This document shows positions 1-64,000 of a stretch of 64,000 nucleotides of DNA, piece by piece. The stretch is from an uncultured Bryobacterales bacterium (lineage in GTDB: Bacteria; Acidobacteriota; Terriglobia; Bryobacterales; UBA6623), in contig OY282420.1 in the NCBI GenBank assembly GCA_958295955.1, forward strand, positions 2,742,435-2,806,434, in the 5' to 3' direction. The notes under the pieces are model-generated. The model was not told where the DNA came from and did not search any database. It worked only from the letters and a program-made list of their open reading frames with translations. The position numbers and the translations under genes are program-made. The stretch's first letter is position 1. Each line of letters starts with the position of its first letter.

Positions 1-71
1 ATTTATTCATTCCATCGGGAATGTCCGGCGCAGAGGCTTCGCGCCGGGCTCCAAAACGACCATTCAGCGCT

Positions 72-902
72 ATGAACGACGAACAAGGCGCGCCGGCCAT
101 CGAGGCCGTCGACCTAAGCAAGTTCTACGGAAATTTCGCCGCCATCCGGGACGTTTCGTTCCGCGTTGCGCCCGGGCAGGTGACCGCGTTTCTAGGTCCG
201 AACGGCGCGGGCAAGTCCACGACGCTGAAAATCCTCACCGGTTACCTGACTCCGACGGAAGGAACCGCGCGCATCGCCGGCCTCGATGTCGCCTCGCAGC
301 GCATCGCGGCGGCGGCGCGGCTGGGCTACCTTCCCGAAAACGGGCCGCTCTACCCCGAAATGACGCCGTTGGAGTTGTTGCGGTTCTTCGGCGAAGCCCG
401 CGGCCTCGAAAACGGCAGGCTCTCCTCGCGGATCGACGCCGTCGTCGAGCAGTGCAGCCTCGACGCCGTTATCGAGAAAGCGATCCACAAGCTGTCGAAG
501 GGCTACCGCCAGCGCGTGGGCATGGCGCAGGTGCTGCTCCATGAGCCTGAAATCCTGATTATGGACGAGCCGACGTCCGGCCTCGACCCCAACCAGATCC
601 GCGGCGTGCGGCGGCTCATCCGCGAGCTCGCGAAAGAAAAGACCGTGCTGATTTCGACGCACATTCTGCAGGAGGTCGAAGCCACGGCCGATCACGTGGT
701 GATGATCAACGAGGGCCGCATCGTGTTCGACGGCACGCCCACCGAGATGGCGAACGGCGAAGACCTCGCGGACGCCTTCTACAGGCTGACCGGCGGCGCA
801 TCAGCGGAAGCCGCCGAAGCGCAAGCGGCGCCGCTTCCCGAAGAACCCGAGGAGCCGCCCGCCGCAAACGATACCCCGAGCCAACCGGAGGCGTCCGCAT
901 GA
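72..902 (+). CDS. ABC transporter ATP-binding protein (GldA/NatA-like)
   Basis: This is the cytoplasmic ATPase of an ABC exporter. Walker A LGPNGAGKST lies at about residues 41-50, the signature LSKGYRQRVG at 141-150 and Walker B ILIMDEP at 161-167, followed by an H-loop in STHIL. The last 40 residues are Ala/Pro/Glu-rich and probably unstructured. I chose the ATG at 72 because ABC homology starts about 13 residues after it; an in-frame ATG at 21 would add 17 basic residues with no family counterpart. The stop overlaps the ATG of the permease gene as ATGA, so translation is probably coupled. With the fused permease and the DUF4340 gene downstream it forms a gliding-type (Gld) transporter. The substrate is not known. 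Confidence 0.9.
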   Translation: MNDEQGAPAIEAVDLSKFYGNFAAIRDVSFRVAPGQVTAFLGPNGAGKSTTLKILTGYLTPTEGTARIAGLDVASQRIAAAARLGYLPENGPLYPEMTPLELLRFFGEARGLENGRLSSRIDAVVEQCSLDAVIEKAIHKLSKGYRQRVGMAQVLLHEPEILIMDEPTSGLDPNQIRGVRRLIRELAKEKTVLISTHILQEVEATADHVVMINEGRIVFDGTPTEMANGEDLADAFYRLTGGASAEAAEAQAAPLPEEPEEPPAANDTPSQPEASA

Positions 903-3538
903 TGACATCCCGACACCTTCCCAAAGCCGTTTGCCGGCGGGAGCTGACCTCGTATTTCAGCAGCCCGACCGGTTACGTGTTCATCACGCTGTTCGTGTTC
1001 CTCAGCGCGGTCGCCGCGTTTTGGCAGGAAGCGTTCTTCGCCAACAACCTGGCCAACCTCGACACGCTCAACGCCTGGTTTCCATACCTGCTGATCCTGC
1101 TGATTCCGGCGATCACGATGACGGCGTGGGCGGAGGAAAAGATCAACGGCACCGACGAGTTGCTGTTGACCCTGCCCGCCGCCGACATCGAGATCGTGGC
1201 CGGCAAGTACGCGGCGTACGTGGCGATCTACAGCGTGGCGCTGGCTTTCTCGCTGAGCCACGTGGTCGTGCTGCTGATCCTCGGCAGCCCCGACCTCGGG
1301 CTCGTATTCGCCACTTACGCGGGTTACTGGCTGATGGGCGCGGCGCTCGTCGCGCTGGGCATGGTCGCCTCGCTGCTGACGACGAACCTGACCGTGGCCT
1401 ACATTTTGGGCGCGCTGCTCTGCTCCGCGCCCGTTTTCATCGCGCATGCCGGCAATCTGGTAACCGGCAGCCTGCGCCGCCTGCTCGAAGGGCTTTCGTT
1501 CGTCGAGCAATTCCGCGACTTCGCCGAAGGCGTCCTGCCCTTGGCCGGCATCGTGTATTTCATCGCCTTCGCCGCCGCGATGCTCTACTTGAACGTCACG
1601 CTGCTCGGACGCCGCCACTGGGCCACCGGCAAGGACGCGCCTCGCCTCGGGCGCCACTACTGGGCGCGCGGCGCCGCGCTGGTGGTCGCGGTCGGCGCCG
1701 CGGCGATTCTGCTGGGCCGCCTCGGCGGCCGCATCGACGCCACCGCCGAACGCCTGCACTCCCTGGCTCCGAACACCCGCGCGCTGATCGACAACCTCGA
1801 CGCCGAGAAGCCCGTATTCATCCAGGCATACCTCAGCCCCGAAGTTCCGCGGCGCTACCTGCAAACGCGCAACAACATCGTCTCGATGCTGCGGCAGTTC
1901 GATTCCCTGGGCGGCGGCCGCATTCACTCCAACGTGATCCTGACCGAAAAATTCAGCGGCGAGGCGCGCGAAGCCCGCGACCGCTTCAACATCCGCCCGC
2001 AACCCGTGCCGGCTTTGTACCGCAGTCCGGGCGGCCCCGACGAGATATTCATGGGCATCGCCTTCACCAGCGGCGTCAACGAGTTCGTCATTCCCTTCTT
2101 CGACGTCGGTTTGCCGGTCGAGTACGAACTGATGCGCTCGGTGCGCGTCGCGGCCGACGCCGAACGCAAAAAAGTCGGCGTTCTCAGAACCGCCGTCGAC
2201 CTGTTCGGCGGATTCGATTTCCAGGCCCGCCGGCAATCCCGGCAATGGTCGATCGTCGCCGAACTGCGCAAGCAATACGAGGTCGCCCAGGTAGCCGCCG
2301 ACCAGCCTTACCCGGGGGATATCGACGTGCTGCTGGCGGTGCTGCCGAACACTTTGAACCCGGACGCAATGCCGGCCCTCACCGCATGGGTCAAGGCCGG
2401 GAACCCGACGCTGCTGGTCGTCGATGCGCTGCCCGCGTTCAACATCGAGTATTCGCCGCAGCAGGCGCCGCCGAGCCCCTTCCAGCAGGGGCAACCGCAA
2501 AGAACCCCCGCCGACACCGGGCCGCTGATGGAAGCGCTCGGCGTCGATTGGCAGAGCGACCGCATCGTCTGGGACAAGTACAATCCGCACCCGCGCTTCA
2601 GCAACCTGCCCGAGGAAGTCATTTTCGTCGGGACCGGCAGCGGCGCCGAAGACGCTTTCAACAGCGGCGAGCCCGCGGCCTCGGGACTGCAAGAGGTCGT
2701 CTTCCTGTACCCCGGCGGCATCGCGCAGGCCGAGGGGGACGAGGTCAAGACCCAATTCTCGCCGCTGCTTCGAACCGGCGTCGATTCCGGGGCGACGTCG
2801 TGGTTCCGGCTGGTGCAGCAGTCGATCTTCGGCACGCAGTTGGCGACCAACGTCCCGCACGAGGCCGACGAAGAAAGCCATATCCTCGCGGCGCGCATCA
2901 CCGGCGGAGACGAGTCCCAAGCGGTCAACGCGATCGTCATCGCCGATTCCGACATGATGGGCGAACAGTTTTTCGAGCTGCGCCGCCAAGGCATCGAGGA
3001 GCTGAGCTTCGATAACGTGACGTTCCTGCTCAACGCGGTCGACCAGCTTGCCGGCGACGACTCGTTCATCGCCTTGCGCAAGCGCCGCCGGCGGCACCGC
3101 ACGCTGACCGCCGTGGAAGCGCGGACCAAGAGTTACGAAGAAGGCCGCCTCGAGGAAACCCGCAAAGCCGAAGCGGAAGCGGAAGAAAAACTCGAAACCG
3201 CGCAGGCGCGCCTCGACGCCGCGGTCAAGAGCCTCGAAGACCGCGCCGACCTCGACATGCAGACCAAGCGGATCATGATCGCCAACCAGCAACGCATCGA
3301 GAACCGGCGCCTCAGCGTCGCCCGCAGCAACATCGAAGACGAGAAGGAACGCAGGCTCGAAGCCGCTCGCGCCGACATGGAAGCGGGAATCCGCCAAATC
3401 CAGAACACCATCAAGATGCTTGCCGTGGCGCTCTCGCCCGTACCGGCCTTCCTGCTGTTCCTCTTCGTTTCGGCGCGCAGGCTCAAGCGCGAGCAAATCG
3501 GCGTTTCCAAAGACCGCCTTGTCGAGCAGGAGGCATAG
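899..3538 (+). CDS. Fused GldF-GldG-like ABC transporter permease / extracytoplasmic component
   Basis: This 879-residue protein joins two units that are separate in Bacteroidota gliding operons. Residues 1-240 form an ABC-2 type permease with about six membrane helices (GldF-like). After another helix near residue 260, residues 270-740 match the GldG-type extracytoplasmic domain (ABC_transp_aux). A charged coiled coil at about 740-830, rich in Glu, Lys, Arg and Ala, precedes a last membrane helix near 840-860 and a basic tail. The start overlaps the ATPase gene by 4 bases and the DUF4340 gene follows after 6 bases, so the three are one operon. I infer export or envelope remodelling; gliding itself cannot be claimed from sequence. 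Confidence 0.85.
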   Translation: MMTSRHLPKAVCRRELTSYFSSPTGYVFITLFVFLSAVAAFWQEAFFANNLANLDTLNAWFPYLLILLIPAITMTAWAEEKINGTDELLLTLPAADIEIVAGKYAAYVAIYSVALAFSLSHVVVLLILGSPDLGLVFATYAGYWLMGAALVALGMVASLLTTNLTVAYILGALLCSAPVFIAHAGNLVTGSLRRLLEGLSFVEQFRDFAEGVLPLAGIVYFIAFAAAMLYLNVTLLGRRHWATGKDAPRLGRHYWARGAALVVAVGAAAILLGRLGGRIDATAERLHSLAPNTRALIDNLDAEKPVFIQAYLSPEVPRRYLQTRNNIVSMLRQFDSLGGGRIHSNVILTEKFSGEAREARDRFNIRPQPVPALYRSPGGPDEIFMGIAFTSGVNEFVIPFFDVGLPVEYELMRSVRVAADAERKKVGVLRTAVDLFGGFDFQARRQSRQWSIVAELRKQYEVAQVAADQPYPGDIDVLLAVLPNTLNPDAMPALTAWVKAGNPTLLVVDALPAFNIEYSPQQAPPSPFQQGQPQRTPADTGPLMEALGVDWQSDRIVWDKYNPHPRFSNLPEEVIFVGTGSGAEDAFNSGEPAASGLQEVVFLYPGGIAQAEGDEVKTQFSPLLRTGVDSGATSWFRLVQQSIFGTQLATNVPHEADEESHILAARITGGDESQAVNAIVIADSDMMGEQFFELRRQGIEELSFDNVTFLLNAVDQLAGDDSFIALRKRRRRHRTLTAVEARTKSYEEGRLEETRKAEAEAEEKLETAQARLDAAVKSLEDRADLDMQTKRIMIANQQRIENRRLSVARSNIEDEKERRLEAARADMEAGIRQIQNTIKMLAVALSPVPAFLLFLFVSARRLKREQIGVSKDRLVEQEA

Positions 3539-3544
3539 ACACGC

Positions 3545-4777
3545 ATGAGCGAACTGACGAAAACCCTGTATTTCGTGCTGGGCGCGGTGGTCATGGCCGC
3601 CGCCGCGGTGATCGCGGACCCCAGCGGCTACACGCCCGACGTCTTCGACGATCAGGGCGACGTTTTCTTCGCCGACTTCACCGACCCTCAGGCGCCGAAG
3701 ACGATCGAGGTCATCGACTACAACCAGGCGACGGCGACGGCGACGCCGCTGCAGGTCGAGTTCACCGACAACAAATGGGTCATCCCCTCGCACCACAACT
3801 ACCCCGCCGACGCCGAGCAGCGCCTGGCGCAAACCGCGGCGGCGCTGATCGAGTTGCGTAAAGACCGCATCGTCTCGGACCGCGTGGAAGATCACGCCGC
3901 ATACTCGGTGGTCGACCCGCTCGACGAAAACGCGGCCTCGCTGGCCGGCCGCGGCAAGCGCGTGACGCTGCGCGACGGGGAAGGCAACGTCCTGGCCGAC
4001 TTTATCGCCGGCAGCAAGGTCGAAGGCAAATCCGGCTATCGCTACATGCGCGTGCCGTCGCAGAAACGGACCTACGAGGTCAAGACCGAAGCCGATATCT
4101 CGGCTCGCTTCGAAGACTGGATCGAAACCGATCTGCTCAAAGTCACGACGGCGGACCTGCGCCGCATCGTGGTCAACAGGTACTCGATCAACGAACGGCT
4201 CGGGCGCGTCGAAAATCGCCGGACGACAACTCTCGTCCACGACGACGGCAAGTGGAAGATGGGCGGCCGGACCCCGAACGCCGACGCGATAAGCGATCTC
4301 ACCGCGGCGCTCGACAAGCTGACCATCGTCGACGTGCAGCCCAAACCCGCGGGGCTCACCGCCAACCTCAAAACCCGTTCTGGCATCAAGCCCACGATGG
4401 AAAACTTCCGCTCTCTGCAGGGCAAGGGATTCTTCCCCAACCCCTACACCGGCCAGTTGCTGTCGAACGAAGGCGAGATCGTCGTCGATTCGAAGGACGG
4501 CCTGCAATACACGCTGCGCTTCGGCGAAATCGCCTCCGGCGGGGGCGCGCGGGAAGGCTCGGAGGAGCAAGCCGAAAAGGAAGCAGGCGAGCGCCGTTAC
4601 GTGCTGATCACCGTTGCCTATAGCGCGGACCGCGCCAAGCGCTACGAAGGCGACGCGGCAAAAGGCAAGGAGCTCAACGAGGAGTTGCGCAACCGTTTCG
4701 CCGAGTGGTACTACGTCATCTCCGGGGCGGATTTCGCCAAGCTGCGGCCGAGCCGCGCCGCTTTGCAGCGCGGTTAG
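3545..4777 (+). CDS. DUF4340 domain-containing protein, Gld-type transporter partner
   Basis: This 410-residue protein has one N-terminal membrane helix (about residues 7-22), so it is probably anchored with most of the chain outside the cytoplasm. The repeated DUF4340 pattern, short beta-rich blocks around phrases such as VTLRDGEGNVLADFIAGS, is visible at about 80-200 and again later. DUF4340 proteins regularly follow GldA and GldFG-like genes, which is the arrangement here (6-base gap). The biochemical role of the family is unknown. It probably acts as the periplasmic partner of the exporter encoded just upstream. Confidence 0.8.
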   Translation: MSELTKTLYFVLGAVVMAAAAVIADPSGYTPDVFDDQGDVFFADFTDPQAPKTIEVIDYNQATATATPLQVEFTDNKWVIPSHHNYPADAEQRLAQTAAALIELRKDRIVSDRVEDHAAYSVVDPLDENAASLAGRGKRVTLRDGEGNVLADFIAGSKVEGKSGYRYMRVPSQKRTYEVKTEADISARFEDWIETDLLKVTTADLRRIVVNRYSINERLGRVENRRTTTLVHDDGKWKMGGRTPNADAISDLTAALDKLTIVDVQPKPAGLTANLKTRSGIKPTMENFRSLQGKGFFPNPYTGQLLSNEGEIVVDSKDGLQYTLRFGEIASGGGAREGSEEQAEKEAGERRYVLITVAYSADRAKRYEGDAAKGKELNEELRNRFAEWYYVISGADFAKLRPSRAALQRG

Positions 4778-4785
4778 GACTCGCC

Positions 4786-6006
4786 GTGCCGGAAAGCCTC
4801 CTCGCCGACATTCGGGTCATCGACTGCGCCAGCTATATCGCCGCGCCCTGCGCCGCAACCGTTCTGGCCGACTTCGGCGCGGACGTGATCAAGGTCGAGC
4901 GTCCCGGGACGGGCGACGCTTTCCGCGCCTTGTCCGCATTCCCCACGATGCCGCAGTCGGAGCACAATTACTGCTGGATACTCGACAACCGCAACAAGCG
5001 CAGCCTGACCCTCGACCTCAAGAGCGCGGCGGGGCAGGCTGCGCTGCACCGGCTGGCGGCGAGCGCCGACGTCTTCGTCACGAACTATCAGCCCGATCTG
5101 GTCGAAAAATTCAACATCGGCTACGACATTCTGCGCGGGCGCAACCCGCGGCTGATCTACGGATACGTCTCGGGCTTCGGCGAGGCCGGCCCCGATGCGG
5201 GCGCGCCGGCATACGATCAAACGGCCTACTGGGCGCGTTCGGGGCTGATGGGCATGGTGCATAACGCCGGCGCCGAGCCGGCCCGCGGACCGACGGGCAT
5301 CGGCGACCACCCCACCGGCATGTCGCTTGTCGCCGGCATCATGATGGCGCTGTACGCGCGGCAGCGGACGGGCAAGGGCGCGCGCGTCACGACCTCGCTG
5401 ATGGCCAACGGCGTATGGGCGAACAGCTCGTTCATCCAGGCCGCGCACTGCGGCGCGGCCTACCCCGCGCGCCGCTCGCGCGCCGACTGCGGCAACGTCC
5501 TCTCCAACCACTACGTCAGCGGCGACGGAAAACGGTTCCTGCTCTGCGCGCTCGACGTACCCAAGCATTGGCCCGCGCTGTGCCGCATCGCCGGCCGCCC
5601 CGACCTGCTTGACGACCCCCGCTACCGCACCATTGCCTCCCGCGCCGCAAACGCCCGGCCGTTGATCGCCGCCCTGGACGAGGGGTTCCGCAAGCTCGCC
5701 ATGAAAGATATCGCAGAGGCGCTCAGCCGCAACGACATGCCTTTCAGCCCGGTATCGCTGCCGTCGGATATCGTCAACGACGCCCAGATGCAGGCCGAGG
5801 GGCTTTTCCCCAAAATCGAAGGCGGCGGCCGGCCGCTCAAGACCGTGGCGGCGCCCGTCGTCGTCGAGGGCGCAGAAAAGGCGCCGCCCCGCTCCGCCCC
5901 CGGCCCCGGCGAGCACTCCCGCGAAGTGCTGCGCGAGATCGGTTATTCCGAGGCAGAAATCGACGGCCTGCTCGACGCCGACGTCACCAGCGCGCCGGCG
6001 CATTAG
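4786..6006 (+). CDS. Family III CoA transferase (CaiB/BaiF)
   Basis: This is a class III acyl-CoA transferase that moves CoA between carboxylic acids in the cytoplasm. The N-terminal block LADFGADVIKVERPGTGDAF (CoA-binding Rossmann part) and the region SGFGEAGPDAG followed by AYDQTAYWARSGLM, which carries the family's catalytic Asp, are both visible. The frame opens earlier, but the GTG at 4786 just after the DUF4340 stop gives the normal N-terminus (ESLLADIRVIDCASYIAAP) and a usual length of 406 residues. The substrate cannot be assigned, because the family covers formyl-CoA, carnitine, bile-acid and mesaconate-type enzymes. It may be read with the upstream exporter operon since the gap is only 8 bases. 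Confidence 0.85.
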   Translation: MPESLLADIRVIDCASYIAAPCAATVLADFGADVIKVERPGTGDAFRALSAFPTMPQSEHNYCWILDNRNKRSLTLDLKSAAGQAALHRLAASADVFVTNYQPDLVEKFNIGYDILRGRNPRLIYGYVSGFGEAGPDAGAPAYDQTAYWARSGLMGMVHNAGAEPARGPTGIGDHPTGMSLVAGIMMALYARQRTGKGARVTTSLMANGVWANSSFIQAAHCGAAYPARRSRADCGNVLSNHYVSGDGKRFLLCALDVPKHWPALCRIAGRPDLLDDPRYRTIASRAANARPLIAALDEGFRKLAMKDIAEALSRNDMPFSPVSLPSDIVNDAQMQAEGLFPKIEGGGRPLKTVAAPVVVEGAEKAPPRSAPGPGEHSREVLREIGYSEAEIDGLLDADVTSAPAH

Positions 6007-6086
6007 CCTGCCCGCCGGCCGCCGCCGCGCGCATCCGGTTGCGCCGCGGCAAGGCGGGCGGTTATGATCGCAGTTTGCCCGCAACC

Positions 6087-6977
6087 ATGCCTCCGGTCAT
6101 TCTCGAAACCCACATTCCCGAACTCGATCTCGTCGCGCGCGGCAAGGTCCGCGACGTTTACGCGGTCGGCCAAGACAAGCTTTTGATGATCGCCACGGAC
6201 CGCCTGTCGGCGTTCGACGTCGTGCTGCCCACGCCGATCCCGCGCAAGGGCGAAGTGCTGACCAAGCTTTCGAACTTCTGGTTCGACTTGCTCAAGGACA
6301 CGATCGGCACGCACTGCATCACGTCCGACGTCGACGCCTACCCCGAGGAGTTGCGCAAGCACCGCGAGCAACTCGAGGGGCGGTCGATGCTCGTTCACCG
6401 CCTCGACATGTTCCCGATCGAGTGCGTCGCGCGCGGCTATCTCGTCGGCTCCGGCTGGAAGGACTACCGGCGAACCGGGAAGGTCTGCGGCATCGAGCTT
6501 CCCTCCGGAATGCGCGAATGCGGCAAGCTGCCGGAGACGATTTATACCCCGGCAACCAAGGCGGTAAGCGGACACGACGAGAACATCGGCTTCGAGCAAT
6601 CGTGCGCCATCGTCGGGCGTGAAGCTGGCGAGAAGCTGCGCGACCTCACGCTCGACATCTACGACCGCGCCGCCCAGCACGGGCTCGCCTGCGGCCTGGT
6701 GATCGCCGACACCAAATTCGAGTTCGGCAGGCTGAACGGCGAGATCGTTCTCGGCGACGAGGTGCTCACTCCGGATTCGTCGCGCTATTGGCCGCTGGAG
6801 TTGTACCAACCCGGCCGCCCGCAGGAATCCTTCGACAAGCAGTACATCCGCGAATATCTCGAATCGGTCGACTTCAACAAGCAGCCGCCGGGGCCGGAAC
6901 TGCCGGCGGACGTGGTGGAGAAAACCACCGAGAAATACCTCGAAGCGTACTTCACCGTCACCGGCGAGGAGCTATAG
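6087..6977 (+). CDS. purC: Phosphoribosylaminoimidazole-succinocarboxamide synthase
   Basis: PurC joins CAIR and aspartate with ATP in de novo purine synthesis in the cytoplasm. The N-terminal RGKVRDVYAVG and the signature region FPIECVARGYLVGSGWKDY are clear, and DLTLDIYDRA and SRYW follow in the expected order. The ATG at 6087 (MPPVILETHIPELDL) gives 296 residues, typical of the roughly 300-residue bacterial type. An upstream in-frame ATG at 6039 would add a basic extension without homology. The gene stands alone, with no other pur gene nearby. Confidence 0.95.
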   Translation: MPPVILETHIPELDLVARGKVRDVYAVGQDKLLMIATDRLSAFDVVLPTPIPRKGEVLTKLSNFWFDLLKDTIGTHCITSDVDAYPEELRKHREQLEGRSMLVHRLDMFPIECVARGYLVGSGWKDYRRTGKVCGIELPSGMRECGKLPETIYTPATKAVSGHDENIGFEQSCAIVGREAGEKLRDLTLDIYDRAAQHGLACGLVIADTKFEFGRLNGEIVLGDEVLTPDSSRYWPLELYQPGRPQESFDKQYIREYLESVDFNKQPPGPELPADVVEKTTEKYLEAYFTVTGEEL

Positions 6978-7157
6978 CGCGCCCGCGCCGCAAGCCTCAA
7001 AACATTTATCCCGCGGCGCCCGGCTCGTCCCTGCGCCCGACGCCGTGAAGACGCCCGGCGCATGGGCGGCCGCGGTAAAGCGCCGCGGATAGCTGCTGCT
7101 CTCGGCCGTCTCCACCACCGCCGTCGCCGGAGCGGTTCGTGCAAGAACTCATCGGAA

Positions 7158-10115
7158 TCACTGTCCGCGGCGAACGGTCAGGTACGGCCCTTGGGGCGTC
7201 GAAACGCCCTGCACGGTGGCCGTGACGGTTGCGTCGCCGTCGGGGACGTCGGCGGGCACGCGCACCGTGAATTGATAGAGGCCCGCGCAGCAGGGCGACG
7301 CGCCCTTGTAGGGCACGTCCTCGGGGGGAACGGCGATGCCGCCCACGGTAAACGCGACCGCGTTCGTCAGATGCGCCACGCCCGGGATGCGACCCGCAGC
7401 GATAGCCGGCTCGGTCGGCCCGAAACCCGTCCCGTACAGCGTGACCACCTCGCCGGGCGCGGCCGGCGTGAACTCGGTTCCGGGCAGCAGGCCGGGCGCG
7501 CCGACCAGGTCGGGACCGCCGCCGTGCAGCGCTACGAGCGGGTTGCGCCCGTCGGCGTTGTTGACCAGGTTGAAAAACGCCGGCGAGACGGCGGCGACCG
7601 TTGCGCTTGCCGCTGCGCTGCGCTGTTCGTTCGCCGTTCCGCAGCCGCGGGTGACGGTCAACGCCGCCTCTCCCGGGGCCAGGTCGTGCGGAACCTGGGC
7701 GTTGATCTGCCCCGGAGTCACTATGAACAGCGGGGCGCGCTTGCCGCCGATCTCCAGGCAGGTAGCGGCCAGGTTGACGGCAATGCCGCCGTCGGCGTCG
7801 ATGACGGGGTTCAGCGTCCGCGTCCCGGCGAAGTCCTGGCCGAAGACGGAAATGATGGCGTTGGGGGAGATGCGGTTTACGGCGGGGGTTCCGGTGGCCA
7901 GCACGACGCCGCCCGCAGAGATGCTGGGCGGGGGCATGGCGGGCGGCGTCAAGCGGCGGATGCGATCGTTTCCGGAATCGGCGATGTACAGATTGCCGTC
8001 GCCGTCCAGCGCCACGCCCCGGGGAGAGCGCAGTTGCGCCGCAACGGCCGGGCCGCCGTCCCCGCCGTAGCCTTGCGTCCCGTCGCCCGCGACCGTGGAG
8101 ATCACCCCCGCAGCGTCCACCTTGCGGATGCGGTTGTTGAACAGATCGGCGATGTACAGGTTGCCCGCTCCGTCCAGCGCCACGCCATAGGGGTTGTTCA
8201 GTTGCGCCCCGACGGCCGGGCCGCCGTCCCCGCTGTAGCCGCGCGTCCCGTTTCCCGCCACCGTGGAGATCACCCCCGCAGCGTCCACCTTGCGGATGCG
8301 ATTGTTGTCCCTATCGGCGATGTACAGGTTGCCCATGCCGTCCGGCGCCACGCCATAAGGGAAGTACAGTTGCGCCGCAACAGCCGGACCGCCGTCCCCA
8401 CCGTAGCCGCGCGTGCCGTCGCCCGCCACCGTGGTGATCACTCCTGCGGCGTCCACCTTGCGGATGCGGTGGTTGTAACTATCGGCGATGTACAGGTTGC
8501 CCGCTCCGTCCAGCGCCACGTCGCTGGGGTCTCTCAGTTGCGCCGCCACGGCCGGGCCGCCGTCCCCGCCGAAGCCGTAGGCCCCGGTGCCCGCCACCGT
8601 GGAGATCACCCCCGCAGCGTCCACCTTGCGGATGCGCCGGTTTGAAGCATCGGCGATGTACAGGTTGCCCGCTCCGTCCAACGCCACGCCGCGGGGTCCC
8701 AGTTGCGCCTCCGTAGCCGCGCCGCCGTCCCCGCCGTAACCGCGCGTGCCAGCGCCCGCCACCGTGGAGATCACCCCCGCAGCGTCCACCTTGCGGATGC
8801 GGTTGTTGAAACTATCGGCGATGTACAGGTTGCCCGCTCCGTCCGGCGCCACGCCGCGGGGGGAGTACAGTTGCGCCGCCACGGCCGCGCCGCCGTCCCC
8901 TATTGGTCCTCCGCCCGCCACAGTGGAGATCGCCCCCGCAGAATCCACCTTGCGGATGCGGTGGTTTAGCCTATCGGCGATGTACAGGTTGCCCGCTCCG
9001 TCCACCGCCACGCCATAGGGTGTGTCCAGTTGCGCCGCCACAGCCGGGCCGCCGTCCCCGCCGAAGCCGTAGGTCCCGTCGCCCGCCACCGTGGAGATCA
9101 CCCCCGCAGCGTCCACCTTGCGGATGCGGTGGTTGTTCCTATCGGCGATGTACAGGTTGCCCGCGCCGTCCAGCGCCACGCCGTAGGGTCCGCTCAGTTG
9201 CGCCGCCGTAGCCGGGCCGCCATCCCCGCCGAAGCCGGGCGTGCCGTCGCCCGCCACCGTGGAGATCGCCCCCGCAGCGTCCACCTTGCGGATGCGCCGG
9301 TTGCCCAAATCGGCGATATACAGGTTGCCCGTTCCGTCCACCGCCACGTCGATGGGGGAGATCAGTTGCGCCGCCGTAGCCGCGCCGCCGTCCCCGCCGA
9401 AGCCGTAGGTCCCGTCGCCCGCAACCGTGGAGATCGCCCCCGCAGCGTCCACCTTGCGGATGCGCCGGTTGCCCAAATCGGCGATGTACAGGTTGCCCGC
9501 GCCGTCCAGCGCCACGCCGGTGGGCCGGGCCAGTTGCGCCTCAACGGCCGGGCCGCCGTCCCCGCCGAAGCCGAACGTCCCGTCGCCCGCAACCGTGGAG
9601 ATCACCCCCGCAGCGTCCACCTTGCGGATGCGCCGGTTGTCTCTATCGGCGATGTACAGGTTGCCCGCGCCGTCCAGTGCCACGTCTTCGGGGGAGTTCA
9701 GTTGCGCCGCCGTAGCCGGGCCGCCGTCCCCGAGGGAGCCGGGCCCACCGCCCGCCACAGTGGAGATCACCCCCGCAGCGTCCACCTTGCGGATGCGGTT
9801 GTTGACAGTATCGACGATGTACAGGTTGCCCGCTCCGTCCGCCGCCACGCCTTCGGGGAAGCGCAGTAGCGCCTCCACGGCCGCGCCGCCGTCCCCTCCG
9901 TAGCTGCTGCTGCCCGCGACCGTCTCGATGGTCCAGCCGTCCGCCGCGGGCTGCGCCCCGGCAACCGCTACAGACAGCGCGGCGAGGACCAGCGCAGAGC
10001 AGGACCGCCTGAACGGGGCGGCGCTGGCGGACAACTTGAAGCAGAGTAGAGAGCGAAGATGTCCGAGTCTGAGAAGGGAGAGAGAAGAGCGGAAAACGGA
10101 GAGCGCGCTATTCAT
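7158..10115 (-). CDS. Secreted NHL-repeat beta-propeller protein with Solibacter-type C-terminal domain
   Basis: This large exported protein has a signal peptide ending around SVAVAGA. Twelve NHL repeats of about 54-56 residues follow, each with the core GNLYIADxxNxRIRKVDAAG, probably forming two six-bladed propellers. After them comes a C-terminal module of about 240 residues (PNAIISVFGQDF, then VTLYGTGFGPTEP) matching the Solibacter C-terminal domain TIGR03437, which is almost confined to Acidobacteriota. ATGs exist at 10136 and 10115 and a TTG at 10034. The consensus promoter at 10127-10154 overlaps the 10136 ATG, so 10115 is the best ATG; the TTG would give the most ordinary signal peptide length. 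The function is unknown, probably binding or surface attachment. Confidence 0.85.
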   Translation of the reverse strand: MNSALSVFRSSLSLLRLGHLRSLLCFKLSASAAPFRRSCSALVLAALSVAVAGAQPAADGWTIETVAGSSSYGGDGGAAVEALLRFPEGVAADGAGNLYIVDTVNNRIRKVDAAGVISTVAGGGPGSLGDGGPATAAQLNSPEDVALDGAGNLYIADRDNRRIRKVDAAGVISTVAGDGTFGFGGDGGPAVEAQLARPTGVALDGAGNLYIADLGNRRIRKVDAAGAISTVAGDGTYGFGGDGGAATAAQLISPIDVAVDGTGNLYIADLGNRRIRKVDAAGAISTVAGDGTPGFGGDGGPATAAQLSGPYGVALDGAGNLYIADRNNHRIRKVDAAGVISTVAGDGTYGFGGDGGPAVAAQLDTPYGVAVDGAGNLYIADRLNHRIRKVDSAGAISTVAGGGPIGDGGAAVAAQLYSPRGVAPDGAGNLYIADSFNNRIRKVDAAGVISTVAGAGTRGYGGDGGAATEAQLGPRGVALDGAGNLYIADASNRRIRKVDAAGVISTVAGTGAYGFGGDGGPAVAAQLRDPSDVALDGAGNLYIADSYNHRIRKVDAAGVITTVAGDGTRGYGGDGGPAVAAQLYFPYGVAPDGMGNLYIADRDNNRIRKVDAAGVISTVAGNGTRGYSGDGGPAVGAQLNNPYGVALDGAGNLYIADLFNNRIRKVDAAGVISTVAGDGTQGYGGDGGPAVAAQLRSPRGVALDGDGNLYIADSGNDRIRRLTPPAMPPPSISAGGVVLATGTPAVNRISPNAIISVFGQDFAGTRTLNPVIDADGGIAVNLAATCLEIGGKRAPLFIVTPGQINAQVPHDLAPGEAALTVTRGCGTANEQRSAAASATVAAVSPAFFNLVNNADGRNPLVALHGGGPDLVGAPGLLPGTEFTPAAPGEVVTLYGTGFGPTEPAIAAGRIPGVAHLTNAVAFTVGGIAVPPEDVPYKGASPCCAGLYQFTVRVPADVPDGDATVTATVQGVSTPQGPYLTVRRGQ
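7955..9923 (-). repeat. Twelve tandem NHL-coding repeats (about 165 bp each)
   Basis: Within the propeller gene, twelve direct repeats of about 159-168 bp are nearly identical in DNA sequence. The strings ccgcagcgtccaccttgcgg and atcggcgatgtacaggttgc (top strand) recur in almost every unit. Variation concentrates in two short windows: the residues before GGDGG and those after AAQL. Repeat 7 is shortened by about three residues and repeat 8 by one. Such uniformity points to recent tandem duplication or gene conversion. Confidence 0.9.
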
Positions 10116-10126
10116 TAGCAACCTAA

Positions 10127-10154
10127 AGTATTCCATCCGCCGGCGCCCTGTCAA
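10127..10154 (-). promoter_or_regulatory. Sigma-70 type promoter of the NHL propeller gene
   Basis: On the reverse strand, a perfect -35 box TTGACA (10149-10154) is followed after 16 bases by AATACT (10127-10132). Transcription would start near 10120, only a few bases before the ATG at 10115, so the leader would be very short or absent. Confidence 0.6.
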
Positions 10155-10199
10155 CTGCAGAGCGCGCGGACCGGGTTTTTCGCGGTCGGCGCGGCCGGC

Positions 10200-10213
10200 G
10201 GATAGTGGATAGC
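10200..10213. repeat. Short heptamer repeat GGATAGT-GGATAGC
   Basis: Two adjacent 7-base units, ggatagt and ggatagc, sit after GCCGGC in the intergenic region. The same unit family, also preceded by GCCGGC, occurs at 54108-54135, and its complement appears at 16411-16424. Confidence 0.45.
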
Positions 10214-10243
10214 AAAGCCGCGGCGCGGGCCGAAAAGACGAAC

Positions 10244-10261
10244 GCCGCGGGAGCCCGCGGC
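10244..10261. promoter_or_regulatory. Perfect hairpin between divergent genes
   Basis: GCCGCGGG-AG-CCCGCGGC is an 8-bp perfect inverted repeat with a 2-base loop, lying 12 bases before the ATG of the truncated HAD gene. No T run follows on either strand, so it is not an ordinary intrinsic terminator. It could be a protein-binding dyad or a relic of a mobile element. Confidence 0.4.
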
Positions 10262-10272
10262 TAAAATAGAGA

Positions 10273-10422
10273 ATGGTCGGGGAAATCATTCGCGCCGTTC
10301 TGTTCGACTTCGACGGCACGTTGTCCGACAGCGAGTATCTCCATCACGAGACCTGGCTCGAATCATGCGGCCAGGCGTCCCAAATCAAAATCCGCAGGCG
10401 CATGCCACCCAATCCCAGTTAA
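10273..10422 (+). pseudogene. Truncated HAD-superfamily hydrolase (N-terminal fragment)
   Basis: The fragment starts with MVGEIIRAVLFDFDGTLSDS, the HAD motif I with its nucleophilic Asp, and continues plausibly through ETWLESCG. It then runs into unrelated sequence (from about 10379) and stops after 49 residues, against 200 or more in a working phosphatase or beta-phosphoglucomutase-type enzyme. The cap domain and motifs II-IV are missing, so it cannot be active. The break lies about 30 bases before the AATCCCA repeats, suggesting a deletion or insertion event there. Confidence 0.75.
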
Positions 10423-10440
10423 TCCCACCTAATCCCATTT
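10411..10440. repeat. Three tandem 10-bp units AATCCCANNN
   Basis: Units aatcccagtt, aatcccacct and aatcccattt lie head to tail right after the broken HAD frame; read on the other strand they are TGGGATT-type repeats. The flanks also show partial repeats: caggcgtcc occurs at about 10373 and again at about 10462, and ggtccc occurs twice at 10452-10482. This may be part of a dispersed non-coding repeat. Confidence 0.6.
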
Positions 10441-10540
10441 AGCGGGGCGCCGGTCCCAAAGCAGGCGTCCGTCATGGTCCCGGAGCAGGCGGCCTCGCGC
10501 ACCCGGCGGCCGCCCGGTTTGCGGATACAATCGGAACACG

Positions 10541-11761
10541 ATGCTCACGCGACGGAAATTCGGGGCGCTTGCCGCTTCCCTTCCAACTCTCTTGCACAAC
10601 TGCGGGCCGGCGTCCCGGTCCGAGGCGGAGCGGGAGCCCGCCGAAAGCGGCGACGTCCTCTCCCGCTCCATCGTCTTCGACGCCCATTGCGATACGCCGA
10701 GCCGCATGCTCTCCGAGGGCATCGGCCTGGGCGAAAGCAAGAGCTACCACCAGGTCGATATCGGGCGCATGCGCGAGGGAGGCATTACGGCCTCGTTCTT
10801 CGCCATTTTCGCCGGGGCCGGCAGCCATACGCCGCTCGAATCGGTCAAGAAGGGACTCGAAATCGGCGAGATGATCGTCCGCGAAGTCCGGCGCTATCCC
10901 GACGACCTGCTGTTGGCCACGACGGCCGACGATATCTTGCGCGCCAAGCGGGAAGGCAAGATCGCCATCCTGCTCTCGCTCGAAGGCGGCCACATGATCG
11001 ACGAAAGCCTGGGCGTGCTGCGCGCATTCCGCCGTCTGGGCGTGCGCTCGTTCGGGCTCACCCACAGCTCGCATACGCCCTGGGCAAGCTCCGCCGAAAA
11101 ACCCGGCGGCCCCGACGGCCTGACCGACTACGGCCATGAAATCGTCCGCGAAGCCAACCGTCTGGGCATGGTGCTCGATCTCGCCCACGCCTCCGACGAG
11201 ACATTCTTCGATACGCTCGAGACCACCAGCGCGCCGATCATTTCGTCGCACACCTGCTGCCGCGCAATCGCCAACCAGAAACGCAACATGAGCGACGCAA
11301 TGCTCAAGGCGCTCGCCGAGAACGGCGGCGTGCTCGATATCGGCTACTACAACGGCATGATCGTGGAAAACTACGGCCGGCCGCGCCCCGACCTCTCAGA
11401 CCTCAACGCGCGCAGAAAGAAAATCGCGGAGGAATTCGCCGGCGACCGCGAGCGGCGGCTCGAAGCGCTGTGGCAAGTCAACAAGGAAGAAGCCGAGCGG
11501 ATGGGGCGCCCCGGCTTCGATCGGTTGCTCGACCACTTCGAGCACGCCGCAACCGTGGCCGGCGTCGATCACGTGGGCTTCGGCTCCGATCTCGATGCGG
11601 CGCGGCATCTCTATCCCGAGGCCGTCGACGACATCGCCGAGACGGCGAATCTCGTGCCCGGGCTGCGCGGGCGCGGATTTTCAGACGAAGATATTTCCAA
11701 GATTCTCGGCGGCAACAATCTGCGGGTGCTGCGGGAGGCGGAACGGACCGCGGCGGCTTGA
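10541..11761 (+). CDS. Membrane dipeptidase (peptidase M19), exported
   Basis: This zinc-dependent dipeptidase of the renal dipeptidase family has 406 residues. The N-terminus MLTRRKFGALAASLPTLLHNC looks like a Tat-type or lipoprotein signal (twin Arg at 4-5, Cys at 21), so it should act outside the cytoplasm. Metal-ligand segments are present in order: HCDTP, the EGG of LEGGHM, LTHSSHTPW, SHTCCR and DHVGFGSDLD. M19 enzymes cleave dipeptides, including D-amino acid ones. A TACAAT hexamer at 10526-10531, only 9 bases before the ATG, could be a -10 box giving a nearly leaderless message. No operon partner is obvious; the next gene starts 53 bases on. Confidence 0.9.
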   Translation: MLTRRKFGALAASLPTLLHNCGPASRSEAEREPAESGDVLSRSIVFDAHCDTPSRMLSEGIGLGESKSYHQVDIGRMREGGITASFFAIFAGAGSHTPLESVKKGLEIGEMIVREVRRYPDDLLLATTADDILRAKREGKIAILLSLEGGHMIDESLGVLRAFRRLGVRSFGLTHSSHTPWASSAEKPGGPDGLTDYGHEIVREANRLGMVLDLAHASDETFFDTLETTSAPIISSHTCCRAIANQKRNMSDAMLKALAENGGVLDIGYYNGMIVENYGRPRPDLSDLNARRKKIAEEFAGDRERRLEALWQVNKEEAERMGRPGFDRLLDHFEHAATVAGVDHVGFGSDLDAARHLYPEAVDDIAETANLVPGLRGRGFSDEDISKILGGNNLRVLREAERTAAA

Positions 11762-11814
11762 GCGCATGCGCGCGGCTTGCGCCGCGGGCTGTTAGCATAA
11801 GCGCCTTGAGGAAC

Positions 11815-12861
11815 ATGCGCGGTTCGAAGGAAGACCTGCTCTCGGCGCCGACCGAGCCGTTTGTGATCGACGGCGAATCTTCCGCCGCGGCGCTGCTGGA
11901 AAAGATGGCCGGGACCGCCTTTCAGGGGCGCCAACTGGGCAACGCTTTCCGCGTCTGGAAGCAGATGCTGGCCGACCCGGAATGCACCATCCTGATGGGG
12001 CTTTCCGGGGCGATGGTTCCGGCGGGAATGCGCCGCGTCGTGCGCTTCATGATCGAGAACCGGCTGATTGACGTGTTGACCTCGACCGGCGCCAACTTCT
12101 TCCACGACATCCACGAAACCAAGGGCTTTTTCCACTACCAGGGCGCGCAGCGCATGGATGACGAGGCGCTCGGCGAAAAGATGATCGACCGCATGCACGA
12201 CGTGCTCGCCGACGAGGTCCGCTTTCGCGAGCACGACCTGTGGATCGGCAGCTTCGCCTCGCGGCTCGACCAGTCCCGCCCTTACACGACGCGGGAATTT
12301 CTTTACCTGCTGGGGCGGGAATTGGGGCGGGATTGCGCCGAAGACGGCATCGTTTCGGCGGCGGCCAGGCACAAGGCGCCGTTGTTCTGCCCCGCAATCG
12401 GCGATAGCTCAATAGGCATCGGCGTCGCCGAAAGCCGCCATCGCGGGGAAAATCGGCTGATCTTCGACATGATGGCCGACGTGCTCGAGATCACCAATAT
12501 CGTCGCCGACTCCAAGGCTACGGGCGTGATCTACTTCGGCGGGGGCACTCCGAAAAACTACACGCAGCAAACCGAAGTCGTCGCCGGCTTGATGAACAAG
12601 GGCAAGAGCGGCCATCGTTACGGCATCCAGGTGGTGACGGATGCGCCGCATTGGGGCGGACTTTCGGGCTGCACCTTCGCCGAGTCGCAAAGCTGGGGCA
12701 AGCTCGCCAAGGGCGCGCAGATGGTGGATTGCCACTGCGACTCGACCATCGCCATGCCGCTTCTGGTTTCCGCTCTCGCCGAGCAGAAGCAACTCCTCGC
12801 CAACCGCAAACCCCCGGCCTTCGACATGGGCCGGACATTGAAGATCGAGCTTGCCTCGTAG
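11815..12861 (+). CDS. Deoxyhypusine synthase-like protein
   Basis: This 348-residue cytoplasmic enzyme belongs to the deoxyhypusine/homospermidine synthase family, which transfers an aminobutyl group from spermidine. Family blocks include GLSGAMVPAGMRR, LTSTGANFFHDIHE, APLFCPAIGDSSIG and CDSTIAMPLLVSALAE. The segment YFGGGTPKNYTQQ aligns with the catalytic GGGVxKHH region of eukaryotic enzymes, so the reactive lysine appears retained at about residue 247. Bacteria lack eIF5A, so the acceptor must differ; bacterial homologues are thought to serve polyamine synthesis or unknown targets. The ATG at 11815 is preceded by GAGGAA. It lies between the dipeptidase and dnaE with no known polyamine gene nearby. 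Confidence 0.85.
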   Translation: MRGSKEDLLSAPTEPFVIDGESSAAALLEKMAGTAFQGRQLGNAFRVWKQMLADPECTILMGLSGAMVPAGMRRVVRFMIENRLIDVLTSTGANFFHDIHETKGFFHYQGAQRMDDEALGEKMIDRMHDVLADEVRFREHDLWIGSFASRLDQSRPYTTREFLYLLGRELGRDCAEDGIVSAAARHKAPLFCPAIGDSSIGIGVAESRHRGENRLIFDMMADVLEITNIVADSKATGVIYFGGGTPKNYTQQTEVVAGLMNKGKSGHRYGIQVVTDAPHWGGLSGCTFAESQSWGKLAKGAQMVDCHCDSTIAMPLLVSALAEQKQLLANRKPPAFDMGRTLKIELAS

Positions 12862-12925
12862 CTGCGCGGCCGGCGCCCGCGGTCTTGCTCTGCGCTGTTA
12901 AACTACAGGTGTCGTTTCCCGCCAG

Positions 12926-15900
12926 ATGCCGCAACCTTTCGTTCATCTCCACTGTCACACCGACTACTCGCTGCTCGACGGAACCTGCCACATTCCGCGG
13001 CTGATGCAACTGGCCGCGAAGCACGAATGGCCGGCGGCGGCGATCACCGACCACGGCAATCTCTTCGGCGCGGTCCAGTTCTATAACGCCGCGCGGAAGG
13101 CCGGCGTGAAACCGATTATCGGCTGCGAGGTTTACGTCGTCGACGGCGATCACGGCAAGCACGATGCAAGCCTGCGCTACAACCATCTGCTGCTGCTGTG
13201 CAAGAACGAAACGGGCTACCGCAACCTGATCAAGCTGGTCTCGACCGGATATCTCGAAGGTTTCTATTACAAGCCGCGGATCGGCAAAGCTCTGTTGGCC
13301 GCGCACTCCGAGGGCCTGATCTGCCTTTCGGCGTGCCTGCGCGGCGATCTGCAGGAAGCGCTGCTGGAGAAAGGCTACGAAGAGGGCCGGCGGCTGGCCT
13401 ACGAATACGTCGACATTTTCGGCAAGGAGAACTTCTTCGTCGAGATACAGGATCACGGCCTCGATCTCGACAAGCGGCTGATCCCGGTGCAATTCCGGCT
13501 GGCCCAAGAGAGCGGCATCCCCTTGGTCGCGACCAACGACGCCCACTATCTGACCAAGGAAGACGCCGGCGCCCACGATGCGCTGCTGTGCGTGCAGACG
13601 GGGAAAACGCTGGCCGATCCCAACCGCATGCGCTTTTCGACGCAAGAGTTTTACCTCAAGAGCCGCGCGGAGATGGCCAAGCTCTTTGACGGCGACGAAG
13701 GCCCGCTGAACCGCACTTGGGAAATCGCGCAAATGTGCGACATCGAGCTCGAACCGATCGGCAGCCCGTTCCCGCGGTTCGAGGTGCCCGCCGAGCACAC
13801 GACCGACACCTACTTCGAGTACGCCGCGCGCCAAGGCCTCGAAAACCGCCGCGCCTATCTGGAACTGCTCGAACAGAACGGCCGGCTGCGGCGCCCCTGG
13901 CAGGAATACCAGGAAAGGCTGGACTTCGAGATCAAGATCATCCAGCAGATGCAGTATTCCGGGTACTTCCTGATCGTTTGGGACTTCATCCGCTATGCGA
14001 AGTCCAAGCGCATCCCCGTCGGGCCGGGGCGCGGCTCGGCGGCCGGGTCGCTTGTCGCCTACGCGATGGAGATCACCGACATCGACCCGCTGCAGTACGG
14101 CCTGCTTTTCGAGCGGTTCCTCAACCCCGAGCGCGTTTCGATGCCCGACGTGGACATCGACTTCTGCATGAACCGCCGCGGCGACGTGATCCGCTACGTC
14201 ACCGAAAAATACGGGCGCGAACAAGTGGCGCAGATCATCACCTTCAATACGATGGCCACGAAGGCCGCGATCAAAGACGTCGGCCGCGTGATGGACATGA
14301 ATTACGGCGAGGTCGACCGTTTGACGAAGCTCGTCCCCAACGTGCTGAACATCAAGCTCAAGGAGGCGGTCGAGCAGGAGCCGCGGCTGCAGCAGGCCAT
14401 CCGCGAGGAGCCGCGCGTCGCCGACCTGATGGAGACAGCGGGCCGGCTCGAAGGCGTCGCGCGCAACCCGTCGGTGCATGCCGCGGGGGTGCTGATCGCC
14501 CCCGAGCCGTTGAAAAACCTGGTTCCGCTCTACAAAACCTCCAAGGATGAAATCGTCACCCAGTACGACATGAAGAGCCTCGATCAAATGGGGCTGCTCA
14601 AGATGGATTTCCTGGGCCTGACCACCCTGACGGTGGTCGACGAAGCATTCGATTGGATCGAGAAGAAAACCGGCAAGCGGCTTGCAACGGAAGAGATTCC
14701 GCTCGACGATCGAGCGACCTACGAGTTGCTCTCGAAGGGGCTTACCAGCGGAGTCTTCCAGTTTGAGTCGTCGGGCATGCGCGATATCTGCATACGCTAC
14801 AAGCCCGAGCGCCTGGAAGACCTCTGCGCCTTGAACGCCCTCTACCGACCCGGGCCGATCCAGGGCGGCATGGTGACGGATTTCATCGAGCGCAAGCACG
14901 GCCGCCGGGAAGTGACCTACCTCCTGCCGCAGATCGAGCCGCTGCTCGAAGAAACGTACGGCGTCATCCTCTACCAGGAGCAGGTGATGCAGATCGCCAA
15001 CGTCGTTGCCGGTTTTTCACTGGGAGAAGCCGACCTGCTGCGCCGCGCGATGGGCAAGAAAAAAGTCGAGGAAATGCTCAAGCAGCGCGAGCGCTTCATG
15101 GCGGGCGCGAAGGAACGGGGCTTTCCCGAAGCGAAGGTGCGCAAGCTGTTCGAGTTGATGGAGCAGTTCGCCGGATACGGTTTCAACAAGTCGCACTCGG
15201 CCGCTTACGGATTCGTCGCCTATATCACCGCATACCTGAAGACGAACTATCCGGTCGCCTTCATGGCCGCCCTGCTCTCGGCGGAATCGGGCAACAGCGA
15301 GAAGGTGGTGCGCTACATCAACGAGTGCCGCGACATGGGCATCGAGGTGCTCGCGCCCGACGTCCATCAGTCCTATTGGAATTTCACGCCGGCCGGCGAC
15401 AAAGAGATCCGCTTCGGCCTGGGGGCGATCAAGAACGTAGGCAAAGGCGCCGTTGACGCCGTCATCGAAGCGCGCGAGGCCCAAGGCGGCCGCTTCAAGT
15501 CGCTTTTCGATTTCTGCGAAAACGTTGACGGCAAGCGCATCAACAAGCGCATGCTCGAAAGCGCCATCAAAGGCGGCGCGCTCGACTCTCTCGGCGGACA
15601 CCGCGCGCAACTGACCGCCGCGTTGGACGCCGCGATCGAAGCCGGACAGCGCGCCACGCGCGACCGCGAAACAGGGCAGGGAGCGCTTTTCGGCGCGCCG
15701 GCTCCCGCCGAAGAAGACAATGAACGGCGCTTGCCCGATGTCCCCGAATGGCCGGAGAAAGAGAAGCTCGCGGGCGAAAAGGAAATCATCGGTTTCTACG
15801 TGACCGGACACCCCTTGCATGCCTACGAAGGCAAGATCGCCGAGTTGGCCACAGGCACGAGCGCGACCGTCGCGGACTTTGAAAACCAGGCGGGCGTTGC

Positions 15901-16393
15901 GCTTTGCGGCGTCCTCGGCGGGATTCAACGCAAGCGCAACCGCGAAGGCAGGCCCTGGGCGGCGGCGGCTCTGGAAGACCTCGCCGGCAGCGTCGATCTG
16001 CTGGTGTTCGCCAATCAGTTCGACGAGCTCGCGCCGCAGCTTGTCGAAGACCGGGCGGTGCTGGTCCGGGGCAGCATCCGCGTCGAGGAGGGGGCGCCGC
16101 CGAAGGTGTCGGTGCAAGAAATCGTGCCGCTCGATAACGCGCGGGTTTCGATGCCGGCGCAAATCGCCTTGACCGTTCGTCTCGACGGGGAAGCCGCGGG
16201 CGAGGAAACCGCCGCGAAGCTGCGCGAGTTGTTCGCCGGCAAGCCGGGCGAGACCGACGTGCTCTTGAGGCTGGTGCGCAAAAACGATTTCGTGCTGCTT
16301 TACGACGTCGCCGCGCGCGTCAAGCCCGACCGGGAATTCAGGCAACGGGTCGAAGCCATTTGCGGCAAGGGCGCGCTGGAGTTGCCTCCCTAG
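12926..16393 (+). CDS. dnaE: DNA polymerase III alpha subunit
   Basis: This is the replicative polymerase, 1155 residues, the usual DnaE1 length. The N-terminal PHP domain opens with FVHLHCHTDYSLLDG and keeps the metal-binding His/Asp pattern (ITDHGNLFG, TNDAHYL). The palm carries PDVDIDFC near residue 408 with catalytic Asp residues, and further conserved blocks are GPGRGSAAGSLVAYA and GVLIYQEQVMQIA-like VILYQEQVMQIANVVAG. A helix-hairpin-helix region and an OB-fold region (about 950-1080) follow. It works in the cytoplasm as the catalytic core of the replisome. The start ATG at 12926 is fixed by the PHP homology starting within five residues. Confidence 0.97.
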   Translation: MPQPFVHLHCHTDYSLLDGTCHIPRLMQLAAKHEWPAAAITDHGNLFGAVQFYNAARKAGVKPIIGCEVYVVDGDHGKHDASLRYNHLLLLCKNETGYRNLIKLVSTGYLEGFYYKPRIGKALLAAHSEGLICLSACLRGDLQEALLEKGYEEGRRLAYEYVDIFGKENFFVEIQDHGLDLDKRLIPVQFRLAQESGIPLVATNDAHYLTKEDAGAHDALLCVQTGKTLADPNRMRFSTQEFYLKSRAEMAKLFDGDEGPLNRTWEIAQMCDIELEPIGSPFPRFEVPAEHTTDTYFEYAARQGLENRRAYLELLEQNGRLRRPWQEYQERLDFEIKIIQQMQYSGYFLIVWDFIRYAKSKRIPVGPGRGSAAGSLVAYAMEITDIDPLQYGLLFERFLNPERVSMPDVDIDFCMNRRGDVIRYVTEKYGREQVAQIITFNTMATKAAIKDVGRVMDMNYGEVDRLTKLVPNVLNIKLKEAVEQEPRLQQAIREEPRVADLMETAGRLEGVARNPSVHAAGVLIAPEPLKNLVPLYKTSKDEIVTQYDMKSLDQMGLLKMDFLGLTTLTVVDEAFDWIEKKTGKRLATEEIPLDDRATYELLSKGLTSGVFQFESSGMRDICIRYKPERLEDLCALNALYRPGPIQGGMVTDFIERKHGRREVTYLLPQIEPLLEETYGVILYQEQVMQIANVVAGFSLGEADLLRRAMGKKKVEEMLKQRERFMAGAKERGFPEAKVRKLFELMEQFAGYGFNKSHSAAYGFVAYITAYLKTNYPVAFMAALLSAESGNSEKVVRYINECRDMGIEVLAPDVHQSYWNFTPAGDKEIRFGLGAIKNVGKGAVDAVIEAREAQGGRFKSLFDFCENVDGKRINKRMLESAIKGGALDSLGGHRAQLTAALDAAIEAGQRATRDRETGQGALFGAPAPAEEDNERRLPDVPEWPEKEKLAGEKEIIGFYVTGHPLHAYEGKIAELATGTSATVADFENQAGVALCGVLGGIQRKRNREGRPWAAAALEDLAGSVDLLVFANQFDELAPQLVEDRAVLVRGSIRVEEGAPPKVSVQEIVPLDNARVSMPAQIALTVRLDGEAAGEETAAKLRELFAGKPGETDVLLRLVRKNDFVLLYDVAARVKPDREFRQRVEAICGKGALELPP

Positions 16394-16410
16394 CCGCTTG
16401 CCGTCCGCCC

Positions 16411-16424
16411 GCTATTCGCTATTT
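16411..16424. repeat. Short heptamer repeat GCTATTC-GCTATTT
   Basis: Two adjacent 7-base units downstream of dnaE belong to the same family as the units at 10200 and 54108 when read on the other strand (GAATAGC-type). They lie in the 89-base gap before the ccm operon. Confidence 0.4.
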
Positions 16425-16458
16425 GTATGGTTGCGGCAATAAGTGAAGTCGGTTGTCT

Positions 16459-16464
16459 TATAAT
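16459..16464 (+). promoter_or_regulatory. Candidate -10 box of the ccm operon
   Basis: A perfect TATAAT lies 19 bases before the ccmE ATG. No good -35 hexamer is at 16-18 bases; TTGCGG at 16431-16436 is 22 bases away. Probably the start of the ccm transcript, with a short leader. Confidence 0.4.
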
Positions 16465-16482
16465 GAAGCGCAGAGCGCCATC

Positions 16483-16938
16483 ATGAACAAGCAGGTGAAA
16501 TTCGTCGTCATCATCGCCGCGATCGTCGTCACGCTGGCGTGGATGGGGGTAAGCGGCGTCGAGCAAAGCGCCACTTATTACGTCACCATCGAAGAGCTTT
16601 TCGCCATGGACGACGCGGCGGCCAAGCGTATCCGCGTCGGCGGCGACGTCGCGGTCGGCTCGATCGTGCGCAGCGCGGGCGACGTGCGCTTCACCATTAC
16701 GCAGCAAGACGAAACCATGCCGCAGCCGAAGGCGCTGGACGTCGTTTACACCGGGGACGACCCTCTGCCCGACACTTTCCGCGACCGCGCGCAGGCTCTT
16801 TGCGACGGGCGCCTGCGGGCCGACGGCAAATTCGAGGCGAAGAAAATCCAGGCCAAATGCGCATCGAAATACGAAGCGCAGCCGGGGCAGGAAGCCGCTC
16901 CCGTTTACGAGTCGGCGCCGGCAACGGCTTCCGATTGA
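16483..16938 (+). CDS. ccmE: Cytochrome c maturation heme chaperone CcmE, CxxxY type
   Basis: CcmE carries heme on the outer face of the cytoplasmic membrane and hands it to CcmF for attachment to apocytochromes. The 151-residue protein has an N-terminal membrane anchor (VVIIAAIVVTLAWMGVSG) and an OB-fold rich in beta strands (KRIRVGGDVAVGSI, DVRFTITQQD). In the classical form heme binds a His in an HxxxY motif. Here the equivalent place reads KCASKY, so Cys126 and Tyr130 form a CxxxY motif, as in the variant System I of Desulfovibrio and some archaea. The ATG at 16483 directly precedes the anchor; an upstream ATG at 16453 has no homology. First gene of the ccm operon. Confidence 0.85.
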   Translation: MNKQVKFVVIIAAIVVTLAWMGVSGVEQSATYYVTIEELFAMDDAAAKRIRVGGDVAVGSIVRSAGDVRFTITQQDETMPQPKALDVVYTGDDPLPDTFRDRAQALCDGRLRADGKFEAKKIQAKCASKYEAQPGQEAAPVYESAPATASD

Positions 16939-17028
16939 CCGCCTGCGGGGCGAACCGCCGTTTCTGCTCCGCCGCCCGCCAAGCCGCCCGCGCCGCGCTA
17001 CTCTAATCTATAGGCGGAAGCCGCTGCC

Positions 17029-19053
17029 ATGGAAAATCTCGGATACCTTGCGGTCTTGCTCGGCTTCCTCGTGTCAGTGTACGCGGTCGTCGCCGCGCTG
17101 GCCGGCAGGCTGCGCAACAACGCCTTCCTTGAGGTCAGCGCGCAACGGGCGGTGTTGAGCGCCTGGCTGCTGGTCACCGCGGCCTCCGGCATTCTGCTCT
17201 ACGCCATCCTGACCGACGATTTTCGACTCAGCTACGTCGCCTCGCGGTCGAATGCCGATCTCGATCTGATCTACAAATTCGCCGCGTGGTGGGGCGGCCA
17301 GGAAGGTTCGCTGCTGTTCTGGAGCTGGATCGCGGCGACTTATACATTCGTCGCGGTGCATACGGGACGCAAGCGCCACCGCAACATGATTTCGTATGTC
17401 ACGGCGATCATGGCCGGGACGCAGGCGTTCTTTCTGGGGCTGGTCGCCTTCGCGGCGAATCCGTTCGCGGTGATCATGTCCGGACCGCAGATCACCGCGA
17501 TGCCCGACGGCAACGGATTGAATCCTCTGCTGCAGCATCCGATGATGGCCATCCATCCGCCGATGCTCTATCTGGGTTACGTCGGGTTCACGGTGCCGTT
17601 CGCCTTCGCCATGGCTTCGCTGATCACCCGGCAGCCGGGCGAGCGCTGGATTCACACCACGCGCATCTGGACCATGGTGACCTGGCTGTTCCAGGGCATC
17701 GGCATTCTGCTCGGCGCCCGTTGGGCCTACGTCGTGCTCGGATGGGGCGGCTATTGGGGCTGGGACCCGGTCGAAAACGCCTCGCTGCTGCCCTGGATCA
17801 CGGGAACCGCCTTTCTCCATTCGGTGATGATGCAGGAAAAGAAAGGCATGATGAAGATCTGGAATATCGTGCTGATTTCGGCGACCTTCTTCCTCTGCAT
17901 CTTCGGCACGATGATGACGCGGGGCGGGCTGGTGAGCTCCGTCCACGCCTTCGCGGAATCGGAGATCGGCATCTATTTCGTCTGGTACCTGCTGCTCGCC
18001 ATCGGCATCACGACGTACTTGATCCTGAGCCGCCTCGACTATCTGCAAAGCGAGGCGGAACTCGATTCGGTCGTCTCCCGCGAGTCCAGCTTCCTGTTCA
18101 ACAACGTCATCCTGCTGGCGAGTTGCTTCGCGGTGCTGTGGGGCACGCTGTTCCCCGTCATCAGCGAATACGTATCCGGCGACAAGATTACGGTCGGCGC
18201 GCCGTTTTTCAACAAGGTCAACGTGCCCATCGGGCTGTTCCTGCTGTTCCTGACGGGCGTCGGACCGTTGTTCGCTTGGCGGCGGACCTCAACGGAGTCG
18301 CTGCGCCGGAATTTCCAGTGGCCCGCGCTGGCGTCGGCGGCGCTGGGCGCGGCGTTGTTCGCGGCGGGCATCCGGCACTTCTACGCGCTGGTGTGCTTTA
18401 CGCTGTGCGCGTTCGTGGCGATCACCATCGCGGTCGAGTTCTACCGCGGCGCCCGCGTCATTCAGGCCGGGCGCGGCTTGGCATTCGTGCCCGCGGTGCT
18501 CGATCTCACGCACCGTAATACGCGACGGTACGGAGGCTATCTGGTGCATATGGCGATCGTGCTGATGTTCATCGGCTTCGCCGGCGCCGCGTTCAACCTG
18601 GTGCAACAGCAGGAGTTGGCGGTCGGCGACTCGCTGGCGGTCGGCAATTACGAGTTCACTTTGACCGGGGTCACGGAAGCCGACAACGCGAATTACTACA
18701 GCGCCGTCGCCCGGGTCGATGTCGCCAAAAACGGCGATTTCCTGCAGACGATGCTGCCGGAGCGGCGGTTCTATCACGCTTCGGAACAGCCGACCAGCCG
18801 CGTCGACGTCCGCTATCGGCTGCGCGAAGACGTCTATGTCGTCTATGCCGGGCAGTCGAACGACGGGAAAAACCCGATCGTTCAGGTCTATATCAATCCG
18901 CTCGTGAACTGGATCTGGATCGGAGCGTTTCTGCTCGTGTTCGGAACTCTGGTGGCGCTCGTTCCCAACAAGGTCAGGCGCTCGCCCGTCCGTGCGCGCG
19001 CCGCCGGCGCGGCGGCGCCCAAGGAGGAATCCGTTGCTGCAACGAATGTATAG
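17029..19053 (+). CDS. ccmF: Cytochrome c heme lyase subunit CcmF
   Basis: CcmF is the multi-helix membrane protein that attaches heme to CxxCH motifs in System I. The tryptophan-rich WWD segment WGGYWGWDPVENAS is at about residues 240-253, flanked by conserved His (LLQHPMMAIHPPMLYLGYVG before it; LPWITGTAFLHS after it). The length of 674 residues fits the family. About 13-15 membrane helices are evident, with a periplasmic segment at about 530-620 before the last helix. It follows ccmE by 90 bases and ends inside the start of ccmH. Confidence 0.93.
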   Translation: MENLGYLAVLLGFLVSVYAVVAALAGRLRNNAFLEVSAQRAVLSAWLLVTAASGILLYAILTDDFRLSYVASRSNADLDLIYKFAAWWGGQEGSLLFWSWIAATYTFVAVHTGRKRHRNMISYVTAIMAGTQAFFLGLVAFAANPFAVIMSGPQITAMPDGNGLNPLLQHPMMAIHPPMLYLGYVGFTVPFAFAMASLITRQPGERWIHTTRIWTMVTWLFQGIGILLGARWAYVVLGWGGYWGWDPVENASLLPWITGTAFLHSVMMQEKKGMMKIWNIVLISATFFLCIFGTMMTRGGLVSSVHAFAESEIGIYFVWYLLLAIGITTYLILSRLDYLQSEAELDSVVSRESSFLFNNVILLASCFAVLWGTLFPVISEYVSGDKITVGAPFFNKVNVPIGLFLLFLTGVGPLFAWRRTSTESLRRNFQWPALASAALGAALFAAGIRHFYALVCFTLCAFVAITIAVEFYRGARVIQAGRGLAFVPAVLDLTHRNTRRYGGYLVHMAIVLMFIGFAGAAFNLVQQQELAVGDSLAVGNYEFTLTGVTEADNANYYSAVARVDVAKNGDFLQTMLPERRFYHASEQPTSRVDVRYRLREDVYVVYAGQSNDGKNPIVQVYINPLVNWIWIGAFLLVFGTLVALVPNKVRRSPVRARAAGAAAPKEESVAATNV

Positions 19054-19507
19054 CTTGCCGGCGGCAGTGGCGCTGCTCGCGGCCTCGTCCGCCTGGGCCG
19101 ACGACATGTACCTGAAGGTGCGCGCGATCGGCAACCACATCGAATGCACGTGCGGATGCTCGTCGACCATCGCGACCTGCAACATGGTCGGCTGCCATGT
19201 TCGCGTGCCGATCAACGAAGAGATCGAAGCCGGCATCGAGGCCGGCCGCTCGCAAGAAGACATCCTGGCGGCCGTTTACGAAAAATACGGCGAGGAGATG
19301 CGCGTCGAGCCGCGGCGCGAAGGGTTCGGCATCGTCGGTTGGGCCATGCCCTTCGTTTCGCTTCTGGCCGGCTTGGCGGTCATTCCGTTTGTCGTCCGCC
19401 GCTGGCGCCGCAACGCGCGGGCGCAGGCAGCGGCGGAACCCGTACCCGCGCGGGTCGTCGACCGCTACAGCGAAGAGATCGAGCGGCAACTCAAGGAGAT
19501 GGAATAA
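19034..19507 (+). CDS. ccmH: Cytochrome c maturation thiol protein CcmH (CcmL/NrfF type)
   Basis: CcmH reduces the Cys pair of apocytochromes before heme attachment. An N-terminal signal (SLPAAVALLAASSAWA) leads to a small helical domain and a C-terminal membrane helix (about 105-123). The usual LRCxxC motif is replaced by HIECTCGCSSTIATCNMVGC, a cysteine-rich variant seen in other acidobacterial and related CcmH proteins. The start is probably TTG at 19034, because AAGGAGG (19021-19027) lies exactly six bases before it. The ATG at 19046 would be 18 bases away. The gene overlaps ccmF by 20 bases. Confidence 0.8.
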   Translation: MLQRMYSLPAAVALLAASSAWADDMYLKVRAIGNHIECTCGCSSTIATCNMVGCHVRVPINEEIEAGIEAGRSQEDILAAVYEKYGEEMRVEPRREGFGIVGWAMPFVSLLAGLAVIPFVVRRWRRNARAQAAAEPVPARVVDRYSEEIERQLKEME

Positions 19508-19555
19508 GTTTTTCCCAGGGGCCGGGATCTCTCGTTCCGCCCGAGGGCGCCGAAT

Positions 19556-19834
19556 ATGCTCATCGCCGCCGCCGTGGTTTTGATCGTCCTCGCCTTCGCG
19601 CTGCCGCTGGTCGTGCGCGCCGGCGGCATCCCCGAGGAAGAACCGGTTTCCCCGACGCAGCACCTGGACGACCGCAAAGCGGCGATTTACAGCAATCTGC
19701 GCGACCTGCTCGGCGAGTTCCAGATGGGCAAGATGTCGGAGGCGGACTACCGCGAGAGCAAGGCCGAATTGCAGAAGGAATTGGCCGGCGTGCTGGCGCG
19801 GATCGAGAAGATCGAGGGGCGCAAGAATGCCTGA
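19556..19834 (+). CDS. Small CcmI-like membrane protein
   Basis: This 92-residue protein has one N-terminal membrane helix (MLIAAAVVLIVLAFALPLVV) and a charged helical tail. The tail includes DRKAAIYSNLRDLLGEFQMGKMSEADY, which resembles the start of CcmI/CycH (a zinc-ribbon-free N-terminal region that helps deliver apocytochrome). The TPR domain of full CcmI is absent. Its place between ccmH and the later ccm genes supports a role in cytochrome c maturation. It overlaps the next gene by 8 bases. Confidence 0.65.
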   Translation: MLIAAAVVLIVLAFALPLVVRAGGIPEEEPVSPTQHLDDRKAAIYSNLRDLLGEFQMGKMSEADYRESKAELQKELAGVLARIEKIEGRKNA

Positions 19835-20927
19835 GCATGAGGCGGCGCGGCGGCGCCCCGTGCGGGGGGGCCGTTCGGCGGTTCCGCTCATGCTGGCGGC
19901 GTGCTTCCCGCTATGGGCGGACGCCGCGGGCGCCGCGGTCAAGGGTACGGTCCGCAACGCAACCAGCGGCCGGCCGGCCGCCGGCGTGACGCTGACCCTC
20001 TCGACGTTTCAGGGCGGGATGCGGCCCATCGACGAGGCATTCAGCGGACCCGACGGCAGATTCGCATTCGCCAAGGAACTCCCCGCGACCCCCGCGGAGC
20101 AGCCGTTCCTGGGCTCGATCCGCGCCGAATTCGAAGCCGTCGGCTACACCGAGTTGATCCGCCGGGACACGAACATCGAGGACATCGACATCGTAGTTTA
20201 CTCGGCCCGCGGCCAAAACCTGCCCAAGCCCGACGGCCGCATCGTCATCCTCGAGCCGGGGGAAAGCGAGATCGTCGTCAACGAGAGCTACCAGTTCTTG
20301 AACGCGTCGAATCCGCCGGTGACGTACAGCAGCGAGGAAGGAACGCTGCGCTTTTTCCTGCCCCCGGAAGCCAAGGGCATCGTTCAGGTGTCCGGGACCG
20401 GGCCGTCCCGCATGCCCCTGTCGAGTACGGGGCTGCCCTCGGAAGAAGAGAACATCTACAAAGTGGACTTTCCCTTGAAGCCCGGCGAGAACCGCGTGGA
20501 CGTAACCTATCTGCTGCCCCGCGCCGAGGGCGCGCCCCTGGCTCTCCATTCGCTCTATCGCGGCGTGCCGACGCGCGTTGCCGTGCCGCAGGGCGCCGCG
20601 CTTGCAGGAGAAGGCCTGAACTCTCTCGGGCGGGAGCCCGACACGCGGGCAACCATTTACGACGTACCCGACGCCGCAAAGGTGCTCCTGTCGGTGACCG
20701 GCGCGGGCAGCTTGCGCAAAGCGGCGGAAGCAGCATCGGGAGGAGCGGGCGGCGGAGGCGAGATTTCGATTCAGCCGGCCCCGGTCGCGGGCGAGCTTCT
20801 CTGGATTATCGGGCTGACGGCAGCGATCTTCGGCATCGGATTCGTTTATCTGCTGACCTCCGGCGGCGCGCCGCCGCGCTCGCCCAAAGCGGCGGCCGCG
20901 CCAAGAAAGAAGCGGCGGAAGGCATGA
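19827..20927 (+). CDS. Exported membrane-anchored protein of unknown function in the ccm operon
   Basis: This 366-residue protein has a signal-like N-terminus (SAVPLMLAACFPLWADAAG), then a carboxypeptidase-regulatory-like beta fold at about 35-110 (VKGTVRNATSGRPAAGVTLTL). Two more beta-rich stretches follow, then a C-terminal helix (LLWIIGLTAAIFGIGFVYLL) and a basic tail RKKRRKA that would sit in the cytoplasm. It overlaps the CcmI-like gene by 8 bases and the ccmA gene by 4, so it is translated with the heme-handling proteins. I do not recognise it as a known Ccm component. It could assist apocytochrome or heme delivery in the periplasm, but that is inference from position alone. Confidence 0.7.
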   Translation: MPEHEAARRRPVRGGRSAVPLMLAACFPLWADAAGAAVKGTVRNATSGRPAAGVTLTLSTFQGGMRPIDEAFSGPDGRFAFAKELPATPAEQPFLGSIRAEFEAVGYTELIRRDTNIEDIDIVVYSARGQNLPKPDGRIVILEPGESEIVVNESYQFLNASNPPVTYSSEEGTLRFFLPPEAKGIVQVSGTGPSRMPLSSTGLPSEEENIYKVDFPLKPGENRVDVTYLLPRAEGAPLALHSLYRGVPTRVAVPQGAALAGEGLNSLGREPDTRATIYDVPDAAKVLLSVTGAGSLRKAAEAASGGAGGGGEISIQPAPVAGELLWIIGLTAAIFGIGFVYLLTSGGAPPRSPKAAAAPRKKRRKA

Positions 20928-21622
20928 GCGAACCCGCGATTCTGGCGCGCGGCGTGGCCAAGTATTTCGGCGATTTCCCGGCGCTGCGGCGCGTCGATCT
21001 GGAAGTCGCGCCCGGGCGCGTCCTGGCGCTGCTGGGCCGCAACGGCGCAGGAAAAACAACGTTTCTGCGGATGTTGGCCGGATTGACCTCGCCCACGGAA
21101 GGCGAGATCGCGTTTCCCTCGGCCGGCGCGGACTTCTCTTCGATGCGCCGGCATATCGGCGTCGTGGGCCACGGCCAATGGATTTACGACGACTTGTCGG
21201 CGGAAGAGAATCTTCGCTTCTTCGGGTCGCTGTATGAAGTGGACGAGATCGAGCGGAAGCTCGCTGAGTGGATCGAAAAGGTCGGCCTGAAGCGGTTTCG
21301 GCGCTCGCGGGTGAGCGAATTCTCGCGCGGGATGCGGCAGCGCCTGGCAATCGCCCGGGCGTTCCTGCACGAGCCTTCGCTGCTGCTGCTCGATGAACCG
21401 TGGACGGCGCTGGACGACCGCGCCATGCGCCTGCTTTCGTCGCTGGCCGCGGAAGCGCGCGATACGGGCCGAACCGTCGTGATCTGCTCGCATCAGCTCC
21501 GCGAAGCCTTGGCTCTCGCGGACGAAGTCGCCTTGCTTGACCGCGGCCGTGTCGTCTTCAGAGGGCCGAACGACGACGGCCTGCGCAACGCCCCCGAGAG
21601 CCTGTACGAAAGGATCGCGTGA
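20924..21622 (+). CDS. ccmA: Heme exporter ATP-binding protein CcmA
   Basis: This cytoplasmic ATPase of the CcmABCD complex releases holo-CcmE. Walker A LGRNGAGKTTFLRML, signature EFSRGMRQRLAIARAF and Walker B LLLLDEPWTALDD are all present in 232 residues. DEPWTALDD is a CcmA-like wording of Walker B plus D-loop. The ATG at 20924 overlaps the previous stop as ATGA. The same frame is open far upstream inside the previous gene but has no homology there. The stop overlaps the ccmB start. Confidence 0.87.
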   Translation: MSEPAILARGVAKYFGDFPALRRVDLEVAPGRVLALLGRNGAGKTTFLRMLAGLTSPTEGEIAFPSAGADFSSMRRHIGVVGHGQWIYDDLSAEENLRFFGSLYEVDEIERKLAEWIEKVGLKRFRRSRVSEFSRGMRQRLAIARAFLHEPSLLLLDEPWTALDDRAMRLLSSLAAEARDTGRTVVICSHQLREALALADEVALLDRGRVVFRGPNDDGLRNAPESLYERIA

Positions 21623-22305
21623 AACGGTTCGTCAGTCAGGCGTGGACGATCGCGCGCAAAGATCTGCGCAGCGAGTTGCGCAACCGGGAGGTGCTGAACG
21701 CCGCCCTCTCGTTCTCGCTGGCGGTGCTGTTGATGTTCAGTTTCGCCTTCGACCCGAACAGCAACGCGGAGACCCGCGACTTGGCGGGCGGCCTGCTGTG
21801 GATGGTCTATCTTTTCGCCGGCGTGCTCGTGCTCAACAGAAGCTTCGCCCGCGAAACGGCGAACGAATGCCTGGAATCGTTAGTCGCTTCGCCCGTTTCC
21901 GGCGACGCCGTCTTTCTGGGCAAGACTTTTGCCAACTGGATTCTGATCCTCGTAGTCGAATGGATTTCGCTGCCGATTTTCGGCGTGTTCTTCGACGTAA
22001 GCTGGGTTCCCAAAGCTTGGCCGCTGCTTGGCGTCTTCGCCCTCGGCACATGGGCGTTCGCCGCGGTCGGCACGACTTTCGGGGCGGTCACGGCGAACAA
22101 TCGGCTGCGGGAATTGATGCTGCCCCTGCTCTTGTTTCCGATCTGTTTGCCTGCGCTCATTGCCTGCGTAAGCCTGACCTGGGGGATTTTCGACCCCGAA
22201 GCAGTGACGGAGACGGCCGTCTGGGTGCGTATGCTCATCGGCTTCGACGTGATTTACAGCTTGTTGGGGATCCTGCTGCTGGACTACGTTTTGACGGCCG
22301 GATAA
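21619..22305 (+). CDS. ccmB: Heme exporter membrane subunit CcmB
   Basis: This 228-residue integral membrane protein has six hydrophobic helices and the N-terminal pattern of the family (IARKDLRSELRNREVLNAAL), followed by SFARETANECLESLVASPVSG, typical of CcmB. It partners CcmA. The start is a GTG overlapping the ccmA stop (GTGA). No ccmC, ccmD or ccmG is found after it, so those functions must be encoded elsewhere. Confidence 0.87.
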   Translation: MKRFVSQAWTIARKDLRSELRNREVLNAALSFSLAVLLMFSFAFDPNSNAETRDLAGGLLWMVYLFAGVLVLNRSFARETANECLESLVASPVSGDAVFLGKTFANWILILVVEWISLPIFGVFFDVSWVPKAWPLLGVFALGTWAFAAVGTTFGAVTANNRLRELMLPLLLFPICLPALIACVSLTWGIFDPEAVTETAVWVRMLIGFDVIYSLLGILLLDYVLTAG

Positions 22306-22373
22306 CCGCCCGCGGCGGCGCGCCGGGCGGTGTTTGTTACGATGGCAAAAGAGCCGCAAGAGCCTTGGGAGCC

Positions 22374-22973
22374 ATGTCAGAGATCGATAAGAGCATGCCT
22401 GAGTCAGCCGTCGCGCCTGCCGCGGCGCCGCCCGCCGGGGAGCAGGAGGAAGCCGCCGCGCGCAACGGCGCGGGCGAAGCCGAAGACGCCGGCGCTTTAC
22501 GCGCAGCGCAGGAGTTGGAGCAGGCGAGAGCCGACCGCGACCGCGCCGTGCAGGAAAGAGACGCGCTGATCGATCGGCTCAAGCGTACGCAGGCCGAGTT
22601 CGAGAACATTCGCCGGCGCCTCTACAAAGAGAAAGAAGAAGTCGTTCAGTACGCTGCGTCGGACACGGTCGAGTCGCTGCTGCCGATTATCGACGACTTC
22701 GAAAGGGCGCTCGAAACGGAAGGCATCGACCCGGAAATCAAAAAGGGGTTGGAATTGATCCGCAAGCGGCTGCTCGACGCGCTCGCGCGGACCGGACTGC
22801 GCGAAGTGGAGCAGCACGAGCGGTTCGACCCCCATTTGCATTACGCGGTTGACCGCGCTCCGGCTGCAGACGGGCAGGAAGACCAGGCGATTCTCGAGGT
22901 TTACCAGAAGGGCTACCGCTTCAAGGACCGCTTGCTGCGGGCTTCGATGGTCAAGGTAGCGGTCAAGGAATAG
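22374..22973 (+). CDS. grpE: Nucleotide exchange factor GrpE
   Basis: GrpE promotes ADP release from DnaK in the cytoplasm. The protein has 199 residues: an acidic Ala-rich tail (1-45), a long coiled coil (about 45-90, [21 protein letters not shown]), then the four-helix and beta parts ([13 protein letters not shown], and [10 protein letters not shown] where the family has NPxxHEAV). The conserved C-terminus is [21 protein letters not shown]. The ATG at 22374 follows a short intergenic gap after ccmB. dnaJ starts 25 bases downstream. No CIRCE inverted repeat is visible upstream. Confidence 0.95.
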
Positions 22974-22998
22974 CCTCGATTCCCGAACGGCGGCGGTC

Positions 22999-24105
22999 AT
23001 GGTGGCGAAACGCGATTACTACGAAGTGCTGGGCGTCGGCCGCGATTGCAGCGCGCAGGAGTTGAAGAGCGCCTATCGCAAGCTGGCCATGAAATACCAC
23101 CCGGATCGCAATCCGGACGCCAAAGACGCCGAAGACAAATTCAAAGAAGCCTCGGAGGCTTACAGCGTGCTGAGCGACTCCGAGAAACGCTCCCGCTACG
23201 ACCGCTTCGGGCACGACGGACTTTCCGGGAACGGCGGGTTCCAGCCCGGCGATTTCGCCGATTTCTCTGATGTGGTCGGCGATTTCTTCGGCGACATTTT
23301 CGGCGGCGGGGGGCGGTCGCGCAACCGGGCGCGGCGCGGCTCCGACTTGCAGTACGAGCTTGAAATCGATTTCGAGGATGCGGTTTTCGGCTTCAGCACC
23401 GACATTCAGTTCCCCCGCACGGAGACTTGCGAGCGCTGCAATGGGTCGGGGGCCGAAGCGGGCTCGCGCCGGTCCACGTGCGGCTCGTGCGGCGGCCGCG
23501 GACAGGTTTACTACCAGCAGGGGTTCTTTTCGGTGGGCCGGACTTGTTCCGCCTGTCAAGGCGCGGGGCAAGTCATTCGCCATCCCTGCAAGAGCTGCAG
23601 CGGCGCCGGTTCGCAAAGAAACCAGCGCAAGCTGAAGGTCAACATTCCTCCCGGCGTGGACCACGGGACGCGCCTGCGGCTGAGCGGCGAGGGAGAGTCC
23701 GGCCCGAACGGCGGACCCAAAGGCGACTTGTACGTTCTGATCCACGTCCGCGAGCACGCCGTCTTTCACCGCGAGAAGTACGATTTGCATTGCCGGGTGC
23801 CGGTCAATGTCGCGCAAGCGGCGCTGGGAGCCGAAATCCAGGCGCCCACGCTCGAAGGCGAGGAGTCGGTCAAAGTCCGGCCGGGCACGGAGTCGGGAGC
23901 GCGCTACAAGCTGCGGGGGAAGGGAGTGCCGCACCTCAACAGCGGACGGCGCGGCGATCTCTACGTCCACGTAACGGTCAGCATGCCGCAAAAGCTCACC
24001 ACCGAGCAGCGCAAGCTGTTCAAGAAACTGGGCGAATTGCTGCCCGCGGAGAACATGCCGTCCGACAAGAGCTTTTTCGACAAGCTGCGCGATTACTTCG
24101 ATTGA
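22999..24105 (+). CDS. dnaJ: Chaperone DnaJ
   Basis: This is a type I J-protein of 368 residues. The J domain (1-70) has the HPD motif in [11 protein letters not shown] short Gly/Phe-rich stretch follows (about 75-110), then four zinc-binding repeats ([32 protein letters not shown]). Two C-terminal substrate-binding domains complete it. It stimulates DnaK ATPase and presents unfolded clients. Paired with grpE and separated by 25 bases; dnaK is not in the window. Confidence 0.96.
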
Positions 24106-24284
24106 CCGCACTGCGGCGGCCCGCGGCAAAAGTCGCGGCGGCGCTCGATTTCTTCGATGATGCGGCCGCCGTTCTCTGTTTTGGCAGACGGCGGAGAAGC
24201 GCGCCAAGACTGAAGCATTTCAGTAGGCGGCGCGGGCTTGCCGTATTGTTCCGACCTTCCTTCGATGTAACCTAAGGGCAACTC

Positions 24285-26495
24285 GTGCGCGTACGGTCGA
24301 TCTTCGCGGGCGTCCTGCTGCTGAGCTTTTCGGCGGGGGGCGGGTCCGCCCGGCCGCAGGACGAGACCGCGCGGCTGATCGGCCAGATCGAATACCTGAT
24401 TTCCCATGAATCCAAACTGCGCGTTTACGACTGGGTAGGGTTTTCGGTGGAGGGGGCGCGCGTCACGTTGTCGGGAATCGTCACCCGCCCGTCTTTGCGG
24501 CCGGCGATCGAACGGGCGGTCGCCAAGCTCGAAGCGGTCGAGTCGGTGCGCAACGAAATCGAGGAGTTTCCGCACTCCGGCAACGACATCGGCATGCGCG
24601 TCAACGCCTATTGGCGGATCTACGGACATCCGGAAATTCGCCGCTACCTCTCCGGCGAGACGCAGTTCCAGTCCAGGCTGCGCCGCTCGCAGGACGACGT
24701 CCAACGGGTCCTGCTGCAGCCGGTTCACATCCTGGTGCGCGACGGCCACATCACGCTCGAGGGCGAAGTCGAGCAACTCAGCGACAAACGGACCGTCGAA
24801 GATCAGGCGCGGCAAGTGCTGGGCGTCCTCAGCGTGACCAATAACGTGGTCGTCACCGGCGCCGATACCAAGGAGCTCAAGCCGGTCAACTTCGAAGCGG
24901 ACCCCTGGTGGACGGACGCCGGCTCGGTCGCCGAACCCGTCTTGCGCATCGAAAATGCTTCGGGCGGCGTGCGCGTGCGCGTGACGAACACGAATCGGGT
25001 GCGGATACGCAGAGCCGGGGCCACTCGGGAAGTGCGCGACGGCGATACCGTCGAAACGCAATTTCGGCGCAAGACGCGGATTCGGGCGCAGCCCCCGGAC
25101 GGGGAATTGATCGACCTCGACGTCGATTTACCCTACGGCCACCGCTTGGAAGTCGAAACCGTCGACGGCCCGATCACGCTCGAAGGCATGGTGCGCCGCG
25201 CGGCGCTGAAGACCGGCACGGGCGCGCTCAACATCGCCGCTCCCTGGAAAACAACCCGGCTGCAAGTCGCCTCGAAGTACCGTCCCGAGCATGTTGACGT
25301 TCCCGATTCCATGCGTTCGACAATCGTGCCGCCGCGGGAGATCCCCGGCAACGCGGTGTGGTCTCTGACCGACTCGCATCTTCAGTCACGGCCGCTTTAC
25401 GGCAAGATTCGCATCGACGCGAATCGACCGTCGCGGCTGATCCTGCGCGAGGCGGAAGTCGCCGCCGATTCGCCGGTGCGCATGCATTGGGACGCGCCCC
25501 GCGCGCTCGCAACCGTTTTCCGCAGCCCGTTCCAACGCAAGCTGATACGGCAGCAGGACGGCGGCTCGAAACCGGACTTGCAGGCAACCGCCGCGGCGCC
25601 GGAAGCGCCGGTTTTCAGTTCCGACGTCAGGCTGGTCGATTTGACGGTATCCGTGGTGGATGCCGAAAATCGGCCGCTCACCGGTCTGCTGCCGGACGAC
25701 TTCGAGGTGCTCGAGGACGGCGCCGCGCAAGAGATCAAGATCGTGCAGGGCGCCGAGGCGCCGTTCAATCTGGTGCTGCTGCTCGATTGCAGCACGAGCA
25801 CTCTGGTTGACCGCGAATCCGTGGTCGAAGCCGCGCGGCAGTTCACGATGACCGCCCGGCGCGCCGACCGCGTTGCGGTGTACGTGCTCGCCGACAGCTA
25901 TCTCCACGTCCTGTCGTCGTTGACCGACGACCACGATGCGGTGCTACGCAAGATCGAGGACATTCCTCAGCTTTCGGGCGGGACGCCGCTCTACGACGCC
26001 ATGGTGCTCTCCTACGCCCACGAATTGGCCAAGCGGCGCTGGCAGCGCAACGCTCTGATCGTGATCAGCGACGGCATGGACAACGACTTGCTGCCCAATT
26101 GGAATCGGTCGGTGCCTTCCGAAGTGACAGCGGAGGAACTGGAGCGCGCCGCGGCGGAGATGAACGCCGTGATCTACCCGATCTTCCTGGAGCCCGAGCC
26201 GCCGGGCGTGCGCATCGAACGAAGCTGGCGGGAGAGATCGCGGCGCCTCGCTGACCGGGCGCGGGACAGGCTGACCCGCATCGCCGCGGCTTCCGGGGGG
26301 AGGCTGTTCAGCGCAAGCTCGATCGGCGATCTGGATCCCGTTTACGCAGCGGTGGCGAACGAGTTGCGCAGCGTCTATACGCTGGGCTACTATCCCTCGA
26401 ATCAACAGTTCGACGGCGTCTGGCGGCGGATTCGGGTAAGCGTCGGCCGCACCGATGCGCGGATAAGAACCCGACCCGGATATTACGGCTGGTGA
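24285..26495 (+). CDS. Exported BON-domain and acidobacterial VWFA-domain fusion protein
   Basis: This 736-residue protein starts at GTG 24285, nine bases after AAGGG, with a short signal peptide (SIFAGVLLLSFSAGGGSA). Two BON-like domains are at about 25-90 (DWVGFSVEGARVTLSGIVTR) and 130-190 (HILVRDGHITLEGEVEQL). A beta-rich segment with a DUF4097-like look follows at about 210-350. The C-terminal 300 residues match the acidobacterial VWFA-related domain TIGR03436: VRLVDLTVSVVDAENRPLTG, then the MIDAS-like DCSTS and a final VYTLGYYPSN. The function is not known; BON domains usually bind membranes and VWA domains mediate adhesion. It is not obviously coupled to dnaJ (179-base gap). Confidence 0.83.
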   Translation: MRVRSIFAGVLLLSFSAGGGSARPQDETARLIGQIEYLISHESKLRVYDWVGFSVEGARVTLSGIVTRPSLRPAIERAVAKLEAVESVRNEIEEFPHSGNDIGMRVNAYWRIYGHPEIRRYLSGETQFQSRLRRSQDDVQRVLLQPVHILVRDGHITLEGEVEQLSDKRTVEDQARQVLGVLSVTNNVVVTGADTKELKPVNFEADPWWTDAGSVAEPVLRIENASGGVRVRVTNTNRVRIRRAGATREVRDGDTVETQFRRKTRIRAQPPDGELIDLDVDLPYGHRLEVETVDGPITLEGMVRRAALKTGTGALNIAAPWKTTRLQVASKYRPEHVDVPDSMRSTIVPPREIPGNAVWSLTDSHLQSRPLYGKIRIDANRPSRLILREAEVAADSPVRMHWDAPRALATVFRSPFQRKLIRQQDGGSKPDLQATAAAPEAPVFSSDVRLVDLTVSVVDAENRPLTGLLPDDFEVLEDGAAQEIKIVQGAEAPFNLVLLLDCSTSTLVDRESVVEAARQFTMTARRADRVAVYVLADSYLHVLSSLTDDHDAVLRKIEDIPQLSGGTPLYDAMVLSYAHELAKRRWQRNALIVISDGMDNDLLPNWNRSVPSEVTAEELERAAAEMNAVIYPIFLEPEPPGVRIERSWRERSRRLADRARDRLTRIAAASGGRLFSASSIGDLDPVYAAVANELRSVYTLGYYPSNQQFDGVWRRIRVSVGRTDARIRTRPGYYGW

Positions 26496-26740
26496 GCGGC
26501 GGCGATGGATCGCCGGGCAGTAACGGCCGCGGCGGCCGGCTCGGGGAACGGCGACGGAACCGCGCTCGATACGCCTTGCAGATAGACCGCGTCGCGCGGA
26601 TGTTCCTTCAGTCTCTTCGTCGGCTTGTCCCGCAGTCCATGGCAGCGCCTACAATGAGCGAGGGGCCGCGGCCGGCGAGACAAAATGTTTCCACGCTTTT
26701 GCGACCGCTCTCGTCTTTCCTGTGAGAGGCAGGCGATTGC

Positions 26741-27316
26741 GTGTTTTCCGTTGTCCTACCGCCGCCGGCAGCCGGGTCGATGATCGAGACCGAACCCGAG
26801 ACGAGGCTGGGCGGCGAAGCTCAAGCCGAAGCGGACGCCGCGTTCATCGAGGCGCACATGCGCCGCGTGTTTCGGCTGATCTACCGCGTGGTGAATAACG
26901 TCCCCGACGCGCAGGATCTCACTCAGGATGCATTCGTCAAAGCCCTCAAGCGTCGGGAGCAACTGCGGGACGACGCGAAATCGGGGCAATGGATAAGCCG
27001 CATCGCCGTCAATACGGCGCTCGACTTCGTGCGCAAGCGCAAGCGAGTTGTGTTCGAGGAAATCGAGAAGGCGCCGGAGACGCCGGGGGAGACGCCGGAG
27101 CAAGCGGTTCTTCGCAGCGAGCAGCATGCCTATATCGAGGACGGATTGCGCCTGCTGTCCGCGCGTGAGCGCGCCGCGTTGATTTTGCGCGACGTCGAGG
27201 GGCTTCCGGCATCCGAAGTCGCGCGCTGCCTCGGCTGCTCTCCGGCGACGGTGCGCTCCCACATTGCGAACGCGCGGGTGAAATTCAAGAAATACGCGCA
27301 GAGGCGCCGGCCATGA
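26741..27316 (+). CDS. ECF-type RNA polymerase sigma factor
   Basis: This sigma-70 family factor has region 2 at about 35-105 (RVFRLIYRVVNNVPDAQDLTQDAFVKAL, then WISRIAVNTALDFVRKRKR). Region 4 is at about 130-185 (LSARERAALILRDVEGLPASEVA, then CLGCSPATVRSHIANAR), a helix-turn-helix for the -35 element. Starts at GTG 26741 or ATG 26780 are both possible; the second loses only a short hydrophobic leader. It overlaps the anti-sigma gene by 4 bases, the usual sign of a sigma/anti-sigma pair. The stimulus is unknown. Confidence 0.9.
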   Translation: MFSVVLPPPAAGSMIETEPETRLGGEAQAEADAAFIEAHMRRVFRLIYRVVNNVPDAQDLTQDAFVKALKRREQLRDDAKSGQWISRIAVNTALDFVRKRKRVVFEEIEKAPETPGETPEQAVLRSEQHAYIEDGLRLLSARERAALILRDVEGLPASEVARCLGCSPATVRSHIANARVKFKKYAQRRRP

Positions 27317-27867
27317 AGCTCTTCGGCGCGCACCCCAACGAGCGGAAGTTGGCTCTATTCGCCGGCGGCGAACTGGGTCCGCTGTCACGTTGGCGCATCG
27401 AGCGCCACCTGGAATCCTGCGCGTCGTGCAAAGCCGAAGCGGCCGAGTATTTTCATCTTTCCGCCGAACTGTCCGAACTGGCGGAATTGCCTGCTCTCGA
27501 TTGGCTCGCGCTCGCCCGTAACATTCAGGCCGCGGCGGTGCAAGCGGACGTCGGCCGGGCGGCGCCGCGCCTCGGCCGGCTTTGGAAAATCGGCGCCGCG
27601 CCGGCCGCGGCGGCAGGTCTGCTGCTGGCGGTCTGGGCCGTCCGCGAAAGCCGCCTCCCTTCGACGGCGCCGCTCGGGCCGCAAACCGAGACGGCGGCAA
27701 TTGCAGACCGGGCCGACGCCCCCGCGCCGCATGACGCCTCTTCCGCGGCCGCTTTCACCGAGTGGAGCGGCCCGGACGCGCAGATTACCGTTGACGGCCG
27801 CTTGAGCCTGCGCAGTTTCGACGCCGCTTCCGGAGCGATGACCATTACGGAGTATTACGCCCCATGA
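27313..27867 (+). CDS. Anti-sigma factor, zinc-finger type, membrane-anchored
   Basis: The N-terminal half carries HLESCASCKAEAAEYF, the HxxxCxxC zinc-binding pattern of anti-sigma domains, at about 34-50. A membrane helix is at about 97-113 (AAPAAAAGLLLAVWAV) and an external tail of about 70 residues follows. It would hold the upstream ECF sigma factor at the membrane until signalled. Length 184 residues. It overlaps both neighbours by 4 bases, so sigma, anti-sigma and the exported protein are made together. Confidence 0.85.
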   Translation: MKLFGAHPNERKLALFAGGELGPLSRWRIERHLESCASCKAEAAEYFHLSAELSELAELPALDWLALARNIQAAAVQADVGRAAPRLGRLWKIGAAPAAAAGLLLAVWAVRESRLPSTAPLGPQTETAAIADRADAPAPHDASSAAAFTEWSGPDAQITVDGRLSLRSFDAASGAMTITEYYAP

Positions 27868-29018
27868 AGCCGAGAAATTTCCTCCGCTGGGGCGTAACCG
27901 CGGGTCTCGCGGCGGTTCTTTCCCTAACCGCGCTGCAGGGGCAATACGCCGACCCGAGCCGCGTCGTTGCCGTGGCCGTGCCGGACGAGGTCCCGCTGGC
28001 GGTTGTCTCGACGGAGTTCGCAGATTCCGAAATCCGCCCGCGCGGCGGCGCGCTGGTGATCGGCCTCGACGGGCAGGTCCGCCTGCGCAACACCGGCGCG
28101 GGCCGCATCCGCGGCATTACCGTTGCGGTTTCGGCAGCGGAAGCCGCTTTCGGCGGCCGCGCCGTTGTCGCGTTGTCGAGTCTGAATGTTCCACCGGGCG
28201 AGATTTTTTTTCTAAAGCTGAATTTGCGGTTGTTGAGGCCGCTGCCGGCCCCCGCAGGCGCGGTCGTGCGGGCAACCGTTGACGGAGTTCTTTACGACAA
28301 TCTGACTTTCGCCGGTCCGAACCGCTTGGATTCCGAGCGGAAGATGACCGTGCGCGAGCTCGAAGCCCGCCGCGACCGCGAGCATTTCCGGGCGATCCTC
28401 GAAGCGGCCGGCAAGGCCGGCGTCATGCAGGCGATGCAGAGCAGTCTGCGGCAACAAGCCGAACGCCCGACCCTTGCGGCGCGCCTCGCCGGCCGCAGCG
28501 GCGCCGCGATCGCCGTTGCCGCCAAGCCCCGCAAACTCGAATTGGCCATGGTCGGGCCGGCCCACGCGCCTCTTTTATTGGACCGCGGCTCCGTCCTGGT
28601 TACGGGCGCGCACGCCGATGCCCCCGTGTTTCGTCTGCTCAACCGCGCGGACCGGCCCTTACGGTCGTTCGAGTTGGGCTGGCTGATCCGCGATGAGGAC
28701 GGCATACTCTATTCGGCGGGTTCGGTTCCCATGGATGCCGCGCGGCCGCTCGCCGCCGGCGCCGCCTTTTCGAGCGCCGCCAAGCAACGATTTGCTTTTC
28801 GCCCGACCCGGTCCGGCTCCGCTATCGAGGGTATGAGCGTGTACGTTCGGCACGCGCAGTTCTCCGACGGACGCATCTGGATCCCAAGCCGATCCGACCT
28901 GGAAGCGGCAGCCTTGTTGGCGGTCGTTCCGGTTTCCGCGGAAGAGCAGCGCCTGACCGGCATCTACCGCGAGCGCGGCGCCGCGGCTGTCGCCGAAGAA
29001 CTGCGCAAGTTCGAATAG
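27864..29018 (+). CDS. Exported protein of unknown function, sigma operon partner
   Basis: This 384-residue protein has a signal peptide (NFLRWGVTAGLAAVLSLTALQG) and a mostly beta-strand body; no known family was recognised. Immunoglobulin-like phrases are seen twice, near 65-120 (LVIGLDGQVRLRNTGAGRI) and 220-270 (FRLLNRADRPLRSFELGW). A charged helical linker at about 145-210 (MTVRELEARRDREHFRAIL) connects them. It is coupled to the anti-sigma gene by a 4-base overlap. It could be the envelope sensor or a target of the system; this is inference from position. Confidence 0.7.
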   Translation: MKPRNFLRWGVTAGLAAVLSLTALQGQYADPSRVVAVAVPDEVPLAVVSTEFADSEIRPRGGALVIGLDGQVRLRNTGAGRIRGITVAVSAAEAAFGGRAVVALSSLNVPPGEIFFLKLNLRLLRPLPAPAGAVVRATVDGVLYDNLTFAGPNRLDSERKMTVRELEARRDREHFRAILEAAGKAGVMQAMQSSLRQQAERPTLAARLAGRSGAAIAVAAKPRKLELAMVGPAHAPLLLDRGSVLVTGAHADAPVFRLLNRADRPLRSFELGWLIRDEDGILYSAGSVPMDAARPLAAGAAFSSAAKQRFAFRPTRSGSAIEGMSVYVRHAQFSDGRIWIPSRSDLEAAALLAVVPVSAEEQRLTGIYRERGAAAVAEELRKFE

Positions 29019-29023
29019 TCCCG

Positions 29024-30484
29024 TCAATTCGGCAGCGCCGCGCGCCACCCGGCCGCGAGTTGCAACTCCAGGCCGGCGAGGTCGCCGCGGTAACGGGCTT
29101 GATCGGCCACGTTCCGCGCCTCGGTCGGATCCGCCCGATGATCGTAGAGCTCTCGGGCGAGCACGGGGCCGGATCGGCCCTCGCGCCATTCGACGTAGCG
29201 AAACCGATCGGTGCGCAAGGCGTAGCCCATAACGTCGCCTGCGCCGCGGTGTCTGCGCCCGGTTCGATCTCGCGGGAATTGACTGAAGGCGGCCTTTTTC
29301 CAAGCGCGGTTCGGATTGCTCATGAGCGGAGCGAGGCTGATTCCCTCAAGCCCCTCGGCCGCCGGCAGTTGACACAACTCCAGCAAAGTCGGATAAACAT
29401 CGACGAGCTCCACCAGGCCGTCCGCCGCATTCGCCGTCTGTCCGGGCGCGCTGACGATGAGCGGCGATCGAGTGGCCAACTCGTAGTTGTTGGATTTTGT
29501 CCAAAGTCCCTGCTCGCCCAGATGAAAACCGTGATCGCCCCAAAGCGCGACAACCGTGTCTGCGCTCAAGCCGCGCTGTTCGAGCGCGGTCAATACCCGC
29601 CCGATCAGAGCGTCGATATAGCTGACGCATGCGTAATAGCCGTGCCGCAGTTGTTTGATTTTCCCCTCGGGAATCGGCCCTTCGAGCGGAACGTCGCGAT
29701 AAGTTTCCAGCTCGTTCCAGGTGCGCACGGCGACCTCGGGCGCCCCTTCGGGATGCGCCGCCGGGCTTGGCGCCGGAATCGCGGCGGGGTTGTACAAATC
29801 CCAGTATTTCTTTGGGGCGCAAAACGGCAGATGAGGCTTGCGAAAGCCCACTCCCAGAAAGAACGGCTCGCCCGCGCGCTGCAGATTGTCCAGCGCGCGC
29901 ACCGCTTCGTTGCAGACCAGGCCGTCGATGTAGTAATCGTCGGCAACGTCGGAATCGTCGAACGAATCGCGCTTGAGCCCCCGGCCGCGGAGATTTTGCA
30001 GCGAAGCGTAGCGCCGATCCCCCGGCGTGCGCTGATCGTAGATCGGAGGATCGGTCCATGACGGCGGATCGGTGGACGGCCGCCCGTTGCCGTGGTAGAT
30101 CTTGCCGATGCCGCGCGTCACGTAGCCGTTGTTCTTGAAATGCTGCGGCAGCGTGACCGCAGCGGGCAAGGCATCGCGGAAGTGCGCCTCGAGATCCCAG
30201 ACGCCGATGGTGTCCGGGCGCCTACCGGTCAGCAGCGACGCCCGCGAGGGGTTGCACACGGCCTGCTGGCAGTACGCTCGTCGAAAAACGGTTCCCCGCG
30301 ACGCCAGTCGATCGATGTTCGGCGTGCGTGCGGTCGGGTCTCCGTAACAGCCCAGCGCGGGCCGCAAATCGTCGACCGCGATGAAAAGCACGTTCCTGCG
30401 CCGCCTCTGCGCCGCCAAGACCGGCGCCGCGCCACAGGCCGTTAGAAATTCGCGTCGGGTGGAACAGTCCATCGCCGTTTCCAA
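29024..30484 (-). CDS. Tat-exported sulfatase (iduronate-2-sulfatase-like)
   Basis: This is a type I sulfatase of 486 residues. The N-terminus CSTRREFLTACGAAPVLA is a Tat signal, so it is exported folded. The catalytic signature CNPSRASLLTGRRPD puts the cysteine that becomes formylglycine at residue 77. Metal-binding Asp residues are in VLFIAVDDLRPALG and in ALWGDHGFHLGEQG. The overall order matches iduronate-2-sulfatases, which remove sulfate from polysaccharides. Starts at 30484 or at the Met five residues in are both possible. Its end is only 5 bases from the convergent gene at 27864-29018. Confidence 0.92.
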   Translation of the reverse strand: METAMDCSTRREFLTACGAAPVLAAQRRRRNVLFIAVDDLRPALGCYGDPTARTPNIDRLASRGTVFRRAYCQQAVCNPSRASLLTGRRPDTIGVWDLEAHFRDALPAAVTLPQHFKNNGYVTRGIGKIYHGNGRPSTDPPSWTDPPIYDQRTPGDRRYASLQNLRGRGLKRDSFDDSDVADDYYIDGLVCNEAVRALDNLQRAGEPFFLGVGFRKPHLPFCAPKKYWDLYNPAAIPAPSPAAHPEGAPEVAVRTWNELETYRDVPLEGPIPEGKIKQLRHGYYACVSYIDALIGRVLTALEQRGLSADTVVALWGDHGFHLGEQGLWTKSNNYELATRSPLIVSAPGQTANAADGLVELVDVYPTLLELCQLPAAEGLEGISLAPLMSNPNRAWKKAAFSQFPRDRTGRRHRGAGDVMGYALRTDRFRYVEWREGRSGPVLARELYDHRADPTEARNVADQARYRGDLAGLELQLAAGWRAALPN

Positions 30485-30518
30485 ATTTTAATGCGCTCGA
30501 TCCCGGAGTTGCCGTGCG

Positions 30519-30548
30519 TTGGAATGCCCCGGCAAGAATTGATATACT
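30519..30548 (+). promoter_or_regulatory. Candidate sigma-70 promoter of the cytochrome oxidase operon
   Basis: TTGGAA (30519-30524) and TATACT (30543-30548) are spaced by 18 bases and lie about 80 bases before coxB. An inverted repeat TTGCCG/CGGCAA (30509-30514, 30530-30535) straddles the -35 region. Confidence 0.45.
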
Positions 30549-30560
30549 CAGAGCAGTCCC

Positions 30561-30575
30561 CGGGAAGGATTCCCG
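30561..30575 (+). promoter_or_regulatory. Palindromic dyad CGGGAA-N3-TTCCCG downstream of the cox promoter
   Basis: A perfect 6-bp inverted repeat with a 3-base spacer sits 12 bases past the -10 box, where a repressor or activator could act, or at the start of the leader RNA. No T run follows, so it is not a terminator. Confidence 0.4.
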
Positions 30576-30626
30576 ACCTGTGGGATCGATCGATTTATCT
30601 TACGATTCTCAGGGGTTGGTTGCACT

Positions 30627-31442
30627 ATGGGTACGGGTTTCTGGGCCGGCATCGTGATTTGGCTCATCTCGCTGGCGATGGCGATTCCGTTCATTACGCA
30701 ATGGTGGTGGATGCCCGACCCCATCACCGCGCTCGGTCGCGAGATCGATAGGGCGTTCATGTGGACGCTGATCGGCACCGGCGTCATCTTTATTCTGGCG
30801 CAGGCCACGCTGGGCTACGCTGCCTGGAAATTCGGACGGCGGTCCGGCGCGCGCGCCCGGGACATGCACGGTAACAACAAGCTGGAATTGATCTGGACGA
30901 GCGCCGCGCTGGTCATCTTCGTCGCCCTGACGCTTGCCGGCTTCTCGGTATGGGCCGAAGTGCGGTTTATCGAGCAGCGTGCGGCCGATCCGACCCCGGA
31001 CCGCCTCGTGGTGGAAGTGACCGGCCAGCAGTTTGTCTGGAACATGCGTTACGCCGGGGAAGACAACAAATTCGGCCCCGTCGATTTCCTGCAGGCCGAC
31101 GATGCCGGCGGCAACCCGGTCGGCGTGGACCGCGGCCATCCCGACGGCGCGGACGACATCATGGTTCCCGAGATGCGCGTTCCCGTGAACAAGGAAGTCG
31201 AGCTCATCTTGAAGTCGAAAGACGTGCTCCATAATTTCTTCGTGCCGGAGTTGCGCATCAAGCTCGACACGGTTCCCGGCCTGGTCGGCAAGCTGCGCTT
31301 TACCCCCGACACCGTGGGCAAGTATGAAATCGTGTGTTCCGAGCTCTGCGGATTGGGACACTACAAGATGCGCAGCTTCCTGCACGTGGTGAGCGCGGAA
31401 GACTACGACGCCTGGCTGCAGGAACAGGCCGAGTTCCTGTAA
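30627..31442 (+). CDS. coxB: Cytochrome c oxidase subunit II
   Basis: Subunit II accepts electrons from cytochrome c at its CuA centre. The 271-residue protein has two N-terminal membrane helices (about 5-25 and 45-68), then a cupredoxin domain. The CuA ligands are all present: the His in VLHNFFVPELR and the cluster CSELCGLGHYKM (two Cys, Glu, His, Met) near residues 237-248. There is no fused cytochrome c domain and no lipobox. coxA follows after 33 bases. Confidence 0.94.
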   Translation: MGTGFWAGIVIWLISLAMAIPFITQWWWMPDPITALGREIDRAFMWTLIGTGVIFILAQATLGYAAWKFGRRSGARARDMHGNNKLELIWTSAALVIFVALTLAGFSVWAEVRFIEQRAADPTPDRLVVEVTGQQFVWNMRYAGEDNKFGPVDFLQADDAGGNPVGVDRGHPDGADDIMVPEMRVPVNKEVELILKSKDVLHNFFVPELRIKLDTVPGLVGKLRFTPDTVGKYEIVCSELCGLGHYKMRSFLHVVSAEDYDAWLQEQAEFL

Positions 31443-31475
31443 GGTTTCGGGGCTGCGTTAAGGATCGAATCAGTC

Positions 31476-33293
31476 ATGACAGAAGTTGAACTTTCCCCTG
31501 AAGTTTCCGAATACACCGAAGTTCACCGGCATCCGGAACCGAAGGGCTTCATTGCGAAGTGGATCTTTTCGGTCGATCACAAGGTGATCGGCATCCAGTA
31601 CCTGTTGCTGGCGCTGGTTGCGGCGTTCGTCGGCATGGGTCTCAGCCTGCTCGTGCGGCTGCGGCTCGTGTGGCCCGAGAGGTCGTTCGGCATTCTGGGC
31701 GACCTGTTCCCGGTGGGCGCCCCGGACGGAGTCATGACCCCCGAGTTTTACTTGGCGATGTTGACCATGCACGGCACGATCATGGTCTTCATGGTGCTGA
31801 CCACCGCTCCGCAAGGCGGTTTCGGCAACTACTTCCTGCCGATTCAAATCGGCGCGGCGGACATGGCCTTCCCCAGGTTGAACATGCTGTCGTTCTGGAC
31901 GACGTTCGTCTCGTTCAGCTTTCTGATAGCGGCATTTTTCGTCGAAGGCGGCGCGCCCATGGCGGGCTGGACCGGCTATCCGCCGCTGAGCGCCGTGCCC
32001 GAGGCCGCCGTCCAGGGAATCGGACAGGACCTGTGGGTCGTGTCGATCGCGTTTTTCTGCATCGCCTCGCTGCTGGCCGCCCTGAACTTCATCGTGACCA
32101 CGCTCGATCTGCGGGCCAAGGGGCTGACGATGATGCGCCTGCCCCTGACCGTCTGGACCTGGTTCGTCACGGCCATCCTCGGCCTGCTCGCATTCGGCGT
32201 GCTGTTGGCGGCGGGCGTGCTGCTGCTGATGGACCGCAACATGGGCACCAGCTTTTTCGTTCCCGGCGGCCTGGTTGTCTCCGATAAGGCCATCGACCAC
32301 TCCGGCGGCTCGCCCATCTTGTGGCAGCATTTGTTCTGGTTCTTCGGCCACCCGGAAGTCTATATTGCGATCCTGCCCGGCATGGGCGTGACCTCGCACC
32401 TGCTGGCAACCTTCGCCCGCAAGCAGGTTTACGGCTACAAGGCGATGGTTTACGCCATCGCGGCCATCGGCATCCTCGGCTTTGTCGTGTGGGGCCACCA
32501 CATGTTCGTCAGCGGCATGAGCCCGTACTCGGCATTCGTCTTCTCGGTGCTGACGATGTGCATCGGCGTGCCCTCCGCCATCAAGACGTTCAACTGGATC
32601 GGCACGCTGTGGGGCGGCCAGATACGCTTTACGTCGCCGATGCTCTATTCGATCGGCTTCGTGTCGCTGTTCGTTTCCGGCGGCCTGTCCGGCATTTTCC
32701 TCGGCCAGCCGACGATCGACCTCTACTTCCACGACACCTATTTCGTCGTCGCCCACTTCCATCTGATCATGGGCGTCGCGGCGATCTTCGGCATGTTTGC
32801 CGGCGTGGCCTTCTGGTTCCCGAAAATGTTCGGGCGTTGGATGGACGAAGGTTTGGGCAAGATCCACTTCTGGTGTACGTTCATCGGCGTTTACGCGATC
32901 TTCGGGCCGATGCACTACCTGGGCATGTTGCCGCACCCGCGGCGCTACGCCGAGTTCACCGGCGTCGATTACTTGCAGACGGGCAGCGCCGGGGAACTGC
33001 ACTACTTCATTACGATCGCGGCGATGTTTACCATCACCGCGCAATTCCTGTTCCTGTTCAATTTCGTCAAGAGCATATTCGCCGGAAAACCGTGTACGGA
33101 AGCCAACCCCTGGGAAGCGACGACGCTCGAATGGGCGATTCCTTCCCCGCCTCCGCACGACAATTTCGGCGGCAAGGTTCCGCATATTTACCGCGGCTCG
33201 TACGATTTCAGCCTGCCGGGCGCAAAGCGGGACTTCGCCATGCAGTGCAATAAAGACGAAGCCGTTTACGGCAGCGCGGCGGGCGGAGATTAG
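31476..33293 (+). CDS. coxA: Cytochrome c oxidase subunit I (aa3 type)
   Basis: This is the catalytic heme-copper subunit, 605 residues, 12 or more helices. Heme and copper ligands are visible: His in LTMHGTIMVF, the WFFGHPEVYI motif with the cross-linked His and Tyr, GHHMF, and HDTYFVVAHFHLIMG for the two hemes. The Glu in HPEVY, the end of the D proton channel in A1-type enzymes, is present. It reduces oxygen to water and pumps protons in the cytoplasmic membrane. The N-terminal 25 residues are soluble. Confidence 0.96.
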   Translation: MTEVELSPEVSEYTEVHRHPEPKGFIAKWIFSVDHKVIGIQYLLLALVAAFVGMGLSLLVRLRLVWPERSFGILGDLFPVGAPDGVMTPEFYLAMLTMHGTIMVFMVLTTAPQGGFGNYFLPIQIGAADMAFPRLNMLSFWTTFVSFSFLIAAFFVEGGAPMAGWTGYPPLSAVPEAAVQGIGQDLWVVSIAFFCIASLLAALNFIVTTLDLRAKGLTMMRLPLTVWTWFVTAILGLLAFGVLLAAGVLLLMDRNMGTSFFVPGGLVVSDKAIDHSGGSPILWQHLFWFFGHPEVYIAILPGMGVTSHLLATFARKQVYGYKAMVYAIAAIGILGFVVWGHHMFVSGMSPYSAFVFSVLTMCIGVPSAIKTFNWIGTLWGGQIRFTSPMLYSIGFVSLFVSGGLSGIFLGQPTIDLYFHDTYFVVAHFHLIMGVAAIFGMFAGVAFWFPKMFGRWMDEGLGKIHFWCTFIGVYAIFGPMHYLGMLPHPRRYAEFTGVDYLQTGSAGELHYFITIAAMFTITAQFLFLFNFVKSIFAGKPCTEANPWEATTLEWAIPSPPPHDNFGGKVPHIYRGSYDFSLPGAKRDFAMQCNKDEAVYGSAAGGD

Positions 33294-33315
33294 TGCAGCA
33301 GCCCGCGCCGGACCA

Positions 33316-33981
33316 ATGACCACGACGCTGACACAGACCGAGACTCGACCCGCGCCGACCGCGAACGGAAGCGGGGCGTTCAACGGGCATCCGCCCGGCA
33401 ATGGAGACGGCGGGCGCCGCGGCCCGTTTTCCAACCCGGCGTTGATTCAGCGCTACAAGCTCGGCGTGTGGGTGGGCGTCGGCGGCATCGTCATGTTTTT
33501 TGCCGCGCTGACAAGCGCGATGGTCGTCCGCAGCGGGCTCTCGAACGACTGGCAGCCGTTCGACGTGCCGTGGATTTTGTTCCTGAGCACGGCGGTTTTG
33601 CTGGTTTCGAGCTTCACGCTTGAAGGGGCGCGCCGCCGCATGATCGCGGCGGATTGGAGCGGCGTTCGCTTGTGGGTCAACGGAACCGCGGCGCTCGGAC
33701 TGGTTTTTTTGGCCTGTCAGCTTCTCGGCTGGCAGGCGCTCTCCGCGCGCGGGCTTTTCCTGGCCTCGAACCCGGCGAACTCGTTTTATTACGTGCTCAC
33801 CGCGGGCCACGGACTCCATCTGCTGGGCGGCCTGCTGAGCCTCGGGTACGTCTGGCTGAGAGTCCGCGCGCCGCAGCGCTGGGCGACGCGCGAAGCGGTG
33901 ATCGAGGCCGCCGCGTTGTATTGGCATTTTATGGATGTCCTGTGGATTTACATCCTGGGGCTCCTGGTGTTCTGGAGGTAA
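33316..33981 (+). CDS. Cytochrome c oxidase subunit III, first copy
   Basis: This heme-copper oxidase subunit III-like protein has 221 residues. A soluble Gly/Pro-rich N-terminus of about 45 residues precedes five membrane helices. Family landmarks are the helix VGGIVMFFAALTSAMVV and TAGHGLHLLGGLLSLGYV with conserved His, ending YWHFMDVLWIYILGLLVF. ATG 33316 starts 22 bases after coxA; the same frame is open further upstream inside coxA but without homology. It differs clearly from the second copy just downstream. Confidence 0.88.
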   Translation: MTTTLTQTETRPAPTANGSGAFNGHPPGNGDGGRRGPFSNPALIQRYKLGVWVGVGGIVMFFAALTSAMVVRSGLSNDWQPFDVPWILFLSTAVLLVSSFTLEGARRRMIAADWSGVRLWVNGTAALGLVFLACQLLGWQALSARGLFLASNPANSFYYVLTAGHGLHLLGGLLSLGYVWLRVRAPQRWATREAVIEAAALYWHFMDVLWIYILGLLVFWR

Positions 33982-33984
33982 TCG

Positions 33985-34614
33985 ATGTCGGAAGCACACG
34001 CGGCCGCAGCCGAACCGACATGGCAAGGGGGCGGGACTCCCTTTGCCGTCGGGCTGAAAAAATTCGGGATGTGGCTGTTCATTGTCTCGGACTCCCTGAC
34101 GTTTTCCGCCCTGTTAATCGCCTATAGCTATGTCCGCGCGGCGAACGACTGGCCCACGCCGTTCCATTTCTTCCCTTCGATCGTTTTTGCAACGGTGATG
34201 ACGCTGTTTCTGCTGTCGAGCAGTTTGACCATGGTTTACGGCGTTTCCGCGGCGCATCACGGCGCGCGGCGGGCCGCCGTCAAATGGATTTGGGCCACGG
34301 CGGTGCTGGGAGCGGTCTTCGTGGCGCTGCACTCCTACGAGTGGCTGCACCTGATGCGCGACGAAGGCATGTACCCGTGGCAGAACCGGTACGGCTCCCC
34401 GCTGTTCGGCGGCACGTTCTTCCTGATTACCGGGTTGCACATGTTCCACGTCATCACCGGGATCGCGTATCTCGCGATCGTCGCGCTCGGCTACCGCCGC
34501 GGCAAATGGACGCCCGAGGATGTCGAGGTCGCCGGCCTCTACTGGCACTTTGTGGACCTGGTTTGGATGTTCGTTTTCCCGTTGATTTATCTGTTGTCAA
34601 CCAGCGTGGACTAA
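33985..34614 (+). CDS. Cytochrome c oxidase subunit III, second copy
   Basis: This 209-residue protein has five membrane helices. It starts with GLKKFGMWLFIVSDSLTFSALL and contains HSYEWLHLM and GLHMFHVITGIAYLAIVALGYRR, then ends YWHFVDLVWMFVFPLIYL. These are subunit III landmarks, closer to the canonical form than the preceding copy. It starts 3 bases after the first copy, so both are made together. The two copies may form a split or paired subunit III. Confidence 0.9.
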   Translation: MSEAHAAAAEPTWQGGGTPFAVGLKKFGMWLFIVSDSLTFSALLIAYSYVRAANDWPTPFHFFPSIVFATVMTLFLLSSSLTMVYGVSAAHHGARRAAVKWIWATAVLGAVFVALHSYEWLHLMRDEGMYPWQNRYGSPLFGGTFFLITGLHMFHVITGIAYLAIVALGYRRGKWTPEDVEVAGLYWHFVDLVWMFVFPLIYLLSTSVD

Positions 34615-34623
34615 GGACTGAAG

Positions 34624-35181
34624 ATGATTGTTTCGTTAATTGGATATCTGTTTACTCTGGCGCTGGGAATTTGGGGGCTGACGACGTCCGCGGAACTGGT
34701 CGCCCGCGGCGCGTTGACGGCTTCTCTGGATAATTTGTTCCTGACGCTTTTCGCCGCGCTGATGGCCGTGCTGTCGTTCGGATACCTGGCTTGGCGTTTC
34801 AATCCGTCGCGCCTCGCGCCCGCCGGCGCTGCTGCCGCGGGCGGCGGCGTCTCGGTCGAGCGTTACGTTCTGCCCGAAGACCCTGCGTACGAAGACGCGC
34901 ACATACCGCTCTTCAACAAAATATGGATCGGCCTTCTGGCGCTCACCGTGATCGAGGTCGTTTTGGCCTATGTGCAACTCGCCGGCGTACTCTTCATGCT
35001 GACAATCCTGCTTCTCCTGTCGGTGATCAAAGCCGGCATGATTATGGGCTGGTTCATGCATCTCAAATTCGACCATCCCGTTTTTAGTTGGGTCGTGGTC
35101 GTGCCGGCCGTGGCGTGTATCCTGATTATGTGCGGCTATTTCTTCCCGGACAGCTTCCAGTTGCTGAGGTTGGGCCTCTGA
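34624..35181 (+). CDS. Cytochrome c oxidase subunit IV-like protein
   Basis: This 185-residue membrane protein has two N-terminal helices (about 1-22 and 35-57), an Ala/Gly-rich linker, and a C-terminal three-helix part. That part (IWIGLLALTVIEVVLAYVQ, then KAGMIMGWFMHLKFDHPVF) matches prokaryotic subunit IV. The helix MHLK motif with nearby His is characteristic. Typical subunit IV proteins are about 100 residues, so the first 80 residues are an extension. It follows subunit III by 9 bases. Confidence 0.83.
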   Translation: MIVSLIGYLFTLALGIWGLTTSAELVARGALTASLDNLFLTLFAALMAVLSFGYLAWRFNPSRLAPAGAAAAGGGVSVERYVLPEDPAYEDAHIPLFNKIWIGLLALTVIEVVLAYVQLAGVLFMLTILLLLSVIKAGMIMGWFMHLKFDHPVFSWVVVVPAVACILIMCGYFFPDSFQLLRLGL

Positions 35182-35450
35182 TTCCATCGGGCAAAGGCGC
35201 GCGTCTCATCGGGCTCGTACCGCGCGGGCTCGTTTGCGCAGCCGTCTTCTCTTGCTTGCTCGCGGTTCCGCCGAGCGCGCGGGCTCAAGGCTGCTCGATG
35301 TGCCGCGAGACGGCGTCGTATCAGAAGGACCGCGCCGTGAACGCCCTCAAAAACGGGATTGTGCTGCTCGCCATCCCTCCGCTGGCCATCATTGGCGGCA
35401 TCGGCTGGCTGACGTATCGGCGCTGGAACGAATCCGGCGGGTCTGTCTAG
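35130..35450 (+). CDS. Small exported membrane protein with CxxC motif at end of cox operon
   Basis: The body has a signal sequence (GLVCAAVFSCLLAVPPSARA), then GCSMCRETASYQKD with a CxxC pair, then one membrane helix (GIVLLAIPPLAIIGGIGWL) and a short basic tail. The frame has no ATG near the expected start. GTG at 35130 or 35115 and ATG at 35088 lie inside the subunit IV gene, and a non-standard CTG at 35178 would give the cleanest signal peptide. It may bind copper or heme during oxidase assembly, which is inference from its position and the cysteine pair. Its last 19 codons are copied in the repeat at 37586-37713. Confidence 0.6.
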   Translation: MRLFLPGQLPVAEVGPLIPSGKGARLIGLVPRGLVCAAVFSCLLAVPPSARAQGCSMCRETASYQKDRAVNALKNGIVLLAIPPLAIIGGIGWLTYRRWNESGGSV

Positions 35451-35521
35451 CAGGCGCGCAACCGGATTCGCCTAGATCGAGCCGCGCGCAGCCCTTTTGG
35501 AATGCGCCCGAACGCGATTCG
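35394..35521 (+). repeat. Left 128-bp direct repeat flanking the ATPase/RloB cassette
   Basis: This segment runs from within the last codons of the small CxxC gene through its stop and the following intergenic bases. It matches 37586-37713 at 124 of 128 positions with no gaps; the differences are T/C, G/A, C/T and C/T. A second aligned match, CCGCGGGGCGCT at 35534-35545 against 37726-37737, keeps the same spacing, so the homology decays over about another 30 bases. Confidence 0.95.
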
Positions 35522-35527
35522 CCAGAT

Positions 35528-35550
35528 GCGCCGCCGCGGGGCGCTTTTTT
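35528..35550 (+). terminator. Rho-independent terminator after the cox operon
   Basis: GCGCC-GCCGCGG-GGCGC followed by six T residues forms a short GC-rich hairpin with a T tail, 78 bases after the last cox gene. The corresponding place after the right repeat (37720-37742) has lost the left arm and the T run is interrupted, so it would not terminate. Confidence 0.65.
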
Positions 35551-35570
35551 CATGCCACAAAGAAATCGCC

Positions 35571-35576
35571 TATTAT
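35571..35576 (+). promoter_or_regulatory. Candidate -10 box of the ATPase/RloB cassette
   Basis: TATTAT about 75 bases before the ATPase ATG, with a poor -35 (TTTCAT, 35548-35553) at 17 bases. It lies just beyond the terminator, where a cassette-specific promoter is expected. The ribosome site is strong: AGGGGAG at 35637-35643, seven bases before ATG 35651. Confidence 0.3.
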
Positions 35577-35650
35577 GTAAGAATACGACGAGTTCCCGCA
35601 CATTAAGCCCTAACTTGGTCATCCAATCGTCGAGATAGGGGAGAATTTGC

Positions 35651-36898
35651 ATGTTGCTGCGCTTTGGCGTTTCCAACCATCTTTCGATTCGCGATCCGCA
35701 AGAGTTGTCGTTCGTAGCATCTTCATTGAAGGATCGAGACGACGGACTGATCGCCTGCGCGGCGGCGCCAAGCGGGTCGATACTGCCGGCAGTCGTAATT
35801 TACGGCGCCAATGCATCGGGCAAGAGCAACCTTGCGGACGCGATGGCGACCATGCGCAGCATGGTGCTGTGGTCTCAAACAAAAGGGGAACCGGGCGGCA
35901 GCGTGCCGCGCCGTCCCTTCAGACTCGATGCCGCCCATCCCCAAAGGACATCGCGTTTCGATATCGACTTCGTCATCGACGGCGTGCGACATCATTACGG
36001 CTTCGAAGCGTCCGACAAGGCGTTTGCATCCGAATGGCTCTACGCCTTCCCCAGGTCCCACCGCCGGACATTGTTCGAACGCGACGGCGGCGAGTTTCGC
36101 TTCGGGCGGGGGTTAAGCGGACTGAATAACCTCATTGCCAAGTTGATCCGGCCCAACAGCCTGTATTTGTCGGCGGCAGCCCAGAACGGCCACGCACAGC
36201 TTTCAAGAGTATTCGAGTATTTTCGGTCGATTACCAGCGTTCGGGAGGACGCGGCGGCTCCAGGTCAACCGGCTGAGGAAGGGCCGGATCGCCGGGTGAT
36301 CGACTTTCTCGGAAAGATCGGTACAGGAGTCGTTGGCTTTCGGCGCAAGGAAATCGAACTCCCGGAAGACATCCGAAAGATTGAGCGGGAGATATCTGCA
36401 GCATTGAGCAAGCTGGAGCCCACGCTGGTCGCCTCTAAACCGGATTCCATCGAATTGGCCCACCGCAGCCGGGACGACACGGAAGTCTATCTCGCATTGG
36501 ACCAAGAGAGCGCCGGCACGCGGCGGTTGCTGGTCATTCTCGATCGTGCATTTCGCGCCCTCGATGAAGGCGCTCTGCTCTGCGTCGACGAACTCGACGC
36601 CAGTCTGCACACACATGCCGGCAAGGCTGTGCTGCAATTGTTCTGTTCGCCGGGCGCCAATCCTAAAGGCGCGCAGCTTTTAGCCACGACCCATGACACC
36701 AACCTGATGAACTTGTCCGCGCTGCGGCGGGATCAACTTTGGTTCACTGAGAAAGACGCATGGGGAGCAACACGGATCTATCCTCTAACCGACATTCGAA
36801 CCCGCAAGAGCGATAATTTGGAGAGAGGGTATCTTCAAGGCCGTTACGGCGCAACGCCCTTCGACGACCCCATCTCGACCCTTGGCGCGACGAAGTAA
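35651..36898 (+). CDS. AAA/SMC-like ATPase, defence cassette (AbiLi-like)
   Basis: This 415-residue protein of the AAA_15/AAA_21 group (ABC-type head domain) has Walker A GANASGKSN at residues 52-60, a signature-like ESAGTRRLL near 289, and Walker B LLCVDELDASLH near 309-320. HDTNLMNL follows, with a switch-like His. No nuclease (Toprim) domain is fused. Such ATPases are paired with RloB-type proteins in abortive-infection systems such as AbiL, where they probably sense phage components and control the partner. It overlaps the RloB gene by 17 bases. The protein is cytoplasmic with no membrane segments. Confidence 0.85.
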   Translation: MLLRFGVSNHLSIRDPQELSFVASSLKDRDDGLIACAAAPSGSILPAVVIYGANASGKSNLADAMATMRSMVLWSQTKGEPGGSVPRRPFRLDAAHPQRTSRFDIDFVIDGVRHHYGFEASDKAFASEWLYAFPRSHRRTLFERDGGEFRFGRGLSGLNNLIAKLIRPNSLYLSAAAQNGHAQLSRVFEYFRSITSVREDAAAPGQPAEEGPDRRVIDFLGKIGTGVVGFRRKEIELPEDIRKIEREISAALSKLEPTLVASKPDSIELAHRSRDDTEVYLALDQESAGTRRLLVILDRAFRALDEGALLCVDELDASLHTHAGKAVLQLFCSPGANPKGAQLLATTHDTNLMNLSALRRDQLWFTEKDAWGATRIYPLTDIRTRKSDNLERGYLQGRYGATPFDDPISTLGATK

Positions 36899-37553
36899 GA
36901 GCGGCGGCCGCGCCGTCCCTGACCTGAAGCGGCGCAAACATCGCCGCGAGCCGAAGCGGCGTTTTATCCTGTTTTGCGAAGGGGAAAAGACTGAGCCGGC
37001 CTATTTCGAAGCAATCCGCCGCGCCTGCTCAAGCACTCTCATTGAGGCGCCGGCCTACCGCGGCGCGGGTGTTCCCTATACCATTGCGGAAAAAGCTGTC
37101 GCCTTTGCCGAGTCTCAGGGTCTTGCTCGACACGGCCGCCGTAGAAAGGAATCGTTCGAGAAATACGACCAAGTCTGGGCAGTGTTTGACCGCGACGATC
37201 ATCCTCGATTCGACGAAGCAGTGGCGCTTTGCGAAAAACACGGCGTCGGTGTCGGCCGCTCCAACCCATGTTTCGAACTTTGGCTGATCCTGCACGAGCG
37301 TGAGTACAATCAACCCAACCATCGCCGCAAAGTGCAAGCAGAGCTTAAGGCCCTACGGCCGGAATACGACGCACGCGGCGCGAAAACGCCGAATTGCGAC
37401 GAGTTGGCAACCCGGGTCCAAGATGCCGAAAAACGCGGCGAGGCGCTATTGCGGAACCGAGAGCTGGATGGTTGTCCATACGGCAATCCCTCGACGACTG
37501 TCGGTCGACTGACCCGTGCGATCCGCGAAGCCAATGAACAGGCACGGCCATAA
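36882..37553 (+). CDS. RloB-like protein, defence cassette (AbiLii-like)
   Basis: This 223-residue RloB-family protein starts at TTG 36882, inside the ATPase gene. A basic N-terminus (KRRKHRREPKRR) leads to a Toprim-like core: FILFCEGEKTEPAYF with the acidic Glu, then WAVFDRDDHPRFDEA with the paired Asp residues, and NPCFELWLILH. RloB proteins occur in restriction and abortive-infection loci and are predicted nucleases. With the ATPase it makes a complete two-gene unit. The exact substrate is unknown. The stop is 32 bases before the right repeat. Confidence 0.83.
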   Translation: MARRSKSGGRAVPDLKRRKHRREPKRRFILFCEGEKTEPAYFEAIRRACSSTLIEAPAYRGAGVPYTIAEKAVAFAESQGLARHGRRRKESFEKYDQVWAVFDRDDHPRFDEAVALCEKHGVGVGRSNPCFELWLILHEREYNQPNHRRKVQAELKALRPEYDARGAKTPNCDELATRVQDAEKRGEALLRNRELDGCPYGNPSTTVGRLTRAIREANEQARP

Positions 37554-37585
37554 AGCGACAATGCTTTCCGGCGGCCCGATTCGTA

Positions 37586-37713
37586 GGCGGCATCGGCCGG
37601 CTGACGTATCGGCGCTGGAACGAATCCGGCGGATCTGTCTAGCAGGCGCGCAACCGGATTCGCCTAGATCGAGCCGCGTGCAGCCCTTTTGGAATGCGCC
37701 TGAACGCGATTCG
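37586..37713 (+). repeat. Right 128-bp direct repeat flanking the ATPase/RloB cassette
   Basis: This copy begins with a dead end-fragment of the CxxC gene, still readable as GGIGRLTYRRWNESGGSV and a stop. It then runs into the start of the DUF2891 gene. One of its four differences from the left copy (C to T at 37680) creates the GTG that can start the DUF2891 frame. Confidence 0.95.
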
Positions 37714-38793
37714 CGGGCTTCGCTTCCGCGGGGCGCTGCTTTTCTCATTGTTGCCCTCGCTTTCCTTCCTTGCGCTATGGCCGCGGATATTCCGGTTTCC
37801 CGTTTCGCCCGATTGGCGCTCGACTGCGTTCACCGCGAGTATCCGAACAAGATCATGCATACCCTCGCGAGCGACGCGGACATCGCGCCGCCGCGCGAGT
37901 TGACGCCCGCGTTTTACGGATGCTTCGACTGGCACTCGTCCGTTCACGGCCACTGGCTGCTGGCGCGTTTGATCCGCCGCTATCCGCGCGAGAACTTCGT
38001 CGCGGAAGCCCGCGCCGCGTTGTCGCAGAGTCTCGCCAAGGAAAATATGGAAGCGGAAGTGCGCTACGTCAGCGGCGCCGGACGCGGCACGTTCGAGCGG
38101 CCGTACGGGCTTGCCTGGCTGCTGCAACTGGCCGCGGAACTGCGCGCATGGAACGACCGCGAAGCGCGGCTCTGGAGCAAAGCGCTCGAACCGCTCGAAA
38201 CCGTCGCGGCAGAACGCATTGCCGAGTGGCTCCCGAAGCTGACCTACCCGATCCGAACCGGGGAGCATTCCCAAACCGCCTTTGCCTTCGGACTCATTCT
38301 GGACTGGGCGCGGACCGCGGGCAACGCGGAGATGGCAACCCTGCTGGAACGCCGCTCGCTGGAGTTGTACCGCGGCGATCGGGGCTGTCCGCTCGGATAC
38401 GAACCCGGCGGACAGGATTTTCTTTCGCCTTGTCTGGCCGAGGCGGACCTCATGCGCCGGATTCTCCCTCCGGAGAAATTCGCGCTCTGGCTGGCCGACT
38501 TCATGCCTGCGATCCCCGAAGACGGTTCGCCGGACTGGTTGCCCGCCGCGCAAGTGAGCGACCGCGCCGACGGCAAGATCGCTCATCTCGACGGGCTCAA
38601 CCTCAGCCGGGCGTGGATGCTCGAAGGCATAGCCGCGGGCTTGCCCGAAGACGACGCGCGCAGAGTTTCGCTCGGCGCGGCTGCGCGGATTCATCGAGAA
38701 GCGGGCTTGGCCGCCGTGACCGGCCAACACTACGAGGGCGGCCATTGGCTGGGCAGCTTCGCCGTGTATCTAATTACGCAGCGCGGAATATAG
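37679..38793 (+). CDS. DUF2891 family exported protein
   Basis: This 371-residue protein of the DUF2891 family has the conserved block PAFYGCFDWHSSVHGHWLL (His and Asp residues at about 85-105) and repeated helical segments, as in alpha/alpha-barrel proteins. Typical sequence marks such as YGLAWLLQLAAELRAW and GGHWLGSFAVYL follow. GTG 37679 gives a signal peptide (FLIVALAFLPCAMA). ATG 37777 would give the mature part only. The activity of the family is not established. The start region lies inside the right direct repeat, so its promoter was probably altered by the insertion. Confidence 0.75.
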
Positions 38794-38818
38794 CAACTTA
38801 AACAGGCAAGCAAGCCTA

Positions 38819-41305
38819 CTAACGGAGCTTGCCCGCGCTGACCAGATTGGCGAAGATGCGGTAGGCTCCGGGAACGCCCGCGGGCAACTGGCGGAACCAC
38901 GAGTAGCCGGTGAAAACGTAGGCGCCCTTGCCGTAGCGGGCGTAGAGCATGCCGCCCTGCTGGGGTTCTTCGCCGGGGTCGTTGGCGGCGGCGATCGGCT
39001 GGTAGCGCTCGTCCCAAGCGGACATGAAGTAGAGGCCCCGCTCTTGCACCCAGCCGGCGAAGTCTGCGGCGGTGATTTTGTTGGGGGCCTGCAGCAGGAC
39101 GTGATCGGGCGACGGAAAAGAGACCTGCGCCGTCTCGTCGGTGACGCGGTTGCGCGACGGCGTGAGCGGATAGGGCGCCAAAGTCGGCGCCGCGCGGCCG
39201 GCGCCTCCACGGCCGAAGGGCAGCGTGTTGTATTGCACGACCAACGTTCCGCCGGCTTCGACGTAGGCCAGGACGCGATCCTTCGCCGCGAGCAGGCCGG
39301 GCCGGGTGTTGAGCGCGCGGACGCCGCAAACGATCGCATCGTATCGGCTCAGGCTGCCGGACGCCAGATCGACGTCGGAGAGCAGCGTCACGCTTGCGCC
39401 GAGTTGCTCCAGAGCTTCGGGGATTTTGTCGCCCGCGCCCATGACGTAGCCGATCGACCGGGAGAGCATGCGCACGTCGATGCGCTCGACGCGCATTTCC
39501 GCCGGCGGGTAGGTCATCTGCGTGGAAATGTGATCGTACTCGATGGTTTGCATCCCGGCGCGAATCGTCTTGCCGCCGACCTTGACCGCTGCCCTGACCA
39601 CGCCTCCGGAAGCGGCCGCCGGGGGCGTAAGCTCGAAGACCGCCGTCTTCTCCTCGCCGACCCCGGCGAACTCGACTGCGATGGATTGGGGAGAAACGGT
39701 CCATCCGTCGGGGACGCTCAAGGCGACTTGCGCGGCCGGGACCGCGTCGTTGGCGATCAGGCGCACGGGGACCGCCGCGGCGTCGGCGCCGGCGAAGACC
39801 TGGTTTTCTTGCGCAAAGTTGACGGCAACCGCGGGGACGATCTGCACGCGCCGCTCGCGTTCGCCGAACGAACGGTCGACCCAGCGGTAGCGGACCGGCT
39901 TCGCCAGGGTCACTTCGACGCCTTCGGGAGTCTCGAAAACAAACGTTGCCGTCAGCGTTTCGGGGGCTTCCGGCGAACCGTCGGCCCGCTCGTAGAAGTC
40001 GCCCGCAGTCTTGACCCGCAGCCAGGGCGGCTGCGAGTATTCCAGGTCTTCCGCCAGCGTGAGCTCGATGGACTTTTCGACGATCCGATTCAGAGGCAAC
40101 TCGGCCGCCGCCGTTATCGTTGCCTCGCCGGCGCCCGTGATATGCGCGGACTTCCATTTCCAGGCCGGCGGCATTCGGCGCAGAACGCGGACGGCGCCGG
40201 CCGCCTCCTTTCCGGGGACCAGATTCCAGCGCTCTGCCGTTGCGTCCACCCAGATGCCGGAGGCGAGCTCGACCGCCCGGGCGAGTTGTTTCCGCTTGTA
40301 AGCCAACTCCGGCCGATTCAAAGCGTCGAACTCGCGATAGGCTTCCAGCAGGCGGGGCAGGATCGCCTCGGGCCGCTTGGGGTCGTAAGCGGAGCGCGCT
40401 GCGGCCAGCAGGCTGCCGATGCGCTGCGCTCCGGCGACGCGGTTCCAGGTGGTGTCGATATCCTCGAACAGGTCTTTCTCGGCGCGTTCGCCGGCCACAT
40501 AGGCGAAGAACGCGGGCACGCTGCCTTTGCGTTGCGAGGTTCCCATGGCCTGGCTGCGGTGCCGGCTGCGGCTTTCGCCGGCGATCTCCGCATACGACTT
40601 GCCCAGCACCGGGTCGTAATCGCCGAGCTCGAGGCGGATGCGGTCGGCCCGCCGCGCTTCGGCGGCCTCCATGCGGCGGCTGAACGTGGGGGTGTTGTAG
40701 TAATAGCGCCGCGCCTGCCAGGCGGGCAGGCCGAGCTCGGGGAATATGTTCGGGTCGGCGGCGGCCTCGTAGGCTTCGGGTCCCGTCCAACCGACGGCGG
40801 TGTGCTGGCCGTGTCCGCCGCTGCCGGGTTTCGGCGGGAAGCGGGAGACGATAACGTCGGGACGAAACTGCCGGATGGCGCGCACCATATCCCGCAGCAG
40901 GCGCTGCCCGCCCCATTTTGCGAGCGCTTCTTCGGGCGTCTTGCTGAAGCCGAAATCGACCGCGCCGGCGAAGAATTGCTCGCCGCCGTCGATGCGGCGG
41001 GCTTCCAGCAACTCTTGCGTGCGGATCATGCCCAGCAGCGGGCCTTGCTCGGCGCCGATCAGGTTCTGTCCGCCTTCGCCGCGCGTCGCGGAAAAGTAGC
41101 CGGTGCGGATGTGGCGGCCGCGCGCGAAATAGGCAATGACGGCGGTGTTCTCGTCGTCGGGGTGCGCGCCGAGCATCAGCAGGCTGCCGACCGTATTCAA
41201 GCGGTCGAGCAACTCTTGCAGCTCGGCTGCGCCCCGCAGAGGCGTCGGCCGGGCGCTCAGCGCGGCTGCCGTCGATATGAGCGCGATGAGTAATGTCCGC
41301 AACAT
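38819..41305 (-). CDS. Exported PIG-L family deacetylase with long C-terminal domains
   Basis: This 828-residue protein has a signal peptide (MLRTLLIALISTAAALSA). The PIG-L/LmbE zinc-dependent N-acetyl deacetylase domain is at about 25-280, with LGAHPDDENT and GHGQHTAVGW holding the metal His and Asp residues. The rest is beta-rich, then a glutamine amidotransferase-like alpha/beta fold near the end (YDAIVCGVRALNTRPGLLAA). Members remove acetyl groups from N-acetylglucosamine derivatives. ATG 41305 is chosen because it opens the signal peptide; the frame extends 61 codons upstream without homology. It is divergent from the SprT-like gene, sharing a 53-base region. Confidence 0.85.
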   Translation of the reverse strand: MLRTLLIALISTAAALSARPTPLRGAAELQELLDRLNTVGSLLMLGAHPDDENTAVIAYFARGRHIRTGYFSATRGEGGQNLIGAEQGPLLGMIRTQELLEARRIDGGEQFFAGAVDFGFSKTPEEALAKWGGQRLLRDMVRAIRQFRPDVIVSRFPPKPGSGGHGQHTAVGWTGPEAYEAAADPNIFPELGLPAWQARRYYYNTPTFSRRMEAAEARRADRIRLELGDYDPVLGKSYAEIAGESRSRHRSQAMGTSQRKGSVPAFFAYVAGERAEKDLFEDIDTTWNRVAGAQRIGSLLAAARSAYDPKRPEAILPRLLEAYREFDALNRPELAYKRKQLARAVELASGIWVDATAERWNLVPGKEAAGAVRVLRRMPPAWKWKSAHITGAGEATITAAAELPLNRIVEKSIELTLAEDLEYSQPPWLRVKTAGDFYERADGSPEAPETLTATFVFETPEGVEVTLAKPVRYRWVDRSFGERERRVQIVPAVAVNFAQENQVFAGADAAAVPVRLIANDAVPAAQVALSVPDGWTVSPQSIAVEFAGVGEEKTAVFELTPPAAASGGVVRAAVKVGGKTIRAGMQTIEYDHISTQMTYPPAEMRVERIDVRMLSRSIGYVMGAGDKIPEALEQLGASVTLLSDVDLASGSLSRYDAIVCGVRALNTRPGLLAAKDRVLAYVEAGGTLVVQYNTLPFGRGGAGRAAPTLAPYPLTPSRNRVTDETAQVSFPSPDHVLLQAPNKITAADFAGWVQERGLYFMSAWDERYQPIAAANDPGEEPQQGGMLYARYGKGAYVFTGYSWFRQLPAGVPGAYRIFANLVSAGKLR

Positions 41306-41358
41306 GATGCCGTTTCCAAAGTTTATCTTGTCTGTCGGCTGCGCTACCATCCGGTTAA

Positions 41359-42069
41359 GTGCAGCAGATGCGCCTGCCGTTCGAGTCCGTCGAGGAGATT
41401 TTCCTGCGCGTGTTCCGCGCGGTGAACCCACGGGCCGACCCGCCCGAGATTGCCGTTCGATTCTATCCTTACGCGAGCCTGAAATCAACCGTCCGCCTGG
41501 AGCCGGGACACCGCCTCATGCTCGTGCGTTTGAGCGACTTGCTCGAGGAGGCGCCGGCCAATGTGCAAGAGGCGATCGCGCGCATTCTGCTGTCGAAGCT
41601 CTACCGCAAAAGCTCGCCGCGGCGGGCCGGTGAGATTTACCGCAACTGGACGAAAAGTCCGCAAATCAGGCAGCGGGCACAGGAAACCCGGCGGCTGCGC
41701 GGGCATAAGCGCCTCGTTCCTCCGCGGGGAGAGCACCGCGATCTGGACGTTTTGTTCAAGGCGCTCAACCAGCGCTTTTTTGACGGCGGACTGCGCAAGC
41801 CGACGCTCGGTTGGAGTCCCGGAAAACCACGCCGCATGTTGGGGCATTACGACCCCGTTCATGACGCGATTGCGATCAGCCGCGTTTTCGACCGGCCCGA
41901 CGCCCCGCCGCAGTTACTCGAGTACGTGCTCTATCACGAGATGCTGCACGTGAAGTATCCATCTGAAATGCACCGGGGGCGGCGCTGCGTACACAGTCCC
42001 GCGTTCAAAGCCGAAGAGCGCCGGTTTCCGGATTTCGAAGAGGTCAAGCTTATGCTTCGAGACCTGTGA
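41359..42069 (+). CDS. SprT-like zinc metalloprotease domain protein
   Basis: The 236-residue protein ends with a SprT/WSS1-like fold. The zinc site is YHEMLHVKYP (HExxH, about residues 194-198) and a third His in CVHSPAFKAEERRFP. The first 100 residues (MRLPFESVEEIFLRVF) are a helical extension without an assigned family. Starts at GTG 41359 or ATG 41368 are equivalent. It resembles M48-like/DUF45 hydrolases found with DNA or RNA maintenance genes. Its job is not known. Confidence 0.75.
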   Translation: MQQMRLPFESVEEIFLRVFRAVNPRADPPEIAVRFYPYASLKSTVRLEPGHRLMLVRLSDLLEEAPANVQEAIARILLSKLYRKSSPRRAGEIYRNWTKSPQIRQRAQETRRLRGHKRLVPPRGEHRDLDVLFKALNQRFFDGGLRKPTLGWSPGKPRRMLGHYDPVHDAIAISRVFDRPDAPPQLLEYVLYHEMLHVKYPSEMHRGRRCVHSPAFKAEERRFPDFEEVKLMLRDL

Positions 42070-42107
42070 CGCTTGGCCGGCCCGAAGACCGGAGGCGCGA
42101 TGAACGG

Positions 42108-42503
42108 CTAAAGCGCCTTCTGCAGCGCTTCGCCCAAGGTGCCGACTTGCTCGGCGCTGCCGCTGTCGGGTTTTTGTTGCGATTGCGCGCTCGCCGCGGG
42201 ACGCCGGCGCTGGGGTCGGCGCGCTTGGCGGCTCTGCTGCTGCGCTTTGTCGCCCTTCGGGTGGGCGGACTTGGCGCGGAGCAGCTTGCCGTCGATCGGC
42301 GCGCGGTTGAATCGCCGGATGATGGCGAGCATCTCTTCTTCGTTCGGCGCTTCCACGAACGCGTAACCCTTGGATTCCTGCGTTTCGAAATCCCGAATGA
42401 CGCGCACTGCGTCGCAAACCAAATCACTGCTTTCCAACCAAGACTTGATGTCGTCGGCTGTCACCCACTCGGGCAGGTTCCCAAAATAAATGTTGTGGCC
42501 CAT
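42108..42503 (-). CDS. RNA recognition motif (RRM) RNA-binding protein
   Basis: One RRM domain occupies residues 1-80, with RNP2 NIYFGNLP (4-11) and RNP1 KGYAFVEA (45-52). A Gln/Arg-rich tail follows (about 85-131, including QQSRQARRPQRRRP). The RNP motifs should bind single-stranded RNA. Similar short proteins in cyanobacteria and other bacteria are often cold-induced. A leader of about 95 bases with a hairpin precedes it. Confidence 0.88.
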   Translation of the reverse strand: MGHNIYFGNLPEWVTADDIKSWLESSDLVCDAVRVIRDFETQESKGYAFVEAPNEEEMLAIIRRFNRAPIDGKLLRAKSAHPKGDKAQQQSRQARRPQRRRPAASAQSQQKPDSGSAEQVGTLGEALQKAL

Positions 42504-42573
42504 GCTGACGAGGCATTTCCTACTTTCTTAAAATTGGTCTCCTCTCAATACGCCTCGGGCATGCGGAGAAGGC

Positions 42574-42590
42574 GCAAGAAGGGCTCTTGC
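42574..42590 (-). promoter_or_regulatory. Hairpin in the leader of the RRM gene
   Basis: GCAAGA-AGGGC-TCTTGC is a perfect 6-bp stem with a 5-base loop in the region transcribed ahead of the RRM gene. It could be an autoregulatory site for the RNA-binding protein. Confidence 0.35.
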
Positions 42591-42603
42591 TACGACCGCC
42601 TTC

Positions 42604-42609
42604 AGTATA
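42604..42609 (-). promoter_or_regulatory. Candidate extended -10 box of the RRM gene
   Basis: On the reverse strand TGTGATATACT gives TATACT with an upstream TGnn element. No recognisable -35 box is present. It lies 101 bases ahead of the ATG, leaving a long leader. Confidence 0.35.
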
Positions 42610-42617
42610 TCACAGGG

Positions 42618-44981
42618 TCACAACACCGCGAACCACGTCCGCAAGACTTCGAGCGCGGGCTTGCCCAAAGGGCGGTGCGACGTGTCGAATGGTCCGCCGC
42701 GGCCGTGGGTCGGCCACTTCCACCAGTACATTCCCGCGACGTTGGGCGCGCGGCTGAATTGCTGAAACCAGAGTTCGTAGCATTGCTTCTGGAGCGCGGC
42801 GTCAAGGCCGCTCGAGTTTTCTTCCCAGGGTTTCGAGGCGGCGGTCTTGAGCGCAGGAAAGCCGACCTCGGTAAACAGAATCGGCTTGTCGAATCTTGTC
42901 GATATCGCCTGAAGTCGACTTCGCGCTTCTACGATTTGCGCCGCTCCGGTCGTGGGGCGCTCGTGCGGAGAGGATAACGGGAAGTAAAAATTCACGCCGA
43001 TGTAATCGAGTCGATCCCAGAACGTAATGCGCTCGAATTCGCCGTTCCAATGCGCGGCGTACGTCAGGGGGCCGGAGTAAATCCTGCGGATGTCGGAGAT
43101 GAGCCCGCGCCAACGGCTTTCGTGGACGGTCAAGCCCGATAGCTCGTTCCCGACCGCCAGCAGATCGACACCGTGGAGCTCGGCGAAACGGGCGAAATGG
43201 AGCAGCCAGCGGCGGTATTGCTCAAACCAGACATCGAACTGAGATTCGTCGGAAAACGAGATGTCGCCGTGGAAGCGGCGGCCGCTCCAGAGGTGCGGCT
43301 TGAGCATCGTCTTGAGCCCCAGAGCTTGGGCGGAGAGCAGGGAACGCCGCAGCCGGTCGTCGGTTTCGTCGGTGCTGAACCGGATGGCCGGGCGGTCGGG
43401 CGCCGCGGTAAAGGCGTAAGGAACCAGAGCGACGGCGGTAGCGCCGAGACCGCGGATTTTTTGTAATTCGCGGGCGGCGGTTGCCGAGCCGTAGCCCCAG
43501 TCGCCGCCTACCTCATGCGAGAAGGAAATGCCTTTTTGGTATGGCAGCGGGGGCGATTTTTTTGTAGTCCGCCCGGTCGGTTCGCTGCATCGGGGGATGC
43601 AGTCGGGGCACAGCGCAAGCGCCTGTCCGAGTTCCCGGCGGTATAGAGCTTGCAGCGCGCCGGCGCCGCGGCGGCTGACGAAGTTTTCGACCCAGGCGCC
43701 GGAAACCGCGTCCCGCACCAGGGGCGAGAGATACGCGCGGTTGACGCCGAAGATCTCGGCGGCCGGGTAGTGCCGCTCTTCGCAGGCGATGCGCGCGGCG
43801 TAGTCGTCAAGATCGTTCCCGTGAAAATCTCCGATGGCGCGGCGGGCGATCGCCCGCGCCATCGCGTCGGACGCGGGCGCTCCCCAGGCGCCGCGCATGA
43901 GCATGAGCGGTTCGGCGAGCGCGTCGTCGAGGCGATTGCCGGGGCCGGCGAGCGCTACGGGGCCGGAAGCGGACCGCGGGTAAAAATTGCCCTGGTAACG
44001 CCGGTCGCGCGCGATCTGCTGGAAGGCTTGCCAAGTCTTGGCGACATGCGCCCGGACGGGCTCGCCGCGCGCCCGAATGCCCAGGCGCTTGCGTAAGCGC
44101 TCGCTGCGCAGCGTTGCGGCGCGCAGCCACCGTTCGCGCTCCGCCGCGTCGAATCGGTTTTCTTCGAAGAACAATTGCCAGTCAGCGGACTTCGCTTCGA
44201 CCCAGCGGACGGCTTCCCGCGGAGCAGCGGGCGGATCGAGCGTGACCGGCGCAAAGAACGCGGCAGCGCCGAGAGCGGCCGGAACGGCGAAGGCGGCTTT
44301 GCCGCCCGCGGCATCCCGCGGTTTCCACTTCCAGGCCGCCAATGCGGCGGCCGCCGCCAGAATAAGCGGCAAATGCTCGATGCCGAGCCGCTGGAGCAAA
44401 CGGCCTCCGGCGCGCGCCTCGGGCAAAGCGAGATAAAGGATTGCGCAAGGCATGAGGAACGCCGTCAGCGGGTAGAGCCGCGCGCCGCGAACGGCGCGGC
44501 GCAGCAAATAGAGGAGAACGCCGGCGAGCAGGGCAACGCCAACCAGGCGCGGCGCTGCGGAGTCTCCCCAGGGCAGTCCCGCGGCGTTGACCAGCGTTTG
44601 CACGGAGCCGCGCCCAAAGCGGGCGTAAATCGCGAGTTCCCGAGCGGCGGACGCCGCAAACCAGAACGCCGCAAAAGCCGCGGCCGGCGCAGCCGTCCGA
44701 GGCAGCCGCGGAACCAGCCAAGTCGCCGAAACGACCGCGGCGGCCGGAAGCAGTGCTTCCCCGAAAGCGTGCAGGGCATGGAATGCCCACGGAGAATCGG
44801 GCGGAAGGGCGATTCCCTCGCCGAAGCTTCCGCGCATGGCCGCGGCGCCCCCAAAGCGAACCAGCGCCCAAGGTATGCAGGATTCCACGAGGCGCGCGAT
44901 GCGCAGCGCCAGGCAGCCCGCCGCCAGCCCGACCGCGATCTCGAACAATCGGTTTGCAGCTTGTCGGACAAAAGGGTTCAT
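42618..44981 (-). CDS. Membrane-anchored GH113-like glycoside hydrolase fusion
   Basis: This 787-residue protein has about eight membrane helices in residues 10-270. A charged region and a peptidase-like-looking but unassigned middle (about 270-480) follow. The C-terminal 300 residues form a (beta/alpha)8 barrel of the GH113 beta-mannanase-like type. The acid/base Glu is in LLAVGNELSGL and the nucleophile Glu in LFTEVGFPAL; KPHLWSG and AHWNGEF also fit the fold. The mannan substrate is inferred from the family. The middle region contains no HExxH motif. Confidence 0.75.
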   Translation of the reverse strand: MNPFVRQAANRLFEIAVGLAAGCLALRIARLVESCIPWALVRFGGAAAMRGSFGEGIALPPDSPWAFHALHAFGEALLPAAAVVSATWLVPRLPRTAAPAAAFAAFWFAASAARELAIYARFGRGSVQTLVNAAGLPWGDSAAPRLVGVALLAGVLLYLLRRAVRGARLYPLTAFLMPCAILYLALPEARAGGRLLQRLGIEHLPLILAAAAALAAWKWKPRDAAGGKAAFAVPAALGAAAFFAPVTLDPPAAPREAVRWVEAKSADWQLFFEENRFDAAERERWLRAATLRSERLRKRLGIRARGEPVRAHVAKTWQAFQQIARDRRYQGNFYPRSASGPVALAGPGNRLDDALAEPLMLMRGAWGAPASDAMARAIARRAIGDFHGNDLDDYAARIACEERHYPAAEIFGVNRAYLSPLVRDAVSGAWVENFVSRRGAGALQALYRRELGQALALCPDCIPRCSEPTGRTTKKSPPLPYQKGISFSHEVGGDWGYGSATAARELQKIRGLGATAVALVPYAFTAAPDRPAIRFSTDETDDRLRRSLLSAQALGLKTMLKPHLWSGRRFHGDISFSDESQFDVWFEQYRRWLLHFARFAELHGVDLLAVGNELSGLTVHESRWRGLISDIRRIYSGPLTYAAHWNGEFERITFWDRLDYIGVNFYFPLSSPHERPTTGAAQIVEARSRLQAISTRFDKPILFTEVGFPALKTAASKPWEENSSGLDAALQKQCYELWFQQFSRAPNVAGMYWWKWPTHGRGGPFDTSHRPLGKPALEVLRTWFAVL

Positions 44982-45009
44982 GACTGCGGGGCGCTATAAT
45001 TCTTGAGTC

Positions 45010-45942
45010 ATGAGACCGCTCTCGCGTCGGAGCTTATTGTCATTATCCGCGGCGGCTGCCGGTTTGGCGGCGCGGGCGCGCCTCCCCGCGGCCGAGCGCG
45101 CGCGTTTCCGCTTGGCGGTCACCACAGATGAGATCGACGATGATCTGAACGTTGCAGTGGAATTCCTCAAGCGGTTCGGCATCGAGCATTGCGAGATTCG
45201 CGGGTACTGGGGCAAGTACAACACCTCGCAGCCGGTCGAACGGGCGCGGGAGGCGCGCAAAATCCTCGACGGCGCCGGAATCCGCCTGGCGGTTCTCGAC
45301 ACCGGGTTCTTCAAGATTCCGCCGCCGGACACCGCGACAGCCAAAGGCAAAGAGACGCTCGATAAGCAGTGGGCGTTGCTGGACAAGGCGTTCGAGCGGG
45401 CCGATATCCTGGGAACGCATCTGATCCGCACGTTTGCCTTTACCCATCCCAAGGGCGGCAAGCCGAATCCCTTGCGCTACCCCTGGATTTTCGAGCGCGT
45501 CGAGGAGTCGGCCGAACGCGCCCGAAAAGCGGGCTTCCGCCTGGCGCTCGAAAATGTCGGCAACAGCTACGTCGCGACCGCCGCTCATGCGGCCAAGCTG
45601 CTGCAGGCCGTCAAGCACCCGGCGCTCGGCCTGACGTGGGATCCGAACAACTCGGCGGGCTCGGGCGACCCGGAACCTTACCCGGCGGGCTACAAGCTGC
45701 TGGACCCGAAACGCATCTACCACGTACACTTCCGCGATTACAAATACCGCCCGGGCGGCGGCGCGGACTGGTGCGGCGTGGGCGACGGCGACTTCGATCA
45801 CGTCGGACAATTGAGGGCCTTTTTGCAGGACGGCTACGCCGGCGCGGTTTCGCTCGAGACGCATTTCGAGATTGACGGCAGCAAAGCCAAGGCCAGTGAG
45901 CATTCGCTGAAGGGCTTGCTGCGAGCCGTCGCGCGCGTTTAG
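45010..45942 (+). CDS. Exported sugar phosphate isomerase/epimerase-like TIM-barrel protein
   Basis: The protein has 310 residues. A Tat signal (RRSLLSLSAAAAGLAA) precedes a xylose-isomerase-like TIM barrel (AP endonuclease family 2). Metal-binding regions include LALENVGNSYV, GLTWDPNNS and YHVHFRDYK, with the last conserved Glu in VSLETHFEIDG. Such proteins interconvert ketoses or inositols. The start region is clear because the signal peptide directly follows ATG 45010. Confidence 0.85.
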   Translation: MRPLSRRSLLSLSAAAAGLAARARLPAAERARFRLAVTTDEIDDDLNVAVEFLKRFGIEHCEIRGYWGKYNTSQPVERAREARKILDGAGIRLAVLDTGFFKIPPPDTATAKGKETLDKQWALLDKAFERADILGTHLIRTFAFTHPKGGKPNPLRYPWIFERVEESAERARKAGFRLALENVGNSYVATAAHAAKLLQAVKHPALGLTWDPNNSAGSGDPEPYPAGYKLLDPKRIYHVHFRDYKYRPGGGADWCGVGDGDFDHVGQLRAFLQDGYAGAVSLETHFEIDGSKAKASEHSLKGLLRAVARV

Positions 45943-45948
45943 CCGGGA

Positions 45949-46160
45949 CTATCCGCCGCGCCCGAACCGGCCGGACCGAGGGCTGCGCTGCAGATATTCA
46001 AGCAGGGCTTGGGCGGGCCGGCGGTGGCAGGCGGCGTTCCAGTGGCCGTCGTCAGCCCATTGCGCATCCTCGGGCTCGGCGCCTTGCGCAGGATTACCGG
46101 TCGATGACGGGAATGCACCGCGCCTCGGCGTCGAACGGCCTCTTGATATGATCGTAGCCG
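45949..46160 (-). pseudogene. Remnant of an SGNH-type hydrolase
   Basis: Two reading frames on the reverse strand are joined by a frameshift. The first, [20 protein letters not shown] followed by R and a stop (46094-46096), is followed in another frame by AQWADDGHWNAACHRRPAQ then ALLEYLQ and a stop at 45949-45951. The DGHWNAAxH pattern resembles the catalytic Asp-His block at the end of SGNH (AlgJ-like) hydrolases. No upstream part is present, so this is a decayed 3' fragment between two forward genes. Confidence 0.4.
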
Positions 46161-46178
46161 CGGGCTGTGTCCCGGCGT

Positions 46179-47129
46179 ATGATTCAGACCTTGTTCAGCG
46201 CTCCGCCGCCGGAGTCCGGGCTCTTTGACCGATTCAAAAAAGCGGTTTCCAAGACGCGGGATGCCCTGAGCGGGCAGATCGACGACATCTTCGAAGGCAA
46301 AAAGGAGATCGACGAAGAGCTTCTCGACGACTTGGAGATGACGCTGATCGGAGCGGATGTCGGCGTCCGCACGACGAGCGAGATTCTCGATGACGTGCGC
46401 GGCGAGATGGAGCGCGCAGAAGGCGGAGACCCGCGCGCGATCAAAGAGCGGATCGCCGGCCGCATGATGGAGATTTTGCGGGGTTCCGAACGGCCGGCGG
46501 AAACCGCGGCGCAGCCTCCCGAAGTGATCCTGGTCGTCGGCGTCAACGGGGTCGGCAAAACGACGACGATCGGCAAGCTCGCCCATCGGCTGACCCAAGA
46601 CGGCCGCAAAGTTCTACTTTGCGCGGGCGACACCTTTCGCGCGGCGGCAGCGGAGCAGTTGTCGGTTTGGGGCGGGCGGACGGGCTGTCCGGTGATCCGG
46701 CAAAAGGCCGGGGCGGACCCCAGCGCGGTATTGTTCGACGGCTTGCAGGCGGCGAAAGCGCGGGGAGTCGATACGGTCATCGTCGATACCGCCGGCAGGC
46801 TGCACAACAAGGCCGGCCTGATGGCGGAACTGGAGAAGATGAAGCGCACGGCGGGGCGGGTCGCGCCCGCGGCGCCGCATCAGGTTTTACTGGTTCTCGA
46901 TGCCGTGACGGGTCAGAACGGGTTGGAGCAGGCCCGCCGGTTTACCGCCGGCGTCGGCGTAACCGGCTTGGTCCTCGCCAAGTTGGACGGCACGGCCAAA
47001 GGTGGTATCGTGGTTGCCGTCGCGCGGGAACTGGGGCTGCCAATCCGCTGGGTGGGCATCGGCGAGCAGGCGGACGACCTCGTCGCCTTCGACCCCGAAA
47101 GTTTCGTGCGCTCGCTGTTCGAAGGATAA
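46179..47129 (+). CDS. ftsY: Signal recognition particle receptor FtsY
   Basis: FtsY docks SRP-ribosome complexes at the membrane. In 316 residues it holds an N domain (about 15-110) and the GTPase G domain: G1 [24 protein letters not shown], and [11 protein letters not shown]. The acidic A domain of longer FtsY forms is almost missing, so this is a short type. A TATGAT at 46147-46152 could be a -10 box. ribD starts 9 bases downstream. Confidence 0.95.
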
Positions 47130-47138
47130 GCAGAGGGG

Positions 47139-48269
47139 ATGACTGCGGCCGACCGGCATTGGCTTCGCGAGACGTTGGCGCTGGCGCGGCGCGGTCGCGC
47201 TCTGGCGAGCCCGAATCCGCTGGTCGGGGCGGTCGTCGTCGATAGCGCCGGCCGCAAGGTCGGCGAAGGTTTTTACACCTACGAGGGCCGCAAGCATGCC
47301 GAGGTTCTGGCCTTGGAAGAGGCCGGTGAGGCCGCGCGCGGGGGCGCGGTTTACGTCTCGCTCGAGCCGTGCGGCATCCACGGCCGTACGCCGCCTTGCG
47401 TCGATGCGCTGGCGGCGGCGGGCGTTTCCCGGGTCGTTGCCGCGGCCCGCGATGAGAACCCCGAGGTCGATGGCGTGGGCTACGAGCGCCTGCGCGCCTG
47501 CGGGATCGAAGTGGTCGAGGCTGACGGCGAAATCGCCGCCGAGGCGCGCCGGCTGAACGAAGCGTTCTTTCATTACGCGCGCACCGGGAAACCGCTCGTC
47601 ACGCTCAAAGCGGCCGTTACCCTCGACGGCAAGATCGCCGCGCCGGACGATAACACCGGTTGGATCACCAGCGCCGCCGCGCGCGCTCACGTGCAACAGA
47701 TGCGGCACGATCATGACGCGATTCTCACCGGAATCGGCACCGTGCAAGCCGACGACTGCTTGCTGACCGACCGCTCCGCCCTACCCCGCCGGCGGCCGCT
47801 GCTGCGCATCGTGGCGGACTCGCTGCTGCGGCTGCCCGTGGATTCGCGGATCGTTGAATCGGCGGCGGGCGATTTGCTGATCGCCACCACTTCCGCCGCG
47901 CGGCAAGCGCGGCGCCGGCTTTTTGAATCGCTGAATATCCCCATGGAGATTTTCGACGCGCCGGCAGGCAGAGTGGATTTGTCCGCGCTGGTCGAGTGGC
48001 TTGGCACGCAGCGGATTGCCTCGCTGATGATCGAAACGGGCTCGAAGCTCAACTGGGGCGCGCTCGAAGGCGGCGTGGTCGATAAGTTGCTGCTCTACTA
48101 CGCGCCCAAGATTCTCGGCGGCCTCGACTCGCTGCCGATGGTCGGCGGCGTCGGCCGGCGCACGCGGGCGGGGGCGCTGTTGCTTGAAAACTTGAAAATT
48201 TTGCCGGTCGCGAAAGACGAGTTCGCGGTCGAGGCTTACGTCGTGAAGCAGGCGGCGACAGTGCCTTAG
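47139..48269 (+). CDS. ribD: Riboflavin biosynthesis deaminase/reductase RibD
   Basis: This bifunctional enzyme has a deaminase domain at 1-145 with the zinc site HAEVLALEEAG and SLEPCGIHGRTPPC. A reductase domain at about 150-370 starts LVTLKAAVTLDGKIA and contains LLRIVADSLLRLP. It converts the GTP cyclohydrolase II product to the ribitylamino-pyrimidine. It is followed 2 bases later by the riboflavin synthase gene. No FMN riboswitch fits in the 9-base gap before it. Confidence 0.95.
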   Translation: MTAADRHWLRETLALARRGRALASPNPLVGAVVVDSAGRKVGEGFYTYEGRKHAEVLALEEAGEAARGGAVYVSLEPCGIHGRTPPCVDALAAAGVSRVVAAARDENPEVDGVGYERLRACGIEVVEADGEIAAEARRLNEAFFHYARTGKPLVTLKAAVTLDGKIAAPDDNTGWITSAAARAHVQQMRHDHDAILTGIGTVQADDCLLTDRSALPRRRPLLRIVADSLLRLPVDSRIVESAAGDLLIATTSAARQARRRLFESLNIPMEIFDAPAGRVDLSALVEWLGTQRIASLMIETGSKLNWGALEGGVVDKLLLYYAPKILGGLDSLPMVGGVGRRTRAGALLLENLKILPVAKDEFAVEAYVVKQAATVP

Positions 48270-48271
48270 CC

Positions 48272-48916
48272 ATGTTTACGGGGATCGTCGAAGAAACGGG
48301 AACCGTTGCGGCCCTCCGGCGGCAGGAGGCCGGCGCGCGGGTCACGGTGCGCGCGGAAAAAGTGCTCGACGATCTGGAAATCGGCGGCAGCATCGCGGTG
48401 AACGGCTGCTGCCTGACGGCGGTAGAGATCGAGGCGCAGACGTTTGCGGCGGATTTGTCGCCGGAGACGTTGCAGCGCACGAATCTGGGCGGCCTGCGGG
48501 CGGGCTCGCGGGTGAACCTGGAGCGGCCGCTGCTGCCTTCCAGCCGGCTGAGCGGGCATTTCGTGCAGGGGCACGTGGACGGCACGGGCGAGCTCGTTTC
48601 ATTGGATGCAGTGGGCGGCGGCAACCGGCTGCTGAAGATTCGCGTCCCCGGGGAATTGCTGAAGTTCTTCGTGTTCAAGGGCAGCATCGCGGTTGACGGC
48701 ATCAGCCTGACGATCGCCGCTTTGGAAGGCGGCATCGCCGGCATCGCGGTGATCCCCCACACGTACCGGGAAACGGCGCTGTCCGCGCTCAAGCCCGGCG
48801 CGCGGGTGAATCTCGAATGCGACATGATCGCCAAGCACGTGGAACGGCTGCTGCAGCCGCTCCAGGCGGCAGACGCCGGGCTGTCGGCCGACAAGCTGCG
48901 GGAACAGGGCTGGTAG
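48272..48916 (+). CDS. ribE: Riboflavin synthase alpha chain
   Basis: Riboflavin synthase dismutates two lumazine molecules to riboflavin. The 214-residue chain shows the twofold repeated barrel. MFTGIVEETGTVAAL is the family N-terminus, GSIAVNGCCLTAVE (first half) matches GSIAVDGISLTIAAL (second half), and IPHTYRETALSAL is characteristic. It lies directly after ribD, so the pathway genes are together; ribBA and ribH are not in the window. Confidence 0.95.
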   Translation: MFTGIVEETGTVAALRRQEAGARVTVRAEKVLDDLEIGGSIAVNGCCLTAVEIEAQTFAADLSPETLQRTNLGGLRAGSRVNLERPLLPSSRLSGHFVQGHVDGTGELVSLDAVGGGNRLLKIRVPGELLKFFVFKGSIAVDGISLTIAALEGGIAGIAVIPHTYRETALSALKPGARVNLECDMIAKHVERLLQPLQAADAGLSADKLREQGW

Positions 48917-48918
48917 CG

Positions 48919-49719
48919 TTACAGCGAAGCGGGAATGCCTTCGCGGTAACCGGGATAGAGAAGGTCGATGCCCAGTTTGCGGCGGATTTCGCGGCCGTTG
49001 ACGCGGCGGTCGGCGCGGCGCGTCTCGGAGAGTTCGCCGCGGCCGGCCGATGCCGGCAAGGGGACTCCGAGCAGCCCGGCGCAGAATGCGGCGATCTCGC
49101 GCGACGTACACGGCGAATCGTCGGCTACCGGGTAGGCTCCGGTAAGATCGCTTGCCATGGCCGCCGCCGTGATGCGCGCCAGATCGTCCACGTGGATGCG
49201 CGAGACATAGTTCGCGCCCTCGCCCATAAGCTTGAAGTCGCCGCGGCGCATGGCTTCATGCACGCCGCGGCCGGGGCCGTAAATGGCCGCGGGGCGGAGC
49301 GCCAGCGCGGGCCGGGGGCCGCTCAGAACGGCTTGTTCCGCTTGTGCGCGGAGACGTTGGCGTTCGCCGGCCGGGGCGGCCGGCGTCGAGGCGTCGACGC
49401 GTTCGGTATTGCCGTAAACGCCGGTCGTCGAGAGATAGACGACGCGCCGGGGATCGCGGCCCAACTCCTCGACCAGACTCCGGGTCGGATCTCCGTTGCG
49501 CAGCGTCGGCACGGAGAGCAGCACGACCGCGTCTTTTGCGTCGGGAAGCGCATCGCAGCCGACTTCAAAACGGACGACGCGGACGCCTTGCTCGACGAGC
49601 GCGCGCAGGCGGCCGGGGTCTCTGCACGTCGCCGTTACGCTCCAGCCTTGCGCGGCCAGCAGCGGGGCGACGCGGCTTCCGGTGTAGCCGCAGCCTACGA
49701 TCAGCGCCTTGCGAAGCAC
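48919..49719 (-). CDS. NAD-dependent epimerase/dehydratase-like protein (YeeZ-like)
   Basis: This 266-residue Rossmann protein has an N-terminal cofactor motif LIVGCGYTGSRVAPLL (GxGxxG near 8-13), and VYLSTTGVYG and RPAAIYGPGRG resemble the catalytic region of extended SDR proteins. It fits the YeeZ/nucleoside-diphosphate sugar epimerase group. GTG 49719 overlaps the miaA end by 19 bases, keeping it in one operon. The substrate is unknown. Confidence 0.8.
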   Translation of the reverse strand: MLRKALIVGCGYTGSRVAPLLAAQGWSVTATCRDPGRLRALVEQGVRVVRFEVGCDALPDAKDAVVLLSVPTLRNGDPTRSLVEELGRDPRRVVYLSTTGVYGNTERVDASTPAAPAGERQRLRAQAEQAVLSGPRPALALRPAAIYGPGRGVHEAMRRGDFKLMGEGANYVSRIHVDDLARITAAAMASDLTGAYPVADDSPCTSREIAAFCAGLLGVPLPASAGRGELSETRRADRRVNGREIRRKLGIDLLYPGYREGIPASL

Positions 49720-50648
49720 GATTGCACCGTCTCGCAAGCCCAGTCTGCGGCTTCGGGAGCGCCTCCGAATCCTTCGAACCAATGGGTTTCCGGCTCGCGC
49801 CGGCGGAACCAGGTCAACTGGCGCTTGGCATAGCGGCGGGTTGCCTGAGCGGTGGCTTCGACGGCTTCAGCCGGCGAGAGCTTGCCGTCGAGGCAATCCA
49901 GGCATTGGGCGTAGCCGAGCGAACCGAGTGCGCGCGCATCCCGACCGATGCCGCTTGCGAGCAAGCCTTCGACTTCTGCGAGCAGACCCTGCGCGAACAT
50001 CGCGGCGGCGCGCGCGGCGATTCTTGCATACAACAACTCGCGAGGAGGCGACAGGCCGAGGGTCAGCAGGTTGTACCCCGCGAGCGACTCACCGCTTTCC
50101 AGCCATTGCTCTGACATGGGCTTGCCGGCCCGCAGCGAGACTTCGACCGCGCGGATGAGCTTGGGCGTGTCGTTGGGGTGTATGCGCGCGGCCGCCTCGG
50201 GGTCGAGGCGGGTCAGCAGGCGGCTGAGGTAGCCGGCGGGTTTCCGGGCCGCGCTCCGTTCGAGGCGTTTGCGCAGGGAAGCGTCACGGGTCGGCCCCGC
50301 AAAGAGGCCGCGGACCAGAGCCGAAAGGTAGAACCCGGAGCCGCCCGTCAGCACCGCAATTTTACCGGCCCGTCTGAGCCGGTCGAGCACGGCGCGGGCC
50401 TCGCGGGCATAGTCTCCGGCGGTGAACACGGTTTGCGGGTCGATGACATCGAGCAGATGATGCGGGATGCCGCGGCGCTCTTCGCGCGGCAATTTGGCCG
50501 AGCCGATGTCGAAGCCGCGGTAAATCTGCACGGAGTCGTAGTTGACGATCTCGGCCGCAAAACGCTCGGCCAAAGCGAGCGTCAGAGCGGTCTTGCCGGA
50601 GGCGGTCGGGCCTACGACGGCGATCAGCGGGTGCAAGTTCGCGGCCAT
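49701..50648 (-). CDS. miaA: tRNA dimethylallyltransferase MiaA
   Basis: MiaA adds the dimethylallyl group to A37 of tRNAs reading UNN codons. The P-loop is GPTASGKT (residues 13-20), then NYDSVQIYRGFDIGSAK and PHHLLDVIDPQ, YLSALVRGL, and RYAKRQLTWFRR near the end, all MiaA landmarks. The length of 315 residues is normal. It directly follows the amidohydrolase gene (stop and start adjacent) and overlaps the SDR gene. Confidence 0.94.
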   Translation of the reverse strand: MAANLHPLIAVVGPTASGKTALTLALAERFAAEIVNYDSVQIYRGFDIGSAKLPREERRGIPHHLLDVIDPQTVFTAGDYAREARAVLDRLRRAGKIAVLTGGSGFYLSALVRGLFAGPTRDASLRKRLERSAARKPAGYLSRLLTRLDPEAAARIHPNDTPKLIRAVEVSLRAGKPMSEQWLESGESLAGYNLLTLGLSPPRELLYARIAARAAAMFAQGLLAEVEGLLASGIGRDARALGSLGYAQCLDCLDGKLSPAEAVEATAQATRRYAKRQLTWFRRREPETHWFEGFGGAPEAADWACETVQSCFARR

Positions 50649-51503
50649 CTATGCGGGCGGGCGCGCGTCCATCTCAGGGAACCAGAGCCGTCTTGCGGTT
50701 TCGCCCAGGATCCGGCGGCGGGCTTCAGCGGAGAGCGGCAGGCGGCTGCGGTAGATTTCCAAATGTTGGCCGTAGGTGAGCCGCCGCGCGTACTTTTCGG
50801 TTGGAAAATGCGAGCCCCAGCAGCAGCGCTCCGCGCCGAAGATGTCGATGACTTCGAGGACGGTTTCCCAGAAGCCGCCGCAGGGAAAGCCGTCGGGGCA
50901 GCCCGCCGCGCCGTTGGCGATGAACGAAAGTTTGGCATGCAGGTTGCGGCGCCTCGCCAAGCGGCCCAACGCCGCCAATGTCCGTTCGTTGGTCCCGCCG
51001 GAGCGCAGCCCCAGGCAATGGTCGAGGGCTACGGGAAGGTCCGGGAAGGCTGCGAGCAGGGCTTCGATCTGCTCTTCCAACTCGTAGCCGCCGAGGACGT
51101 TGACGACAAGCCCTTCATCGGCGGCGGTCTTCCACAGCGCGCGGACTCCGGGGTGGTCGAGCCGTTTCCCGCCGGCGGGAACGCTGCGCATGCCGCGGAC
51201 GTTGGCGTTGCGGGCGTAGCTCTTGAGCAATTCGGGGGAGCGCTCGTCTGCGGGATCGAGGGTGCAGATGCCCGCGGTCCAATGGGGATTCGCTTCGGCG
51301 GCGGCGCACAGATAGCGGTTGTCGAAGCCGTAGAAGCCGCTGACTTGAACCAGCGTGACTCCGTGGACTTCGTGGCGCTCGACCCGGTCGAGCAGACGCC
51401 CGAGCGAGCCGCTGCCCGCGGGCGGCCGCGACGGGTTTTCGCGCGGCGGAAAGGTTTTCTCGTCCGGCGAAAAAACGTGGGCATGCGTGTCGATGGTCAG
51501 CAC
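50649..51503 (-). CDS. Amidohydrolase family protein (amidohydrolase 2 type)
   Basis: This TIM-barrel metal-dependent hydrolase of 284 residues has HxH metal motif DTHAHVFSP at the N-terminus (residues 5-13). Further His positions are in VALDHCLGL, ERCCWGSHFPTEKY and YGQHLEIY. It is similar to predicted lactonase/2-pyrone-4,6-dicarboxylate hydrolase-type proteins. The natural substrate is unclear. First of three adjoining reverse genes; miaA follows with no gap. Confidence 0.83.
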   Translation of the reverse strand: MLTIDTHAHVFSPDEKTFPPRENPSRPPAGSGSLGRLLDRVERHEVHGVTLVQVSGFYGFDNRYLCAAAEANPHWTAGICTLDPADERSPELLKSYARNANVRGMRSVPAGGKRLDHPGVRALWKTAADEGLVVNVLGGYELEEQIEALLAAFPDLPVALDHCLGLRSGGTNERTLAALGRLARRRNLHAKLSFIANGAAGCPDGFPCGGFWETVLEVIDIFGAERCCWGSHFPTEKYARRLTYGQHLEIYRSRLPLSAEARRRILGETARRLWFPEMDARPPA

Positions 51504-51562
51504 GACGGTTCAGACTTATTCTTTCATGAGCGGACCGGGCGCCTCGGGCGGATGACGGCGGG

Positions 51563-51892
51563 TCACTTGGGGGGCAGGGAGCGCGCGAACCTGATCGCGC
51601 GGTTCACCCACGACGCTAGTTCCTCGTCGCCGGCGCAGCCTGCGGGATCGATGTAAACCATGCTTTGGATCGGCTTGCCGGTGAAGTCCATGGGGCGCGT
51701 ATGCGGCTCGCGGAGCGCCCTTGCGGCCCCGTTGTTGCCGAGCCGCAAGACGAGGCAGTCTTGCTGGACTCCGCAAGCCATGTGACCGTTGACCAGGAAG
51801 GCGAGGCCGCCGAACATTTTGCGTTCTTCGACGCCTCTGCGGCGCTTGAGCAGGGTCCGCATGCGGTCGGCCAAGGCTTCTTCGTAGGGCAT
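51563..51892 (-). CDS. TfoX N-terminal domain protein
   Basis: This 109-residue protein matches the TfoX N-terminal domain. Landmarks are EERKMFGGLAFLVNGHMACG (about 22-41) and PMDFTGKPIQSMVYIDPAG. The C-terminal domain of full TfoX/Sxy is absent, as in many stand-alone members. TfoX/Sxy activates competence genes in some Gammaproteobacteria; here the role is unknown. It sits next to the amidohydrolase group but 60 bases before it and may be independent. Confidence 0.85.
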   Translation of the reverse strand: MPYEEALADRMRTLLKRRRGVEERKMFGGLAFLVNGHMACGVQQDCLVLRLGNNGAARALREPHTRPMDFTGKPIQSMVYIDPAGCAGDEELASWVNRAIRFARSLPPK

Positions 51893-51971
51893 GAGGCGCC
51901 GAATTCCATTATGTCCGAGAAGCTGCCGGGCGATGCAAATGGATCGCGCTCATGATCTAGAGTAGGCGTGT

Positions 51972-52190
51972 ATGCCGCAATCCAATCCTTTCGACCTCAC
52001 GGGCAAAGCCGCGCTGGTGACCGGCGCGAACTCGGTCATCGGTTTCGGCTTCGCCGAGGGACTCGCACGGGCCGGCGGCTCGCTCGTGGCGACCAGCTTT
52101 GCCGGGATCGCCGTCTATTTCGCCTGCGACGCCGGCGCGTGTCACACAGGCGATGCGGTCGTGATCGACGGCGGATACGCCTGCTTCTGA
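51972..52190 (+). pseudogene. SDR dehydrogenase gene with internal in-frame deletion
   Basis: The 72 residues join the N-terminal 35 residues of a short-chain dehydrogenase (LTGKAALVTGANSVIGFGF, the cofactor motif with Val replacing a Gly) to its C-terminal 25 (VYFACDAGACHTGDAVVIDG then GYACF). The middle, which holds the Ser-Tyr-Lys catalytic set, is absent, about 175 residues short of a normal 250. The frame was kept across the deletion. It cannot be catalytically active. Confidence 0.78.
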
Positions 52191-52196
52191 GGGCCG

Positions 52197-53606
52197 CTAT
52201 TCTTCGGTCACTTGCAACTCGGCGCGCAGGCGGGCCAATTCCGCCTCCAATTCGGCGCGGGCCTCCGCGTGTTCCGGGTCTGCGTAAACGCTGTTCAACT
52301 CCAGAGGGTCGGCCTGAAGGTCGAACATCTCCCATTCGTCGACCGGTTTGTAATAGCGGATCAGCTTGTAGCGTTCGGTGCGCACGCCGTAGTGGGGATA
52401 GACGTTGTGACTGCTCGGGTACTCGTAATAGTGGTAATAAACGGATTGTCTCCAGTTGCCGGGCGCGTCTCCGCCGAGCGCCGGCCGCAGGCTGCGGCCC
52501 TGCATGTCCTCGGGAACGGGGATGCCCGCAAGATCGAGGATTGTCGGGGCGAAATCGAGGTTGAGCGCCATGGCTTGCGTGCGGCTGCCGGGTCGAACCA
52601 GCGGCGGATAGCGCACGAGAAGCGGGACGCGCAACGGCTCTTCGTACATGAACCGTTTGTCGAACAGACCGTGGTCGCCCACGAACATCCCGTTGTCGCT
52701 GGTATAGATCACAACGGTGTTCGCAGCAAGGTCCGCCGCGTCGAGATAGTCGAGCAGACGCCCGACGTTGTCGTCCACTGAGGCGACGACCCGCATATAG
52801 TCTTTGACGTACCGCTGATAGACCCATTTTTTCCGTCCGAGAGCGTCCATCTCCCGCGGCGGCGGGCTGCCCCATCGGGTGTAACGGTTGGCAAGCTCGG
52901 GTTCGAGATCGCTTTCGGCATCCGCAACGGCGCTCGCCCGGTTGCTGAAATCGTCGTTGAAATGCGGCGGCTCGGCGATGGTCTCGCCAACGAACATCGA
53001 CCGGTGCTTTTCATCCGGCTCCCACGGCCCGTGCGGGGCTTTGTGGTGATAGAGCAGCAGGAACGGGCGCTCTTCGGGGCGGTTTTCGAGCCACTGCAGC
53101 ACGAAATCGGTGATCAGATCGGTGACATAACCCTCATGCCTGACCCGCTTGCCCATCTCGATGAATTCAGGGTCGTGGTAACGGCCCTGTCCGGGCAGCA
53201 CTTTCCAGTAGTCGAATCCCGTGGGTTCGCTTTTGAGGTGCCACTTGCCGATCATGGCGGTTTCGTAGCCCGCCTGCTGCATCAGCTTGGGAAACGTTTG
53301 CTGCGAGCCGTCGAATGTATCGCGGTTGGAAAGCTGCCCGTTCTTGTGGCTGTATTTGCCGCTCAGCAGCACGGCGCGGCTGGGCGCGCAAAGCGAGTTC
53401 GTGACGAAGGCGTTCTCGAACAGCATCCCGCCGTCCGCGATGCGGTCGAGATTGGGGGTCGAGGCGATCTTGCTGCCGTATGCCGAAAGCATGTGGGCGG
53501 CATGATCGTCGGTCATGATATAGATGAAGTTCGGGCGGCCGGCGCCGCCGCACCCGGCCAGCGCCAGGACGGCGACGATCCACACGCGATTGAACCGAGC
53601 CTGCAT
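52197..53606 (-). CDS. Sulfatase lipoprotein
   Basis: This is a type I sulfatase of 469 residues. The N-terminus has a lipoprotein signal with lipobox LALAGC (Cys19), so it is anchored to a membrane. NFIYIMTDDHAAHMLSAYG holds metal Asp residues. The catalytic motif CAPSRAVLLSGKYSHKNG places the formylglycine Cys at residue 73, and YTSDNGMFVGDHG completes the site. It resembles the mucin/choline-sulfatase-like class of heparan or polysaccharide sulfatases. It is the second sulfatase of the window and the sequences differ clearly. It is divergent from rnhA. Confidence 0.92.
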   Translation of the reverse strand: MQARFNRVWIVAVLALAGCGGAGRPNFIYIMTDDHAAHMLSAYGSKIASTPNLDRIADGGMLFENAFVTNSLCAPSRAVLLSGKYSHKNGQLSNRDTFDGSQQTFPKLMQQAGYETAMIGKWHLKSEPTGFDYWKVLPGQGRYHDPEFIEMGKRVRHEGYVTDLITDFVLQWLENRPEERPFLLLYHHKAPHGPWEPDEKHRSMFVGETIAEPPHFNDDFSNRASAVADAESDLEPELANRYTRWGSPPPREMDALGRKKWVYQRYVKDYMRVVASVDDNVGRLLDYLDAADLAANTVVIYTSDNGMFVGDHGLFDKRFMYEEPLRVPLLVRYPPLVRPGSRTQAMALNLDFAPTILDLAGIPVPEDMQGRSLRPALGGDAPGNWRQSVYYHYYEYPSSHNVYPHYGVRTERYKLIRYYKPVDEWEMFDLQADPLELNSVYADPEHAEARAELEAELARLRAELQVTEE

Positions 53607-53667
53607 CGTGATTTATTTCATGCTAACGCAGCGCGTCAAGCGGATTGTAGCTTAAAAATTGCAAGCG

Positions 53668-54129
53668 ATGAAACGGGTCACTCTCGTTACCGACGGCTCG
53701 TGTCTGGGAAACCCCGGTCCGGGGGGCTGGGCCGCGATTTTGCGGTTCAACGGCAAGAAGAAGGAGATCTCGGGCGGCGAGTTGTTCACTACGAACAATC
53801 GCATGGAGATGACCGCCGTGCTCGAAGGGCTGGACGCCCTCAACGAACCCTGCGCGGTTGCGCTCGAAATCGATTCTCAGTACGTCAAGAACGGCGTTAC
53901 GCGATGGATGGCCGGCTGGAAGCGCAAAGGCTGGAAAACGGCTGCCGGCGAGCCGGTGAAGAACGAGGACTTGTGGCTGAAGCTCGACAAGGCGCTCGCC
54001 CGCCACACGGTTGCCTGGCGGTGGGTGAAAGGACACGCGGACCACGCCGACAACAACCGCTGCGACGAGTTGGCGAGAGAGGCGGCCCGGCGCGCTTCGC
54101 GCCGGCCGATAGCGGATAGTGAAGAGTAG
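53668..54129 (+). CDS. rnhA: Ribonuclease HI
   Basis: RNase HI removes RNA from RNA:DNA hybrids. The 153-residue protein shows the catalytic carboxylates in order: [20 protein letters not shown] (Asp), [18 protein letters not shown] (Glu), [12 protein letters not shown] (Asp) and [12 protein letters not shown] (Asp), plus the substrate-handling [10 protein letters not shown]. The last six codons (IADSEE) are encoded by the heptamer repeat at 54108-54135. cysS follows 11 bases on. Confidence 0.95.
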
Positions 54130-54135
54130 ATAGCA
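54108..54135 (+). repeat. Four heptamer units GATAGCG/GATAGTG/AAGAGTA/GATAGCA
   Basis: A 7-base periodic run overlaps the end of rnhA and continues past its stop; the third unit is degenerate. It follows GCCGGCC, as does the pair at 10200. Such heptamers recur in intergenic spots of this window. Confidence 0.5.
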
Positions 54136-54140
54136 AAACC

Positions 54141-55541
54141 ATGCCCCTCAAGCTTTACAACAGCCTGACCCGCCGCCACGAGACGTTCGAGCCGGCGGAC
54201 GGCGAGACCGTAAAAATGTACTCCTGCGGTCCGACCGTCTATCACTACGCCCACATCGGGAATCTGCGGACATTTACCTTTCAAGACATTCTGCGCCGGT
54301 ATTTGCGCCGTTGCGGCTGGAAATTGCTGCATGTGATGAACATCACCGACGTTGACGACAAGATCATCAAGAACGCCGGCGAGAAGGGGCTTTCGCTGAC
54401 CGATTACACAAGAAAATACGAGAAGGCGTTTTTCGAGGATGCCGCCGGGCTGCGGCTGGAGAAGCCCGAAAAGATCGCGCGCGCGACCGAACACATCGAC
54501 GCGATGCTGCGCCTTGTCGAGCGCATTGCCGAAAAGGGGCACACCTATCGCAGCGGCGGCTCGACGTATTTCAAGATTGCGAGCTGGAACGACTACGGGA
54601 AGCTCTCGCGGCTTGACGCGAAAGGCATCAGAGCCGGCGCCCGCGTCGACCAGGACGAATACGAGAAAGACGATGCCCGCGATTTCGCGCTGTGGAAAGC
54701 CTGCCGCGAAGACGAGCCGCATTGGCCGGGGCCGTTCGGGGCGGGACGGCCGGGCTGGCACCTGGAGTGCTCCGCCATGGCAATGCAGTATTTGGGCGAG
54801 ACGTTCGACATCCACACAGGCGGAGTCGATTTGCAGTTTCCGCATCACGAGAACGAGATCGCGCAGTCGGAAGCCGCGACCGGCAAGCAGTTCGTGCGCT
54901 TTTGGATCCATGCCGAGCACCTGCTGGTCGAAGGACGGAAGATGTCGAAATCGCTCGGCAATTTCTATACGCTGCGCGATCTGCTGGAGCAAGGTTTTTC
55001 CGCCGAGGCGGTGCGCTACCTGCTGTTTTCGACTCCGCACCGCAAGCAGTTGAACTTCACGCTGGACGGCTTGAAAGGCGCCGCGGCGGCGATCGACCGC
55101 CTGCGGAGCTTCAGGCGCCGCATCGCCGGCGGCGGTTTTGCCGCTGCCGCCTCGCCGCGGATGAGCGGGCAGGCCGACGGCGCCCGCGAACAATTTTTCG
55201 CGGCGCTCGACGACGACCTCAATACCGCTCAAGCACTGGGCGCGGTTTTCGAGTACATCCGCGAGGCGAATTCAGCGATCGACGGCGGAACGTTCGGACA
55301 GGAAAACGCGGCGGAAGCCGGCCGTCTCCTGGAGCTTTTCGATTCGATCTTCGACGTGCTCGAACCGCCGCGGGAGGGCCGCTTGCCGGCCGAAGCGGTC
55401 GAAGCGCGGATTGCCGACCGCGCGCGGGCCCGCGCTGCCCGCGACTTCGCTCGAGCGGACCGCATTCGCAACGAACTCGCCGCTCAGGGCGTGATTCTCG
55501 AAGACTCGCGCGACGGCACCGCGTGGCGCTACGCCGACTGA
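54141..55541 (+). CDS. cysS: Cysteinyl-tRNA synthetase
   Basis: CysS charges tRNA-Cys. The class I signature region is present: YSCGPTVYHYAHIGNLRTF (HIGN), and KMSKSLGNF (KMSKS) near residue 270. The zinc ligands (Cys in YSCGPTV, Cys in WHLECSAMA, and the His pair in FPHHENEIAQSE) are in place. Length is 466 residues, normal for the family. It is translated after rnhA in the same direction, so these two may form a small operon. Confidence 0.95.
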   Translation: MPLKLYNSLTRRHETFEPADGETVKMYSCGPTVYHYAHIGNLRTFTFQDILRRYLRRCGWKLLHVMNITDVDDKIIKNAGEKGLSLTDYTRKYEKAFFEDAAGLRLEKPEKIARATEHIDAMLRLVERIAEKGHTYRSGGSTYFKIASWNDYGKLSRLDAKGIRAGARVDQDEYEKDDARDFALWKACREDEPHWPGPFGAGRPGWHLECSAMAMQYLGETFDIHTGGVDLQFPHHENEIAQSEAATGKQFVRFWIHAEHLLVEGRKMSKSLGNFYTLRDLLEQGFSAEAVRYLLFSTPHRKQLNFTLDGLKGAAAAIDRLRSFRRRIAGGGFAAAASPRMSGQADGAREQFFAALDDDLNTAQALGAVFEYIREANSAIDGGTFGQENAAEAGRLLELFDSIFDVLEPPREGRLPAEAVEARIADRARARAARDFARADRIRNELAAQGVILEDSRDGTAWRYAD

Positions 55542-55551
55542 CGTTCCCGCG

Positions 55552-55806
55552 TCATTCGGCGGGTTTGCGGCGGTATTTCTTGTTGAACCGTTCGACGCGG
55601 CCCTCGGCGTCCACCAGCTTGCGCTTGCCGGTGTAGAAGGGGTGCGAGTAGGAAGAAATCGCCAAGTCGTAAAGCGGGTATTTTTTGCCGTCGATCTCGG
55701 TGGTCTTATCGGTTTTGGCTGTCGAGCGGGTGATCCACTCGGTATCGGTCGTCACGTCGCGGAACACGACCTCGCGGTAGTTGTCGGGATGGATGCCTTT
55801 CTTCAC
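55552..55806 (-). CDS. rpmE2: 50S ribosomal protein L31 type B
   Basis: This 84-residue ribosomal protein L31 lacks the zinc-binding Cys set and has the type B sequence (MKKGIHPDNYREVVFRDV, then SHPFYTGKRKLVDAEGRVE). The start is GTG 55806, preceded by AAGGA nine bases away. The frame is open much further upstream without homology. Type B L31 is a zinc-independent paralogue that is often induced when zinc is low. Confidence 0.93.
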   Translation of the reverse strand: MKKGIHPDNYREVVFRDVTTDTEWITRSTAKTDKTTEIDGKKYPLYDLAISSYSHPFYTGKRKLVDAEGRVERFNKKYRRKPAE

Positions 55807-55868
55807 GGTGCTGATCCTTGGGGAGAGTTGCGGAAAAGCGGCAGGCAACGCCTCCGCGTCCAAATTCC

Positions 55869-55874
55869 AATATA
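55869..55874 (-). promoter_or_regulatory. Candidate -10 box of rpmE2
   Basis: On the reverse strand TATATT sits about 63 bases upstream of the GTG, in an AT-rich stretch unusual for this GC-rich DNA. No clear -35 or Zur box was found. Confidence 0.35.
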
Positions 55875-55946
55875 ACAAATTCCTCATAGGCGCCGAAACC
55901 CGGAGATTCGCTGTCCGGTTCTCGCACGGACAGGCTTCCGGAGAGG

Positions 55947-56207
55947 CTATCGGACCTCGGGACCCAAGCCGTCTCTCGGATTGGGGCGGGCGCGATGCAG
56001 CCGCCTCTTCACGGCGAGAAACAGCAACACCGGAACAACCGCGACAATGAGCGACCGCAGGGACGCCGACATCTCCGGCTGCAGCCAAGTCAGCAGCCAA
56101 CGGACGCCAGCCATAAGCGGGACGGAAGTCAGCAATCCCGCCCGAGATTCAAGTCTGCGGCGGCGGGCATCCCGCGGGTCTTCGCGATTGAAAACGGACT
56201 CTATCAT
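55947..56207 (-). CDS. Small membrane protein, hypothetical
   Basis: The 86-residue frame starts at ATG 56207 with a basic segment (MIESVFNREDPRDARRRR), then two hydrophobic helices (LLTSVPLMAGVRWLLTWL and LRSLIVAVVPVLLFLAV) and a basic end (KRRLHRARPNPRDG). The layout looks like a real two-helix membrane protein, but no family was recognised. It is the only supported gene in the gap of about 500 bases between rpmE2 and the toxin; the rest of that gap shows only short repeats of ACTATCG type at 56249-56267. Confidence 0.45.
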   Translation of the reverse strand: MIESVFNREDPRDARRRRLESRAGLLTSVPLMAGVRWLLTWLQPEMSASLRSLIVAVVPVLLFLAVKRRLHRARPNPRDGLGPEVR

Positions 56208-56305
56208 GCGTTGCGGCCTATGACCGCCGGGGACCGGCAAACACCGTCACTATCGCATACTATCGCAATCGCCGCCGTGCGCGTCTCATCAATCGAGATG
56301 CAGCA

Positions 56306-56530
56306 GTGGCGCGACAAGGCGCGGGAGGCATTCGTAAGTTGCGTTGGCCGGGATCGGGACGGGGAAAGCGAGGTGGAATCCGGACGATTTACTTCCGCCA
56401 CACAGAAGCGGAGACAATCTACATGTTGACGGCCTATGCGAAGGCCGACCGTGAAGACCTGACGCCGGCAGACAGAAAAACCCTGTCGCGGCTGGTAGCT
56501 GCGATCAAAAAAGAGGAGGTAAGTCGATGA
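56306..56530 (+). CDS. RelE/ParE-family toxin, N-terminally truncated
   Basis: The 74 residues from GTG 56306 match the C-terminal two thirds of a RelE/HigB2-type mRNA-cleaving toxin: GIRKLRWPGSGRGKRGGIR, TIYFRHTEAETIYMLTAYAK and the closing Leu/Lys helix. Full members have about 100-110 residues, and the upstream frame carries unrelated Arg-rich sequence rather than the normal N-terminal helices. It may therefore be inactive. The stop overlaps the antitoxin start by 4 bases. Confidence 0.75.
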   Translation: MARQGAGGIRKLRWPGSGRGKRGGIRTIYFRHTEAETIYMLTAYAKADREDLTPADRKTLSRLVAAIKKEEVSR

Positions 56531-56832
56531 CGACGAAACGAACCCAAGTGGGTCAGGAGATAGAGGCGGCCTTGGGCGAGGTTCTTGCCCATGTGCGCGG
56601 CGAAGCGGATCTGCCGTGCCGCATTATCGACGATCCCGATGCAGAGCGCATTCTTGCGCTACGCAAGCGTATGAAGTTGAGTCGCCGGAAGTTCGCAGAC
56701 CGATTCGGTCTCGACGCGCGCGCCGTGCAGGAGTGGGAACAGGGGCGTCGTGTTCCCGACCGCGCCGCCCGCGTCCTGTTGGCCGTCATTGACCGCGACC
56801 CCGAGGCGGTCGTGCGCGTGCTCAACAAGTGA
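56527..56832 (+). CDS. XRE-family antitoxin / transcriptional regulator (NadS-like)
   Basis: This 101-residue protein has a helix-turn-helix at about 46-75 (MKLSRRKFADRFGLDARAVQ then EWEQGRRVPD), as in NadS/HigA-type antitoxins that follow RelE-like toxins. The toxin-first order and 4-base overlap are typical of this class. It should bind the toxin and repress its own operon. It looks intact although the toxin is truncated. Confidence 0.86.
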   Translation: MTTKRTQVGQEIEAALGEVLAHVRGEADLPCRIIDDPDAERILALRKRMKLSRRKFADRFGLDARAVQEWEQGRRVPDRAARVLLAVIDRDPEAVVRVLNK

Positions 56833-56873
56833 GGCCGCAGGTAAGAATCGTTGCGGAGCGCGCACGGCAGTCC

Positions 56874-58604
56874 TCACTTCCGGCGCGGATCGACATGCGG
56901 CGCGGGCGGCGGGTAAAGCGGCTGCGGGCCGTCCGTCCGGCTCGGATTGGGCGCGCCGGGGATTGTCTCGTACGGGGACGGCGCGGGCGTTCCAGGCGGC
57001 TGGTAGGGGCCGTTCGGAGAGGGTTGGTACGGGCCGGCGCCGCCCGGCTGCGCGCCGTAGCCGGAGCCCGGACGGCTCGCCGTTCCCGGAGCCTGGCCCC
57101 CCGCGGCGCCGAAGCCGCCGAAGCCGCCCGGCGCCGGCGAGCGGGGGTCGGCTATCCCTTGCTGCCTGTTGGGCGCAATGCCGCCGGCCATGCCCGGATT
57201 CATACCGAGGCCGCGGGGGGCGCCGCTCCCCGGTTGACCGCCGGCAAGGCCCGTGCCGTTGCCCATGTCCTTGCGATAGTCGTAAACGAACTCCCATTCG
57301 TTGTACATCTCGCGGCCCTGGTAGGTTTTGACGCCGAAGTCCTCGACCATGGAAGCCACGCCGGCGATGCCTTCCGTAAAAGCAGCCGCTGCGCCGGCGG
57401 CGCCCGCCGCTTGAACTTGTTGGTAGCCCTGCAACCCCGCCAATCCTCCGGGCCGCGGAGTGGTCAGCAGCCGCTGGATGATATTCGTTGCACTCGCCCC
57501 GGCGCCCTGCGGACCGAATGCTGCGGGGGCGCCGCCGACAGAGGCACCCGGCGGCAGGACCGGGAACGGCGATTGTCCCGGTGCCGAGCCCGCCCCATAC
57601 GCCGGACGGCCGCCGGTCTGCTGCGGCAAGACGCCGGCCGGCAAGACGCCGCCAAGACTTTGCAGACCACGGCCGGGGACGAATCCGGGCCGGCCGGGAC
57701 CCTGTTGCCCCTGTTGTCCGAACGGAGCATTGGGATCGGGCGTCGGCGGTCGATTCTCATGCATCGGCATTTGGCTCGGCAGCATGTCGCGATAGTCGGG
57801 CGGCTGCCGAATCGGTTGCCCGTCCGGGCCGACAGCGGGAACCGTCCCCTGCCCTTGGCCGGGCTGCGGCGCGCCTACCGGAAATTCAAAACCCTGGTTG
57901 TAGCGAACCTGCTGCGTCCCGTCGGGCGCGGCGGACTGCCGCACGGCGCGCGCTCGGGCGCCGCCCTGAAACTGCCCCGGAGGCGCTGCGCCGGGGATCA
58001 TGCCGCTGCGCCGGTCGGCAAGCTGCGCCGGAACTCCCGAGCCGAAGCCCGGCGAACCGCCGAGCGAAAGCGGAGCGGTTCCCTGCCCCGGCGCCGAGCC
58101 GCCGGCTCCGAAGCTCGACGGAGCGCTTGAGCGGCCGAACGACGAACCGAAGCCGTCCTCCTCCCCGCTTTCCTCGACTTCCTCGGCCAGATCGTAGATC
58201 AGCGAATCCTTGAACCGCCCGTCCTTGCCCACATGGATCAGGCGCCACTGGTCTTCGCCCGTCAGCGGATCTCTGTAGCGCTTGCGCAAATAGCGCACGC
58301 CGTTCGTATCTTCAAGATCGTCAAGCTCTTCAGGATATTTCTTGTGCTCGCGGAAGTAGAGCTCGATGGCGCGCCGGTATTGCTTGCCGCGATAAACAAG
58401 CGTCTCTTCTTTTATGCGCTGCGATTGAACCGCCATGCGCGGGATGGCTAGAGCCAGCGTCGCGAGCATGATGGCCGACGAAGCCAGCAGCGCAACCAGC
58501 ACGTAGCCGCCCCGGGCATCCCGCCGCCGCCTGAAGCGCGACGTCGCCTTAACTCGGATCCGTGAGCGCAAGCGTCTGCTCCTGCCGGAATTGCAAGTCT
58601 TCAA
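56874..58604 (-). CDS. Pseudopilin-like protein with long Gly/Pro/Gln-rich tail
   Basis: The N-terminus has a basic leader and the hydrophobic helix GGYVLVALLASSAIMLATLA, like type IV pilins and GspG pseudopilins (a Gly before the helix would be the prepilin cleavage site). It continues as a pilin-like domain (RAIELYFREHKKYPEELDDL, then DPLTGEDQWRLI) to about residue 140. Residues 150-560 are a very long low-complexity Gly/Pro/Gln/Ala tail. Total length is 576 residues against about 150 for normal GspG. The start is unsure: ATG 58604 overlaps the previous gene by 56 bases; TTG 58571 is nearer. Last gene of the pilus-like operon. Confidence 0.75.
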   Translation of the reverse strand: MKTCNSGRSRRLRSRIRVKATSRFRRRRDARGGYVLVALLASSAIMLATLALAIPRMAVQSQRIKEETLVYRGKQYRRAIELYFREHKKYPEELDDLEDTNGVRYLRKRYRDPLTGEDQWRLIHVGKDGRFKDSLIYDLAEEVEESGEEDGFGSSFGRSSAPSSFGAGGSAPGQGTAPLSLGGSPGFGSGVPAQLADRRSGMIPGAAPPGQFQGGARARAVRQSAAPDGTQQVRYNQGFEFPVGAPQPGQGQGTVPAVGPDGQPIRQPPDYRDMLPSQMPMHENRPPTPDPNAPFGQQGQQGPGRPGFVPGRGLQSLGGVLPAGVLPQQTGGRPAYGAGSAPGQSPFPVLPPGASVGGAPAAFGPQGAGASATNIIQRLLTTPRPGGLAGLQGYQQVQAAGAAGAAAAFTEGIAGVASMVEDFGVKTYQGREMYNEWEFVYDYRKDMGNGTGLAGGQPGSGAPRGLGMNPGMAGGIAPNRQQGIADPRSPAPGGFGGFGAAGGQAPGTASRPGSGYGAQPGGAGPYQPSPNGPYQPPGTPAPSPYETIPGAPNPSRTDGPQPLYPPPAPHVDPRRK

Positions 58605-59262
58605 TCACGATGGAATCGAGGCCGATACGTTTGATTTTATACCGTTTTTGGAAAACCTCGCCCTCGCCGCCGATCAAGATTTCTTCGCCGTCGAGCAAGA
58701 ACCCCCGCCTGGAACCCGCTCCGGGCTTGCCGGCAAAGCCGTAGTATTTCCAGGTCAAGCGCGGCATCGCAGGCTTGCCGGGCTGCGGCTGCTTCTTGGG
58801 GCGGTTCCGTGCGTTTTGCTGCTTTTCGAGTTGTTCTTGCAGGCGTTGCTGAGCCGCCCGCGTTTTTTCTTCCGACGGCGGCGGGGGCGCCTTGCGCATG
58901 CCGAAGTTGAAGATGTCGCGTTCGACCGCCTCGAAAGTCACGCCGCGGACTCCCGCGAGCAGGTCGAGCCGCAGCGTGGGGTCGGCGGTTCTGAGGTCGG
59001 GCGGCGCTGCGGATTTCGGGCGGCCCATCTTGGGGCGGAAGCGTTCGCCCCGACGGAATGTTTTCTCCGTTTTCCCCCGCGCGGGCGCCGGCTGCGCCGC
59101 GGTCGGAGCGGGCGCAGGCGCCGCAACAGCCGCGGCCTGCCGGGGGCTTGCGGTCTCGATCTCCCGGAAAAACTGGTAGTAAACGACGCCGGCCAGCACG
59201 GCCAGCACGATGCCCAACCGCGCCAGGCTTTTCTTATCCGCGCCGAGCGTCATCTGCGCCAT
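58549..59262 (-). CDS. PilP/GspC-like inner membrane protein
   Basis: This 237-residue protein has one N-terminal membrane helix (GIVLAVLAGVVYYQFF) and an Ala/Pro-rich periplasmic stretch with a charged coil (KTRAAQQRLQEQLEKQQ). The C-terminal beta domain (YYGFAGKPGAGSRRGFLLDG then EEILIGGEGEVFQKRYKI) resembles PilP or GspC homology regions. Such proteins link the inner-membrane platform to the secretin. It starts one base after the PilO-like gene ends. Confidence 0.7.
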   Translation of the reverse strand: MAQMTLGADKKSLARLGIVLAVLAGVVYYQFFREIETASPRQAAAVAAPAPAPTAAQPAPARGKTEKTFRRGERFRPKMGRPKSAAPPDLRTADPTLRLDLLAGVRGVTFEAVERDIFNFGMRKAPPPPSEEKTRAAQQRLQEQLEKQQNARNRPKKQPQPGKPAMPRLTWKYYGFAGKPGAGSRRGFLLDGEEILIGGEGEVFQKRYKIKRIGLDSIVIEDLQFRQEQTLALTDPS

Positions 59263-59862
59263 CTACAGGTTCCTCACGAAGGTATCGACGCGCATGTTGA
59301 TTTGCAACTCGTCCGTATCGCTGTCGGCCCGCGGAGACGCGCCAAGCGAGCCGATGATGAAAAACAGTTCCGCGCGGTCGAGCACGTTCAGCAGCTTGAC
59401 CAGGTTTTCGTAGCGGCCGCGAAAGTTGGCGTTGATCGACAGGATGCCGTAGTTGTCGCTGCCGTCCACCGATTCCACCTCATATGCCGTTTCGCGCACC
59501 TCGACGCCCGATTCGCCGGCGGCGCTGCCGAGCTCGCTGAACAGTACGGAAAACGCCGAGCGGCGGTCCAGCGTAATCTGCCGGACGAGTTCCTGTCCCT
59601 CCGCATCGGCGCGGTCGAGCCGCCGGGCAACTTCTTCGGCGCCGGCCAGGCGTTCCCGCCGCGATTCGATCTGCGCTTCCAGAGCGGCGATGCGCGCGCG
59701 CTGCTCGGCCTCGCGGTTCGACAACGGCCGGACCGCGAACAGATAGAACGTCAGGTCGAACAAGGCCAGAGCGGCAAGCGCGATGAGCGCGGTCTTCGGC
59801 GCGACCCGGTCGGCCCACGGCGCCGGCGGCAGCAGCGGTCCGCCGTTAGAGTTCCTGTTCAT
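59263..59862 (-). CDS. PilO-like type IV pilus/T2SS assembly protein
   Basis: This 199-residue protein has one membrane helix (ALIALAALALFDLTFYLF), a long coiled coil (about 55-105) and a ferredoxin-like C-terminal domain (NYGILSINANFRGRYENLVK) as in PilO and GspM. It forms a complex with PilN. It overlaps the PilN gene by 17 bases. Confidence 0.78.
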   Translation of the reverse strand: MNRNSNGGPLLPPAPWADRVAPKTALIALAALALFDLTFYLFAVRPLSNREAEQRARIAALEAQIESRRERLAGAEEVARRLDRADAEGQELVRQITLDRRSAFSVLFSELGSAAGESGVEVRETAYEVESVDGSDNYGILSINANFRGRYENLVKLLNVLDRAELFFIIGSLGASPRADSDTDELQINMRVDTFVRNL

Positions 59863-60412
59863 AGCTCACCGCCAATTGGTAGCGGAACGTGGGGTTGTTC
59901 TCGGTCGGCGGCGCGCTGCCGCGAACATGCGGGTAGCCGAACAATGCGGAGCTCTCCAGGGCGATCAGCAACTCGATAAAATCGTCCGGCGTCTTTGCGC
60001 CGACCGTCATATCGAGTTGAATCGTGCCGCTGTAGGCGATCTCCGGGCGAATCGTCACTGCCCGTACGTCGGGCGGCAGGACTTTTTCCAGGTCGGCGAA
60101 AGTTTTTGTCCAGGAAATGCCCTTGCGCAGCAGAAGCTGGTTCAGGAAGGCCGAGCGGTCGAGAATCTCCACTCCCGACGGCGTATTCAACTTCGCCGCC
60201 GCCTGCGCCTCGGCGCGGTCGATTTGGGCCAGCTCGAGTTGAAGTTGCTTCTCGCGCGCGATCGCTGCCGCAGGCAAATCGCTGCTGCCGGCAAAGGCCC
60301 AAACGAGCGCGGCCAGCGCCAGCGCCAACATGCCGCCGACGATGCCGAGCAGCATCCAGGATGCGCGTTTGCCGCCGAACGGTTCCGCTGCCAGGTTGAG
60401 CTCGATGCGCAT
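59846..60412 (-). CDS. PilN-like type IV pilus/T2SS assembly protein
   Basis: This 188-residue protein has the classic PilN N-terminus MRIELNLAAEPF, a helix (SWMLLGIVGGMLALALAALV) and a coiled coil plus C-terminal domain (SGTIQLDMTVGAKTPDDFIE). ATG 60412 is chosen over an upstream ATG at 60526, which lies inside the PilM gene and has no homology. It starts 13 bases after PilM. Confidence 0.82.
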   Translation of the reverse strand: MRIELNLAAEPFGGKRASWMLLGIVGGMLALALAALVWAFAGSSDLPAAAIAREKQLQLELAQIDRAEAQAAAKLNTPSGVEILDRSAFLNQLLLRKGISWTKTFADLEKVLPPDVRAVTIRPEIAYSGTIQLDMTVGAKTPDDFIELLIALESSALFGYPHVRGSAPPTENNPTFRYQLAVSYEQEL

Positions 60413-60425
60413 GGTTCTTCTTCGC

Positions 60426-61328
60426 TTACGCGGCGTGCAGATACCCCTCGATTCCGGCGTCCTCCGCCCCGACCACGCCGTTCGCCGAGCGCAAGGCTTC
60501 CACCGGGCAGCCGAACTCGCGCACAAAGCAATCGACCGCGGGTTCGAGCGCCTCGCCGAACCCGGCCAGCAAAAGCCTGGCGACCGGCGAGCCGAAGCGA
60601 TCTTCGATATAAGCGAACGTCGGATACATATCCGCGACCCATTCGGACAAGGTCGATTCCGTCGTTTCGAATTCAGCGGGAGCCTCCACGCTGCGCACCA
60701 GCCGCACGGCCGACTCGTCCACGGCGGTCATGGTCATCGTGCTGCCGCCGAGCTTCGTCACCAGCGTCATTTCCTCGGCGGACACGAGGTTCAGCATCGA
60801 TGCCGAGGCGAGCGAGACAAAACCGAGGCGCAGCCCAAGCTTGGCGAACAGTTGCTCCAACGGGCGCACCGACTCGCCCGCAGCCGCCGCAACCAGCACC
60901 GACGGGGCGCCGCGAGAGTTTTGCAGCCGGTAACTCATGCGCGCCGCCCCGATGTCGAAGGGGACGGCTTTCTTCAATCGAAATTCGATCAGCGAGCGCA
61001 CCTCCTCACGTTTCGACGGCAGCGCGTCGAAATCCAGAACGGTAAGCCGCGAAGCGGCGTCGGGTAAAAAGAGGGCCGCGGCCGGCCGCGGAATCGGCGC
61101 CAGCTCGACGAGCATTTCCTCAAGGAGCGCGCGTAGGGAGTCGGCATCGACGATCCCGGCCGCGCTCGAAGAGATCTCCATGACGCCGGCCGGCAACTCG
61201 CGCCGGGCGCGCGCTTCCACTGCCGCTCCGGTCCGCCTGACGCCCACCAGGAACCCTTCGCCGATCTCGAAAACGAGCGGCGGCGGCGGGTCCGGCAGCA
61301 GTCTGTCGAGGATTCGCAGCATAGCCAA
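60426..61328 (-). CDS. PilM-like actin-fold protein of the pilus/T2SS platform
   Basis: This 300-residue PilM/GspL cytoplasmic-domain protein has an actin-like fold. VLDFDALPSKREEVRSLIEF, then FRLKKAVPFDIG, is the PilM signature region near 100-130. It recruits PilN to the inner membrane. It starts 4 bases after PilB/GspE. Confidence 0.8.
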   Translation of the reverse strand: MAMLRILDRLLPDPPPPLVFEIGEGFLVGVRRTGAAVEARARRELPAGVMEISSSAAGIVDADSLRALLEEMLVELAPIPRPAAALFLPDAASRLTVLDFDALPSKREEVRSLIEFRLKKAVPFDIGAARMSYRLQNSRGAPSVLVAAAAGESVRPLEQLFAKLGLRLGFVSLASASMLNLVSAEEMTLVTKLGGSTMTMTAVDESAVRLVRSVEAPAEFETTESTLSEWVADMYPTFAYIEDRFGSPVARLLLAGFGEALEPAVDCFVREFGCPVEALRSANGVVGAEDAGIEGYLHAA

Positions 61329-61332
61329 ACAG

Positions 61333-62949
61333 TCAGTCGATGAAAGTAACCTTGTTGATTTCTTTCAAGGTCGTGAGGCCGTTGCGGACGCGCTCTACGG
61401 CCGAATCGCGCAACGTCTGCATGCCCTCTTCGCGGGCGGCCCGGGCTACCTCCGAGTTCGGGCGTTTGTCGAGAATCAATTCGCGGATGCGGTCGGACAT
61501 GTCGAGCAGCTCGTGAATCGCCGTTCTCCCCCGGAACCCCGTCCCCGAGCATTCGATGCAGCCCTCGCCCTCGGAAAACTCGAAATCGGCCCACTGCTTC
61601 ATGGGCAGGTTCGACTGCTCGATCGGTTCGGGAGGATAGCGTCGTTTCACCTTGCAGTGCTCGCAAATCAGGCGCACCAGACGCTGGGCAAGGATGCAGT
61701 TCAACGCGGAAACGAAGTTGTACGCCTCGACGCCCATGTTGAGGAAGCGTCCGAGCACGTCGACCACGTTGTTGGCGTGAACGGTGGTGAACACCAGGTG
61801 CCCCGTCAACGCCGACTGAATCGCGATCTGAGCGGTGTCGGGGTCGCGGATTTCGCCGACCATGATCTTGTCCGGGTCGTGGCGCAGGATCGAGCGCAGG
61901 CCGCGCGAAAAGGTCAACCCCTTTTTTTCGTTGACCGGAATCTGGGTGATGCCGTGAAGCTGATATTCGACCGGGTCTTCGACGGTGATGATCTTGTCTT
62001 CGTCGGTTTTGATGTCGCTCAGCGCCGCGTACAGCGTGGTCGTCTTGCCGGAGCCGGTCGGCCCGGTGACGAGCACCATGCCGTACGGCTCGCGGATGTA
62101 ATGATCGAAGCGTTTCCGGTCGCGCTCCGAAAAGCCGACCACGTCAAGGGAAAGCGAGGAGAATTTCTCGCTCATCGACTCTTTGTCGAGGACGCGCAGG
62201 ACGCAGTCCTCGCCATGCACCGTGGGCATGATCGAGACGCGGAAGTCGATCTGGCGGCCCTTGTAACGAACGCGGAAGCGGCCGTCTTGCGGAACCCGCC
62301 GCTCGGCGATATCGAGCTCGCTCATGACCTTGATGCGCGAAACGATCGTCTCGTGCCAATCCTTCGAGATCGGCGGCATGGCGTAGTGCAGAACGCCGTC
62401 GATGCGGTACTTGATGGCCACTTCGGCATTCCGCGTCTCGATGTGGATGTCGCTGGCGCGCCGTTCGAGCGCGTTGAAGATCGTCGTATCGACCAGACGG
62501 ATGATCGGCGAGATGTCGGAATCGCCGGTCAGCTTGTCGATGGAAAGGGTCTCGCCGGCGTCTTCGGCGCGAACGACGTCGAGAACGAAGCCCTCGGTGA
62601 CTTCTTCGAGAACGCGTTGCGACTGCTCGGTTTTCTTCAGCAGATCGTTGATCTGCGACAGAGGCGAGACGTTGATGCGCAGCTTCTTGCCCAGCAGCAG
62701 GGAGATTTCGTCCAATTCCGGGAGTTGCCGCGGGTCGGCGATGGCGATTTCCAGAGAGCCGTTCCGCTCCGTCATGGGCACGAAGTTGTAGCGGAACATC
62801 AGATCGACGGGGATCGACCGGAACAGGTCGCTGTCGATGTGGACGTTATCGAGATCGACGTAGCGGTAGCGGTAGCGGGCCGCGACTTCGCGGGCATGCC
62901 GTTCCTCGTCTTCTCGGGAGATGCGGATAGGTTCGCCGGTCGTCGCCAT
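61333..62949 (-). CDS. GspE/PilB secretion ATPase
   Basis: This hexameric ATPase powers pilus assembly or type II secretion. The protein has 538 residues: an N1 domain (about 1-150), then the ATPase core. Walker A is VTGPTGSGKTTTLYAALS near 300-316, the Asp box IITVEDPVEYQL, Walker B-type IMVGEIRDPDTA, and the His box TGHLVFTTVHANN follow. Two CxxC pairs (CEHCK and CIECSGTG) make the zinc-binding loop of GspE. It is followed at once by PilM. Confidence 0.94.
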   Translation of the reverse strand: MATTGEPIRISREDEERHAREVAARYRYRYVDLDNVHIDSDLFRSIPVDLMFRYNFVPMTERNGSLEIAIADPRQLPELDEISLLLGKKLRINVSPLSQINDLLKKTEQSQRVLEEVTEGFVLDVVRAEDAGETLSIDKLTGDSDISPIIRLVDTTIFNALERRASDIHIETRNAEVAIKYRIDGVLHYAMPPISKDWHETIVSRIKVMSELDIAERRVPQDGRFRVRYKGRQIDFRVSIMPTVHGEDCVLRVLDKESMSEKFSSLSLDVVGFSERDRKRFDHYIREPYGMVLVTGPTGSGKTTTLYAALSDIKTDEDKIITVEDPVEYQLHGITQIPVNEKKGLTFSRGLRSILRHDPDKIMVGEIRDPDTAQIAIQSALTGHLVFTTVHANNVVDVLGRFLNMGVEAYNFVSALNCILAQRLVRLICEHCKVKRRYPPEPIEQSNLPMKQWADFEFSEGEGCIECSGTGFRGRTAIHELLDMSDRIRELILDKRPNSEVARAAREEGMQTLRDSAVERVRNGLTTLKEINKVTFID

Positions 62950-63053
62950 GCGGCGGCTCCTGATAATTAACGACGCTGCAACGTCCCGCGGCGTTCAATC
63001 TACTTTGCCGCTCTTGCAGCCGGCGCCGCCGAACGACAACCGGGACAAGGGAG

Positions 63054-64000
63054 CTATATCTGCTCGGCCAAGGTGAAGATCGGCAAATACAGAGAGATCA
63101 GCACGAAAGCGACGAAGATGCCCATGAAGATCATGATCGCCGGCTCGACAAGGCTCAGCAGGGCGGCCGTCTTGGTCTGCACCTCGTCGTCGAAGAACTC
63201 GGCCACGGAATTGAGCATTTGCGGAAGCGCTCCGGTAGTCTCGCCGACGTGAATCATCTCTACCGACAGAGAGGGGAAAATCCCGGTTTCGAGCAAACTC
63301 TTCGACAGCGGCTGCCCCTCGCGGACCTTCTCCCGCGTCTCGGCCATGGCGCCGCGGACCAGTTGCGAGCCGATCGATTCGCTTGTCGTTTCGAGCGTCT
63401 GCATCAAGGGGATGCCGCCCGCCAGCAAGGTGCTCATCAGGCGCGAGAGTTGCGCCACTTGATATTTGATCCAGATCTGCCCGAAAACGGGGGCGCGCAG
63501 CTTGAAGCGGTCGAGAGACCGGCCGGCCGTTTCCGTGCGCATGCCCCACAGCGCAACGGCTGTCAGCACGGCCAGCGAGCCGAAGATCGGCAGCGCGTTC
63601 TGCTGCGTCGTTACGCCGACGGCAACGAGAATCTGCGTGGCGTAAGGCAGGGCCGCGTCCATCGAATCGTAGAGCGCCGAGAACTCGGGCACGACGAACG
63701 TGACCAGAAACACGACCAGCGCCAGCACAAGACAGACCAACACCGTCGGGTAGATCAGCGAGACCAGAATCTTCTTGCGGATCGCCAGCGCCAGCTTTTG
63801 GTAATTGACGTAGCGCTCGATAACCTCGTCCAGCGCGCCGGAACGCTCCCCGGCCAGCAGCGAAGTGGTGTAAATCGGCGGGAAAATCCCGCGCTTGCGG
63901 AATGCCTCCGAAAGCGGGGCGCCCGTCTCGACGTCGCGGTGAATCGCCTCGACGTGCGCGGCCAGCGTCTTGTTTTTGACATTCTCGGTGAGCAGCTTGA
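63054..64000 (-). CDS. PilC/GspF inner-membrane platform protein (partial, cut by window edge)
   Basis: This is the platform protein of the type IV pilus or type II secretion machine, incomplete because its 5' end lies beyond the window. The visible 315 residues include the second repeat of the GspF domain (VETGAPLSEAFRKRGIFPP, TTSLLAGERSGALDEVIERY) and membrane helices at PTVLVCLVLALVVFLVTFVV and at the C-terminus. MSTLLAGGIPLMQTLETTSE marks the second copy of the GspF fold. The gap to the PilB gene start is 104 bases, in which no gene is seen. Confidence 0.9.
   Translation of the reverse strand, partial: KLLTENVKNKTLAAHVEAIHRDVETGAPLSEAFRKRGIFPPIYTTSLLAGERSGALDEVIERYVNYQKLALAIRKKILVSLIYPTVLVCLVLALVVFLVTFVVPEFSALYDSMDAALPYATQILVAVGVTTQQNALPIFGSLAVLTAVALWGMRTETAGRSLDRFKLRAPVFGQIWIKYQVAQLSRLMSTLLAGGIPLMQTLETTSESIGSQLVRGAMAETREKVREGQPLSKSLLETGIFPSLSVEMIHVGETTGALPQMLNSVAEFFDDEVQTKTAALLSLVEPAIMIFMGIFVAFVLISLYLPIFTLAEQI

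Follow-up and report, generated by a model that had tools for sequence, protein, structure and literature searches.

The cassette and its surroundings

The window (the whole 64,000-nucleotide stretch of contig OY282420.1, from an uncultured Bryobacterales bacterium, that we analyzed) contains a two-gene cassette lying between the end of a cox operon and a DUF2891 gene, with a copy of the same host sequence on either side. The features of the locus, in order, are as follows:

35181..35450, + strand: last gene of the cox operon, encoding an 89-aa small protein; in same-family genomes, a homologue follows cox4 immediately
35394..35545, + strand: left repeat copy, comprising the 3' end of the small gene, its 3' UTR and terminator; repeat search, BLAST, in frame with the conserved gene
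35528..35550, + strand: intrinsic terminator (GCGCC..GGCGC, T6) that ends the cox operon, inside the repeat
35546..35650, + strand: AT-rich spacer, 43% GC; weak sigma-70-like match TTTTCA-18-TATTAT at 35547–35576, by consensus match only
35651..36898, + strand: AbiLi-type ABC/AAA_21 ATPase, 415 aa; Pfam AAA_21 1.1e-35, PADLOC AbiLi 3.4e-87, motifs conserved in 43 homologues
36882..37553, + strand: RloB/AbiLii, 223 aa, TTG start; Pfam RloB 5.7e-36, PADLOC AbiLii 2e-25
37586..37737, + strand: right repeat copy, a duplicate of the cox-gene 3' end, truncated on its 5' side and changed in the terminator; repeat search, BLAST
37678..38793, + strand: DUF2891 gene, start codon inferred; Pfam DUF2891 1.4e-134, N-termini of relatives

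The PADLOC AbiLi match spans residues 1–406 of the ATPase, in which Walker A (G52–K58), the signature (E286-S-x-G-T290), Walker B (D313-E314) and the switch histidine (H348) are invariant or almost so among the 43 homologues. RloB keeps the Toprim-type acidic residues E33 and D103-x-D105 in the alignment of its homologues. Its TTG start aligns with an ATG in the closest homologue and overlaps the end of the ATPase gene by 17 nt, which suggests coupled translation, and the AT-rich spacer ahead of the ATPase is a possible promoter for the cassette.

An AlphaFold2 model of RloB (pLDDT 85) has the OLD Toprim structure 6nk8 as its top structural neighbor (Z 7.3, rmsd 4.1, 145 residues aligned), with unrelated folds close behind at 6.9; the score against 6njw, an OLD-family Toprim (Z 6.4), is likewise near those of unrelated folds. 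Foldseek with this model returned nothing below E 1e-3, and a sequence search of the PDB found no relative for either cassette protein. The model is suggestive of a Toprim fold of the OLD type, in agreement with a published HHpred statement that relates RloB to OLD_TOPRIM (PMC10440598).

With AbiL of Lactococcus lactis (AbiLi/AbiLii) and RloA/RloB-type pairs, the cassette shares the operon of ATPase and RloB and the same PADLOC and Pfam families; carriage on plasmids and phages is common to both. The sequence hallmarks of AbiL are present: an AbiLi-type ATPase, RloB/AbiLii downstream, and intact ATPase motifs and RloB acidic residues. The pair is nevertheless distant from AbiL in sequence (22% identity to the ATPase of a Lactococcus prophage) and chromosomal, between stretches of duplicated host sequence, and AbiL-type defense is here a prediction. 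PARIS (AriA/AriB) also combines an AAA_21/ABC ATPase with a Toprim-type partner, and the ATPase matches the PADLOC AriA models too (1.4e-32), but the partner differs, since RloB (PF13707) matched no AriB model in PADLOC, only RloB and AbiLii. Judged by these family matches, the proteins are an ordinary AbiL/PARIS-like pair and not a new system, which agrees with the original prediction that the unit resembles AbiL.

AAA partners of Toprim toxins are regarded as antitoxins (PMC10440598), and in PARIS, phage triggers make the ATPase ring release a Toprim tRNase (PMC11455837, PMC12409363). By analogy, we infer that the cassette is an abortive-infection module. The ATPase would assemble around the RloB Toprim nuclease and restrain it, a phage trigger would free RloB, and the freed nuclease would cut essential nucleic acid, perhaps tRNA, so that the infected cell stops growing.

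Direct repeats derived from the end of a host gene

The flanking sequences at 35394–35521 and 37586–37713 are identical at 124 of 128 positions in an ungapped comparison, a match whose chance expectation in an 8-kb region is ~1e-57. BLAST stretches the match to 35394–35545 versus 37586–37737 (152 nt, 93.4%), and an ungapped repeat search to as much as 162 nt at 91%; past the 128 bp, the copies diverge over an 11-nt patch in the terminator hairpin and are then identical again for 12 nt. The 2,040-bp interval between them contains only the ATPase and RloB genes, with a spacer of 105 bp on one side and 32 bp on the other (from the RloB stop to the right copy), and neither a tRNA nor an Rfam RNA was found there. 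Exactly two copies, besides one weak 30-nt match, are present in the 4.58-Mb genome, so the repeat is not a widespread dispersed element.

The left copy is in frame with the gene conserved behind cox4 in relatives, and its coding part is the last 19 codons (stop included) of the 89-aa gene, whose product matches no Pfam family. In the relative L080, the cox operon likewise closes with a hairpin and a T run. The right copy is 5'-truncated, has lost a conserved Trp codon (W>R) and carries no independent gene: it is a displaced duplicate, running into the DUF2891 gene. The near-perfect 128-bp repeats, the left one the authentic operon end and the right one a duplicate leading into DUF2891, were thus correctly read in the original prediction. 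An integron attC or structured RNA was considered for the repeat and rejected, as either copy, on either strand, folds no better than shuffles and has no Rfam match.

In the region 37516–37801, the open frame of the DUF2891 gene extends upstream across the right repeat as far as GTG 37516, with no ATG ahead of a signal-peptide-like stretch. The best start is likely GTG 37678, which lies inside the repeat and would exist solely through a GCG>GTG difference between the copies.

Evidence for horizontal acquisition

Third-position GC is 0.67 in the ATPase gene and 0.61 in the RloB gene versus 0.84 in coxA/B, and the cassette is patchily distributed, occurring in 20 of 257 genomes of the order (E≤1e-40). 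Similarity at the DNA level to the closest relatives (L090, L094) begins at most ~22 bp from the ATPase start and ends 21 nt short of the RloB stop; among congeners belonging to another class (G706, G781, G937), it again spans essentially the gene pair alone. This confinement identifies the pair as the moving unit and, together with the low third-position GC, argues that it has moved horizontally. The cassette is missing behind cox in 15 same-family genomes (all from other genera, with an unrelated right flank), as expected from insertion and not from ancestral presence. An empty site with one repeat copy, proposed as a check, was seen in none of them. The order cox–DUF2891–PIG-L is lineage-specific: the right flank adjoins cox in no relative, and an ancestral cox–DUF2891 neighborhood, which we also considered, was found in none of the relatives compared. 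The event therefore cannot be polarized, and a linked rearrangement is possible.

Homologues travel on diverse mobile elements. The closest one with a recognized context (64% identical, genome G005) belongs to a Mu-like prophage that also has transposase, MuB-like, protease and head genes, and others are carried by a P2-like Klebsiella phage, a lambdoid prophage, a Lactococcus prophage, small mobilizable plasmids of 3.7–5.3 kb and at least 80 viral contigs. The E. coli homologues reside in prophage-type elements and small plasmids.

Other cassettes with duplicated host flanks

Among 34 testable cassettes from the phylum and a few outside genomes, seven have long direct repeats close by. Genome-wide copy counts struck two of these, G725 (43 matches) and G781 (30 matches), where the cassettes are flanked by dispersed elements; one more, G706 (L183), was kept as ambiguous, its long repeats being two full-length paralogous genes that match no Pfam family and that we take to be Uma2-like. 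A repeat at G035 (L174) looks like a duplicated gene, presumably a DUF433 antitoxin, and was dropped from the count. Four of the 34 are clean cases, the window and three others, each with exactly two repeat copies per genome:

G095: 3' end (last codons) of phzF; 81 bp, 90% identity; two copies
G221: kinase-PD40 gene; at least 290 bp, 93% identity, with the repeat cut by the contig end; two copies
G408: 3' end of hipA; 314 bp, 86% identity; two copies

Cassettes with host-derived duplicate flanks, for which a search had been proposed, were thus found elsewhere, although three is a small number. The four clean cases involve both orientations, varying repeat lengths and unrelated target genes, which argues against a single site-specific integrase. 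Random segments of comparable DNA gave 5 hits in ~456, all of them tandem similarity in two loci (p=0.002 against 4 of 34), after two L135 matches in the background sample, which were the window itself, had been taken out by hand. The comparison gives p=0.012 when the window, the discovery case, is omitted, and p=0.07 when G408, the least clean of the four, is omitted too. Seven further loci of another class have no such repeat in the available flanks, which brings the proportion closer to one in ten. Of the differences between repeat copies, 34 of 66 fall at third codon positions (p=0.002); the excess hints at most at a diverged donor copy and would also fit selection on the intact copy.

The G408 cassette sits in an island (L178, G408:C4, 3496–9440) that runs for 5.9 kb from an intact tRNA-Leu(CAA) to a tRNA-Leu 3' fragment. 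Besides the AbiL-like cassette, it contains a phosphoesterase-like gene and an HTH/HipA pair, with no recognized integrase, and thus has the makeup of a small defense/toxin island. A sequence beside the cassette looked like an integrase relic by eye; it matched no Pfam or PHROG family and was not used. No tRNA was found in the G095 and G221 loci. The elements at G781 (L182, 193–273) and G725 (L180, 6635–6711) are GC-rich, ~70–80 bp long and have dozens of matches per genome; such elements can mimic target duplications beside defense genes.

Origin of the arrangement

Insertion with duplication of the end of a host gene is the likely explanation of the arrangement. In the fuller reading that we prefer and hold to be reasonably probable, the last cox-operon gene received a horizontally acquired AbiL-type cassette (ATPase plus RloB, ~1.9 kb) at its 3' end, and ~150 bp of this gene end were duplicated in the process, leaving one copy per side (‘insertion with long target duplication’). 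The route may have been a circular molecule on which the pair was joined to some host DNA; this circle would recombine into the homologous gene end (Campbell type) and give the order gene end–cassette–gene end. The repeats would also allow RecA to excise the cassette again as a circle.

Reports from 2000 and 2010 describe long duplications of host sequence around restriction-modification genes on the move (Nobusato 2000 and Furuta 2010, as cited in PMC3874152 and PMC3031569). In the form in which they are cited there, these cases have in common with ours defense genes alone between host-derived direct repeats of the order of 100 bp, the lack of a mobility gene, and variable lengths and targets; in the window, 152-nt host-derived direct repeats of 93% identity enclose a unit without a mobility gene. 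The published cargo is a restriction-modification system, whereas here it is an abortive-infection pair, with repeats 7–14% diverged. The e14 prophage in icd offers a quantitative match, a 165-bp duplication of the gene end with 12 changes that restores the reading frame (PMC11148124; PMC6379469). Here too, the 3' end of a gene is duplicated and the upstream gene left intact, but e14 is a 15-kb prophage that entered by site-specific recombination and the window unit is 2 kb, with two genes and no integrase. Given these precedents, the ‘unusual mechanism’ first proposed was overstated.

The unit has no transposase and no terminal inverted repeats, and its duplication is far too long for a short target duplication; ORF and Pfam searches found no integrase gene in it, and no att core could be recognized from this single locus. 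Setting ordinary transposition aside was therefore fair, but preferring recombination to a lost integrase was unproven, as the e14/icd scar was made by an integrase. An integrase that later disappeared could account for an identical scar and is a serious alternative to recombination. The window would then hold the remnant of an integrase-driven element whose attachment site was the cox-gene 3' end, the left copy being the element's replacement end and the right the displaced original. The near agreement of the e14/icd duplication with our repeats in size and divergence, the prophage setting of the closest homologue and the tRNA-Leu island of G408 all speak for this account. We think it rather unlikely, however, because no integrase or relic was found in the 105-bp and 32-bp spacers (compared with fetched ORFs only) or in the neighboring genes scanned, and because other cassettes use unrelated genes, with repeats of 81 to more than 290 bp and, at G095 and G221, no tRNA. 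We favor homologous or illegitimate recombination.

The repeat might instead have arisen when a rearrangement of the chromosome brought the cox operon and the DUF2891/PIG-L region together, the cassette arriving separately. In the single-contig relative G006, ~1.2 Mb separate the PIG-L orthologue from cox (if the contig is circular), while in other relatives it is on a different contig, and DUF2891 has no ordinary start codon where it meets the repeat. Such a history is improbable: it requires two events where one suffices, the cassette is 105 bp away from one repeat and 32 bp from the other, and the same association of repeat and cassette recurs in other genomes. A dispersed repeat or an assembly artifact is very improbable, for although dispersed repeats do flank the G725 and G781 cassettes, exactly two non-identical copies are present here, within a 4.44-Mb contig.

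Implications for the spread of small defense cassettes

How small defense cassettes spread without integrases is an open question that these loci address. What is new is a known mode of mobility, long target duplication, with another cargo; the system itself is known. Several unrelated genes bear a scar of the restriction-modification type around a toxin-like ATPase/Toprim pair, which suggests that this mode depends on a self-maintaining toxic cargo and not on DNA methylation. Quite tentatively, AbiL-type ATPase–RloB pairs might be integrase-free mobile units, inserting themselves at the ends of arbitrary host genes, with long target duplications, and leaving by RecA recombination, a mode that might be general for toxic two-gene defense cassettes. 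The idea is testable in any species with many strains bearing AbiL-like pairs.

Additional observations at related loci

In E. coli strain 73 (L187, NZ_CM167660.1, 112499–142069), a small AbiL-like mobilizable plasmid is present in tandem, partly truncated copies within the annotated chromosome, beside F-type tra genes. Many intergenic gaps of the Mu-like prophage at L090 (G005:C45; 4991–5174, 6720–6860, 10830–10950, 12565–12740 and 13220–13580) hold variants of one low-complexity repeat (CACGAATCACGAAACACGA...). In the congeners G937 (L314, 2164–2478) and G943 (L317, 2988–3301), the 315 bp upstream of the cassette are 94% identical and the cassettes themselves only ~81%, a pattern that would fit an exchange of the cassette or two separate insertions at the same site.
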